Shown here: positions 1-46,116 of the stretch, in pieces | How positions within the stretch are numbered: the first letter of the stretch is position 1 | How the letters are laid out: each line of letters opens with the position of its first letter | From: Gemmatimonadota bacterium | Lineage (GTDB): Bacteria; Gemmatimonadota; Gemmatimonadetes; Longimicrobiales; Gaopeijiaceae | Direction: 5' to 3' | Length of the DNA: 46,116 bases | Assembly: GCA_009841475.1 (NCBI GenBank) | Contig: VXLT01000199.1 | Location: forward strand, 1-46,116 | Translations under genes and position numbers: made by a program | The notes under the pieces: model-generated | What the model was told of the DNA's origin: nothing | Databases searched by the model: none | The model's input: the letters and a program-made list of their open reading frames with translations, nothing else

Positions 1-50
<50 letters not shown>

Positions 51-356
51 CCGGTGCTGTACGGCACCACTCCACGATTCATGGAGCACTTTGGACTGGC
101 ATCCCTCGACGACCTGCCCCGGCCCGAGGAGCTGCCGGTCGTTCTGCGGGAGCCGGAGCCGCTGGAGGCGGCCGAGGCGCCGGAAAGCGGAGAACCCGGG
201 GCTTCCTCCGGGCAGCGGGCGGCCGACGTTGAGGCCGACGCCGAAGCGGCACCAGGGTCCCGGGCCGGGGATGCCCCCTCCGATCCCGAGACGGCGCTTG
301 CCGCGGTGCTCGACCACGCGTCCGGCCGGCGGGAGGCCTCCGATGAAGCGGGATAG
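51..356 (+). CDS. scpB: ScpB, segregation and condensation protein B, C-terminal fragment
   Basis: This is the 3' end of a gene whose start lies before the window. The frame opens with [16 protein letters not shown], the characteristic end of the second winged-helix domain of ScpB, followed by [13 protein letters not shown], also typical of the family. ScpB partners ScpA and the SMC ATPase in the condensin-like complex that compacts and segregates the chromosome. The remaining ~70 residues form a low-complexity Ala/Glu/Pro-rich tail of a kind common on ScpB proteins from high-GC bacteria. The stop codon lies 14 bases inside rluB, and the scpB-rluB order is a widely conserved arrangement. The upstream codons fall in the poly-C tract and cannot be trusted. 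Confidence 0.85.
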
Positions 357-1185
357 GCGTGCGGGAGGGAGCGGTCGGTCCAGGAGGCGTGGGCGTGCCG
401 TGTCCGGTGGCCCCGCCCCGAAGCCGGTCCGGCTGCAGAAGTATATCTCGCAGGCGGGAGTTGCGTCGCGCCGCCAGGCCGAGGGCTTGATGCTCGAGGG
501 CAGGGTCGTGGTCAACGGGAAACCCGCCACGGAGATGGGGGTCAAGGTCGTCCCGGGCCGTGACACGGTGTTGCTCGACGGCAGAATCGTCGAGCCCGCC
601 CGGAGGCGCTGGATCGTCTTCCACAAGCCGTCCGGAGTCCTGTGCACCCGGAACGATCCGCACGGCGGCCAAACGGTCTACGATCTCCTTCCCCGGTGGG
701 CGATGGGGCTGCGCTACGTCGGACGTCTGGACCGGGAGACCTCGGGGCTGCTGCTCCTGACCAACGAGGGAGACACGGCGGCGGCCCTTGCGCACCCGAG
801 CGGGCAGGTGGAGAGGGAGTACGTCGCCACGGTCGCCGGCCCGGTCACCGCCCGGGATCTGCGAGCCCTCAGGCGCGGCGTCGAACTCGAGGACGGTTTC
901 GCGCGCCCCAGGCGTGTGCGCAAGGTCCCACCGGACGACGACCACTGGAGCATCGTTGTTGTCCTGACGGAGGGAAGAAAGCGCGAGGTGCGCCGGCTCC
1001 TGAAGGCGGTGGGGCACCCGGTGCTGGCGTTGGAGCGCACCCGGTTCGGGCCCTTCCGACTGGGCGGACTCTCGCCAGGGGGCTGGCGGCCCGCACATTC
1101 CCGAGAACTCGAGGAAGCTCGATCCATCATTGCCGGTGGCAGACGAATCCGGCGCGGAAGCGTGAAACGGAGGGCGCATGCCTGA
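343..1185 (+). CDS. rluB: 23S rRNA pseudouridine synthase, RluB/RsuA family
   Basis: The protein isomerises a specific uridine in rRNA (RluB acts on the 23S helix 89 region in Escherichia coli) to pseudouridine. A basic Arg/Gly-rich leader of ~30 residues precedes an S4 RNA-binding domain ([16 protein letters not shown]). The catalytic domain follows, with the signature [15 protein letters not shown], whose Asp is the family's catalytic residue, and a [15 protein letters not shown] motif near the C-terminus. I chose ATG 343, which overlaps the end of scpB by 14 bases; the ORF track's longer version from 91 runs through scpB and is not needed. At 280 residues the length is normal. The end overlaps upp by 8 bases, suggesting co-transcription. 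RsuA or RluE/F specificity cannot be excluded from sequence alone, but the scpB neighbour favours RluB. Confidence 0.9.
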
Positions 1186-1813
1186 CTCGACCCTGAGAGT
1201 TGTGGAGCATCCGCTGATCGAACACAAACTCTCCCTGCTGCGTGACGTCGGCACGGAGAGCCGGTACTTCCGCGAGCTGGTCAACGAGATCACGATGCTC
1301 ATGGCCTTCCGCGCGACGGAGTGCCTGGAAGGGGAGGAAGTGGCTTTCGAGACGCCGCTCGCGGCCATGCGGGCACGACGCATTCGGGAAGACAGAGTGG
1401 TGGTCGTGCCCGTACTGCGGGCCGGGCTCGGGATGGTCGAGGGGATGCTCCGAATGATTCCGGGCGCCCGCGTGGGCCACCTCGGTTTCGAACGGAACGA
1501 GGAAACGCTGGAGCCGCGCCGCTACTACGGGAAGCTGCCGCCGGAGTCGCACCAGTACAGTTTCCTGCTGGTGGATCCAATGCTCGGGACCGGCGGGACC
1601 GCGTCGGCTTCCATCGCCGATCTGAAGGAACGCGGTGTGACGCGGATCGTCTTCGTATGCCTCGTTGCGGCACCGGAGGGCGCGGGACGTCTCGCCGCGG
1701 AACACCCCGATGTTCCCGTCTATGCCGCTGCACTGGACCGTCAGCTCAACGAAATCGGCTACATCGTTCCCGGGCTGGGGGACGCGGGAGACCGCCTGTA
1801 CGGAACACTGTGA
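1178..1813 (+). CDS. upp: Uracil phosphoribosyltransferase
   Basis: This enzyme converts uracil and PRPP to UMP and pyrophosphate in the pyrimidine salvage pathway, in the cytoplasm. The 211 residues match the usual Upp length. Visible hallmarks are the N-terminal HPLIEHKLSLLRD, the PVLRAGLGMVEG segment, the PRPP-binding loop LLVDPMLGTGGTA, and the C-terminal uracil-binding LNEIGYIVPGLGDAGDRLYGT. The ATG overlaps the end of rluB by 8 bases in another frame, so translation is probably coupled. No purine/pyrimidine permease lies next to it here. The following 130 bases up to the tRNA show no gene. Confidence 0.96.
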   Translation: MPDSTLRVVEHPLIEHKLSLLRDVGTESRYFRELVNEITMLMAFRATECLEGEEVAFETPLAAMRARRIREDRVVVVPVLRAGLGMVEGMLRMIPGARVGHLGFERNEETLEPRRYYGKLPPESHQYSFLLVDPMLGTGGTASASIADLKERGVTRIVFVCLVAAPEGAGRLAAEHPDVPVYAAALDRQLNEIGYIVPGLGDAGDRLYGTL

Positions 1814-1912
1814 CGGCCATGGGATGGGTGTGACCGCCAGCGCCAGGCCGCCCGGATCGAGCAGGGACGCGCTCCACAGGCTGTTTGGGCTGCCCTCACC
1901 CGATCCGCGCGG

Positions 1913-1942
1913 TTGATCGGCCGCTCCCGCTTTCGTTACCGT
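1913..1942 (+). promoter_or_regulatory. Possible promoter of the CAU tRNA
   Basis: TTGATC (1913-1918) is followed after 18 bases by TACCGT (1937-1942), five bases before the first base of the tRNA. Position and spacing suit a housekeeping sigma factor, but the -10 match is poor and this is inferred only from spacing. Confidence 0.3.
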
Positions 1943-1947
1943 TAGTC

Positions 1948-2021
1948 GGGCCCATAGCTCAGGCGGTCAGAGCAGCGGACTCATAATCCGACGGTCGGGG
2001 GTTCAAGTCCCTCTGGGCCCA
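1948..2021 (+). tRNA. tRNA with CAU anticodon (Met elongator or Ile2)
   Basis: The 74-base cloverleaf can be folded by eye: acceptor GGGCCCA pairing with TGGGCCC, D-arm GCTC/GAGC, anticodon stem-loop GCGGA-CTCATAA-TCCGA with anticodon CAT at 1982-1984, variable loop CGGTC, T-arm GGGGG-TTCAAGT-CCCTC, and discriminator A. The 27-43 pair is a G-A mismatch and one T-stem pair is G-T. No CCA is encoded (ATGG follows). Because CAU is used by initiator Met, elongator Met and lysidine-modified Ile2 tRNAs, identity is not settled; an initiator is unlikely because the acceptor 1-72 pair is intact G-C. Confidence 0.93.
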
Positions 2022-2061
2022 TGGCGCGGCAGTCTTGACGATCCCGGATCCCTGCCTTCAT

Positions 2062-2090
2062 TTGACGTCGTAAACACACACGATCTTCAT
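2062..2090 (+). promoter_or_regulatory. Possible promoter of the metal cluster
   Basis: TTGACG (2062-2067) is a good -35 match lying 44 bases before the candidate TTG start of the small His/Cys protein. With a 17-base spacer the -10 would be CTTCAT, a weak match. No clear Zur- or Fur-like palindrome was seen between the tRNA and the gene. Confidence 0.25.
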
Positions 2091-2110
2091 CCCCCGGTTG
2101 GTGGCGGCAC

Positions 2111-2476
2111 TTGTTCATTCGGCGATCGGACACACGGAACCTGCGCCGCGTCGGCGCCGCATGCATCTGCCTGCTCCACATCGGGGTAGCGGCCGTGCTC
2201 GGACCCGCCGACGCGGTTCTGGACGCCGAGCGTGCTCTTGCCCCGATCCATATCGAGTCGCCGGGTTATGAGGATTGCGCATCCCACCACGGGCATCTCT
2301 TCTGCCAGTTGGTGCGGGCGCTTTCTCTTGCGGACATTTCCCAGAGCATCAGTGTCGCGAACCCGCATGCGCCGCCGGTTCGTCATCCCGACCGGAGCCG
2401 TGAGGCGAACCACTCGTGGAGCACGCCCATAATGTCCGGCTCCGTCATCCCCCGGGGGCCGCCGGTCCTCTTCTAA
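2111..2476 (+). CDS. Small secreted or membrane-anchored His/Cys protein of unknown function
   Basis: I do not recognise a named family. The 121-residue product has a basic N-terminus, one hydrophobic stretch (GAACICLLHIGVAAVL) that looks like a signal peptide or anchor, then a cluster of potential metal ligands (IHIESPGYEDCASHHGHLFCQ: three His close together between two Cys, plus acidic residues), and a Pro-rich end (PRGPPVLF). From memory, short proteins of this layout sit just upstream of TonB receptors in related genomes, which supports it being real; that recollection is unverified. The start would be TTG 2111; no ATG or GTG fits better. It precedes the ZnuD-like receptor by 169 bases and shares its strand. 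A role in metal handling at the envelope is inference. An overlapping minus-strand ORF (2087-2719) lacks any recognisable features. Confidence 0.55.
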   Translation: MFIRRSDTRNLRRVGAACICLLHIGVAAVLGPADAVLDAERALAPIHIESPGYEDCASHHGHLFCQLVRALSLADISQSISVANPHAPPVRHPDRSREANHSWSTPIMSGSVIPRGPPVLF

Positions 2477-2645
2477 CAGCCCGCGGCAGCGACCCGCCGG
2501 CGGCAAGTGCGGCGAGGTCCCGACACGTGGGCTGCTACCCCTCCCGGGGCTCCCGGGCGACCGTTTTCCCGGGGTTCCTCCATGTCCGTGCGTCCTGCGT
2601 CGCGAAGGTCGATCAGGAGCGCGTGACCAACCTGCGGCTGTACGC

Positions 2646-4904
2646 ATGTCCAGACACCCGATTCGACGATCGCACCCGGCCATCGGAATCGCACTGATTC
2701 TGATGGCTGCGGCAGCCACGCCCGAGAGCGCCGCGTTCGCTCAGGTTGTGGAGCACAGGGGCGAGATCGAGGGTGTGGTGCGTGCGGCCGAAACGGAAGG
2801 GCCCCTCGCGGGAGCGTCCGTGTCCGTGGTTGGTGTCGGGACGTCAGCGGTTACGCACGGCGACGGCTCCTTTCACCTGACCGGCATCGCGCCGGGGAGC
2901 TACACGATTCGCGTCCAGCGGCTGGGGTATCGCAGCCGGACCATCGAGGTCACGGTCGGAGTGGACGGGGAATATGTGGAGATCGAACTCGACACTTCAC
3001 CCATTCCGCTGGAAGATTTCGTGGTCACCGCGATGCTCACGGAGCGCGGGGCCGCCGAGGCCCTTCGGCCGGTCAGCGTGATGGCCGGCGAGGAGCTGCA
3101 GCGCCGCATGACGGGGACCATTGCCGAGACGCTGGCCTCGATACCGGGGCTGGCGGAGACAAGCATGGGTCCGGCTACCTCGCGCCCCGTGATCCGGGGA
3201 TTGAGCGGCGACCGCGTCCTCATGCTGGAGGACGGGAGCCGCGTGGGCGACGTCTCCAGCGCCGGGCCCGACCATGCCACTGCGGTCGATCCGTTGGCCG
3301 CGCGGCGAATCGAAGTGGTTCGCGGTCCCGCGTCCCTGCTCTACGGAAGCAACGCCCTGGGAGGGGTCATCAACGTCATCCGCGACGAGATTCCGTCCGC
3401 GGTTCCGCATCACCCGACCGGTGCCGCATCGCTGCAGGTCCAGAGCGTGAGTGGCTCGGTGTCGGGAGGGGGTTCAGCCACGTTCGCCGTGTCGGAACGC
3501 ATTCCCCTGCGGCTGGAAGTTACGGGGCGTACGGCGGGCGACCTGCACACGCCGGCTGGCCAACTGGCCAACACCAACGGTGAAACATTGAGCGCGGGCG
3601 CAGGGGGCTCGTGGGTCGCGGGCTGGGGACACGCGGGGGCTTCCGCGCGGGGCTACCGCAACCACTATGGGATCCCCGGCGGCTTCGTGGGTGGCCATGC
3701 GGAAGGGGTGCGGATCGAGATGGAACGCGCCGCATCCAAGGTCCAGGCAGTGATCGAGCGACCCAACGCGCGGTTCCGGTCGGTCAGGTTCGACGGTGCC
3801 TACACCTGGTACCGGCACAGGGAACTGGAGTCTGCGAACATCATCGGCACGCTGTTCAGGCTGCAGACGCTGAACGCGGACATGCTGGCCCGGCACCAAG
3901 CCTGGGGCCCGTTCTCGGCTGGCGCCGTCGGAGCCCGGGTAGCCTGGGAGGACTTCGGGTACGGGGGCTCGGGCGTTGCTCGAACCGATACGCCGGACAC
4001 GCGCCGCAGCACCGTTGCGGCATACGTTTTCGAAGAGGTCGATCTGGGTGCCACGCGCGTCGAGGCGGGGCTTCGCTACGACTGGGTCTTCATCAGTCCC
4101 GCCCACGAGGATCCGGACTCCGACATCGGCAACGTCCGGGACCGCAGCTTCCATGCGGCGTCAGCCTCCCTCGGGCTCCTCTACGACATCGGCGCGGGCA
4201 TGACCGTCGGCGCAAGCCTGGCTCGTGCCTTCCGGACCCCGGATGTCACCGAACTGTTTTCAGAGGGGCCGCACCTGGCGGCCTACACCTTCGAGATCGG
4301 GAATCCTTCGCTCGAGACCGAGCAGGGTACCGGGGTCGACGTATTCGCGCGCTTTGAGTCTCCGCGACTCAGGGCGGAGATCGCCGGATTCTACAACCGG
4401 ATTCGCGGTTACATCTACGGCGAGGAGACGGGGCGGCTCAGCCGTGTCCTCCTTCCCATCTACCAGTTCCAGAGCAACGACGCGCTGCTGGCGGGATTCG
4501 AAGGCAGCCTGAACTGGGATCTCGGCCGGGGGCTGGCGCTGCAGGCGGTGGCTTCGTCCGTGAGGGGGACGCTGACCGAGACGGACCGGCCCATCCCGTT
4601 GATCCCGCCGCTGCAGGGCCATGTGGGCATCGAGTATGAACGCCCGGCGTGGTTCGTTGGGTGGGACACCGAGATGGCCACAAAGCAGGATCGCGTCGGC
4701 GCTTTCGAGTCGCCGACAAAAGGGTACACGGTGTTCAATGCGTCGGCCGGGGCACGCCTGACGGTGGGAGGACGGCTGAACGTGATCACGGTGAGCCTGA
4801 ACAACGTTACGAACAGGGAGTATCGGAACCACCTCTCACGGGTGAAGGAAATCATGCCGGAGGCCGGGAGGGGTGTCAGCCTGAGCTATCGGGTCGTCTT
4901 CTAG
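2646..4904 (+). CDS. TonB-dependent outer-membrane receptor, ZnuD-like
   Basis: The 752-residue protein is a complete receptor for energy-dependent import across the outer membrane. In order: signal peptide ending near AAFAQ, a carboxypeptidase-regulatory-like beta domain (about 38-110; GEIEGVVRA, GSYTIRVQRLGYRSR), a plug (about 125-245) with RPVIRGLSGDRVLMLEDGSR, and a 22-strand-type barrel ending in an aromatic residue (SLSYRVVF). The plug segment DHATAVDPLAARRIEVVRGP with a nearby GDVSS is the pattern I associate with ZnuD-type zinc receptors. The substrate is therefore probably zinc or another divalent metal, and the flanking His-rich proteins agree. The ATG at 2646 lacks a convincing Shine-Dalgarno sequence; the preceding 169 bases are GC-rich with short inverted repeats but no riboswitch I can support. 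Confidence 0.88.
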   Translation: MSRHPIRRSHPAIGIALILMAAAATPESAAFAQVVEHRGEIEGVVRAAETEGPLAGASVSVVGVGTSAVTHGDGSFHLTGIAPGSYTIRVQRLGYRSRTIEVTVGVDGEYVEIELDTSPIPLEDFVVTAMLTERGAAEALRPVSVMAGEELQRRMTGTIAETLASIPGLAETSMGPATSRPVIRGLSGDRVLMLEDGSRVGDVSSAGPDHATAVDPLAARRIEVVRGPASLLYGSNALGGVINVIRDEIPSAVPHHPTGAASLQVQSVSGSVSGGGSATFAVSERIPLRLEVTGRTAGDLHTPAGQLANTNGETLSAGAGGSWVAGWGHAGASARGYRNHYGIPGGFVGGHAEGVRIEMERAASKVQAVIERPNARFRSVRFDGAYTWYRHRELESANIIGTLFRLQTLNADMLARHQAWGPFSAGAVGARVAWEDFGYGGSGVARTDTPDTRRSTVAAYVFEEVDLGATRVEAGLRYDWVFISPAHEDPDSDIGNVRDRSFHAASASLGLLYDIGAGMTVGASLARAFRTPDVTELFSEGPHLAAYTFEIGNPSLETEQGTGVDVFARFESPRLRAEIAGFYNRIRGYIYGEETGRLSRVLLPIYQFQSNDALLAGFEGSLNWDLGRGLALQAVASSVRGTLTETDRPIPLIPPLQGHVGIEYERPAWFVGWDTEMATKQDRVGAFESPTKGYTVFNASAGARLTVGGRLNVITVSLNNVTNREYRNHLSRVKEIMPEAGRGVSLSYRVVF

Positions 4905-4968
4905 AACGGCGGGTGGTCCGGGCTGCATAATCGACACACAATCAACAACGAGGTTGGGAGAACGGAAG

Positions 4969-5445
4969 ATGAAAACAAGGACTATCGGAAGAGGGCTGGT
5001 CGGGTTGACGGTGGTTTCGGCGCTGGCCCTCGCGGGGTGCAGCAGCGATACGACCGAACCCGAGGAGGAGCATGCCGAGCCAGAGGGCGTCGAGCTCGTG
5101 ATGAGCGGTCAGGTGATTGCCTCCTATGACGGAGACACCCAGCGCTGGACCGGCGAGATGGAGGTCGACGTGGGCGAGGAAACGCCCCACATCAGCGTGC
5201 GGTTCATCGACCACGACGGGGACGCGATTCCACTGGACGACGACCTCTATCTGGAAGTGGATGTCGAGGACGAATCCATTGCCGAATTCGAGCAGGACAC
5301 TCCGGGCGAGTTCGGGGGGCACCTGCACGGGCACATGGAGGGCGAGACCGATGTCACCTTCAAGCTGATGCACGGGGAGGTCGGGAGCGGTCACGCGGAC
5401 TTCGTGACGATGCCCGTGCACGCACACGTGCACGAGCACATGTAA
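4969..5445 (+). CDS. His-rich acidic lipoprotein, candidate periplasmic metal binder
   Basis: The product of 158 residues begins with a lipoprotein signal peptide whose lipobox LALAGC puts the acylated Cys at residue 24. The mature part is strongly acidic and carries His clusters: HLHGHMEGE in the middle and a C-terminal HAHVHEHM. These are plausible zinc, copper or nickel ligands. I chose ATG 4969, with GGGAG upstream, over the TTG at 4954 in the ORF track, because it gives a standard signal peptide. It lies 64 bases downstream of the ZnuD-like receptor; CATAAT at 4926-4931 could be part of an internal promoter. A role as a metal chaperone or store behind the receptor is inference. I know no named family for it. 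Confidence 0.8.
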   Translation: MKTRTIGRGLVGLTVVSALALAGCSSDTTEPEEEHAEPEGVELVMSGQVIASYDGDTQRWTGEMEVDVGEETPHISVRFIDHDGDAIPLDDDLYLEVDVEDESIAEFEQDTPGEFGGHLHGHMEGETDVTFKLMHGEVGSGHADFVTMPVHAHVHEHM

Positions 5446-5497
5446 CAGACAGGTCGAGGCCGGTTTTCGGCCGGCCGGGCCTGGTATTCCACGCTCG

Positions 5498-5535
5498 GCA
5501 GGCCCCGGGGGCCACCATCGGCCCCGGGGGCCTGC
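5498..5535. terminator. Strong hairpin between convergent genes
   Basis: Arms GCAGGCCCCGGGGGCC and GGCCCCGGGGGCCTGC pair over 16 positions with a single mismatch around a six-base loop (ACCATC). It lies between the ends of the plus-strand lipoprotein gene and the minus-strand TonB receptor gene, so it can serve both. No long T-tract follows on either strand, as is common in high-GC genomes. Confidence 0.7.
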
Positions 5536-5588
5536 TGAAAGCGGTGGCGCGCGCGCTCCCCGACCGGTCGCTTGCAGCCAGCGAAAAC

Positions 5589-8102
5589 TCAGCTCCCGGC
5601 CAGCTCCATGCGCACGTAGAGCACGCGCCCCGCGATCCCGTATGGCGACTCGGCGGGGTAGTCCATCGACCATAGCTGCGCCACGGCCCCGTCCGGCAGG
5701 CGGTTGGGAAGCCGGTCCAGGATGTTGTTGGCGCCCAGCCCAAGCCGCATGCGGTCGGCGACCCGGAGGTTGACCTCCGCATCCACGATCGAAGCGGCGT
5801 CGATCGTCACGGGCTCCTCGAAGATGAAGGGCGTAGTCACCTCGCCGATGTGCTTCAGGCTCAGCCGGGCTCCCACGCCGCCGGCCAGCCGGACGTCGGC
5901 GCCGACGCCTATCCGCTGTTTCGGCTGGGACTGTTCGATCAGGGTGGCCTGCGTCTCGCCGATGAAGTACTCGTTGCGGTTGGCCGTGATCTCGGTGCGG
6001 TTCCGGTGGTAGCTCGCCGACAGGTCGGCCACCCCCCAGGACATGTCTCGGAAGCGCCAGTTGGCGACGAGGTCGAAGCCCGACGTGCGCGTGTCGATCG
6101 CGTTGGTCCAGAACGCGACCGCGTCCACCGGGCGCCCCTGGAAGCGGGCGTCGGCACGCAGGCCGTGCGCCTGGGTCAGCGACCGGGTCAGAGCGATCGC
6201 GTTGGTCACCAGGACCCTGTAGTAGTCTGCGGACAGTTGCAGACCTGCCTGGCCGGAATAGACGAACCCGCCGGTGAGGCTTACCGACGTCTCATGGCTC
6301 AGGGAACAGGCGTCGAAGTCCGCGCAGGCGACGGGATCTTCCTCCGGGAGGAATCCGGCGCTGACCAGTCCGTCGCTGCCGCCGACGAAGCCGACGGTGT
6401 TGAAGCCGCGCTGAGCGAGCCGGGGCGCGCGGAAGCCGGTCGACACTGCCCCCCGCAGGGCCGCGCCGGGGACCCCCGTCTCGACCCGTCCGGCCACCTT
6501 CCCGGTGATCGAGGCACCGGCGTCACTGTACTGCTCGAAGCGAAGAGCCGCGCCCAGCAGTGAAGCCTCCGTCGGGCGCAGCTCGACATCGGCATAGGCG
6601 CCGAGACTGTTGCGGTCCCTCTCGCTCCCGTCGGCCGAAAGCGGGCTATAGCCGGGATACCCCTGAACCCCGCAGCTCGCGTAGGCCGAGCCACCGACAT
6701 TCAGGTGATGAGCGGCGGGGAAGCTGCCCGGGCTGTCGCTTTGTCCACACGCCCACGAAGCCCGTTCGCCCGCCTCCATCCAGTAGGAGTCACGCCGAAA
6801 GGCGCCGCCGACCGCCAGTAGTCCGGGAGCCAGGCCGAAGAAGAAGTCGCGCTTGGCGTCCGCGTTGAACGTCAGTTGGCGGACGTTCAGGGACCCGCTG
6901 CGGACATTGAGGGGTCCCGCGTTCGCGGCAATCGCCGCGCCTTCCGCACCCGGATTGTTGGCCAGGTATTCGGCTGCGTAGGAAGGGTTGATCGAGTTGG
7001 CGGCGCTGAAGGCGAACTGGCCGCTGCCATAGCCGACGCTCAGGTCGGTCGTCCACTCGCCCATGCTTCCACGGAGTCCGCCGACTGCCGAGGCGTCGGT
7101 CATCTCGGACTCCTCCACGGGGAAGAACCCGTCGGGGTACACGTAGGACACGTTGCGCGGGACCCAGTCCGCCTTGCGGTAGAGACCGTCGGAGACCGCG
7201 GTCCGGTCGGAATACCCGCCGAAGGCGTAGAACTCGAACGATTCGCCGGCGGGCAGCAAGGCATTGAGCATGAGCGCCGCGGATTCATAGTCGGGCTCAC
7301 CGTTGCGCTGGAGCCGGATCACCTTCCCGCCGTTCGCGCAGGGGGCATAGTCCGGATTCGGGCCGAAGCATGTCGGAGCCTCGCTGGCCCGGTTCGCAAC
7401 CTCCTGCTGCGCGACCTCCACGGTGAGGTTGAGGAAGCCGCGCCCGAGGGGGACCCCCGCGTTGGCCGAGGTGAGCAATCGTGCGCCGTCACCCCGGGAG
7501 GTGCGGCCCAGATACGACCGCGCGCTCACGCCACCCGCGTCGTCCTTGAGCACGATGTTGATCACGCCGGCGATCGCGTCGGAGCCGTACTGCGAAGCCG
7601 CGCCCTCGCGCAGGACCTCGATGCGCTTGATCGCATGAAGGGGTATCGCACGCAGGTCGGTCCCGGTGGTGCCCTGTCCGGCGGCGGCGAGCACCTTCGC
7701 AAAGGCGACGGGGTGGCGGCGCTTGCCGTTCACCAAGACCAGCACCTGGTCGCCGTTCATTCCCCGCAGCGTGGCGACGTGTAGCGCGGCGCCGTCCCCG
7801 GCCGAGAGCCGCGTGGAGTTGAACGAGGGTGCGATGCGTCCGAGGACCTCGCCCAGGTCGACCTCGCCGAGCCGGGCGATCTCTTCCGCGCCGTAGACGT
7901 CGACGGGGACGGGCAGGGAAGCGGGATCGACGATTCCGGCGCGTGAGCCGACGACGACAACGATTCCCTCAACGGTGGTCACCGTGTCCGGCGGGATTTG
8001 CGCAGACGCGGGGGTCGCCGGGATCAGTGCCATGAGCAGGGAAGCGGTGAAGGCGCAGCGGAGCCGGACTCCGGGTTGCGCCGGGAGTGACGATCCGTCC
8101 AT
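5589..8102 (-). CDS. TonB-dependent outer-membrane receptor, substrate unknown
   Basis: The 837-residue protein has a signal peptide (cleavage near TPASAQ), a short linker with VTTVEGIVVVVGSRAG resembling a TonB box region, a plug domain (about 60-180) containing LRGMNGDQVLVLVNGKRRHP and IEVLREGAASQYGSDAIAGVINIVLK, and a long barrel. It lacks the regulatory beta domain seen in the other receptor. The loop sequences contain paired cysteines (for example CFGPNPDYAPC and CADFDAC). This architecture matches the large family annotated for siderophore, nucleoside or carbohydrate import; the substrate cannot be read from sequence. It is transcribed divergently from the M16 peptidase across 144 bases, so the two could share control. 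ATG 8102 gives a normal signal peptide. Confidence 0.88.
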   Translation of the reverse strand: MDGSSLPAQPGVRLRCAFTASLLMALIPATPASAQIPPDTVTTVEGIVVVVGSRAGIVDPASLPVPVDVYGAEEIARLGEVDLGEVLGRIAPSFNSTRLSAGDGAALHVATLRGMNGDQVLVLVNGKRRHPVAFAKVLAAAGQGTTGTDLRAIPLHAIKRIEVLREGAASQYGSDAIAGVINIVLKDDAGGVSARSYLGRTSRGDGARLLTSANAGVPLGRGFLNLTVEVAQQEVANRASEAPTCFGPNPDYAPCANGGKVIRLQRNGEPDYESAALMLNALLPAGESFEFYAFGGYSDRTAVSDGLYRKADWVPRNVSYVYPDGFFPVEESEMTDASAVGGLRGSMGEWTTDLSVGYGSGQFAFSAANSINPSYAAEYLANNPGAEGAAIAANAGPLNVRSGSLNVRQLTFNADAKRDFFFGLAPGLLAVGGAFRRDSYWMEAGERASWACGQSDSPGSFPAAHHLNVGGSAYASCGVQGYPGYSPLSADGSERDRNSLGAYADVELRPTEASLLGAALRFEQYSDAGASITGKVAGRVETGVPGAALRGAVSTGFRAPRLAQRGFNTVGFVGGSDGLVSAGFLPEEDPVACADFDACSLSHETSVSLTGGFVYSGQAGLQLSADYYRVLVTNAIALTRSLTQAHGLRADARFQGRPVDAVAFWTNAIDTRTSGFDLVANWRFRDMSWGVADLSASYHRNRTEITANRNEYFIGETQATLIEQSQPKQRIGVGADVRLAGGVGARLSLKHIGEVTTPFIFEEPVTIDAASIVDAEVNLRVADRMRLGLGANNILDRLPNRLPDGAVAQLWSMDYPAESPYGIAGRVLYVRMELAGS

Positions 8103-8246
8103 GATTAGCCCCCGTTCCTGGGTGATTCGAGAAGCAGCCTACCGTGTCACATTTGGGTATCACGGAGCGTCCGGGCAAGTAGCGGGGAGCGAATTGGCTA
8201 TGCCCCTGCACGGCTTTCCGAGAAAGAGACCAAGAGGATCCAAGGT

Positions 8247-11165
8247 ATGAGAAAAGAAGCGCCAACACTTCCGAACGCACAGCATGCAAAGGTGCTGGGC
8301 GGCATCCCGCAGGCCCCGGCCTTCCCCTGGGCCCCGGCCTTCGCCCGGGCTCTGGCCTTCCCCCTGGCCCTGGCGGTTGCTCTAACGGGCGCGTGCGCTC
8401 CCGATTCAACGGCCACCGGAGACACCTTCGACGTCCCGTTCGAACGCTTCGAACTCGACAACGGATTGGAAGTCATCCTCCATGTGGACGACTCGGATCC
8501 GCTCGCCGCGGTCGCGATGACCTTCCACGTGGGCTCGGCCCGCGAGGTGGAGGGGCGGACGGGCTTCGCGCACCTTTTCGAACACCTCTTCTTCCTGGAC
8601 TCCGAGAACCTGGGCCCGGGCGGGCTGGACAGGCTCATGACCCGCGTCGGCAGCTCGACCAACGGCTCGACCAGCCGCGACCGCACCAACTACTTCGAGG
8701 TCGTCCCCATCGACGGGCTGGAGAAGACGCTGTGGGCCGAGGCCGACAAGCTCGGTTTCTTCATCAACACCGTGACCGAATCGGTGGTGGCCAAGGAGAA
8801 GCAGGTCGTCAAGAACGAGAAGCGGCAGGGCGTCGACAATCGCCCGTACGGCCACAACGAGTATGTGATCGACCGGGCCATGTACCCGGAGGGCCACCCC
8901 TACCGCTGGCAGGTGATCGGCTCGCTCGCCGACCTGGACGCGGCCACCGTGGCCGACGCAAAGGAATTCCACGCGCGCTGGTACGGGTCCAACAACGCCA
9001 CGCTGGTCGTCGCCGGCGACATCGACGTCGATCAGACGATGGCGTGGATCGAGAAGTACTTCGGCGAGATCCCTTCCCGGCCGACGCCAGAAGTCGCCGA
9101 ACCCCCCGAGGTCCGGCTCGCCGAGACGCGGCGCCTCTACCACGAGGACAACTTCGGCAATCTGCCGCTCCTCACGCTGTCGTGGCCGTCCGTGCCGCGC
9201 TACCACGCGGACGCGTACGCGCTCGACGTGCTCTCCGACCTCCTGACCGACGGCAGGTCGACACCGCTATACAAGGTGCTCGTCGAAGAGGAGGAACTCA
9301 CGTCGCAGGTGACCACCTACCACAGCGCGCAGGAGCTTGCGGGCCAGTTCAACTTCCAGGCGCTCGCGTTTCCCGGCACCGATCTCGACGACCTGCTCGC
9401 GGCCGTCCATGCGGGATTCGCACGCCTCGAAGAGCAGGGGATCCCCGACGCGGAGCTGCAGCGCGTCAAGGCCGGCACCGAGACCGGATTCTACCGGGGG
9501 CTGTCGAGCGCGATCGGCAAGGCCTTCCAGCTGGCCGACTACGCCATCTTCGCCGGTGATCCGGGGTACGCCGGCGAGGACCTGCGGCGCATCCTGGCGG
9601 TGTCGGCGGAAGATGTGATGCGCGTCTACGAGACCTACCTCAAGGACCGGCCGCACGTCGCCACCAGCTTCGTGCCGCGCGGGCAGGCGGAGCTGGCCCT
9701 GGAAGGCTCCGAACCAGCCGAAGTGGTGATCGAGCCGATCGTGCAGGGAGCCGAGGCGGAATTCACCGTCGTGCGCGGTGAGGAGCGGACCCCGGCGGGG
9801 GCCTTCGACCGTTCGGTGGAGCCTCCCTACGGCGCGTCCCCGCGCGTGCGGGCCCCCGAAGTATGGCGAGAAACGCTTGCGAACGGTCTCTCCGTCCTGG
9901 GCGTCGAGGACCGGGAAACTCCGATGGTCCAGTTCGAGCTCAGCCTGCGCGGGGGGATGCTCCTGGAGGAACCCGGCCGCACCGGCGTCGCCAACCTGCT
10001 CGCCGAGACGATGCTGGAGGGCACCGCGAACCGCACGCCGGAGGAGCTGGAGCAGGCGATCGACCTGCTGGGCGCCTCCCTGAGCGTGTCCGGGGGCAGC
10101 ACCGGCTTCACCGTCTCGGGCAGCGTTCTGGCTCGCAACTACAACGAGACCATGGCGCTGGTCGAGGAGATCCTGCTGGAACCGCGCTTCGACCCCGAGC
10201 GCTTCGAACTCGCCCGTCAGCGGGTCATGAACGTCATCCGCAGGTTGGACGCGAACCCGTCGGCCATCGCCTCGCAGGCATTTGACCGCCTCCTGTACGG
10301 CGACCACATCCTCGCCCGGAACCGCTTCGGCACGCTCGAGAGCGTCGCCGCCTTCACCCTGGACGATCTCCGCGCCTACCACGCCACCGCGCTGGTACCC
10401 GGCGCAGCGGCGTTCCTCGTCGCGGGGGCGGTGTCCCCCGACGAGGCGACCGCCCCACTCGCCACCCTTGCCGCGCGGTGGGAGGACCGCCCCGCGCCCG
10501 CCCTCCCCGATCCCCCCGTCTGGTCGGACGACCGCGCGGGCCTGTACTTCATCGACGTCCCCGGCGCGGCCCAGTCGGTCATCAACGTCGGGCGCCTGGC
10601 GCTGGCCCGGACCGACGACGAGTACCACCCGGCCACCGTCATGAACTACCGCCTCGGCGGCGGTGGCTTCGCCTCCGACCTGACCCAGGTGCTACGCGAA
10701 GGCAAGGGGTACACCTACGGGGTCGGATCGAGGTTCCAGGGAGGCCACTACCCGGGCCCGTTCAGCATCAGCACCTCGGTGCGCTCCAACGTCACCCTGG
10801 AGTCGATGGAGATCATACGCGACATGCTGGAGACCTACGGCCCCACCTTCGACGAGGAGGACCTCGCGGCCACGCAGGGATTCCTGCTCCGCTCCAATGC
10901 ACGCGCCTTCGAGACGCTGGGCGCCAAGCTCGGGGTGGTCCGCGCGGTGAGCGACTACGGCTTCGCGCCCGACTACGTGCTGCAGCAGGAGCGGACCGTG
11001 CGCGAAATGACGATCGAGCGGGTGCGCGAGCTTGCGGCGCGGCATCTGAGCGGCGACATGGTGTGGCTGGTCGTTGGCGACGCGGCCACGCAGCTGGGGC
11101 GGCTGGAGGCGCTGGGGTTGGGGAGGCCCGTGGTGCTGGACCGGTCGGGGAGGCCCGTTGGATGA
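8247..11165 (+). CDS. M16 family zinc metallopeptidase lipoprotein, two-domain
   Basis: The 972-residue protein is predicted to be a periplasmic or outer-membrane-bound peptidase of the pitrilysin/processing-peptidase clan. A lipoprotein signal with lipobox LTGAC (Cys about residue 50) precedes a catalytic M16 domain with the inverted zinc motif H109-L-F-E-H113 and the third ligand in VVKNEKRQ (Glu 191). A second homologous half (about 540-960) starts at LANGLSVLGVEDRETP and has lost the motif (NLLAETMLEG), the usual inactive partner that forms the closed chamber. Length is typical of the fused form. The unusually long signal region is built from 18-base repeats (separate entry). Upstream AAGG lies five bases before ATG. 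Substrates are presumably short peptides. Confidence 0.92.
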   Translation: MRKEAPTLPNAQHAKVLGGIPQAPAFPWAPAFARALAFPLALAVALTGACAPDSTATGDTFDVPFERFELDNGLEVILHVDDSDPLAAVAMTFHVGSAREVEGRTGFAHLFEHLFFLDSENLGPGGLDRLMTRVGSSTNGSTSRDRTNYFEVVPIDGLEKTLWAEADKLGFFINTVTESVVAKEKQVVKNEKRQGVDNRPYGHNEYVIDRAMYPEGHPYRWQVIGSLADLDAATVADAKEFHARWYGSNNATLVVAGDIDVDQTMAWIEKYFGEIPSRPTPEVAEPPEVRLAETRRLYHEDNFGNLPLLTLSWPSVPRYHADAYALDVLSDLLTDGRSTPLYKVLVEEEELTSQVTTYHSAQELAGQFNFQALAFPGTDLDDLLAAVHAGFARLEEQGIPDAELQRVKAGTETGFYRGLSSAIGKAFQLADYAIFAGDPGYAGEDLRRILAVSAEDVMRVYETYLKDRPHVATSFVPRGQAELALEGSEPAEVVIEPIVQGAEAEFTVVRGEERTPAGAFDRSVEPPYGASPRVRAPEVWRETLANGLSVLGVEDRETPMVQFELSLRGGMLLEEPGRTGVANLLAETMLEGTANRTPEELEQAIDLLGASLSVSGGSTGFTVSGSVLARNYNETMALVEEILLEPRFDPERFELARQRVMNVIRRLDANPSAIASQAFDRLLYGDHILARNRFGTLESVAAFTLDDLRAYHATALVPGAAAFLVAGAVSPDEATAPLATLAARWEDRPAPALPDPPVWSDDRAGLYFIDVPGAAQSVINVGRLALARTDDEYHPATVMNYRLGGGGFASDLTQVLREGKGYTYGVGSRFQGGHYPGPFSISTSVRSNVTLESMEIIRDMLETYGPTFDEEDLAATQGFLLRSNARAFETLGAKLGVVRAVSDYGFAPDYVLQQERTVREMTIERVRELAARHLSGDMVWLVVGDAATQLGRLEALGLGRPVVLDRSGRPVG
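8313..8384 (+). repeat. 18-bp tandem repeat inside the M16 signal peptide
   Basis: Four consecutive 18-base units encode APAFPW, APAFAR, ALAFPL and ALAVAL. The first two units differ at only a few bases (GCCCCGGCCTTC shared). The repeat supplies the hydrophobic core just before the lipobox. Its in-frame period means copy-number change would lengthen or shorten the signal peptide without a frameshift. Confidence 0.75.
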
Positions 11166-11378
11166 AGAGAAGCCCGGGGTATGCCAAGTCTTCGGCCGCC
11201 TCTCGGCGGGGATCATCCACTGATTGCCAGGCAACGGCGCGACGCGGTCCTGCGCCCTAAAGGACTCACGAGGCAAGTCAACCGACCGGGCGGAGACGAT
11301 GATTGAACGCGAGCGCACGAACACGGTATCTGGCATTCCTGCGGCTGGCCGACGCGGACGTTGTCGGCGCGTGTAGCG

Positions 11379-12593
11379 ATGCGGTTGCCGTGTGCAACGG
11401 TGATAGCGGCATTGATCACGATGCCCGCCAGTAGAGTTGGCGGAACTGCCGCGTCGGCCCAGCAGATCAAGATCGACACCACCGGGGTCCGAATCGTCTC
11501 CTCCGACCCGCTCGGTTCCGATGCCATGTGTTCCCTCGGTGAAGAACCGACGTTCCATGTAGGCGACGACCAGAGCAGCGAGGAGCTGTGGTTCTCGCGC
11601 GTCCTGGGCCTCGCCAGGCTGTCCGATGGCTCCGTTGCGGTCGCCGATGACGCGTCCAGCGAGGTACGCATCTTCGACGCGGCCGGCAGGCACCTCCGCT
11701 CCATGGGGCGGGAAGGCGAGGGTCCGGGAGAGTTTGACCACCTCTGGTTCATGTGGCGCCTGCCGGGAGACACCCTGTGGGTTGGCGACTACAGACCCTG
11801 GCGTTACCACCTGTACGCCGTGACCGGGGAGCACATCAGGACGGTGACCATGGATCCGTTCTACGAGAACCGGAGCCGTGGCGGCGGAGTGCTCGCGAAC
11901 GGCGTTTCGATCAACGTAAGGCTCGAGCAAGCCAGGCGACGGGATTTCAGGACACCCGATACCTGGCACGTCGAAGCCCACGGAACGGACGGTAGGCTGC
12001 TGGGGACACTCATGACCCTGCCGGGGCGTACCTTTGGCCGGGGGAGTAGCGGGATCCTGGAAAGCCCCTGGTTCGAAGCCAACTCATCGATCGACGTGAG
12101 GGGCCGCACAGTCGCGGTTGCCAACGGCCTCGACCCCGAGGTCAGGGTCCTGGACGACGAATTGCGCTTGCGCCTGATCATCCGTTGGGACGCCCCTGGA
12201 CGTGAAGTGACGGCCGCGCACATTCGGTCGGCCAGGGAAGCCGCGAGGCGGCGGGCCAGGGAAGCCGGGGATGTCTCGCCGCTGGAGCGGACCCTGCTGA
12301 ACTCGGACCGGCCTGCGGCAAACATCTTTCCCGCCGTCAGCTCGGTCATGGCAGGCGTGGATGGAACCGTGTGGGTGTGGCGCTACCCGCGGCCGGGAGG
12401 GGTGCCCGGACAGTCGCGGGTGATGGCCTTCGGCGCCGACGGGGACTTCGTGTGCTACCTGTCCCACAACAAGAACAACTACACGATCTACGAGTACGGT
12501 GCGGACTACGTGCTCGGGGTGCAGGCAGACGAACTCGGTGTGCCGCATGTGGCGATGTACGACCTGCTGCGACCGGCCATGCCACTACGGTAG
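11379..12593 (+). CDS. Secreted six-bladed beta-propeller protein (NHL/6-bladed family)
   Basis: About 404 residues from ATG 11379 (the track start TTG 11361 is six codons upstream). A signal peptide ([18 protein letters not shown]) is followed by repeated propeller-blade patterns such as [30 protein letters not shown] and [10 protein letters not shown], and later [15 protein letters not shown] and [11 protein letters not shown]. The 'GREGxGPGEF' turn is the usual mark of the six-bladed propeller proteins abundant in Gemmatimonadota and Bacteroidota. Function is unknown: binding or scaffolding in the periplasm or outside the cell is likely, but no catalytic motif is visible. The preceding 213 bases hold no gene, only a small CCGCC-TCTC-GGCGG hairpin near 11196-11209 behind the M16 gene. 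Confidence 0.75.
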
Positions 12594-12652
12594 TTCCGGC
12601 GATGCACCCAGCCCTCGGTGGCACACCCGCCGCCGAACCGCATCCCCGGTCT

Positions 12653-12694
12653 ATGACCCACGACATCCACGAGCGGTTGCTCCACAAGCCATGA
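12653..12694 (+). promoter_or_regulatory. 13-codon mini-ORF coupled to recQ, copy of the recQ start
   Basis: ATG 12653 opens [13 protein letters not shown] followed by TGA, and that stop overlaps the recQ start as ATGA at 12691-12694. The first 20 bases (ATGACCCACGACATCCACGA) are identical to the first 20 bases of recQ, 38 bases downstream. The arrangement could be an accidental partial duplication or a leader peptide that couples translation into recQ. No Shine-Dalgarno sequence is evident before either ATG. Confidence 0.5.
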
Positions 12695-14520
12695 CCCACG
12701 ACATCCACGAAGTCCTCCACCGCGTCTTCGGGTACCCCGGCTTCCTCGGCCACCAACAGGCCGTGATCGAGCACACCGTTGCTGGCGGCGACAGCCTGGT
12801 ACTGATGCCCACCGGTGGCGGCAAGTCACTCTGCTACCAGATCCCGGCGATCGTGCGCGAAGGGATGGGGGTCGTCGTCTCGCCCTTGATCGCGCTCATG
12901 CGGGACCAGGTGGAGGGGCTCCGCCAGGCGGGGGTGCGTGCGGCCTGCCTCAATTCCACGCTGACCTGGCGGGAGGTGCAAGAGGTGGAAGCCGCCGCGC
13001 TCTCCGGCGCCCTGGACCTCCTCTACGTCGCCCCGGAGCGGCTCCTGGGGGAGCGCACGCTGGAGTTGTTGTCCCGCATCCGCCTGGCCCTCTTCGCGAT
13101 CGACGAGGCGCACTGCGTCTCCCAGTGGGGCCACGACTTCCGCCCCGAGTACCTGCAGCTCTCGGCCCTGCACGATCGCTTTCCGGCCGTCCCGCGCATC
13201 GCGCTGACCGCGACCGCCGACGAGCCCACCCGGCGCGAGATCGTGCGCCGCCTCGGGCTGGGCCGCGCAGCCCGGTTCGTGAGCGGCTTCGACCGCCCCA
13301 ACATCCGGTACGCGGTCGTGCCGAAGAACCGTGCCCGGCAGCAGCTCCTGCGCTTCCTGGAGGAGCGCCACCGCGGCCACGCCGGGATCGTCTACTGCCT
13401 TTCGCGCCGGCGCGTGGACGATACCGCCGCGTGGCTCCGTGGTGAGGGGATCGACGCGCTGCCGTACCACGCGGGTCTCTCCGGGGAGACCAGACAGCGT
13501 CATCAGGACCGCTTCCAGCGCGAGGAGGGGGTGGTCATGGTCGCGACCGTCGCCTTCGGGATGGGGATCGACAAGCCCGATGTACGCTTCGTCGCCCACC
13601 TTGACCTGCCGAAGAGCATCGAGGCCTACTACCAGGAGACCGGCCGCGCGGGGCGTGACGGAGAGCCGGCCGACGCCTGGATGGTCTATGGGCTGCAGGA
13701 GGTAGTGACGCTCCGCCACATGGTGGAAAACTCGGAGGCCGGCGAGGCCCGCAAGCGGGTTGAACTGCGCAAGCTCGACGCGATGCTCGGGTACTGCGAA
13801 CTGGCTACCTGCCGGCGCCGGACCCTTCTCTCGTACTTCGGCGAGGACCTGCCGGAGGACTGCGGCAACTGCGACAACTGTCTCACTCCTGTCACGACCT
13901 GGGACGCCACGGAGGCGGCCCGCAAGGCGATGTCGTGCGTGTCGCGTACCGGCCAGCGCTTCGGCGCTGCCTACCTGATCGACGTGCTCCGGGGTCGGGA
14001 TACCGAGCGTATCCGCCGCTTCGGACACGACCGGCTGCCGACCTACGGCGTAGGCGCGGACCTGGGGCCCTTCGAGTGGCGGTCGGTCTTCCGCCAGCTG
14101 GTCGCCCGCGGGCTGCTGAGCGTCGACGTGGAAGGCTACGGCTCCATCCGCCTCACCGGCGACAGCCGGCCCGTGCTTCGAGGTGACGTGGAGGTGCTGA
14201 TGCGCCGCGACGTCCGTCCGACGCCGCGGAAGTCCCGCCGACAGCGCGGAGAGACCGGGTCGCCGCCTGATCCGGCCACCTGGGACGAAGCTCTCTGGGA
14301 GGCGCTGCGAAAGCGGCGCACCGAACTCGCTTCCGCCCAGGGAGTCCCGCCCTACGTGATCTTCCACGACTCCACGCTGCGGGAGATGATTGCGCACCGC
14401 CCTCGCACGCCCGATGATTTCTCCAGGCTCAGCGGTGTGGGGGACACGAAGCTGCACCGCTACGGGGCGGACTTCCTTGGCGTGATCGCCGCGCACGAGG
14501 GGGATTCGGCCCCGGGCTAG
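12691..14520 (+). CDS. recQ: ATP-dependent DNA helicase RecQ
   Basis: RecQ unwinds DNA 3' to 5' in recombination and replication-fork repair, usually with RecJ and SSB. From ATG 12691 the product has 609 residues, the bacterial RecQ norm. Seen in order: motif 0 region [16 protein letters not shown], Walker [16 protein letters not shown] box ([20 protein letters not shown]), aromatic-rich loop included, motif [15 protein letters not shown], the zinc-binding RecQ-C cysteines (GYCELATC ... DCGNCDNC), a winged-helix region, and a C-terminal HRDC domain ([18 protein letters not shown]). The track start at 12499 lies inside the upstream propeller gene and is rejected. It follows the propeller gene by about 100 bases, within which a duplicated copy of its own start is found. 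Confidence 0.96.
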
Positions 14521-14656
14521 CCGCCTTGGCCGACGCCGGGACCACCTGGACGGGTACGATCATGGAATGGGGTGCTTGATGGTCACAGCAATCCGCAACC
14601 GCCACGCCGTCAACCGCCGGGCAGTCGGGTGGGTCCACGGTGGGAATCATCGCGTG

Positions 14657-15838
14657 ATGTCCTTCATCCGTGCCGCCGGCAGCCGCGCAATCGCCGTTCT
14701 CCCGCTGCTGCTGGCCGCGGCCGGGTGCGGGTCCGGCAACCCGGGCGGCGGCACGGCCTGGCCGGACGCCGACTGGCCCGTCTCAACCCCGGAGGCGGAG
14801 GGCGTCGACCCCGCCGCGATCGACTCGCTCGTCGCCGACATCGACGCCGGCAGGTACGGCCTCATCGACCACTTCCTCCTCATCCGCAACGGGCGCGTGA
14901 TCGCCGACCATCGCTGGGACCACTCCGAGCGCTACGCGGAACTCCTGGCCGATCAGGACGACACCGCCGAGCACCAGTACAACTACGACCACCCCGCGTG
15001 GCATCCCTACTTCCGGGACACCGACCTCCACACACTCCAGTCGGTGACCAAGAGCGTCATGTCGGTGGCCTTCGGCATTGCGGTCGACGCAGGGCACATT
15101 CCCGGTGTGGACGTCGCCGCCTGGCCCTTCCTGGAAGCCTACGGACCGGATCTGACGGACCCCGGACGCGCCGCGGCAACGATCGAGGACTTCCTCACCA
15201 TGCGGAGCGGCATCGACTGGGCAGTCCCGGGTCAGACCTATGAAGACGAGACGCACCCCACGGTGGTCCTCGAAGCCAGCGACGCCTGGATCGAGTACGT
15301 GGTCGGACGTCCCGTCGGCACGGCCCCGGGGACGCGCTTCGACTACAACGACGGGGTCAGCGTCCTGCTGGGCCGGATCGTGCGGGAAGCCACCGGGCAG
15401 CGCATCGATGCCTGGGCCGAAGAGCACCTCTTCGCTCCCGTAGGAATCGACGACTACTACTGGAAGATCACGCCCCGTGGAGAAGTCGATTCGGAGGGTG
15501 GCCTCTACCTCGCCACCCACGACCTCGCCCGGATCGGCTACCTGATGCTGCATGGAGGCGAGTGGGATGGCCGCCGGGTCGTCTCGGAGGAGTGGGTACA
15601 GGCGTCGACTTCCCCCGTGGTCACCGAGCCCGGCTACGGATACCAGTGGTGGATCCCCGCCCATGAGAACGGCGAGACGACAATCTTCGCGGCAAACGGC
15701 TACGGGGGACAGTTCCTCCACGTCGTCCCCGAGTACGACCTCGTTTCGGTCTTCAACGGCTGGACGCTCCACCAGCGTGCCGAGATGTCCAGCTGGATGG
15801 CGCTGCAGCGACGAATCCTTCCGGCGATCAGGCCCTGA
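14657..15838 (+). CDS. Serine hydrolase lipoprotein, class C beta-lactamase/DD-peptidase fold
   Basis: The 393-residue product from ATG 14657 starts with a lipoprotein signal peptide (LLLAAAGC). The fold is that of the Pfam Beta-lactamase family, with the nucleophile motif S129-V-T-K132 (HTLQSVTKSVMS), the Tyr motif Y230-N-D and a C-terminal segment ANGYGGQFLHVVP at the place of the KTG/HxG box. Such proteins act as esterases, D-aminopeptidases or carboxypeptidases as often as beta-lactamases, so no antibiotic resistance should be assumed. The ORF track's start at 14567 would add a 30-residue N-terminal stretch incompatible with a standard signal; GTG 14654 is an alternative. The SulP gene begins 12 bases after the stop, suggesting one transcript. 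Confidence 0.85.
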   Translation: MSFIRAAGSRAIAVLPLLLAAAGCGSGNPGGGTAWPDADWPVSTPEAEGVDPAAIDSLVADIDAGRYGLIDHFLLIRNGRVIADHRWDHSERYAELLADQDDTAEHQYNYDHPAWHPYFRDTDLHTLQSVTKSVMSVAFGIAVDAGHIPGVDVAAWPFLEAYGPDLTDPGRAAATIEDFLTMRSGIDWAVPGQTYEDETHPTVVLEASDAWIEYVVGRPVGTAPGTRFDYNDGVSVLLGRIVREATGQRIDAWAEEHLFAPVGIDDYYWKITPRGEVDSEGGLYLATHDLARIGYLMLHGGEWDGRRVVSEEWVQASTSPVVTEPGYGYQWWIPAHENGETTIFAANGYGGQFLHVVPEYDLVSVFNGWTLHQRAEMSSWMALQRRILPAIRP

Positions 15839-15850
15839 CGGGGACTGTTC

Positions 15851-17506
15851 GTGCACCTCCCGGAGCGCTACGATCTTCACGCCTTCCGCGGCGATCTCTT
15901 CGGCGGCCTGACCTCCGCGGTCGTGGCACTGCCGGTGGCGCTCGCCTTCGGCGTGGCCTCGGGGCTGGGCGCGGCGGCCGGGATGTACGGCGTGATCGCC
16001 GTGGGATTCTTCGCCTCCGTCTTCGGCGGCACGCGTTCCCAGATCTCGGGTCCGACCGCGCCGATGACCGTGGCCATGGCCGTCATCGTGACGACCCACG
16101 CGTCCACACTCGGCGAGGCCTTCGCGATCGTCGTCCTCGCCGGGCTGCTGCAGGTCGCGCTCGGCACGCTGAGAATCGGCCGCTTCGTCGTCTACACGCC
16201 GCATGTGGTGGTGTCGGGGTTCATGTCGGGCATCGGGATCATCATCATGCTGATCCAGTCGCTGCCGTTCCTGGGAGCCCCTTCGCCGAGCGGCGGCGCG
16301 CCCGGCGCGATGCGGGCGCTTGCGGCGGCCGTTCAATCCATCAACCTCGAAGCGCTGGTGCTCGGGGCGGTCACGTTGGCGGTTGTCGTCCTCTGGCCGC
16401 GGCGCCTGTCCAGGTTCGTACCCCCGGTGCTGGTGGCGCTGGTGGCCGGGACGCTGATGGGCGTCCTGTGGCTGACCGATGTCCCGGTGATCGGCGAGAT
16501 CCCCAGAGGGCTGCCGGGGGTTCAGGTGACCCTTCCTTCAGCGGGTTTCCTGCTGGGAGCCCTGCAGCCCGCCCTCATTCTGGCGCTTCTGGGGTCGGTG
16601 GACAGTCTGCTGACCTCGCTGGTGGCGGACTCGCTTACGGGCCAGCGTCACAGACCGGACCGGGAGCTGATAGGGCAAGGGATCGGCAACATCGCCGCAG
16701 GCGTCTTCGGCGGTTTGCCCGGGGCGGGCGCCACGATGGGCACCGTCACCAACATCCGCGCCGGGGGGACCACGCAGATGTCGGGTGCGTTGCGGGCGAT
16801 TCTCGTCCTCGGACTCCTCCTCGGCCTCGGCCAGTTCGTTCAGCCGATCCCGCACGCCGTCCTGGCGGGAATCCTGATGAAGGTGGGATGGGACATCATC
16901 GACTGGCGGCTCCTCAGGCGCATCCACCGCATCCGCCGCGCCCACCTGGTGGTAATGCTGGTCACGCTTGGGCTAACGGTCTTCGTCGACCTTGTGACTG
17001 CGGTCGCGATCGGCCTGATCGTCGCAGGCATGGCCCATGCACAGGCGATGGAAGTGCTGGAGCTCGACAGCGTGGTCTCGGTGCCGTTGCTCGATTCGGA
17101 GTTCTTCGCCGAGCACCCGGAGATGTTGGCCGCGGCCGACGAGTATTCCGCACGTGCCGGGCTGGTGGCACTGAGGGGGAGCTTGACGGTGGCGTCCGCG
17201 CACAGGCTGGTCGGCGTTATCGGAGGGGACATCGCCGAACACGAACTCGTCATATTCGACTTTTCCGGCGCCACCTTCGTGGACGACAGCGCGGCGATGC
17301 TCGTCGAGCAGCTCATCGAAGTGGCCGAAAGGTCGAATACGGGGGTGATCGTGATGGGCCTGAAGGGAAAGGTCGCGGATACGCTTCACGGGCTCGACAT
17401 CTTCCGCCGCGTTCCGCCGGGTCACATTGTCGGCACGCTCGACGAAGCGCGCGAGGTCGCGATCAGGCTCCTCGGGATAGGCGCTCCCGGGGCGGCCGAC
17501 CGCTAA
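15851..17506 (+). CDS. SulP/SLC26 family anion transporter with STAS domain
   Basis: The 551-residue inner-membrane protein has the SulP layout: an N-terminal region (LFGGLTSAVVALPVALAFGVASGLG) and about 14 hydrophobic segments up to residue ~405, including the GGLPGAGATMGTVTNIRAGG signature near the centre, then a cytoplasmic STAS domain (about 435-540) with VIFDFSGATFVDDSAAMLVE. Family members carry sulfate, bicarbonate, chloride or dicarboxylates; no bound carbonic anhydrase gene or sulfur gene sits nearby, so the substrate is open. GTG 15851 is the only reasonable start. The stop lies 12 bases from the end of the convergent small secreted gene, with no hairpin between, so the transcripts may overlap. 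Confidence 0.92.
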   Translation: MHLPERYDLHAFRGDLFGGLTSAVVALPVALAFGVASGLGAAAGMYGVIAVGFFASVFGGTRSQISGPTAPMTVAMAVIVTTHASTLGEAFAIVVLAGLLQVALGTLRIGRFVVYTPHVVVSGFMSGIGIIIMLIQSLPFLGAPSPSGGAPGAMRALAAAVQSINLEALVLGAVTLAVVVLWPRRLSRFVPPVLVALVAGTLMGVLWLTDVPVIGEIPRGLPGVQVTLPSAGFLLGALQPALILALLGSVDSLLTSLVADSLTGQRHRPDRELIGQGIGNIAAGVFGGLPGAGATMGTVTNIRAGGTTQMSGALRAILVLGLLLGLGQFVQPIPHAVLAGILMKVGWDIIDWRLLRRIHRIRRAHLVVMLVTLGLTVFVDLVTAVAIGLIVAGMAHAQAMEVLELDSVVSVPLLDSEFFAEHPEMLAAADEYSARAGLVALRGSLTVASAHRLVGVIGGDIAEHELVIFDFSGATFVDDSAAMLVEQLIEVAERSNTGVIVMGLKGKVADTLHGLDIFRRVPPGHIVGTLDEAREVAIRLLGIGAPGAADR

Positions 17507-17518
17507 GACGAGACGCGG

Positions 17519-18052
17519 CTACCCCTCGCCGCCGCTCCCCTCGTCGTCCGCGTTGGCCGCCTTGAAGGCCTCCGCGAACTCCGCCAGCTTGGCCCGCAGG
17601 GCCTCGCCCAGGACATCCGCCGTCGTGCCCGCCTCGGCCACGCCCACCGTGGTCGCATACCAGGTCACCGCCTCCGGCAGGGTGATCTGCGTGTCCCGGA
17701 TCATCTGGGTCGCCTGTTGCACCCGCACGGACACCGAGTAGCCGACCACACCCGCGACCCCGCCCCCGCACTCGAAGGTCACGCGCAGCTCGGGCAGGCC
17801 CGGTGATTCGAGCATCTCGCGCTCGGTCAGCAGCGGCACCTCGGCTTCCGTGAGCACGGTTTCCGCGTCGGCGCGGATCGATTCCGCCGAAACGCCCGCC
17901 CCTTCACATCCCTGGTTGGTCTCGGCCCGAATGTACAGTCCGTTCAGCCCCTCCAGGGTGTAGCGGTTCCAGACGGTGTCCTGGGCGGCGGCTCCAGGGC
18001 TGGTCAGGGGGGCCAGCAACAGGGCCGCCAGCAGCCCTCGTACCTTGCCCAT
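17519..18052 (-). CDS. Small secreted protein of unknown function, last gene of the DUF1592 unit
   Basis: The 177-residue product from ATG 18052 begins with a signal peptide (GLLAALLLAPLTSPGAAAQ) and has no family I recognise. The mature part starts DTVWNRYTLEGLNGLYIRAE and holds two cysteines (NQGCEGAG and TFECGGG) that could form a disulfide bond, a predicted alpha/beta middle with RVQQATQMIRDTQ, and an acidic Gly-rich end. The start overlaps the stop of the ankyrin gene as TGATG, so the two are almost certainly translated in a coupled way; the ORF track's start nine codons upstream lies within the ankyrin frame and is not preferred. Coupling suggests it works with the ankyrin protein in the periplasm or outside. 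Function unknown. Confidence 0.75.
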   Translation of the reverse strand: MGKVRGLLAALLLAPLTSPGAAAQDTVWNRYTLEGLNGLYIRAETNQGCEGAGVSAESIRADAETVLTEAEVPLLTEREMLESPGLPELRVTFECGGGVAGVVGYSVSVRVQQATQMIRDTQITLPEAVTWYATTVGVAEAGTTADVLGEALRAKLAEFAEAFKAANADDEGSGGEG

Positions 18053-19950
18053 CAGCGGCTGCCTCCGCAGGAGCGGCATCGGTGGTTGTTCTGCGAACCC
18101 AGCTTCTCCAGCAGCGCAACCGTCGCCGGGTGAGGCTGGGCCCGCTGCTCGGGGCTGTTGGCCAGGTCGGCCGTCGTCTGTCCCCGGCGGCTGATCGCGC
18201 CGACGTCAGCACCCCGGCTGACCAGGAAGAGGATGGTGGTGTTGTCGCCCCGCGCAGCCGCGTGGTGGATCGCGTTGAATCCGTCGTGGTCACGGAGATT
18301 GGCATCCACGCCGAGTTCGTCGACCAGATAGCGCACCGCGGGCAGCCACCCGTCGGGCACGCTGCGGTGCTGCTGCGCAACCCTCGACGTGCCGAATCCC
18401 ACCCCCGAAGCGGCGTGCAGGGGATGAACGGCGGGGCCACCCGTCGGAACCGGAGGCAGGCCGGACGGGTCCAGGCGTTCCTCCTGCTCGGGCTGCGCGC
18501 CCGGGAAGGCGAAGCGGTTTCGGCCGGGAAGCTTCAACGTCGACATGTTGGGATCCGCCCCGTACTCGACGAGCAGCCGCATCGCCTCGACGTCGGCGGC
18601 ATAGGCGGCTCTCCAGAACGGCGTGGCTCCGGTGAAGTCGACGCCCATGCGCCCGGCGTTGTAGGCGGCGTACCAGATGTGCGTGCCGGTGCGCTGATTC
18701 GGGTCGGCGCCCGCATCCAGCAAAAGGCGCATCAGTTCGAGGTAGCTGGTCTCCTGCTGCCGGAAGGCGGCGGGCTGCGGATACCAGGTACGCAGCGACC
18801 ACTCGATGTTGAGGGTCGCGAAGAGCGGGGCCGCGCCGTCGTCGCTCGTGAGGTTGGGGTCGGCGCCCCGCTCCAGGAGATCGCGGGCAAGGTCGTAGTG
18901 GCCGTTGATCACGGCAACCAGCATCGGGGTCGACTCATCGCCCCCGGTGGGATGGTCGAGATCGGTGCCGGCTTCCAGGAGGATGCTTGCCGTCGAGCGG
19001 TGGCCCTCCCGCGCGGCGTAGTGCAGCGCGGTGAAGCCACCCTGCTTGCCGATCTGCTGCGTGGAACTGAGGGCCCGCACGGGCGGCTCCGCAGGGGGCT
19101 GGGGCGGTTGGGGCTGCGCTCCACTCGGGTTGGCCTGGGCAGCCTGCGCGCCCTGCGTCTGCTGGTTTTGTCGCGAAGCCGCCTGCGCGGCCTGCCGCTG
19201 GGCTTGCGCGGCGGCGGCGGGAGGCGGCGGCCCTTGCGGCGGCGGCGTCTGCCCCCGGGCTGCCGCGCTCCGCTCTTCCTCTTCGGGCTCCTCGGCGGCG
19301 GCCTTCAGCCGGGCCCGGCGCCGCTGGTCCGACCGAAGGTTCTGGGAGACTGCTTCGTAGTCCTTAATGGCGGTCTGCAGCGACGGATCGGCGCCGGCGT
19401 CCAACAGGGCCTGCGCAGCGGCGTCGGCCCCGCGCACGGCGGCGAACATGAGCGGCGTGCGCTCCGAAAACCCGTCCCGGGCGTCAACCTCGGCCCCGCT
19501 CTCCACCAGCGCCGCCACAACGCCGGCCGCGTCCGCGTCGGCCGCGAAGTGCAGCGGTGTCACGCCGGTCGAGGTAAACGCATTCGGGTCGGCACCGGCC
19601 TCGAGGAGAATCCCGGCGGTTCCCGCGTCGCCGGACCGCGCCGCGAGGTGGAGCGGCGTGTACCCGCCCAGCCGGGTCGTAGACCGTACCGTGGCACCCG
19701 CGTAGAGCAGCGTCCGGGCGATTTCGGCATCACCATTGGCGGCGGCCCAGTGAAGTGCCGTCATCCCGTCGGTCTGCGCGGCGTTCACGTCGGCCCCGCT
19801 ACGGAGCAGCGAGCGCACCTCCGCCAGGTCCCCCCGCTCGGCCGCGTCGGCCACGGGAGAGTCGGCAGGCGCGCCCGCAAGGGTCGCCGCCGCCATGACG
19901 AAGGTGACTGCGATACCTGCGGCCAATCCGCGTCGTTGACCAGTCATCAT
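18052..19950 (-). CDS. Secreted ankyrin-repeat protein
   Basis: About 632 residues from ATG 19950, chosen because AGGGGG lies six bases upstream; ATGs at 19956 and 19947 and the track start 19977 are alternatives. A signal peptide (AVTFVMAAATLAGAPA) is followed by four to five ankyrin repeats (TALHWAAANGDAEIARTLLYAGA; TPLHLAARSGDAGTAGILLEAGADPN), a charged and Gln/Pro/Ala-rich linker (about residues 220-295), then a second ankyrin block (TALHYAAREGHRSTASILLEAGTD onward) to near the end, closing with HRCRSCGGSR, two Cys of unknown purpose. Ankyrin repeats bind other proteins; here the partners may be the products of the flanking genes. It starts 33 bases after the DUF1552 stop. Extracytoplasmic location is predicted from the signal only. 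Confidence 0.88.
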   Translation of the reverse strand: MMTGQRRGLAAGIAVTFVMAAATLAGAPADSPVADAAERGDLAEVRSLLRSGADVNAAQTDGMTALHWAAANGDAEIARTLLYAGATVRSTTRLGGYTPLHLAARSGDAGTAGILLEAGADPNAFTSTGVTPLHFAADADAAGVVAALVESGAEVDARDGFSERTPLMFAAVRGADAAAQALLDAGADPSLQTAIKDYEAVSQNLRSDQRRRARLKAAAEEPEEEERSAAARGQTPPPQGPPPPAAAAQAQRQAAQAASRQNQQTQGAQAAQANPSGAQPQPPQPPAEPPVRALSSTQQIGKQGGFTALHYAAREGHRSTASILLEAGTDLDHPTGGDESTPMLVAVINGHYDLARDLLERGADPNLTSDDGAAPLFATLNIEWSLRTWYPQPAAFRQQETSYLELMRLLLDAGADPNQRTGTHIWYAAYNAGRMGVDFTGATPFWRAAYAADVEAMRLLVEYGADPNMSTLKLPGRNRFAFPGAQPEQEERLDPSGLPPVPTGGPAVHPLHAASGVGFGTSRVAQQHRSVPDGWLPAVRYLVDELGVDANLRDHDGFNAIHHAAARGDNTTILFLVSRGADVGAISRRGQTTADLANSPEQRAQPHPATVALLEKLGSQNNHRCRSCGGSR

Positions 19951-19983
19951 TCTCATCCCCCTGGCAGCTGTCGGCACTCCCGC

Positions 19984-21372
19984 TCAGAACGCGAAGTGGC
20001 CCGTGCTGTCCCCGAACTTCTCGATGTCGTTGGCGCCGAGCTTGTGCAGCAGGCTCAGCATGACGTTCGCCATCGGCGTGCCGGCCCGGGCGCGGATGTG
20101 TTGCTCGCCCTCCAGAGCGCCGTTGGCCCCGCCAACCAGGAAGAGCGGACAGCGCGCGTGGTTGTGCAGGTTGCCGTCGGCCATCGCCGACCCGTACACG
20201 ACCATCGTCTTGTCGAGCAGGTTGCCGTCGCCCTCTGTCGCCGCCTGCAGCCGCTCGAGGAAGTACGGCACCATCGACACGTGGTACTCGTTGATCTTGG
20301 CGAATGCCCTGACCCGGTCCTCGCGGCCCCCGTGGTGGGACGACGCGTGGAAGGGCGCGTCCACACCCGATTCCGGGTACGTCCTCGGGGACGCGTCCCG
20401 GCCGATCTTGAAGGAGAAGACCCTGGTGGTGTCGGACAGGAAGGCCAGCACCTGGAGATCGAACATCAGCTTCACGTGCTCCTCGAAGGAGTCGGGCACG
20501 CCGGCCGGCGCTTCGGGAATCTGGCGCTGCTCGCCGCTGGTGTTCTGGGCCTCGATTCGGCTGATTCGCTGCTCGAGTTCACGGATGTTCTGCGCGTACT
20601 GGTCCAGCCGGAATACATCCGAGGGGTCGAGTTCGCGCCTGAGCGACGACATCTCGCCCATCACCCAGTCCAGGATGCTGCGGTCCGTCGTGAGCCGCTC
20701 GGCCCGCTGCTCCGGCGTACCGCCGGCCCCGAAGAGCTGTTCGAAGACGGCGCGCGGATCCCGGATCATCGGCAGCGGCTGGGTGGGCGAGGCCCAGCTG
20801 ATCGTATCGGTGTAGACGCAGGCGTAGCCGTACGCGCAACCCCCGGCCTGGTCCACGTTCTCAATCGATAGCTGCAGCGACGGGATCGGCGTGTCCTGTC
20901 CGAACCGCTGCACGTAGAGCTGGTCCATCGACGTGCCCACGCGCACGTCCGACCCCTGTGTCTGCTTCGGACGGGCCTGCGTGAGGAAGACCGCGCTGGT
21001 CCGGAAGTGGTCGCCGCCGATTTCGGCGGGGGCGTGCGCATCCGCGTTGCGCGAGTCGGTGTCGCTGACGATCGTCAGGTACTTCCGGAATGGCTCCAGC
21101 GGACGCAGGCTGCCGGGCGACAGGTCGAAGTTGCGCCCCGTCTCCGCGGGAGACCACAGGTTCTGCGAAGCCCCCCAGGAGTTGCACCCGGCGGCCCCGT
21201 GCACCTGCTCGATACACACGAGCCTGGTCTTGTTGGCAGCCTTGCCCGTAGCGGTCGATGCATATGCCCGGCCCGCCGGGATCATCGCATCCAGAAGCGG
21301 CAGGCCGATCGCCGCACCGGCTCCCTTGAGCATGGCCCGCCTGGAGATGTGTGTGCCGCTGAGGTATCGCAT
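19984..21372 (-). CDS. DUF1552 protein, Tat-exported
   Basis: The 462-residue product from ATG 21372 has a twin-arginine signal (HISRRAMLKGAGAAIGLPLLDAM), so it is exported folded, perhaps with a cofactor. The body matches the DUF1552 family as I know it: LVCIEQVHGAAGCNSWG early, IPSLQLSIENVDQAGGCAYGYAC, a coiled segment DVFRLDQYAQNIRELEQRIS, and the C-terminal TMVVYGSAMADGNLHNH ... RCPLFLVGGANG, resembling the alkaline-phosphatase/sulfatase-like layout of its DUF1501 relatives. No enzymatic activity is established for the family. The start has GGGGA upstream; the track's start 22 codons earlier would spoil the Tat signal. It follows the DUF1592 gene by 28 bases, the normal pairing for these two families. 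Confidence 0.9.
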   Translation of the reverse strand: MRYLSGTHISRRAMLKGAGAAIGLPLLDAMIPAGRAYASTATGKAANKTRLVCIEQVHGAAGCNSWGASQNLWSPAETGRNFDLSPGSLRPLEPFRKYLTIVSDTDSRNADAHAPAEIGGDHFRTSAVFLTQARPKQTQGSDVRVGTSMDQLYVQRFGQDTPIPSLQLSIENVDQAGGCAYGYACVYTDTISWASPTQPLPMIRDPRAVFEQLFGAGGTPEQRAERLTTDRSILDWVMGEMSSLRRELDPSDVFRLDQYAQNIRELEQRISRIEAQNTSGEQRQIPEAPAGVPDSFEEHVKLMFDLQVLAFLSDTTRVFSFKIGRDASPRTYPESGVDAPFHASSHHGGREDRVRAFAKINEYHVSMVPYFLERLQAATEGDGNLLDKTMVVYGSAMADGNLHNHARCPLFLVGGANGALEGEQHIRARAGTPMANVMLSLLHKLGANDIEKFGDSTGHFAF

Positions 21373-21400
21373 CGCTGTTCCCCTGTCGGTTCGAAATGTC

Positions 21401-23881
21401 CTAGTGGTTCGGCACTCCCGTGGGCGGGCCGTTTTCACTTACGGGCTGTTGCGCGGCGATCGTGCCCGCCCTGGCCATGCGGAAGGCCGGGCTGCGCACG
21501 ACTCCCATTATGAAGGAAGACACCCGGTAGTCGTTTTCCGCTGCTTCGCGCGTGATCGTCCGGATGGTCGGCATGTCGTAGAACTCCACCCTCCGCCCCA
21601 GCGCGTACGCCATCAGATTTTCGGTGAATGTGCTGAGCAGGACGTCCGGAATGTCCAGCAGTGCTGCACGCAGATCCTCGGGGCCGGTCAGCTCGGTGCC
21701 GTCGTACATCGTCCCGACCGGGTCGACCGGGTTGCCACCGTCGCGGATCCGCCAGGTGCCGGTCACGTCGAAGTTCTCGAGCGCCAGCCCGAGCGGGTCG
21801 ATTACGTTGTGGCACGAGTTGCAGTTGGGGTTGGAGCTGTGCTGGGCCATTCGCTCCCGCACGGTGAGGAAACGCCCTTCCTCGGCGGCCTGCGTCTCCT
21901 CGAAGGCCGGAATGTCGGGCGGTGGGGGCGGGGGCGGCGCGCCGAGCAGCACCTCCAGCACCCACTTGCCGCGCAGCACCGGCGAGGTGCGGTCGGGGTG
22001 GGAGGTGAGCGTGAGGATGCTGCCGTGTCCGAGCAGCCCGCGGCGCCTGGCCGTGGGGTAGTCGACCCTGCGGAAGCCGGGCCCGAGGACCCCGGTGATC
22101 CCGTAGTGCCGCGCCAGACGCTCGTTGACGAAGGTGTAGTCCGCGGTGAGGAGCTCGAGGACCGGCCGGTCCTCCTGAACCAGGTAGTCGAAGAAGAGCT
22201 CGGTCTCCCGCAGCATCGCGTCGGCCAGGGTCTGGTCGAAGTACGGGAAGGTGAGGGCATCGGGGTGGATCAGGTCGAGATCCTGAAGCCTCAGCCACTG
22301 TGACGCGAAGCGGGTCGCCAGCGCCTCCGCGCGGGGATCCGCCAGCATGCGGCGGGCCTGCCGGTCCAGCTCTTCCAGAGAGGAAAGAGCCCCGGATCGG
22401 GCGGCCTCGAGGAGCGGATCGTCCGGTGGAGAACCCCACACGAAGAACGACAGCCGCGACGCCAGATCCATGTTGTCGATCGGGTAGATGCCCTCGGCGG
22501 TTACGTCGGCGGGCCTGCCCTCCAGGCGGAAGATGAAGTGGGGGCTTGCCAGGATCGCCTGCAGCGCCGTGCGGATCCCCTTCTCGAAGCCGCCGCTGGC
22601 CGCGCCCTGTTCGTAGAACGCAAGCAGGCCGTCCACATCGCTGTCCAGCGCGGGACGCCGGTAGGCCCGGGTCGCGAGGCGTGTGATGATGCCGCGCGCG
22701 CAGGGCAGTTCCTCTTCCGGCATCGTGGGCCGGCAGGTGAAGACCGTGCGCCGCGCGGGGGTCTCCGAGACGCCCGTAATGTCGTAGGGCCCGAGGATCG
22801 TGACGCGCTGCAGGTGCTGCTGGGTGGTCACCCCGAGGCCGATGCCGATCTGCCCGTCCGCGAGTGTGTGGTCGATCGGACGGATGAGGTCGTCCACGAC
22901 GCCCTCGAACTGGCGGATGAAGGCGACCGACACGCGCTTCTGGCCGGCGGTCACATAGATCGAGTCCGTACGGATATTCAGCCCGCTCGGCTCCGATTCG
23001 GACATCCAGCGATCGATCTCCAGAAGGGCGACCCGGGTTCCGTCGATCGACACCTCCATCTGCTCGGTGCCGAAGGTCCTCCCGAACACCTCGCCCTCGA
23101 CGGCGGCGTACGGCATGATGTGGAACACGTACTTCCCGTCGGCGGGGAAGTTGTGCATCACCGAAAGCCCGCCGCGCGTCCCGATCGGCGCCCCCTCGAC
23201 GCGCTCCTTCTGCGACTGCACGCGGGGGATCCGGTAGATGGTGGAAGCGACCTCGGCATCGGGGTCCCCGAGCGCCATCCGGCTGATCTGCCCCGCAGCG
23301 CGCAGGTAGCCCTCCATGACCGTCGTGGAGGGCATCTGCACATCGGCGATGTTGTCGAAGTTGGCGCTCTTGGTGTCCAGCGGCAGGAATGCATTTACAT
23401 CCACATCGATTCCGAGCAGGTCCTTCACCGCCCTCGCGTACTCGGCCCGGTTGAGGCGCTGGAAGGTCCTCCGTCCGGGGTCCGGGCTGTGGGCCGCGAT
23501 CTCGTCCATCGCGTCCTCGAGCTCGGTTGCCATCGCGCCGATCACCTCCGGCTCGGGGCGCGGCTGCCCGTTGGGCGGCATCATACCGGCCCGGAGCTTG
23601 CGGATCATCTTCTCGATCGTTGGCCGGCGCTGCTCGGCTTCGGCAATGTCGAAGCCCTCCAGCACCAGGCCGCCCACCTGGCGCCGCTCGCTGTGGCAGC
23701 GAACGCAGTATTCGGCGACGACCTCGTTCGATACGGCGTCCGCACCGCTGGCGGCGGGGAGGGGATGTGCCGAAGACGCAATCACCCCGCCTCGCAGGTC
23801 CTGGGGCGGTGGTCCGGTGATTCCGGACGTGGCGATGCCAGCTGCCCCTGCGACGAGCAGAATTATGGCGTATTTACTCAT
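21401..23881 (-). CDS. DUF1592 family secreted c-type cytochrome-like protein (DUF1587/1595/1592/1588/1585)
   Basis: The 826-residue exported protein carries a haem c motif C59-V-R-C-H63 near the N-terminus and a second C687-N-S-C-H691 inside the DUF1588 domain. Domain order by recognisable segments: haem region; DUF1587 (RLNRAEYARAVKDLLGIDVD); a central beta region; DUF1595 (ATRAYRRPALDSDVDGLL); DUF1592 (LASRLSFFVWGSPPDDPLL ... ADAMLRETELFFDYL); DUF1588 (RRRGLLGHGSILTLTSHP ... NVIDPLGLALENFD); DUF1585 (FTENLMAYALGRRVEFYD). This is the standard architecture of a widespread but uncharacterised family from Planctomycetota, Acidobacteriota and Gemmatimonadota. It heads the four-gene minus-strand unit. 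A TATCTT box ends seven bases before the ATG, suggesting a leaderless transcript. Confidence 0.92.
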   Translation of the reverse strand: MSKYAIILLVAGAAGIATSGITGPPPQDLRGGVIASSAHPLPAASGADAVSNEVVAEYCVRCHSERRQVGGLVLEGFDIAEAEQRRPTIEKMIRKLRAGMMPPNGQPRPEPEVIGAMATELEDAMDEIAAHSPDPGRRTFQRLNRAEYARAVKDLLGIDVDVNAFLPLDTKSANFDNIADVQMPSTTVMEGYLRAAGQISRMALGDPDAEVASTIYRIPRVQSQKERVEGAPIGTRGGLSVMHNFPADGKYVFHIMPYAAVEGEVFGRTFGTEQMEVSIDGTRVALLEIDRWMSESEPSGLNIRTDSIYVTAGQKRVSVAFIRQFEGVVDDLIRPIDHTLADGQIGIGLGVTTQQHLQRVTILGPYDITGVSETPARRTVFTCRPTMPEEELPCARGIITRLATRAYRRPALDSDVDGLLAFYEQGAASGGFEKGIRTALQAILASPHFIFRLEGRPADVTAEGIYPIDNMDLASRLSFFVWGSPPDDPLLEAARSGALSSLEELDRQARRMLADPRAEALATRFASQWLRLQDLDLIHPDALTFPYFDQTLADAMLRETELFFDYLVQEDRPVLELLTADYTFVNERLARHYGITGVLGPGFRRVDYPTARRRGLLGHGSILTLTSHPDRTSPVLRGKWVLEVLLGAPPPPPPPDIPAFEETQAAEEGRFLTVRERMAQHSSNPNCNSCHNVIDPLGLALENFDVTGTWRIRDGGNPVDPVGTMYDGTELTGPEDLRAALLDIPDVLLSTFTENLMAYALGRRVEFYDMPTIRTITREAAENDYRVSSFIMGVVRSPAFRMARAGTIAAQQPVSENGPPTGVPNH

Positions 23882-23888
23882 AGTCCTT

Positions 23889-23894
23889 AAGATA
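23889..23894 (-). promoter_or_regulatory. Candidate -10 box of the DUF1592 unit, leaderless
   Basis: On the minus strand TATCTT is followed by seven bases and then the ATG. At that distance transcription would start at or next to the start codon. No Shine-Dalgarno sequence precedes the ATG (AAGGACT only) and no -35 is evident at 17 bases. Confidence 0.35.
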
Positions 23895-23972
23895 CAGTCG
23901 CAGGTGCCGGTTCCGCCACCCGCGCATCCGCCGACCCGGCCGCTTGCGGGCGCCGCGGGCCGCAGGGAATGT

Positions 23973-23978
23973 TATCTT
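23973..23978 (+). promoter_or_regulatory. Candidate -10 box upstream of the peroxiredoxin gene
   Basis: A second TATCTT, on the plus strand, lies 78 bases before the peroxiredoxin start in the same divergent 175-base intergenic region. TTGCGG at 23944-23949 is too far (23 bases) to be an ideal -35. Support rests on recurrence of the motif at other starts. Confidence 0.25.
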
Positions 23979-24056
23979 CAGTCGTCTTGATCGCCGCCGC
24001 ATGACGGCGGCACGGCGTAACGCGCAGAGCAATTCCCGAACCGGAGTGACACCACC

Positions 24057-24527
24057 GTGAATGGACTTTCAGTCGGCAGCGAGGCCCCGGATTTCTCTTT
24101 GCTGCGAGGCCTCCAGGACCCGGTCACGCTGTCGGAGCATCGCGGCGATCCCGTGGTGTTGATGTTCGTCCCGCTCGCCTTCAGCGGGGTCTGTACCGAG
24201 GAGTTCTGCCATGTCGGCGAGAATTGGGATGTGTGGGGTTCGCTCGGCGCGACCGTCTACGGAATCAGCATCGATTCTCCGTTCGTGAACCAGCAGTGGG
24301 CGAAGGACATGGATGTGCCCTTCACGATCCTGTCCGACTTCAACAAGACCGCCGCGGCCGCATACGGAGTCCTCGCTGAAGACCTGGCCGGGCTGCGCGG
24401 CCTGGCCAAGCGTTCGGTCTTCGTCGTGGACCGCGAAGGGCGCATCAGCTACGCCTGGGTGAGCGACGATCCGGGCGTGCTGCCCCCCTTCAAAGACGTA
24501 CTGGCCGCGGTGCGGGCACTGGACTGA
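24057..24527 (+). CDS. Peroxiredoxin, AhpE-like (AhpC/TSA family)
   Basis: The 156-residue cytoplasmic enzyme reduces hydrogen peroxide and organic hydroperoxides or peroxynitrite. It has the peroxidatic Cys46 in PLAFSGVCTEEFC, matching the PLAFTGxC pattern of AhpE-type peroxiredoxins; Cys51 could act as a resolving residue. VYGISIDSPFVNQQWA and the C-terminal KRSVFVVDREGRISYAWV are normal family segments. The start is GTG 24057, the only one that keeps the full N-terminal VGSEAPDFSL. It lies divergent to the DUF1592 unit and 8 bases upstream of a plug-only secreted protein, so those two are probably co-transcribed, although a functional link is not obvious. Confidence 0.9.
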   Translation: MNGLSVGSEAPDFSLLRGLQDPVTLSEHRGDPVVLMFVPLAFSGVCTEEFCHVGENWDVWGSLGATVYGISIDSPFVNQQWAKDMDVPFTILSDFNKTAAAAYGVLAEDLAGLRGLAKRSVFVVDREGRISYAWVSDDPGVLPPFKDVLAAVRALD

Positions 24528-24535
24528 GCAGGGTG

Positions 24536-25384
24536 ATGGCAGGGGGAATACCTTCCACACGCTCCAGCAGGCCGTGCATCATCCCCGCGTCGTACCGGGG
24601 GTGGCGGGGCGCCGGGCGCGCGCTGGTCCTCCAGCTCGTGGCGGTGTTGGCCGGGGGGGTGGGGCTCGCCGGGTATGCGGAAGCGCAGGTGGGGCGGTCC
24701 GTCACCTTCACGGGCCAGGTCACGGATACGTACTGGGGCGCACCGGTTCCGGGCGCGATCGTGCGAATCACCGGGACGCTGCGTGCTGACGGTTCGGCGA
24801 TTGCCGGATTCACCGATGAAGAAGGGCGGTTCAGTATCAGCGAGGTCCCGGCGGGGCCGAGCCGGGTTCTGGTGTCGAGAATCGGTTACGCGGATCTGAT
24901 CCAGGTTCTGGACATCCAGGAAGGGCAGTTCGTGGAGGTAGTCGTGATTCCGAAGCCGGTGGTGCTCGAAGGCATCGAGGTCTATGTGGACAGGCTGCAG
25001 ACGCGCCTGCGGGCGCTGCCTTTCTCGGCCAGCGTCTTCGAGGAGACCGCGCTCAAGCTGTCGCCTTCGCTCAACGTCGCCGACTACCTGGACAGCCAGC
25101 CGGGATTCGAATTCGTCCCGTGCTTCGTCGGCGGCTCCCCCACCGGGCTCTACACCCGGCGGCGCGACTGCATGCGCACCCGCGGGACGACGCCGCAACG
25201 CCCCAGAATCTTCATCGACGACGCCCCGGCGATGGGCGGCGTGCGGGAGTTGGCGACCCTGCCCACCTTCGAGATGTACCGCGTGGAGGTGATTCGCGGC
25301 TGTGGCCAGATCCGCGTCTACACGACCAGCTACGTCGAAGGAACCGCTTCGCGCGGCTATCCGCTGCTGCCGATCATCTGCTGA
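24536..25384 (+). CDS. Secreted regulatory-domain plus TonB-plug-like protein with no barrel
   Basis: The 282-residue product has an extended N-terminus and a signal peptide (LVAVLAGGVGLAGYAEAQ), a carboxypeptidase-regulatory-like beta sandwich (about 55-130; FTGQVTDTYWGAPVPGAIV ... VLVSRIGYADLI), and then a segment resembling a TonB receptor plug (about 135-275): LNVADYLDSQPGFEF, PRIFIDDAPAMGGV, MYRVEVIRGCGQIRVYTTSY. It stops there, so the 22-strand barrel is absent. The stop is genuine in frame; 12 bases later the convergent release-factor-like gene ends. Several cysteines (FVPCF, RDCMR, RGCGQ, PIIC) could form disulfides. Plug-only proteins of this kind exist in Gemmatimonadota to my knowledge, but their role is unknown. 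GTG 24533 is an alternative start. Confidence 0.75.
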   Translation: MAGGIPSTRSSRPCIIPASYRGWRGAGRALVLQLVAVLAGGVGLAGYAEAQVGRSVTFTGQVTDTYWGAPVPGAIVRITGTLRADGSAIAGFTDEEGRFSISEVPAGPSRVLVSRIGYADLIQVLDIQEGQFVEVVVIPKPVVLEGIEVYVDRLQTRLRALPFSASVFEETALKLSPSLNVADYLDSQPGFEFVPCFVGGSPTGLYTRRRDCMRTRGTTPQRPRIFIDDAPAMGGVRELATLPTFEMYRVEVIRGCGQIRVYTTSYVEGTASRGYPLLPIIC

Positions 25385-25396
25385 CCGGAGCGGCCG

Positions 25397-25828
25397 TCAC
25401 TCCTCTCCGGCATCCGGCTTTCCCCGCAGCCGCTTCAGCCGGGACCGCCGCTTCTTCGCATTGATCCGCTTGCGCTTTTCGCGCTTCGGCACCGCGGTGG
25501 GAATCCGGGGCTTCCGCTTCCTGCTCCGCGCATTCAGCTCGGCTTCGAGCCTGGCGAGGGCGGCCTCCCGGTTGCGGTGTTGGGAGCGGTGCTTTCGGGA
25601 AACGGCCACGATACCGGTGGGACGGTGCGTCAGCCGCACCCCCGATTCCACCTTGTTCTGGTGCTGACCCCCCGCGCCCCCGGAACGAAAGGTGTCCACG
25701 CGGCACTCGGCGAGGAGATCGACACGCGCCCGGCGCCGGGCCGTGCCGGGCGGCGCGGCGGAGGCGGCAACCTTTTCAGCCGCTTCGTTCTTGGTGGCGG
25801 GGTCTTTCCGCGATGCCTGCTCGTCCAT
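25397..25828 (-). CDS. Stand-alone GGQ release-factor-like protein (ArfB-like ribosome rescue candidate)
   Basis: The 143-residue protein consists of an Ala/Lys-rich leader and the peptidyl-hydrolysis domain of class I release factors, with the catalytic G53-G54-Q55 in [15 protein letters not shown]. Codon-recognition domains 2 and 4 are missing. The C-terminal third is very basic ([31 protein letters not shown]), like the tail with which ArfB enters the empty mRNA channel of stalled ribosomes. This makes codon-independent rescue of stalled ribosomes the best guess, with a truncated RF-2-like protein ('peptide chain release factor-like') as the family name. It is divergent from the AI-2E-type gene, with just 11 bases between starts. 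Confidence 0.82.
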
Positions 25829-25833
25829 AGAAT
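25828..25833 (+). promoter_or_regulatory. Candidate -10 box of the AI-2E-type gene, leaderless
   Basis: TAGAAT ends six bases before the ATG at 25840 and overlaps the first codon of the divergent gene. No ribosome-binding site precedes the ATG. The layout again suggests leaderless transcription. Confidence 0.35.
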
Positions 25834-25839
25834 CCTGTA

Positions 25840-26949
25840 ATGATCTACGACCAGTTCGATCGCAATCCGGGTTTGCGGATACTCTTCACTCTGGCGATCG
25901 CGTTCATCCTTATCCAGGGGCTGCGGTTCACCCAGCCCGTCCTCCTTCCGATCGCTACCGCGGGCTTTCTGGCCGCCATCAGCCTTCCTGCAGTGCTGTG
26001 GCTTTCGCGCAAGCGCGTTCCGCTGGCGATCGCGGTTCTGGTCACCATACTCGCGGTCGCGGGCAGCTTCGGCCTTCTGATTGTAGTGGGGAGCCAGCAA
26101 TTCACCGAACTGCAGATCCGCCTGTTCAATCTCTTCACTGCGACCCTTCCGCAGCTGGAGGTGTGGTTCGCCCAGCTGGAGGAATGGGCGCCCGTCCTCG
26201 AGGAGGGCCAACTCATGGCCGTCGCCCGCGAGGCGGTCGGAGCGGCGTTTCTGACCAACCTGGTCACCGGCGCGACCACCTGGGCGCTGGCGCTGCTGGG
26301 CAGCACCTTTCTCGTACTGCTGATTCTCGCCTTCGCCCTCGGGGAGGCCCTGGTCCTTCCCCGCAAGCTGCGGGCGATCGCGGGGGACGGCGAGCCGCTC
26401 GACGAGCGCTTCCGCAAGATCATCGAAGAGGTGCAGGGATACCTGGTGATCAAGACGCTCGTGAGCCTCGCGACCGGGGTGCTGCTGGGGCTGTGGACCT
26501 GGTTCATGGGACTCGACCTGCCGATCCTGCTGGGCCTCATCGCCTTCGTCCTCAACTACGTCCCGACCATCGGTTCTATCCTGGCCTCGGTGCCCGCGCT
26601 GATCCTCGCGCTCATCAACGTCGACCCGGTCACGGCCGAATTCGTCGGCATCGACATCCAGCACGCCGCCGTCGTCGGGCTCGGGTACCTGACCGTCAAT
26701 GTTTTCTTCGGGAACTGGCTGGAGCCCACTCTCATGGGCCGGCGTCTCGGGCTTTCGACGCTGATCGTGGTCGTCTCGCTGTTTTTCTGGGGATGGCTCT
26801 GGGGGCCGGTCGGTGCGCTTCTATCCGTTCCACTGACCATGGTGGTGAAGATCATGCTTGAGAACACCAGAGACCTCCAGTGGATTGCCGTGCTGCTGGG
26901 CAAGGGCCCGGCGCCGGAGCCCGCGGGCGGGCAGGGGACCCGCGCGTGA
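25840..26949 (+). CDS. AI-2E family transporter (YdiK/PerM-like permease)
   Basis: The 369-residue inner-membrane protein has the topology of the AI-2E (UPF0118) family: two to three N-terminal helices ([52 protein letters not shown]), a soluble amphipathic middle (about 85-150), and five or so C-terminal helices with the signature [21 protein letters not shown] and the conserved [16 protein letters not shown]. Members export autoinducer-2 in E. coli (TqsA) or act as Na+/H+ antiporters or generic permeases, so 'AI-2 exporter' should not be assumed; no luxS is in the window. The stop overlaps the next gene's GTG. Confidence 0.9.
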
Positions 26950-27464
26950 AGCCGGTGGACTTCAACGGATTCCCGGACGAGTCCAGGATATGGATCTTCG
27001 GGGCGCAGCGGGGGCTGGACGAGCACGAGGCCGCGGGGCTCATGGAGGCGGTGGATGGATTCCTGGCGTCCTGGAAGGCTCACGGGGTGCCTCTGCGGGC
27101 CGCCCGGACGTGGCGCTACGACCGCTTTCTGATCGTCTGTGCCGACACCGGGGTTGCGCTGCCCTCCGGCTGCTCCATCGACGCGCTGACCGGCGTGCTG
27201 AGGGAGATGGAGGCGCGGACAGGCGTCCGCCTCCTCGGGAACGAGGCGGTATGGTACCGCGGCCCGGAAGGGCGCATCCGCCGGGCCACCCGCCCGGAGT
27301 TCCGGTCGCTGGCCACGACGGGCGAGGTCACACCCGCGTCGGTGGTCTTCGACAACTCCATCACCAGCCTGGCGCAGCTCAGGGGCGGCAGGTGGGAGGG
27401 TCCGGCCGGCGATCGCTGGCATGCGGTCTTCTTCGCGCGGACGCCGTCCCGCGCAGGCGGCTGA
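26946..27464 (+). CDS. Conserved hypothetical protein, translationally coupled to the permease
   Basis: The 172-residue product starts at GTG 26946, whose GTGA overlaps the permease stop; the track's start at 26880 would run through that gene. Clear features are VDFNGFPDESRIWIFGAQRGL, an extended region ending TWRYDRFLIVCAD, and SGCSIDALTGVLREMEARTG. The last motif pair recalls a small protein family in Bacteroidota often annotated, without evidence, as 'ABC transporter ATPase'; no Walker motif is present here, so that name is misleading. No signal peptide or membrane segment is seen, so it should be cytoplasmic. Function unknown. Confidence 0.72.
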   Translation: MKPVDFNGFPDESRIWIFGAQRGLDEHEAAGLMEAVDGFLASWKAHGVPLRAARTWRYDRFLIVCADTGVALPSGCSIDALTGVLREMEARTGVRLLGNEAVWYRGPEGRIRRATRPEFRSLATTGEVTPASVVFDNSITSLAQLRGGRWEGPAGDRWHAVFFARTPSRAGG

Positions 27465-27530
27465 ATCGGGACGAGGGGGTGGAGGGTGCCGGGCAGACCG
27501 CTGCGGTTCAGGTGTGGGCCCGGAACGCGA

Positions 27531-27560
27531 CGAGGCCGGCGGGTCGCCCCGCCGGCCTCG
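27531..27560. terminator. Perfect hairpin downstream of the cold shock gene
   Basis: CGAGGCCGGCGGG (27531-27543) and CCCGCCGGCCTCG (27548-27560) pair perfectly over 13 bases with a four-base loop. It lies 33 bases past the stop of the minus-strand cspA-like gene and 66 bases past the stop of the convergent unknown gene, so it may end both transcripts. No T-tract is seen. Confidence 0.7.
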
Positions 27561-27593
27561 CATCCGTGATGTTGTGAACTCGCGGGCCCGGAG

Positions 27594-27812
27594 TCAGCCC
27601 ATTGCTTCGACGCGCGTCACGTTTTCCGCTGCCGGCCCCTTCGGACCGTTGACCATGTCGAATTCGACCTCGTCGCCCTCCGAGAGGCTCCGGAAGCCCT
27701 CGCCCTCAATGGCGGAGTAGTGGACAAAGCAGTCCCTCTCGCCGGCGACCGGGCTGATGAATCCGAATCCCTTCGCGTCGTTGAACCACTTCACGGTTCC
27801 CGTGGTCCGCAT
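27594..27812 (-). CDS. Cold shock domain protein, CspA family
   Basis: The 72-residue product is a single five-strand cold shock domain that binds single-stranded RNA and DNA, melting secondary structure in mRNA. It begins [17 protein letters not shown], including the RNP1 motif KGFGFI, and has RNP2 as DCFVHYS, followed by [21 protein letters not shown]. Size and motifs are those of CspA-type proteins. The 232 bases between it and the divergent tolC-type gene leave room for the long 5' untranslated region usual in cold shock genes, but I could not identify a specific element. Whether expression is cold-induced is not visible. Confidence 0.95.
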
Positions 27813-27951
27813 CCTGATGCTCCTTCAAGTCGTCTGTAGGATCCTCACCGGCACGACTGTGTGCCGATCTCACGCCCAACAGGCTACCCCCTCGGCCACA
27901 TTCCGTCAATACCGGAGGTCATCTTCCAACGGCCGCGGCCGGCTGCGTGTC

Positions 27952-27981
27952 TTGACTTTTGGTGCTCAAGACTCGTCCCTA
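27952..27981 (+). promoter_or_regulatory. Possible promoter of the efflux operon
   Basis: TTGACT (27952-27957) is a good -35 match. With an 18-base spacer the -10 would be TCCCTA (27976-27981), which is weak; the start codon of the TolC-type gene lies 64 bases downstream. Inferred from position only. Confidence 0.3.
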
Positions 27982-28044
27982 GAGTGCGGGTTTCACGACG
28001 GTTCGCGCGAAACCCCGCGGACGTAGGAGATCAGTGGAGGTTGA

Positions 28045-29592
28045 ATGTATAGATGGTGCAGGGGTGGGAGGATGAGGGGTATTGCGCCGCGTTCAGGCCG
28101 CGCGGGCGGCTCGGCAGTGGCGGTGCTTGCAGCATTCGCGTGGTCCGGCGCAGTGGCGTCGGCGCAGCGCCCAACCCCCGCCCCCGATCTGGGGAACGGG
28201 CCGGTGCTGCTGAGCGCGATCGCCGAGGCGGCGGTCGAACGCAACCGGGAGATCGTCGACGCCGAGTACGAACTGGCGCTCGCCAACGGGCAGGTCTCGG
28301 AGGCATGGAGCGACTTCTACCCCAGCGTGAGCCTTTCCTCCTCCTACACGCGCAACGTCGCGCCGCAGGTGAGCTTCCTGCCGGCGCAGATCTTCGATCC
28401 CTCGGCCGCCCAGGGCGACTTCATCCCGATTCAATTCGGGGCCGACAACATCTGGAACCTCTCGGTGAACCTGGAGCAGACGCTCATGGACCCGCAGGTC
28501 TTCGTCGGCGTCGGGGCGGCCGCCCGCTTCCGCGGCCTGCAGCGGGAAGTCCTGCGCGGTCGGACACAGCAGATCGTCACGCGAGTCCGGGTCGCTTTCT
28601 ACGATCTGCTGCTCGCGCAGGAGGAGGTGCGCCTGACCGAGAACTCGCTGAAGCGCGTGCGGCGGTCTCTCGAAGAGACCCGGGCCATGGAAGAGGCCGG
28701 AGTGGCCGAGGCCTACGACGTTCTTCGCCTGGAGGTGGAGCTCGCCAACCTCGAGCCGAACCTGAGACGCGCGGAAAACCGCCTCCGCGCGGCCCGGCGC
28801 ACGTTGGCGTCCGAACTGGATCTGGATCCGGAGTCGGAGATCGAGGTGGCGGGGGAACTGGCACTGATGGACCTCGACGACTTCGCAGCCAACTCCCCGG
28901 GAAACCGGGACATCCTGGCGTTCAGCGGCGAGGTGCTGGCGGAAGAGCCGGATTTGGAGCTGCTCCTCCGGCGGGGCAGGGCCAATCGATCCGACATCCG
29001 CCAGCTCGAGCTCACGGAAACGCTCAGGAGGACCGAATTGCGCATCGAACAGGCCGACTACCTGCCGAGCCTCAGCGCATTCGGCAGCTACGGACTGGCC
29101 GCTCAACAGAATGGCCTGCCGGTCTTCTTCGGTACGAGTGACCAGCGCGGCACGACGAAACAGGTCGGGTTCAGGGTGAGCATGCCCATCTTCTCGGGCT
29201 TTCGCGAAAACGCCCGCATCTCGCAGCGGCAGGCGGCGTTGCGCCAGGCCGAGACCCAGACGCGCCTGGCGGCCGACCAGGCCGAGATCCAGCTGCGCAA
29301 CCTGGTCGACGAGGTGCGCGAAGCGCGGTCGCGGACACGGGGCCAGCGCCTGGCGGTGTCGCAGGCGCGCCGCGGGTACGAAATGGCGAGCGCCCAGTAC
29401 CGGGAAGGGCTGGCAAGCCAGCTCGAACTCACGGACGCAGAGGTCGCCCTGAGGCAGAGCGAGTTCAACTATGCGCAGGCGGTGTACGACTATCTTGCGA
29501 CGCGGGCACGACTTGACGAGGCTGCGGGGACCGTGCCGCTGGTAGACGTCGCCATTGACCATGGCGCCGGCACCGGAGGGGACAGAGGATGA
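28045..29592 (+). CDS. TolC-type outer-membrane efflux channel
   Basis: The 515-residue protein forms the outer-membrane duct of a tripartite pump. A signal peptide (VLAAFAWSGAVASAQ) is followed by two repeated OEP halves (about 50-265 and 310-500). Each half contains the long alpha-helical coiled coils (RVRVAFYDLLLAQEEVRLTENSL; RNLVDEVREARSRTRGQRLAV) and beta-strand segments (SDFYPSVSLSSSYTRN; ADYLPSLSAFGSYG). The ATG at 28045 has GGAGG four bases upstream, preferred over ATG 28072. The stop overlaps the adaptor's start as ATGA. It is the first gene of the efflux operon. Confidence 0.92.
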   Translation: MYRWCRGGRMRGIAPRSGRAGGSAVAVLAAFAWSGAVASAQRPTPAPDLGNGPVLLSAIAEAAVERNREIVDAEYELALANGQVSEAWSDFYPSVSLSSSYTRNVAPQVSFLPAQIFDPSAAQGDFIPIQFGADNIWNLSVNLEQTLMDPQVFVGVGAAARFRGLQREVLRGRTQQIVTRVRVAFYDLLLAQEEVRLTENSLKRVRRSLEETRAMEEAGVAEAYDVLRLEVELANLEPNLRRAENRLRAARRTLASELDLDPESEIEVAGELALMDLDDFAANSPGNRDILAFSGEVLAEEPDLELLLRRGRANRSDIRQLELTETLRRTELRIEQADYLPSLSAFGSYGLAAQQNGLPVFFGTSDQRGTTKQVGFRVSMPIFSGFRENARISQRQAALRQAETQTRLAADQAEIQLRNLVDEVREARSRTRGQRLAVSQARRGYEMASAQYREGLASQLELTDAEVALRQSEFNYAQAVYDYLATRARLDEAAGTVPLVDVAIDHGAGTGGDRG

Positions 29593-30734
29593 ACGGAAGA
29601 CGGATGGGAGTGGTGTCCGTCGGGCCGGGACGGCTCGGGGGGCCGGCGGGCTGGACGCTCGTTGCGCTGGCCCTGGCGGTTGCCTGCCTAAGCGGCTGCG
29701 GTGGCGAGGGGCAGGGCCAGACGGAGGAGCCCCTGGAGGCGTTCGCGCGGATCGTGAATGTGGAGGTCGACACCGTAAGGCCTCGCGGCTTCACCCAGGT
29801 CGTCCGGCTCACCGGGGTGGCGCGCGCGATGCACGATGTAGTGGTGTCCGCGGAGGAGGGGGGCGTGGTCCGGCGGATCGTGCGGGACAAGGGCCGTCCG
29901 ATCTCCGCCGGCCAGGCGATCCTGCAGCTCGACGACGCCGTCCTCAAGGCGCAGGTGGCGACCGCGACCGCCCAGGCTCAATTGGCCGACGAGGTCTGGG
30001 AGCGCCGCCGGAAGCTCTACGAGGAGGACGGGATCGGCTCCGAGCTGAGCTACCTGGAGGCGAAGTACGCCGCCGAGCAGGCGCGCGGGAGCCTCGACGC
30101 ACTCGAAGAGCGGCTCGCACGCACGACCGTCCGTGCCCCGATCAGCGGAATCCTGGAAGACCGTCTCGTCGAGGTGGGCGCGATGGTTTCCCCGGGAACG
30201 CCGGTGGCAAGGATCGTCCATACCGACTCCATCAAGATCCTCGCCGGGGTGCCGGAGCGGTACGCGCTGGATGTGACCGAAGGAGCCGCGGCGACCGTTC
30301 GTTTCAGCGTTCTGCCCGACGAGCGCTTCGAGACCTCGGTCAGCTATGCGGGGGCGACCGTCGACCCTCAGAGCCGCACCTTCGCCGTGGAACTGATGCT
30401 CCCCAATCCGGGAGCGCGCATCAAGCCGGAGATGATCGCGGACATGGAGATCGTGCGCGAAGAGGTGGACGAGGCAATCGTAGTGTCTCAGCAGGCTCTG
30501 GTGTCGATGGAGGAGGGGTACGTCGTGTTCGTGGTGGAGGGGACGGGCGACACCGCGGTGGCGGTTATTCGACACGTGGAGGTTTCCGTCACCCAGGGAA
30601 ACGATGTCGTGGTCGGATCCGGGCTCGAAGCCGGTGACCGTCTCGTGATTGTCGGGCAGCAGGGGCTGACCGCGGGCGACCGGGTACGGGTCGTGGGCAG
30701 CCGCGCGGAGCCGGGGGGCGGGGAGGAGCGATGA
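29589..30734 (+). CDS. RND efflux periplasmic adaptor lipoprotein (HlyD/MFP family)
   Basis: The 381-residue adaptor links the RND permease and the outer-membrane channel. It has a lipobox LSGC (Cys near residue 37), a barrel-sandwich/lipoyl-like half (VVSAEEGGVVRRIVRDKGRPISAGQAILQLD), a coiled-coil hairpin (about 115-165), the second lipoyl half with the family signature TTVRAPISGILEDRLVEVGAMVSPGTPVARI, a beta-barrel domain and a membrane-proximal end (VGSGLEAGDRLVIVGQQGL). It overlaps both neighbours by four bases (ATGA on each side), so all three pump parts are translated in a coupled manner. Confidence 0.94.
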   Translation: MNGRRMGVVSVGPGRLGGPAGWTLVALALAVACLSGCGGEGQGQTEEPLEAFARIVNVEVDTVRPRGFTQVVRLTGVARAMHDVVVSAEEGGVVRRIVRDKGRPISAGQAILQLDDAVLKAQVATATAQAQLADEVWERRRKLYEEDGIGSELSYLEAKYAAEQARGSLDALEERLARTTVRAPISGILEDRLVEVGAMVSPGTPVARIVHTDSIKILAGVPERYALDVTEGAAATVRFSVLPDERFETSVSYAGATVDPQSRTFAVELMLPNPGARIKPEMIADMEIVREEVDEAIVVSQQALVSMEEGYVVFVVEGTGDTAVAVIRHVEVSVTQGNDVVVGSGLEAGDRLVIVGQQGLTAGDRVRVVGSRAEPGGGEER

Positions 30735-33700
30735 GCAAGGGCACCGACGGCCGGCGCGCCCCGGCAGGCCGGACCTTCAAGGAGTTCCGGCTGACCTCGC
30801 TCGCAGTCGAGCATTCTACCTCGGTGCTGGTCCTCTTCGTCTTCGTCACGATCTCGGGACTGCTCGCCTACCGGTCGATTCCGAAGGAGTCCTTCCCCGA
30901 ATTCCAGATGGCCATGATCGCGGTGAACACGGTGTATCCCGGGGTTTCGCCATCCGACATCGAGAGCCTCGTCACGCGCAAGATCGAGGAGGAGCTGAAT
31001 ACGATCTCGGACGTGAAGGAGCTCACCTCGACTTCCGTGGAGGGCTACTCCTCGGTGGTGGTCGAGTTCGAGACCGGGACCGACCTGAACGAGGCGCTCC
31101 AGCAGGTCCGCGAGAAGGTGGACCTGGCCCGCCCGGAGCTCCCCTCCGACTCGGAGGACCCGTTCATAATGGAGTTCGACATGAGCGACATCCCCTTCAT
31201 GCAGGTGAACCTGTCGGGAGGGTACGGGCTCGTGCGCCTGAAGGAGCTGGGCGAGGAACTGCAGGAACGGATCGAGTCGCTTCCGTCGATCCTGCGCGTC
31301 GGTCTGCGGGGCGGACTGGAACGCCAGGTCAAGGTCGAGATCGACCTGTCGCGGCTGCAGTACTACAACGTCTCCTTCGACGACGTGATCAGCGCGATCC
31401 GCCAGGAGAACGTGAACATCCCCGGCGGTTCGATCGACGTGAGCGGAGTCAAGTACCTGGTACGCGTGGACGGCGAATTCGACGACCCCACGCTGATCCG
31501 GAATCTCGTAGTCACGACGGTGGGCGGCCGGCCGATCTACGTGCGCGACATCGCGACGGTGGAGTTCGGCTTTGCCGAGCGGGAGACCTATGCGCGCCTC
31601 GGGGACGAGCCGGTGGTAACCCTGGACGTCGTCAAGCGGTCCGGAGAGAACATCATCGCTACCTCGGCCGCGGTCAGGGCCGAGATCGAAGCGATGCGCC
31701 CGCTCTTCCCCCCGTCCACGGTGGTCGTCATCACCTCCGACATGTCCGACGACATCGGCATGATGGTGAACAGCCTGCAGAACAACATCATCTCGGGCCT
31801 GATCCTGATCGTGGGAGTTCTGCTCTTCGTTCTCGGTCTGAGGACCTCGATCTTCGTCGCGATCTCGATCCCCACCTCGATGTTCCTCTCCTTCATCGTG
31901 ATCCAGCTGCTCGGGGTCTCGATGAACATGGTGGTGCTCTTCTCGCTCATCCTCGCGCTGGGGATGCTCGTCGACAACGCAATCGTGATCGTCGAGAACA
32001 TCTACCGCTTCATCGAAGAGGGCTGGTCCCGCCGGGAAGCGTGCAAGAAGGCCACCGGTGAGGTGGCCGTCCCCGTGATTGCGGCCACCGCCACCACTCT
32101 GGCAGCCTTCACGCCGCTGCTCTTCTGGCCGGGCATGGCGGGCGAGTTCATGAAATACCTGCCGCTGACCCTCATCATCACGCTGTCGAGCTCGCTGTTC
32201 GTGGCGCTGGTCATCGTCCCCACCCTCTGCTCGATCTTCCTCGATCCCGAGGGCGGGAGACCCCGCAAGCTCAACCGAAACGGCCTGATCCTGCTGTCCC
32301 TCGCCGGAGCTGTCGCGCTGGCGATCGTCGCCGCGGCGAATCCCCTGACCGCCGGCCTGCTCATCGTCGCCGCGGCCCTGGCCTGGCTTCTCCACAGATT
32401 CCTGCTGGACCGGATCAGCCGCGTATTCATGGGGCATGGACTGCCCCGCCTGGTGGCATGGTACGAGAAGCGGCTCAAGTGGGCGCTCAACAACCGGGCC
32501 ATCGTGCTGGCCGGTTCAATCGTGGCACTGCTCGGCACGATCGGCATGTACGCCAACTTCGCCGCCCCGGTGGAGTACTTTCCCGAAGACATCCCGCCGG
32601 CTGTTCTGTTCGTGTCGGTCGACGCGCCGGTGGGTACTTCGGCGGAGGTCACCAACGAGTACGCGCATCGCCTGCAGGCCGAAGTCGGCCGGATCAGCGG
32701 CATTTCCGACGCGGAGACGATCGTCACGACGGTGGGCGCCACGGGAGGCGGCGGTCCGATGGAGGGCTCGGGTCCGTCCGGTCCCGAGGCGGCCCGCATC
32801 ACGATGAGCATGGTCGACTTCCAGGAACGGCAGTTCGATGTCTTCCAGACGCTCGCCACGATGCAGGAGCGGATCGGCACCGGTGTGGCGGGCGCGGAGG
32901 TGCGGGTGGACCAGGTCAGCGAGGGGATGCCCTCGGGGCCGCCGGTCAACATCGAGATCGCGGGCGAGGATCCCATCCTTCTGCAGGAGCTCGCCGGCGA
33001 GGCGATCGATCTGATCGAGGCGGCCCCGGTGTACCCGCGCCTGGTCGGGCTGAAGAGCGACATGGACGACGCCCGCCCCGAACTGCGCGTCGAGGTGGAC
33101 AGGGAAAAGGCGAGCCTCTACGGGCTTTCCACCAACGATGTCGGCTTCCTGGTCAGGAGCGCGATCAACGGTCTCGAAGCAGCCAAATACAGAACAGGCA
33201 ACGAGGAGTACGACATTGTCGTGCGGCTGCGCGAGGAAGACAGGGAGGAACTCACGCAGCTCGCCGACCTCACGGTGTTTACCGAGGGGCGGCAGATCCC
33301 GCTTCTGTCGGTCGCCGGGTGGACCGTTGAAGAGGGGTACAGCGCGATCCGGCGCAAGGACATGGACCGGATGGCCACGGTGAGCGCCGAGGTGGCCGCC
33401 GGCTACAACAGCAACGCCGTCCGCGCCGAGGTCGAGGCCGTGCTCGGGGACTTCACCGCTGCGCTCCCGCCCGGCTACTCGCTCGAGTTCACGGGCGAGC
33501 AGGAGGAGCAGGAGGAGGCGTCCGCCTTTCTCGCCGGCGCCTTCCTCGCCGCGCTGATGCTGATCGCCCTGATCCTGGTGACGCAGTTCAACTCCGTCAT
33601 CAAGCCCGTGATCATTCTTTCGTCGGTGATCATGTCCACGATCGGTGTTCTGATCGGATTGATGGTTTTCCGCATGCCGTTCGTGATCATAATGACCGGG

Positions 33701-34204
33701 GTCGGTGTGATTTCGCTGGCCGGGATCGTGGTGAACAACGCCATCGTCCTGATCGACTACATCGACGTTCTGCGCAAACGCGACGGGCTTAGCACCTACG
33801 AAGCACTGGTGCAGGGGGGCAAGACCAGGCTGCGGCCCGTGCTGCTGACCGCGACCACCACCGCGCTCGGCCTGGTGCCGCTCGCGATCGGGCTCAACTT
33901 CGACTTCTTCGGCCTGTTCTCCAGTCTCTCGCCGGAGTTCTTCTGGGGTGGCGAGCAGGCCGCCTGGTGGGGACCGATGGCCGTGGCGGTGATCGTCGGG
34001 ATTCTCTTCGCCACCTTTCTGACCCTTGTCCTGGTGCCGGTCATGTACAGCCTCGTGGATGACCTTGTGGGCCTGTTCAGGCGCCCGCGGCCGGGCGAGG
34101 AGGACGAGGACTCGCGCGAGGACCCCGGGTTCTCCATTGTTGTGTCGCCGCTTCCCGCGAGCCCCGAAGCCGAGCCGGAAGTGGCCGCAATCGTCTCTCG
34201 CTGA
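30731..34204 (+). CDS. RND efflux permease (HAE1/AcrB-like) with an extra hydrophobic hairpin
   Basis: This 1157-residue proton-driven inner-membrane transporter has the RND duplication: TM1 (TSVLVLFVFVTISGLLAY), a porter domain, TM2-6, then TM7 (AIVLAGSIVALLGTIGMY), a second porter and TM8-12. TM4 holds LGMLVDNAIVIVENIYR; the first Asp of the AcrB Asp-Asp pair is kept, the second is Asn, a common variant. An unusual stretch at about 515-555 (GLILLSLAGAVALAIVAAANPLTAG, LLIVAAALAWLLHRFLL) adds two hydrophobic segments between TM6 and TM7, making it ~100 residues longer than AcrB. The substrate could be drugs, bile-like compounds or native metabolites. It overlaps the adaptor by four bases. Confidence 0.94.
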   Translation: MSKGTDGRRAPAGRTFKEFRLTSLAVEHSTSVLVLFVFVTISGLLAYRSIPKESFPEFQMAMIAVNTVYPGVSPSDIESLVTRKIEEELNTISDVKELTSTSVEGYSSVVVEFETGTDLNEALQQVREKVDLARPELPSDSEDPFIMEFDMSDIPFMQVNLSGGYGLVRLKELGEELQERIESLPSILRVGLRGGLERQVKVEIDLSRLQYYNVSFDDVISAIRQENVNIPGGSIDVSGVKYLVRVDGEFDDPTLIRNLVVTTVGGRPIYVRDIATVEFGFAERETYARLGDEPVVTLDVVKRSGENIIATSAAVRAEIEAMRPLFPPSTVVVITSDMSDDIGMMVNSLQNNIISGLILIVGVLLFVLGLRTSIFVAISIPTSMFLSFIVIQLLGVSMNMVVLFSLILALGMLVDNAIVIVENIYRFIEEGWSRREACKKATGEVAVPVIAATATTLAAFTPLLFWPGMAGEFMKYLPLTLIITLSSSLFVALVIVPTLCSIFLDPEGGRPRKLNRNGLILLSLAGAVALAIVAAANPLTAGLLIVAAALAWLLHRFLLDRISRVFMGHGLPRLVAWYEKRLKWALNNRAIVLAGSIVALLGTIGMYANFAAPVEYFPEDIPPAVLFVSVDAPVGTSAEVTNEYAHRLQAEVGRISGISDAETIVTTVGATGGGGPMEGSGPSGPEAARITMSMVDFQERQFDVFQTLATMQERIGTGVAGAEVRVDQVSEGMPSGPPVNIEIAGEDPILLQELAGEAIDLIEAAPVYPRLVGLKSDMDDARPELRVEVDREKASLYGLSTNDVGFLVRSAINGLEAAKYRTGNEEYDIVVRLREEDREELTQLADLTVFTEGRQIPLLSVAGWTVEEGYSAIRRKDMDRMATVSAEVAAGYNSNAVRAEVEAVLGDFTAALPPGYSLEFTGEQEEQEEASAFLAGAFLAALMLIALILVTQFNSVIKPVIILSSVIMSTIGVLIGLMVFRMPFVIIMTGVGVISLAGIVVNNAIVLIDYIDVLRKRDGLSTYEALVQGGKTRLRPVLLTATTTALGLVPLAIGLNFDFFGLFSSLSPEFFWGGEQAAWWGPMAVAVIVGILFATFLTLVLVPVMYSLVDDLVGLFRRPRPGEEDEDSREDPGFSIVVSPLPASPEAEPEVAAIVSR

Positions 34205-34223
34205 CAGCCGGAGGTTATCGCCG

Positions 34224-35957
34224 ATGATCCGCCGCCACTTCTTCCTGCACGTCACGGCCCTTGCGGCCCTTGGGCTGGGTGCCTGCAGACCGCCTGAGTC
34301 GGATGTCCCCGCGCCGGAGGTTGCAGTCGTCCGCGATGTGCTCGCTTCGGACGGGGGGATGGTGGTGTCGGCCTACCCGGAGGCGAGCGTGGCAGGGGCC
34401 GAAGTGCTGGCGGCCGGAGGCAATGCTGTCGACGCGGCGATCGCGACCGGCCTGGCGCTGGCCGTGACGCATCCGGCCGCGGGCAACATCGGCGGGGGCG
34501 GATTCATGGTGATCCGCTTCCCGGACGGGAGCTCCACCGCGATCGACTTCCGCGAGAAGGCGCCCCTGAGGGCGCACCCCGAGATGTTCGTCGGGGAGGA
34601 TGGCGAGTACTCCTACCAGATCCATCACCGCAGCCATCTGGCGGTCGGCGTGCCCGGGACGGTGGCCGGCTTCGCGCTGGCCCACGAGAAGTACGGGAAC
34701 GCCGAGTGGGCCGGGCTGGTGGAGCCCTCGGTGGCGCTGGCGCGCGACGGATTCGTCGTCAGCGAGCGGCTGGCCGGATCGCTGGGGCGGATGGTGGACC
34801 GGTTCCGGGACTACCCGGCGAGCTACGCCCAGTTCTCGAGAGATGGCGAGCCCTATGAGGTGGGGGATACGCTGTTGCAGGCCGACCTGGCGGCGACCAT
34901 GGAGCGCATTCGCGACGAGGGCAGGGACGGCTTCTACCTCGGCATGACTGCCCGACTCCTCGCCGAGGAGATGGAGCGGGGCGGCGGCTGGATCACGGAG
35001 GAGGATCTGGCGCGCTATGAAGCGAAGGAGCGCGAGCCCGTGCGGGGGACCTACCGGGGTTACGACGTAATCAGCATGCCGCCGCCCTCCTCGGGGGGGA
35101 CCGCGCTGGTGCAGATGCTGAACGTGCTGGAGGGCTTCGACGTGGCCGGGATGGGCGCCGGCAACCCCGAGGTCGCCCACCACCTGATCGAGGCGATGCG
35201 GCGTGCCTTCCGGGACCGCGCGATGTTCCTGGCGGACTCCGACTTCGCGGACGTCCCCGTCGAGCGCCTGACCAGCAAGGCCTACGCCGACGAGATCCGC
35301 CCGACGATCCAGCCGGCGGCGGCCAGTGTTTCCGCCCCGGCCGACGTCGACGCCGCGGCCGACTGGGAGAGTTCAGAGACCACGCACTACTCGGTCGTCG
35401 ACGCGGACGGGATGGCCGTGTCGGTCACCTACACGCTGGAAGGCGGATACGGCTCGTACATCACCGTCCCGGGAGCGGGATTCCTGCTCAACAACGAGAT
35501 GGGCGACTTCAACGGCCGCCCGGGCCTCACGAACGAGAGCGGGCTGATCGGAACCGACGCGAACCTGGCAAGGCCCGAGCAGCGGATGCTCTCCTCGATG
35601 ACCCCCACGATTCTCGCCCGCGACGGAGAGCTGGTCGCGGTGATCGGCAGCCCCGGGGGACGCACGATCATCAACACCGTGCTGCACCTCGTGGTGAACA
35701 CGGTGGACTTTGCCCTGGCGCCCGCCGACGTGGTGGCGGCGAAGCGGCTGCATCACCAATGGCTGCCCGACCGGGCAAGGCTCGAGAACGGGTACATGAG
35801 CGAGGCTGACGGGGATGTTCTGGCGGCGATGGGGCACGAAGTCGGGTGGACCGGGAGCCAGGGGATCGCGCACTGCATCTTCGTGGATGGCGCGACGGGC
35901 GAGCTGGTGGGAGTGCCCGACCCGCGCGACTCGGACGGAGCCGCGGCGGGGTACTGA
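34224..35957 (+). CDS. ggt: Gamma-glutamyltransferase lipoprotein
   Basis: From ATG 34224 the 577-residue product has a lipoprotein signal (LAALGLGAC), placing it in the periplasm or outer membrane. GGT is an autoprocessed Ntn-hydrolase that cleaves gamma-glutamyl bonds of glutathione and related peptides. Family marks are intact: AAGGNAVDAAIATGLALAV, NIGGGGFM, the substrate-binding Arg in IDFREKAPL, the processing site and nucleophile Thr in SSETTHYSVVDADGMAVS, and GSPGGRTIINT. The track's longer ORF starts inside the RND gene and is rejected. It begins 19 bases after the permease stop, so it may belong to the efflux operon. It is convergent with glnS. Confidence 0.93.
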   Translation: MIRRHFFLHVTALAALGLGACRPPESDVPAPEVAVVRDVLASDGGMVVSAYPEASVAGAEVLAAGGNAVDAAIATGLALAVTHPAAGNIGGGGFMVIRFPDGSSTAIDFREKAPLRAHPEMFVGEDGEYSYQIHHRSHLAVGVPGTVAGFALAHEKYGNAEWAGLVEPSVALARDGFVVSERLAGSLGRMVDRFRDYPASYAQFSRDGEPYEVGDTLLQADLAATMERIRDEGRDGFYLGMTARLLAEEMERGGGWITEEDLARYEAKEREPVRGTYRGYDVISMPPPSSGGTALVQMLNVLEGFDVAGMGAGNPEVAHHLIEAMRRAFRDRAMFLADSDFADVPVERLTSKAYADEIRPTIQPAAASVSAPADVDAAADWESSETTHYSVVDADGMAVSVTYTLEGGYGSYITVPGAGFLLNNEMGDFNGRPGLTNESGLIGTDANLARPEQRMLSSMTPTILARDGELVAVIGSPGGRTIINTVLHLVVNTVDFALAPADVVAAKRLHHQWLPDRARLENGYMSEADGDVLAAMGHEVGWTGSQGIAHCIFVDGATGELVGVPDPRDSDGAAAGY

Positions 35958-35969
35958 CGGAGGCCGGCT

Positions 35970-35986
35970 GCCGCCCCGGAGGCGGC
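35970..35986. terminator. Small hairpin between ggt and glnS
   Basis: GCCGCC-CCGGA-GGCGGC is a perfect six-pair GC hairpin in the 99-base gap between convergent genes. It is short and lacks a T-tract, so its terminator role is tentative. Confidence 0.4.
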
Positions 35987-36056
35987 CCAGGAGACGCCAG
36001 CGACATCGGCGCGGCGTCCCGGCATCGGGCGCCCGCACCGGCGTCCGGACGGACGC

Positions 36057-38348
36057 TCAGCCCTTCAGCAGCGCAGCGGCGAGCCGGCTGGTCTTGCGGG
36101 GGTCCGCCTTTCCACGGCTCCGCTTCATCACCTCGCCGACAAAGAAACCGAGAAGTCCCGCCTGCCCCCCGCGGTAGGCCGCGGCCTTCTCCGGGTATTC
36201 GGCGAGGATCTCATCGAGCAAACCGCGCAGCGTGGACTCGTCTCCGATTTCGGAGAGGTCCAGCCCGGCCTTCGCCTCCTCCAGCGAACCGCCCCGCCGC
36301 AGGAGCGTGGCGGCGACGGTGCGGGCCTGGCGGTGGGATAGATCGCCCTCGTCGACATCGCGGGCCAGCGCGGCCAGCGCGGAAGCGTTCAGCCGCTCCA
36401 GCCGCGCCTCCGGGTCGCTGCCCAGCAGCCTTGTGAATTCGTTCACAAGCCAGGCGGCGATGGAAGCCGTGCCCTCCGGGTATTCCCGACGCGCCCGCCC
36501 GAAGACCTCGAGCAGCGGCGGCGACCTCACCAGGCCGGCCGCCGCGGCCTCGGAGGCACCGAGCGCAACCAGTTCCCGGAACCGCCGGCGTTCTTCATCG
36601 GAGCGCATCGATTCCTCGGGCGACTGCCGTCTGCCGCCCCGCGCCGCCTCCGCCTTCGCCTCGGGGGCGGCAACCGGGCGCCTCTGGGAATCCGCGCCGG
36701 AACGCGCGGCCCAGCTGTCCCTCAGCGTCACCGTCCGGTTGAATACCAGGCGCCCGTCCCCGCAGTCGGCGGGATCGGAGAAGAAGTAGCCCAGCCGCTC
36801 GAACTGGTAGTGCGTGCCCGGCTTCGTCCCGGCGACTCCGGGTTCGGCCAGCGCGCGCGGCACGATCCGCTCCGACTTCGGGTTGAAGGCGCTCATGAAG
36901 TCGTCAGGCGGTGGTTCCGGCTCGCGGAAGAGCCTGTCGATGAGCCGCACTTCGACTGGCACGGCCCGGGCGGCGGCGACCCAGTGCACCGCGCCCCGGA
37001 CACGCCGATCGGCCGGCGCGACACCCCCTCGCGTCGCGTGGTCGACGGAGCAGCGCAGTTCGCTCACGCGCCCGCCCGCGTCCCTGACTACCTCCTCGCA
37101 GCGGATCACGTACGCGTACTTCAGCCGCGCCTCGCCCCCGGGCACGAGGCGCCGGAACCCGGGCGGCGGATTCTCCGCGAAGTCGCCGCGCTCGATCAGG
37201 ATCTCGCGGCCGAAGGGGAGTTCGCGGAGGGGGTGGCGTTGCGGGTCGCCGGGCAGGGAAGGGGCCGTGAACGTTTCTTCGCGCTCCTCGGGATAGTTCG
37301 TGAGGACCACGCGCAGGGGGTCAAGCACGCAGAAGGCGCGGGGCGCGCGGTGGTTCAGATCGTTCCTGACGGCGTAGTCGAACTTGCCCGAATCCACCCG
37401 CGACTGCGCGCGGGCGACGCCGACCATGTCGCAGAGAGCCCGAATCGCCTCCGGGGTCACTCCGCGCCGCCTGAGTCCGGCCAGCGTCGGCATGCGCGGG
37501 TCGTCCCAACCGCGGACGTGTCCGGCGTGCACCAGTTGCTTCAGCCGGCGCTTGCTGGTGACGACGTAGTCCAGAACCAGCGGGGCGAACTCGGTCTGCT
37601 CGGGCCGGGGTGGAGGCGCGCCGACGTGTTCCAGCAGCCAGTCGTAGATCTCCCGGTTATTCTCGAACTCCAGGGTGCAGAGCGAGTGCGTCACCCGCTC
37701 CAGCGAGTCCGAGAGGCAGTGCGCGAAGTCGTACATGGGGTAGATCGGCCACTCGTCGCCCTGCCGGTAGTGGGTCGAATGCCGGATCCGGTAGAGCAGG
37801 GGGTCGCGCATCACCATGTTCGGGTGGGCCATGTCGATCCTGGCGCGCAGTACGTGGGCGCCGCCGGCGAATTCGCCGGCCCGCATGCGCCTGAACAGGT
37901 CGCGATTCTCTTCCACCGGGCGGTCCCGGAAGGGGCTGTCCGTGCCCGGGGTGTTCACGCTGCCGCGCCGCTCCCGGATCTCGGCCTCGGTCGAGGAATC
38001 CACGTAGGCGAGACCCTTGTCGAGCAGCACCATCGCATACCGGTACAGCGCCTCGAAGTAGTCCGACGCGTGGTAGAGGTGCTCGCCCCAGTCGAACCCG
38101 AGCCAGCGGATGTCCTCCTTCATGGCCTCGACGAACTCGGACTTCTCGGTGTCCGGGTTGGTGTCGTCGAGCCTCAGGTGGCAACGCCCCCCCGGGTGCT
38201 CGCCGGCGATCCCGAAGTTCAGGCAGATGGACTTGGCGTGGCCGATGTGCAGGAAGCCGTTGGGCTCGGGCGGAAAGCGGGTGACGACGCGTCCCCCGTA
38301 CTTCCCGGTCTTCAGGTCCCGGGAGACCATCTGCCTGATGAAGTCCAT
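36057..38348 (-). CDS. glnS: Glutaminyl-tRNA synthetase with C-terminal YqeY/GatB-like domain
   Basis: The 763-residue enzyme charges tRNA-Gln directly. The class I catalytic domain has P-P-E-P-N-G-F-L-H34-I-G-H37 and the KMSKR counterpart VVTSKRRLKQ (Ser265-Lys-Arg), followed by the anticodon-binding beta barrels (to about residue 550; ERLGYFFSDPADCGDGRLVFNRTVTLRD). After a charged linker (about 555-600) comes an extra ~155-residue domain: FRELVALGASEAAAAGLV, WLVNEFTRLL, and the closing QAGLLGFFVGEVMKRSRGKADP, which is the YqeY/GatB tail signature. Ordinary bacterial GlnRS has ~550 residues. Deinococcus radiodurans GlnRS has the same fusion, where the domain aids tRNA-Gln binding. No gatCAB is seen in the window. 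Confidence 0.93.
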   Translation of the reverse strand: MDFIRQMVSRDLKTGKYGGRVVTRFPPEPNGFLHIGHAKSICLNFGIAGEHPGGRCHLRLDDTNPDTEKSEFVEAMKEDIRWLGFDWGEHLYHASDYFEALYRYAMVLLDKGLAYVDSSTEAEIRERRGSVNTPGTDSPFRDRPVEENRDLFRRMRAGEFAGGAHVLRARIDMAHPNMVMRDPLLYRIRHSTHYRQGDEWPIYPMYDFAHCLSDSLERVTHSLCTLEFENNREIYDWLLEHVGAPPPRPEQTEFAPLVLDYVVTSKRRLKQLVHAGHVRGWDDPRMPTLAGLRRRGVTPEAIRALCDMVGVARAQSRVDSGKFDYAVRNDLNHRAPRAFCVLDPLRVVLTNYPEEREETFTAPSLPGDPQRHPLRELPFGREILIERGDFAENPPPGFRRLVPGGEARLKYAYVIRCEEVVRDAGGRVSELRCSVDHATRGGVAPADRRVRGAVHWVAAARAVPVEVRLIDRLFREPEPPPDDFMSAFNPKSERIVPRALAEPGVAGTKPGTHYQFERLGYFFSDPADCGDGRLVFNRTVTLRDSWAARSGADSQRRPVAAPEAKAEAARGGRRQSPEESMRSDEERRRFRELVALGASEAAAAGLVRSPPLLEVFGRARREYPEGTASIAAWLVNEFTRLLGSDPEARLERLNASALAALARDVDEGDLSHRQARTVAATLLRRGGSLEEAKAGLDLSEIGDESTLRGLLDEILAEYPEKAAAYRGGQAGLLGFFVGEVMKRSRGKADPRKTSRLAAALLKG

Positions 38349-38483
38349 CGCCGTGCCCCGTCAGATAGCAACGCTCAAGGCCGGGGAAAGATAATGGAAC
38401 CGCGTTGCGCGACGCAGGCCGGTCCGGATCGAGGCGACCGTGCGAAGCCCGCGTTGGCCGCCCCGTGCGACCCGGCGGAGCCT

Positions 38484-38505
38484 ATCGGCAGCCCATCGGC
38501 AGCCC
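38484..38505. repeat. 11-bp direct repeat upstream of blaI
   Basis: ATCGGCAGCCC occurs twice back to back in the 292-base region between divergent glnS and blaI. A looser repeat of CTCAAG-containing units follows (ACTCAAGGCCAGCTCAAGAGC). No function is evident. Confidence 0.5.
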
Positions 38506-38545
38506 GAGGGCAACTCAAGGCCAGCTCAAGAGCAGCCCAAGGATG

Positions 38546-38579
38546 TTGAATTTTCACCGATCAATGCGTATCTTCGGTG
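38546..38579 (+). promoter_or_regulatory. Candidate blaI promoter with overlapping inverted repeat (operator candidate)
   Basis: TTGAAT (38546-38551) and TATCTT (38569-38574) are spaced by exactly 17 bases, a good housekeeping promoter match 66 bases before the blaI ATG. The inverted repeat CACCGA (38555-38560) and TCGGTG (38574-38579), 13 bases apart, overlaps both the spacer and the -10 box. A repressor dimer bound here would block the promoter, so this is my candidate for autoregulation by BlaI. It lacks the TACA/TGTA half sites of staphylococcal bla operators. Confidence 0.5.
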
Positions 38580-38640
38580 CAATCGGGGGCCGAGCCCGCC
38601 TCGACCGTATCCCGTCCACGGCTGAAAAGGGGGAAGAGCA

Positions 38641-39024
38641 ATGGCCGAGATGCCGCCGCTCAGCCGGCGAGAGCGACAGGTGATGGACATCATCCACGAG
38701 CTGGGGGGAGCGACAGCCGTCCAGATACGCGAGCGCATGTCCGATCCGCCCACGGATTCCGCCGTCCGTTCCGTGCTGCGCATTCTGCTCCGGAAGGGGC
38801 ACCTGGTGAAGGAGTATGACGGCCCGCGATTCGTCTACTCGTCCCGCATTCCCGCGCGCGCCGCCCGCCGCAGCGCGATGAGTCACGTCCTCAAGACCTT
38901 CTTCGGAGGTTCGGTGGAGGGAGCCGTGGCCACGCTCATCGCACTGGAAGACGGCGCGCTTGAGCCCGACGAACGCGAGCGCATCATGGCAATGATCGAA
39001 AGGGCCTCGGAGGAAGGACGATGA
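38641..39024 (+). CDS. blaI: BlaI/MecI/CopY family transcriptional repressor
   Basis: The 127-residue protein has the BlaI-type winged helix: LSRRERQVMDIIHELGGATAVQIRERM, the recognition helix region SAVRSVLRILLRKGHLVKEYDG, and a C-terminal dimerisation part ending LEPDERERIMAMIERA. BlaI proteins dimerise, repress operons and are released by cleavage triggered by a membrane M56 metallopeptidase. The next gene, overlapping by ATGA, is such a peptidase, so the pair is a complete sensing module. No beta-lactamase gene adjoins; the serine hydrolase at 15 kb is distant. Likely autoregulated through the inverted repeat upstream. A GGAAGAGC stretch lies just before the ATG. Confidence 0.93.
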   Translation: MAEMPPLSRRERQVMDIIHELGGATAVQIRERMSDPPTDSAVRSVLRILLRKGHLVKEYDGPRFVYSSRIPARAARRSAMSHVLKTFFGGSVEGAVATLIALEDGALEPDERERIMAMIERASEEGR

Positions 39025-41729
39025 ACTCCTTCACATGGGTGGCCGACGCGGCGCCGCTTCCCGGTTTCCTGATCCGCGTGACGGTCGTGCTGGCTACGGG
39101 TCTGGTCTTCGCCTGGCTCATTCGGAAGAGGTCGGCCCAGGTCCGCCACCGTCTCTGGACCGCAACCATGCTGCTCCTCCTGCTCCTGCCGGCGTTGTCG
39201 TTCTGGGCTCCACAGTGGGACGTGCCCCTGCTGCCCGCGCCGTCAGGCACGGGTGTGGAGGTGGAGACCACCGACTTGCCGGCGCCCTTTGCGGCATGGA
39301 CTCCGGTCTCGTCGGCGAACGTGCCCGAAGCGGAGCCGGCACGCGGACACGAAGCCGGGCTGGCCGCCGAGCGCGTTCTCCGGCCGGCAAGTGGACACGG
39401 CCGGGAGCCCGCAAGCGCGGACAACGGGGAATCGGCGGTTGGCTCCGGAGCCGGATCCGCGACCGGGCGGAGTGCGAGACCCGCCAGACCCCTGGTACTC
39501 TGGGCCATCGGCTGCCTGGTCGGCCTGATCTCCCTGGCTGCCGGACATCTTCGCTTCCGCACGCTCGTTCGTGGGGCACGCCCCCTTGCGGACCCCCGCT
39601 GGATCCGTGACCTGCGCGCCGCCGGATCCCGCCTGGGCCTCCGGGGCGACGTACGGCTGCTGGTCAGCGATACCGCCGGCACCCCGATGACCGGCGGGTT
39701 CTGGAGGCCGGTGATTCTTCTTCCGGCGTCTTCGGTGACCTGGGATTCGGCGCGGCGGACGGTCGTGCTGATGCACGAGCTGGTCCATGTCCGCCGGCGC
39801 GACGCGCTCCGCCAGCTGATGGGCGGGGTCGTGCTCGCCCTTTACTGGTTCCACCCGCTCAGCTGGCTGGCTTTCAGGCTCGCGGCAACGAGCCGGGAGG
39901 AGGCGTGCGACGAACGGGTGCTGGAACTTGGGTCGCGGCCTTCGGAGTACGCGCGGCACCTCGTGTCGCTGGCCACCGGGACCCGTACCGATCGTTTGCC
40001 GGTTGCCGCACTGTCGATGGCGCGGCAGTCCCCTTCAAGGCTGGAGAAGAGAATCATGGCCATACTCAGGCCTCGTCGTCCCCGCCCGAGCGCGCTGGCG
40101 ACAACGGCGCTGGTTGCGGCGATCGCCGCCCTGGCCGTTTCCGTGGCGGTTACCCATCCGGTTCAAAGGGAAAGCGCCGACGCCCTCGCCATCCTGGCGG
40201 ATCCACCCGTGGGATTGCCGGACGCCAAGGTGGGGTTGGAGGACACCCCGGTGGGGGAAGCGGTCGACGAACAAGCACGCGGTGCGGCGGTTACGCCGGC
40301 CGAAGGCCCCTCGGAAGCACCCGGGTCCGGCCCGCCGATGAGCAACCCTGGCGACCCGGCCGACGACCCGGCCGATGGCTCCGGCGAAAGAGGTGTCGAG
40401 GCGGGTGCGGCAGGATCGCACGGGGAACCGGCGATGGAAAATGGGACTCCGCCAGTCACCGAGCCCGGCGGCGGTACCGAGTCTCTCGCGGGTACTCCCG
40501 CTACAGTCTCCCCGGATGCCCCATTCCAGGATGCCCCGCCACTTCGTGACCTGCCGGACATCGACTGCGACACCCTGCCCCAAGGAGTTGGGAATGCGTC
40601 CGGAGTGGGCACGACAAGGTCCAGCCCGGATTCCCCTCCGCGCGATGTGGTCCGGGTGGTCATGGAAACCGTTGACGGCGTGCGCCTCTGCATGCGCATC
40701 CGGACGGATGCGGTCCTGGAGGGAGGCGAACTCCGCAGCCTGGCCCCGGACGACTGGATCCTCCTCGAGTCCGAGGGAGACAGGGTGCATCGGCTGATCA
40801 TTCGGAACGTAAACGGCGGCTTCGAGCACTGGTGGAGCGTGGGAGGCGAGAACCGGCCCTTTGACGACCAGGCGAGGGAGTGGCGGGACGGGATGCTGGC
40901 CGTTCTTGGAGGGCACCTGGAGATCGGCCGGATCCGGCGCGAGGTTTCGGACCTCCAGGAACAGATCTCCCATCACCGGGCCGTGGTAGCCGGCCTGCAG
41001 GGGCAGGCTGCCCATGAGCGGGATGTCGTCGCAAGCCTCCAAGGCCAGGTTTCGTACTACCAGGGGGTCGTTGCGGGTCTGCTGGACCAGATCACCTATC
41101 ACCAGGGTGTCGTCGCCGGGATGCGGGACGATATCGCCTATCATCGGAGCATCGTCTCCGGCCTGAGGGACGGGATCACCTATCACCGGGCCCGGGTCGC
41201 GGCCCTTCAGGAGGTGAAGTCTTCCTACGAGGCTCAGATTACGGCGATAGTCCCGCGGCTGAAGACTGCGGACGCCCGCACAAGGCATTCCATCGAGGCG
41301 AGCATCCGCGGCTTGGAGGAGCGCATAAAGGAAACCGAGGAGCAGATCGAGGCATACGGCCTGGGCGGCAAGGTTGCGAACATCAATGCCGAGATCAGGG
41401 AGTACAGTCTGGATGCGAAGGTGCGTAACCTCGAACAGCGGATCCAGGCGTATGAGTTGCAGGCCGGGCTGCAGAAGATCGAAGCGGAGATCGAAGAGCA
41501 GTCCAAACGCCTCGACGACGTGACCCGGCGCGCCGAAGAAGCGCTCCGGGCACGGGAGGCGCGAAGCGGAGAAGTTGAACGGGAGGTCGATGCCTACTAC
41601 CTGGACCACAAGGTCGCGAGACTGGAACAACGGATTCGGGAACTGGGTGCCGACGAAGCCGTGGCGAGGATCGAGCAATCGATCGAGGAGGCGAGAAGGC
41701 AGCTGCTTGAGTTGATTGGACGACTTTGA
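39021..41729 (+). CDS. BlaR1-like M56 family membrane metallopeptidase with coiled-coil repeat sensor region
   Basis: The 902-residue protein has two N-terminal transmembrane helices, a third near 155-175, the M56 zinc motif H252-E-L-V-H256 followed by REEACDERVLELG, and a final helix near 357-380 (ALATTALVAAIAALAVSVAV). In BlaR1 a penicillin-binding sensor domain follows; here there is instead a Pro/Gly/acidic stretch (about 385-515), a small domain (about 545-640; VVRVVMETVDGVRLCMRIRTD), six exact-length 14-residue repeats (648-731), and a coiled coil to the end with recurring YxLxxKVxxLExxI segments. It presumably senses an envelope signal and triggers BlaI inactivation. Length is about 1.5 times that of staphylococcal BlaR1. 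Its target genes beyond blaI are unknown. Confidence 0.88.
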   Translation: MNSFTWVADAAPLPGFLIRVTVVLATGLVFAWLIRKRSAQVRHRLWTATMLLLLLLPALSFWAPQWDVPLLPAPSGTGVEVETTDLPAPFAAWTPVSSANVPEAEPARGHEAGLAAERVLRPASGHGREPASADNGESAVGSGAGSATGRSARPARPLVLWAIGCLVGLISLAAGHLRFRTLVRGARPLADPRWIRDLRAAGSRLGLRGDVRLLVSDTAGTPMTGGFWRPVILLPASSVTWDSARRTVVLMHELVHVRRRDALRQLMGGVVLALYWFHPLSWLAFRLAATSREEACDERVLELGSRPSEYARHLVSLATGTRTDRLPVAALSMARQSPSRLEKRIMAILRPRRPRPSALATTALVAAIAALAVSVAVTHPVQRESADALAILADPPVGLPDAKVGLEDTPVGEAVDEQARGAAVTPAEGPSEAPGSGPPMSNPGDPADDPADGSGERGVEAGAAGSHGEPAMENGTPPVTEPGGGTESLAGTPATVSPDAPFQDAPPLRDLPDIDCDTLPQGVGNASGVGTTRSSPDSPPRDVVRVVMETVDGVRLCMRIRTDAVLEGGELRSLAPDDWILLESEGDRVHRLIIRNVNGGFEHWWSVGGENRPFDDQAREWRDGMLAVLGGHLEIGRIRREVSDLQEQISHHRAVVAGLQGQAAHERDVVASLQGQVSYYQGVVAGLLDQITYHQGVVAGMRDDIAYHRSIVSGLRDGITYHRARVAALQEVKSSYEAQITAIVPRLKTADARTRHSIEASIRGLEERIKETEEQIEAYGLGGKVANINAEIREYSLDAKVRNLEQRIQAYELQAGLQKIEAEIEEQSKRLDDVTRRAEEALRAREARSGEVEREVDAYYLDHKVARLEQRIRELGADEAVARIEQSIEEARRQLLELIGRL
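40962..41213 (+). repeat. Six tandem 42-bp repeats encoding a 14-residue coiled-coil unit
   Basis: The units read QISHHRAVVAGLQG, QAAHERDVVASLQG, QVSYYQGVVAGLLD, QITYHQGVVAGMRD, DIAYHRSIVSGLRD and GITYHRARVAALQE. All are exactly 14 residues (two heptads) with conserved I/V at 2, aromatic or His at 4-5, V-V/I at 8-9 and L at 12. They form the start of the C-terminal coiled coil of the M56 protein. The DNA units are diverged, so the array is not a recent amplification. Confidence 0.9.
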
Positions 41730-41850
41730 ATCTCCATGGGAGGCTGGCGCCGAAAAGGGACCCCTTGTTAGGCTACGGGCCGTTCCCGAGGTGGGTCCGG
41801 AGGTAGGCTGCCGGGTCCCGCGAAGCACACCCGCACGGAGTCGGAGAGCC

Positions 41851-43701
41851 ATGTCCCGCAGATTGATCCTGACGTGCGTCCTGATGGTGGCCGCGCATGC
41901 CGCCGCCCCCCACGCCGCCACCGCCCAGACCACCCAGAAGCCCGTCCTCCACGGCAAGGACTGGATGGCGATCACCGGCAAGCCGCTGGGAGCGACCGCC
42001 GGCGCGATGATGTTCCTGCGCGGGGGCAACGCGGTCGACGCGGCCTGTGCCATGCTCGGCGCCACAGCCACGATGTGGGACGTGCTGGGCTGGGGCGGCG
42101 AGACCCAGGCGCTCATCTACAACCCCGAAACCGGGAGGGTCATCGGGATCAACGCGCTGGGGGCCGCTCCGTCGGGGGCCACGCCCGAGTTCTTCCGCGA
42201 GCAGGGGATGGAGATTCCGCCCGCGTACGGACCCCTCGCCGCGGTGACGCCCGGCACCCCCGGCGGCCTGATGGTGATGCTCGCGGAGTACGGGAGCCTG
42301 AGCCTCGCCGAGGTGCTGGAGCCCGCGATCGACATGGCGCGCGGCTACCCGATCGAGGCCCAGGCCGCCAACGCGATCGAGCGCGAGAAGGAGCGGATCG
42401 CGGGGTGGCCGTACTCGAAGGAGGTCTTCCTGCCCCACTACGGGGAGGAGCGCGCCGCCCCCTCGCCCGGCGAGATCTTCGTGCAGGAGGACCTCGCCCG
42501 CACCCTGGAGAAGCTCGTCGAGACCGAGGCGGCGGCGCTGGCGGCGGGGGCCTCGCGCCGGGACGCGATCATGGCCGCCTACAACCGCTTCTATCGCGGC
42601 GACATCGCCGAGGAGTTTGTTCGCTCGTCGAACGAAGTCGGCGGCCTTCACACCATGGAGGACCTCGCCAACTGGCAGGTGTATCTCGAAGAACCCGTCA
42701 TGACCTCCTACAAGGGGATCGACGTCTACAAGCTGACGACGTGGGTGCAGGGGCCCGTTCTGCTGCAGGCGCTGAATATTCTGGAGGGGCTGGACGTTGC
42801 GTCGATGGGGTACAACTCGACCCGGTATGTCCACGCGCTCTACCAGGCCATGAACCTGGCGTTCGCCGACCGCGATTTCTACTACGGCGATCCCTACTAC
42901 CCGCCGGTAGAGCCGGTCGCCGGGCTGCTGTCGAAAGAGTACGCGGCCTCGCGCGCCGCCGGGATCGACTGGGAGAGGAACGACCCGGATGTGCTGCCGG
43001 GCGACCCGTACCCGTTCCAGGGGGGCACGAACCCGTTCCTGCACCTCATCGAGTCGTGGAACGAGCAGCCGGTTGCCACCCCCGAGTCGGCGGGGATGGA
43101 CTACGAAGACGCCTTCTACGCCGGTACGACGTCGATCCAGGCTGCGGACGCCGACGGCTGGGTGGTGTCGGTCACGCCGTCCGGCGCATGGATTCCGGCG
43201 GTGATCGCGGGCAGGACGGGGATCGGGATGAGCCAGCGCATGCAGAGCTTCGTGCTGGACGAGCGCGCGGGGCCGTACAACGTGGTGGAACCCGGGAAGC
43301 GGCCGCGCGCGACGCTCACCCCCTCGCTCGCGCTGAAGGATGGGCGGCCCTTCCTCTCCTTCGCTGTGCAGGGCGGCGACGGGCAGGACCAGAACCTCCT
43401 CCAGTTCTTCCTCAACGTGGTCGAGTTCGGGATGAACGTGCAGCAGGCGGCCGAGGCGGCCAACTTCAACAGCTACCAGATGCGGAGCTCCTTCGGCGCG
43501 CACGAGTCGCAGCCGGGGAGGCTGCTCCTGAACGAGGGGGTGCCCGCGTGGGTGCGCACCGAGCTGGAGGCGATGGGGTACGAGCTGACCTTCGCCGCGC
43601 GGACCTCCGGCCCGATCAACGCGATCTTCTTCGATGCCGCGACCGGGACGATGTGGGGCGGTTCCAGCAATCACGGGGAGGACTACGGGATCGCATGGTG
43701 A
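41851..43701 (+). CDS. Gamma-glutamyltransferase-fold protein with altered active site
   Basis: From ATG 41851 the 616-residue exported protein (signal AAHAAAPHAATAQ) belongs to the GGT Ntn-hydrolase family: LRGGNAVDAACAMLGATATM, AAVTPGTPGGLMVMLAEYG, and the region QALNILEGLDVASMG are recognisable. The likely nucleophile Thr remains in YAGTTSIQAADADGWVVS, so autoprocessing is plausible, but the next positions are TTS where GGT has TTH. The DFRE Arg that binds the gamma-glutamyl carboxylate is not found (GINALGAAPSGATP instead), GGGG is WGGE, and GSPGG is GGDGQDQN. The substrate therefore probably differs from glutathione; a cephalosporin-acylase-like or other amidase role is possible. It follows the M56 gene by 121 bases and precedes a hydrolase by 10 bases. 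Confidence 0.85.
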   Translation: MSRRLILTCVLMVAAHAAAPHAATAQTTQKPVLHGKDWMAITGKPLGATAGAMMFLRGGNAVDAACAMLGATATMWDVLGWGGETQALIYNPETGRVIGINALGAAPSGATPEFFREQGMEIPPAYGPLAAVTPGTPGGLMVMLAEYGSLSLAEVLEPAIDMARGYPIEAQAANAIEREKERIAGWPYSKEVFLPHYGEERAAPSPGEIFVQEDLARTLEKLVETEAAALAAGASRRDAIMAAYNRFYRGDIAEEFVRSSNEVGGLHTMEDLANWQVYLEEPVMTSYKGIDVYKLTTWVQGPVLLQALNILEGLDVASMGYNSTRYVHALYQAMNLAFADRDFYYGDPYYPPVEPVAGLLSKEYAASRAAGIDWERNDPDVLPGDPYPFQGGTNPFLHLIESWNEQPVATPESAGMDYEDAFYAGTTSIQAADADGWVVSVTPSGAWIPAVIAGRTGIGMSQRMQSFVLDERAGPYNVVEPGKRPRATLTPSLALKDGRPFLSFAVQGGDGQDQNLLQFFLNVVEFGMNVQQAAEAANFNSYQMRSSFGAHESQPGRLLLNEGVPAWVRTELEAMGYELTFAARTSGPINAIFFDAATGTMWGGSSNHGEDYGIAW

Positions 43702-43711
43702 CGGGGGCCAC

Positions 43712-44530
43712 ATGACTGCGACCGGGCGCCATATCACGATCGAAGGGAAGGGGCATCCGCCGGTTTCGGGGATCGTGGTGGAGGCGGCGGATGCGGTGGC
43801 CCTGCTCGTGCTCGGGCACGGCGCGGGCGCGCCGATGACCCACCCGTTCATGGAGCTCCTCGCCGGGGCGTTGGCGGGGGAGGGGATCTCCACGCTGCGC
43901 TACAACTTCGCGTACATGGAGGCGGGGAGGAAAAGGCCCGACTACATCCGGCGGCTGCTTGCGGTGGTCCGCTCGGCGTTGCTTGCGGGCAAGGAGTGCG
44001 CCGATGGGCTGCCGCTCCTTGCAGGGGGCAAGTCGATGGGGGGACGGATGACGTCGACGCTGGTTGCAGAACGGGCGCAGGCGGTTGGGACCGGCACCGG
44101 AAACCCTGCGAACCGGCCCGGCGAGAACGATGCCGCTTACGCTCCTGGCAAACAGGCCAGGGCCCAGGGCGCCTCCGTGGCACTGGCAGAGCCTGCCACG
44201 CAGGACCTCCGCGGCCTCGTCTTCTTCGGCTTCCCTCTCCACGCGCCGGGACGCCACGAGAGCGTGCGCGGCGACCACCTCGCGCACGTCCCCTGTCCCA
44301 TGCTCTTCCACCAGGGCACGCGCGACCGGCTCGCCGACCTGGGGCTGCTCCGCCCCCTGCTGGAACGCATCGGCATGCGGGCCACCCTGCACGTCGTCGA
44401 GGGGGGCGATCATTCTCTCGGCATGCTCAAGCGCTCGGGCCGCACCCAGGACGACGTTCTCGCCGAGGTGGCGGCCGTGACGCGCCGCTGGACCGAGGGT
44501 GTGCTGGCGGGCACAGGGCGGTCGACGTGA
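43712..44530 (+). CDS. Alpha/beta hydrolase, KANL3/Tex30-like
   Basis: The 272-residue cytoplasmic protein has the alpha/beta hydrolase fold of the KANL3/Tex30 or dienelactone-hydrolase-like group. Visible residues: oxyanion region VLGHGAGAPMTHPFM, nucleophile Ser108 in AGGKSMGGRM, Asp205 in HQGTRDRLADL and His234 in GGDHSLG, a full catalytic triad. Between about residues 118 and 157 a low-complexity stretch rich in Gly/Ala/Asn (GTGTGNPANRPGEND) interrupts the fold compared with what I expect, perhaps a species-specific insertion. The substrate is unknown. ATG 43712 has GGGGG upstream and lies 10 bases after the GGT-like stop, so the two genes are probably co-transcribed. Confidence 0.85.
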   Translation: MTATGRHITIEGKGHPPVSGIVVEAADAVALLVLGHGAGAPMTHPFMELLAGALAGEGISTLRYNFAYMEAGRKRPDYIRRLLAVVRSALLAGKECADGLPLLAGGKSMGGRMTSTLVAERAQAVGTGTGNPANRPGENDAAYAPGKQARAQGASVALAEPATQDLRGLVFFGFPLHAPGRHESVRGDHLAHVPCPMLFHQGTRDRLADLGLLRPLLERIGMRATLHVVEGGDHSLGMLKRSGRTQDDVLAEVAAVTRRWTEGVLAGTGRST

Positions 44531-44606
44531 GCGGCACACCGAACGGCTCCGGCACCACGCGAACACAGCACGCCGCCCGAGGCCGTCCCACGCCGGGGCC
44601 GTCGCC

Positions 44607-46116
44607 TTGAACGAGACCGCCAACCCGCTCCTCGAACGCACCTTCCCGGTGCCCTTCGACCGCATCCGGCCCGGCGACGTGGGCCCCGCGGTCGCCGAGG
44701 TCCTCGCGCGGGCCACCGAGCGCATCGACGAACTCGGCGCGGGCTCGGGCGGCTCGTACGACGACGTCCTCGGCGCGCTGGACGCCCTCACCGAGGAGGT
44801 GGAACGCACCTGGTCCCCCGTCTCGCACCTGCACAACGTGGACGCCACCCCGGATCTGCGCGAAGCCTACGCGGCGGCGCTCCCCGACGTCACGCGCTTC
44901 TCGAGTCGGCTCCATCACCACGAAGGGCTCTTCGCACGGCTACGCGATTTCGCGGACTCGCCCGCAGGCATGTCGCTCACCGGCCTGCGCCGCCGTCACC
45001 TGGAGCGCACGCTCCGCGACTTCCGCCGCGCGGGCGCCGGACTGGGCCCGGCCCGGAAGCAGACCCTGGAAGACCTGCGCCTCGAGCTCTCCGAACTGAG
45101 CCGCAGCTTCGAGGAGCACCTCCTGGAAGAGACCGCGGCCTTCGGCAAGGTGGTCGCCGACGCGGACGCCCTCGCGGGACTCCCCGAAACCGCCCTCGAG
45201 CGCGCGGCGCAACTCGCGGCCGACCGGGGTGAAAAGGGCTGGCTGATCACCCTCGACATGCCCAGCGTGCAGGCTGTCCTGCAGCACGCCGACGACCGCA
45301 CCCTTCGGCACGAGATCCACACCGCCTACCTGGACCGCTGCACGGCGGGAGAACGCGACAACCGGCCGCTCATCTCGCGCATCCTCGAGGTGCGCCGCGA
45401 GATCGCCGGCCTGCTCGGCTACCCCGACTTCCCGGACTACCGCCTCGAAACGCTGATGGCCCGCTCGGGAGCGAGCGTCCGCTCCTTCCTGGACGAGCTC
45501 ATCGACCGCACGCGCCCCTTCCACGAGCGCGACACCGGGGAACTGGAAGCGCATGCGCGACGATCCGGCCTCGGCGACCTCCGGCCCTGGGACGTCGGCT
45601 GGCAGATGGAGAAGCTCCGCAGGGAGCGCTTCGATGTGGACGACGAGATGCTTCGCCCCTGGTTCCCTCTGGACGAGGTCCAGGCCGGTCTATTCGAGAT
45701 CGCGGAGCGCCTCTTCGGCCTGTCCGTGCGGCGGGTGGACAACCCCGCCGTGTGGCACCCCGACGTCGGCTACTTCGAGGTCCGCGACGAGGCAGGGCTC
45801 CACCTCGGATCCTTCTACACCGACTGGTTCCCCCGCGAGACGAAGCGTCAGGGTGCCTGGATGGATAGCCTGGTCTCCGGCGGTCCAGCCCCCGGCGGTG
45901 GCTTCCGCCCCCATCTCGCCTTCATCGGCGGCAACTTCACCCCTCCCACCCCCACCCGTCCCGCGCTGCTCACCCACCGCGAGGTCTGCACGCTCTTCCA
46001 CGAGTTCGGCCACCTCCTCCACCACACCGCCTCAAGCGTCGAGATCCCGGCCCGCGGCGGCGTCAACGTCGCCTGGGACTGGGTCGAGGTCCCCTCGCAG
46101 ATCATGGAGAACTGGT
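44607..46116 (+). CDS. M3 family metallopeptidase (oligopeptidase A/thimet type), 3' end beyond window
   Basis: This gene is absent from the ORF track because it runs off the window. The frame gives at least 503 residues from TTG 44607, the only start near the expected N-terminus (NETANPLLERTFPVPFDRIRP). Hallmarks are KQTLEDLRLELSELSRSFEEHLLE, LLGYPDFPDYRLETLMA and the zinc site TLFHEFGHLLHH (H465-E-F-G-H469). M3 enzymes of this length class (~680 residues) cut short peptides in the cytoplasm; an oligopeptidase A-like role in signal-peptide and general peptide turnover is likely. The start lies 76 bases after the hydrolase. About 180 residues, including the third zinc ligand's surroundings, may be partly missing. 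Confidence 0.92.
   Translation, partial: MNETANPLLERTFPVPFDRIRPGDVGPAVAEVLARATERIDELGAGSGGSYDDVLGALDALTEEVERTWSPVSHLHNVDATPDLREAYAAALPDVTRFSSRLHHHEGLFARLRDFADSPAGMSLTGLRRRHLERTLRDFRRAGAGLGPARKQTLEDLRLELSELSRSFEEHLLEETAAFGKVVADADALAGLPETALERAAQLAADRGEKGWLITLDMPSVQAVLQHADDRTLRHEIHTAYLDRCTAGERDNRPLISRILEVRREIAGLLGYPDFPDYRLETLMARSGASVRSFLDELIDRTRPFHERDTGELEAHARRSGLGDLRPWDVGWQMEKLRRERFDVDDEMLRPWFPLDEVQAGLFEIAERLFGLSVRRVDNPAVWHPDVGYFEVRDEAGLHLGSFYTDWFPRETKRQGAWMDSLVSGGPAPGGGFRPHLAFIGGNFTPPTPTRPALLTHREVCTLFHEFGHLLHHTASSVEIPARGGVNVAWDWVEVPSQIMENW

Follow-up and report, generated by a model that had tools for sequence, protein, structure and literature searches.

The gene at positions 39021–41729 (forward strand) of the window, a 46,116-nucleotide stretch of a Gemmatimonadota contig, encodes a membrane protease of the BlaR1 type that, by analogy with BlaR1, probably relays an outside signal via repressor cleavage. 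The most credible reading, and a reasonably likely one, is that this protein and the adjacent BlaI form a pair of the BlaR1 type with a non-penicillin sensor, in which the tail consists of a linker, a beta-domain and a probable hairpin rod, and the signal is relayed by cleavage of BlaI. The features are listed in Table 1.

Table 1. Features of the blaI-M56 locus (positions refer to the window; residue numbers, given in parentheses, refer to the M56 protein)
Feature	Position	Strand	Basis or remark
Operator-like dyad TGTTGAATTTTCACCG	38544..38559	+	overlaps likely -35 TTGAAT 38546-38551; likely -10 TATCTT 38569-38574
BlaI-type repressor (127 aa)	38641..39024	+	PF03965 E=3e-22
M56 peptidase, 902 aa plus stop	39021..41729	+	PF05569 E=1.4e-37
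Catalytic motif HELVH (252-256) ... E293xxxD297	39774..39911	+	invariant in ten homologs
TM4 (364-382), last membrane helix	40110..40166	+	hydropathy, charge bias
Pro/Gly/Ala/Asp-rich linker (385-543), including first conserved Cys C516	40173..40649	+	composition, Cys pattern; pLDDT <50 over 514-541
Beta-domain (544-612), invariant Cys 557 (LCMR)	40650..40856	+	homolog alignments; AlphaFold2 strands; no Pfam/PDB match
Predicted continuous helix 616-749 (N-arm)	40866..41267	+	AlphaFold2 tail model
Six 14-residue units (649-732)	40965..41216	+	gapless, lag statistics
Tip region (733-776), with a helix break predicted near T749-A752	41217..41348	+	AlphaFold2, repeat scan
C-arm: seven units of 16 residues (777-888), two of them degenerate	41349..41684	+	repeat scan
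C-terminus (889-902), corresponding to the conserved ALRxLI motif in homologs	41685..41726	+	near-invariant alignment columns

Protease core and topology

The open reading frame is a real gene, with homologs at 67%, 50% and 33-35% identity. The Peptidase_M56 domain spans residues 158-348 (PF05569, 129.9 bits against a cut-off of 31) and is followed by TM4, the linker, the beta-domain and the two repeat arrays, in this order. The gluzincin signature (HExxH plus ExxxD) is present as H252ELVH and E293xxxD297, the same in 10 of 10 homologs, and the 41-residue spacing between the histidine and the glutamate is that of the BlaR1 catalytic residues H201 and E242 (PMC9834060). Hydropathy analysis identifies four hydrophobic windows (residues 17-35, 45-63, 159-177 and 364-382) which, taken with the positive-inside bias of the loops and the acidic 519-residue tail, predict the BlaR1 topology of four TMs with both termini outside. 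Together with the BlaI gene directly upstream, the PF05569 match, the intact catalytic site and this topology bear out the BlaR1-like M56 protease recognized in the sequence-only reading.

The similarity to BlaR1 is confined to the protease: the BlaR1 sensor equivalog NF000326 is matched with 82 bits against a cut-off of 400, and over the M56 part only. No penicillin-binding domain was identified in the M56 protein by Pfam, and neither SxxK nor KTG occurs after TM4; a PDB fold search of the beta-domain was equally blank, so that a hidden penicillin-binding fold in residues 385-640 is ruled out. A PDB sequence search with the queries P0001 and P0002 found no relative at E<=0.01. The view that the repeats replace the penicillin-binding sensor holds in that no such domain is present, but the repeats do not take its place alone, being preceded by a linker and by a conserved beta-domain.

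Linker and beta-domain

TM4 is followed by a low-complexity linker of about 160 residues and then by a beta-domain of about 70 residues with a conserved two-cysteine signature. Exactly two cysteines are found in the whole tail of 45 of the 47 homologs, one of them invariant (LCM) and the other located 19-52 residues before it; given this pattern, the C516-C557 pair is predicted to form an extracytoplasmic disulfide. Neither for the beta-domain nor for the rod do Pfam and PDB searches identify a known tail domain, yielding only sub-threshold coiled-coil matches; for the beta-domain itself, there is no Pfam match, and the best hit of the PDB fold search has E=0.1. As judged by these searches, in which no named family or fold was matched, the domain is undescribed.

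This unnamed domain recurs in proteins of many Gemmatimonadota (68 of the 395 sampled genomes of the phylum). M56 proteins whose helical repeat is of another type (L097, L098 and L145-L148) carry it as well, with profile E values from 1e-5 to 1e-16, as do free-standing proteins that have a signal peptide or a lipoprotein-like signal at their start (L153, L155). The charge pattern of the tail, its cysteine pattern and the presence of the beta-domain in signal-peptide proteins argue against a cytoplasmic tail, a reading that was rejected, and uphold the extracytoplasmic placement proposed earlier; the topology, the disulfide and the helical rod are each supported by prediction or conservation. 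The exported beta-domain proteins are encoded beside M56 genes that also carry the domain (L153 from position 1636 onward, forward strand; L155 from position 1652 onward, reverse strand) and may be partners or decoys. In another M56 homolog (L038, from position 5725 onward; also L043), the tail is frame-shifted past the beta-domain, with 20 cysteines in the new frame, which represents either a degraded gene or an assembly error.

Two helical repeats and the predicted rod

The N-arm consists of six units whose first residue is 649 (nt 40965) in the heptad register and 648 (nt 40962) in the cut of the sequence-only reading, where they were described as exact two-heptad repeats. The exactness applies to their length, 14 residues without gaps, whereas the sequences of the six units are only 21-64% identical. 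Residue identity is 0.50 at lag 14 compared to 0.13 at lag 7, and the lag-14 signal was matched neither by 20,000 simple shuffles nor by 20,000 shuffles preserving the heptad register, so that a plain heptad repeat is ruled out and the true period is 14. The array is visible in the DNA (TRF 41059-41187, period 42) and is preceded by a degenerate seventh unit (residues 635-648). The second repeat, originally given as YxLxxKVxxLExxI and read as continuing coiled coil, is real, but it has a period of 16, extends over exactly 7 x 16 residues and probably is a return arm; its consensus is E-E-Y-D-L-D-G-R-I-R-E-I-E-A-Q-I (EEYDLDGRIREIEAQI).

In the N-arm consensus, I-A-S-H-R-G-H-V-A-G-L-R-R-E, a histidine usually occupies a core d position (65 of the 92 units). 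Combined with the best NCBIfam match of BlaI, the CopY/TcrY copper repressor (4.8e-9; 36.6 bits, under the curated cut-off of 122), this could point to a pH or metal sensor, in which protonation of the buried histidines or their binding of Zn/Cu alters the stability of the coil and so signals to the protease. Such a role is improbable, and as a function of the whole family it is disfavored by the loss of the histidine in L149 and L028, where the d position is mainly Ala and mainly Leu, respectively; furthermore, two of the six units in the window have Glu and Tyr at d, and no metal transport gene is conserved beside the BlaI/M56 pair.

The AlphaFold2 model of the tail (monomer, 15 sequences; mean pLDDT 82.5, pTM 0.51) contains strands, then a single 134-residue helix that holds all the 14-mers, and then broken helices with breaks 16-19 residues apart in places, in line with the helical rod proposed from the sequence; Foldseek matches of the tail are generic coiled coils. 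If the 134-residue helix is right, the rod would be about 20 nm long, which is comparable to the width of the periplasm. A predicted helix on this scale would suit a ruler that reports the distance from the inner membrane to the outer layers, the function suggested in the sequence-only reading. However, homologs carry anywhere between 1 and 8 units, and even the members of a single close clade range from 4 to 7 (14-mers/16-mers: L121 4/4, L138 5/5, L070 7/7); most of the homologs come from metagenome assemblies, where near-identical repeats can be collapsed. Because of this variation in unit number, measurement of envelope spacing by a fixed-length ruler is highly improbable.

The lengths of the two arms are correlated. 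For 33 homologs, with the N-arm taken to end at the last 14-mer and the C-arm to run from the first 16-mer to the C-terminus (spans of an automatic scan), the raw correlation is r=0.93 and that of phylogenetic independent contrasts, computed on the protease/beta-domain tree, is r=0.72 (P=2.7e-6), a relationship that was found after inspection of the same homologs. The slopes are 1.04 for the raw regression and 0.64 for the contrasts; the length of the tip insert does not follow arm length (r=0.06). The numbers of 14-mers and 16-mers, partly read by eye, are 1/2, 2/3, 4/4, 5/5, 6/6, 7/7 and 8/8, with L127 (3/5) and L080 (2/3) as exceptions, and among the contrasts in unit count, 15 nonzero ones have the same sign and none the opposite sign, with nine changing one arm only. 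Automatic unit counts yield rho 0.77 over all proteins but a weak rho of 0.24 where there are at least two 14-mers, mainly because the 16-mers in the clade of the window protein are eroded or degenerate. The net charge is positive for the N-arm in 27 of the 33 homologs and negative for the C-arm in all 33; in the window's own clade, the N-arm is near neutral.

Passive tandem duplication of repeats that have no structural or signaling role would account for the near-identical units in L070 and L088, which indicate recent expansion, and for a pair of homologs that differ in one arm only (L122, 5/5, versus L127, 3/5). Given that the arm lengths are matched and that the core positions of both repeats are conserved across divergent clades, this is the least probable of the explanations considered.

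From the co-varying arm lengths and the usually complementary charges, we infer an antiparallel helical hairpin that projects into the periplasm and whose arms pair unit by unit; on the simplest reading, each 14-residue unit would face a 16-residue unit holding a 2-residue break. Alternatively, the 14-mer and 16-mer segments could lie one after the other in an extended parallel coiled coil, dimeric or trimeric, that projects without doubling back, the 16-mers being heptad-plus-nonad alpha/beta elements. BlaR1 is a dimer, which a dimeric stalk would fit (PMC9834060); 16 equals 7+9, and 2-residue insertions make beta-layers in trimers (PMC4786415); and the Gly at f positions is unusual. Nevertheless, a parallel oligomer appears unlikely. 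The C-arm consensus, with its YDLDG motif, does not contain the beta-layer consensus [aliphatic]-A-T-K-x-[DE] (PMC4786415). The co-variation of the arms and their usually opposite charges would be left unexplained. As a straight rod, the whole tail would measure about 40 nm, more than a typical periplasm.

Repressor, operator and gene neighborhood

BlaI matches Penicillinase_R with 79.6 bits (cut-off 22.6), and its gene lies directly 5' of the M56 gene in every homolog checked in which that flank is present. An operator is present upstream of blaI: the dyad, with the consensus TGTTGAnTTTTCA[AG]CA, overlaps a -35-like TTGAnT and is followed 17 bp on by a -10-like hexamer. At <=2 mismatches, it was found 5' of blaI in 19 of 19 homologs (Gemmatimonadota, MAGs labelled Acidobacteria and Rhodothermaceae) and in 0 of 3800 shuffles, the motif having been derived from the same 19 sequences that were then scored. 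A genome-wide scan at <=1 mismatch detects only two sites, the one in the window and one on contig C210 that adjoins another BlaI/M56 cluster. The sequence-only reading had suggested a motif search with the upstream inverted repeat to define the BlaI regulon. A wide regulon was rejected, and regulation is probably local because there are only two close copies of the dyad in the genome. In L101, a second exact operator copy is located between blaI and a propeller lipoprotein gene (positions 3652-4199); the neighboring M56 gene has a propeller-like tail in a second frame.

The gamma-glutamyltranspeptidase gene 3' of the M56 gene is adjacent only in close relatives (L023, L024 and L092), so this is not a family trait and a functional link was dropped. 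Two gamma-glutamyltranspeptidase paralogs (34026-35957 and 41716-43701) flank the GlnRS, BlaI and M56 genes, an arrangement kept in close relatives. The run of 48 C at positions 1-48, at the contig end, is probably a sequencing or assembly artifact.

Proposed mechanism

The mechanism proposed here is modeled on BlaR1, with its sensor displacement, dimeric protease and BlaI cleavage (PMC9834060). The protease would face the cytoplasm, and the periplasmic tail would comprise a flexible linker, a probably disulfide-clamped beta-domain and a stiff rod of helices. For this rod, an antiparallel hairpin is the most likely form: its 14-residue N-arm units would pair with 16-residue C-arm units (14 residues plus a 2-residue helix break), a fold that would return the C-terminus to the beta-domain. 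A periplasmic contact at the tip or the beta-domain could shift the tail relative to the membrane and thereby switch on the M56 protease, which would cleave BlaI and derepress blaI-M56, and perhaps the next genes too.

A broader proposal, quite conceivable but short of probable, is that these proteins represent a new class of periplasmic sensors, in which a hairpin with 14- and 16-residue arms, kept at equal copy number by selection, stands on a disulfide-clamped beta-domain and drives a BlaR1-type protease, with its length tuned in each lineage to reach an envelope partner. Two unlike repeats that grow in step within one protein would offer a clean natural example of hairpin length co-evolution, which makes the fold testable.

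The genome to which the window belongs (G000, 4.18 Mb) encodes 21 M56 peptidases (L001-L021), compared to 13 Penicillinase_R matches, and among their tails are 6-bladed propeller, TonB_C and TonB-receptor plug domains, pointing to a sizeable repertoire of M56 sensors. A cysteine marks the outer end of TM4 in 15 of the 21 paralogs (L003, L005-L007, L009-L013, L015, L016 and L018-L021), in roughly half of them within a lipobox-like context (VAAC, AVAC); such a cysteine is found also in many of the tail homologs and is absent from the window protein. By analogy with BlaR1, which is cut by signal peptidase at Gly331, signal peptidase II may cleave such tails and leave them lipidated.

Comparison with known systems

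Penicillin sensing is what BlaR1 is known for, yet 21 M56 genes with very different outer tails occur in this single genome, so that the M56 protease resembles a general transducer to which different sensors can be fitted. The literature searched yielded no account of an M56 protein with a coiled-coil tail. The window pair shares with BlaR1/MecR1 and BlaI/MecI of S. aureus and B. licheniformis the four membrane helices, the cytoplasmic HExxH...ExxxD gluzincin site with its 41-residue spacing, the outside C-terminus, the BlaI-family partner gene and the operator at the promoter. In contrast to BlaR1/MecR1, the tail comprises a linker, a beta-domain and a repeat-built helical rod in place of the penicillin-binding sensor, and no beta-lactamase gene is recognized beside the pair. 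The Gemmatimonadota M56 proteins with IxSDxxxxxxL tails (L097, L098 and L145-L148) have the M56 core and the beta-domain in common with the window protein, but the beta-domain is followed by helical repeats of about 30 residues instead of the 14- and 16-residue arms.

The cytoplasmic hairpin of chemoreceptors (MCPs) is likewise antiparallel and occurs in length classes whose arms change by matched heptad units. It differs from the predicted rod in its cytoplasmic location, symmetric 7-residue units and kinase-control tip, and no homology between the two was found. The alpha/beta coiled coils (PMC4786415) similarly have heptad repeats with a 2-residue insertion, but the known cases are parallel trimers and follow a consensus other than that of the C-arm.
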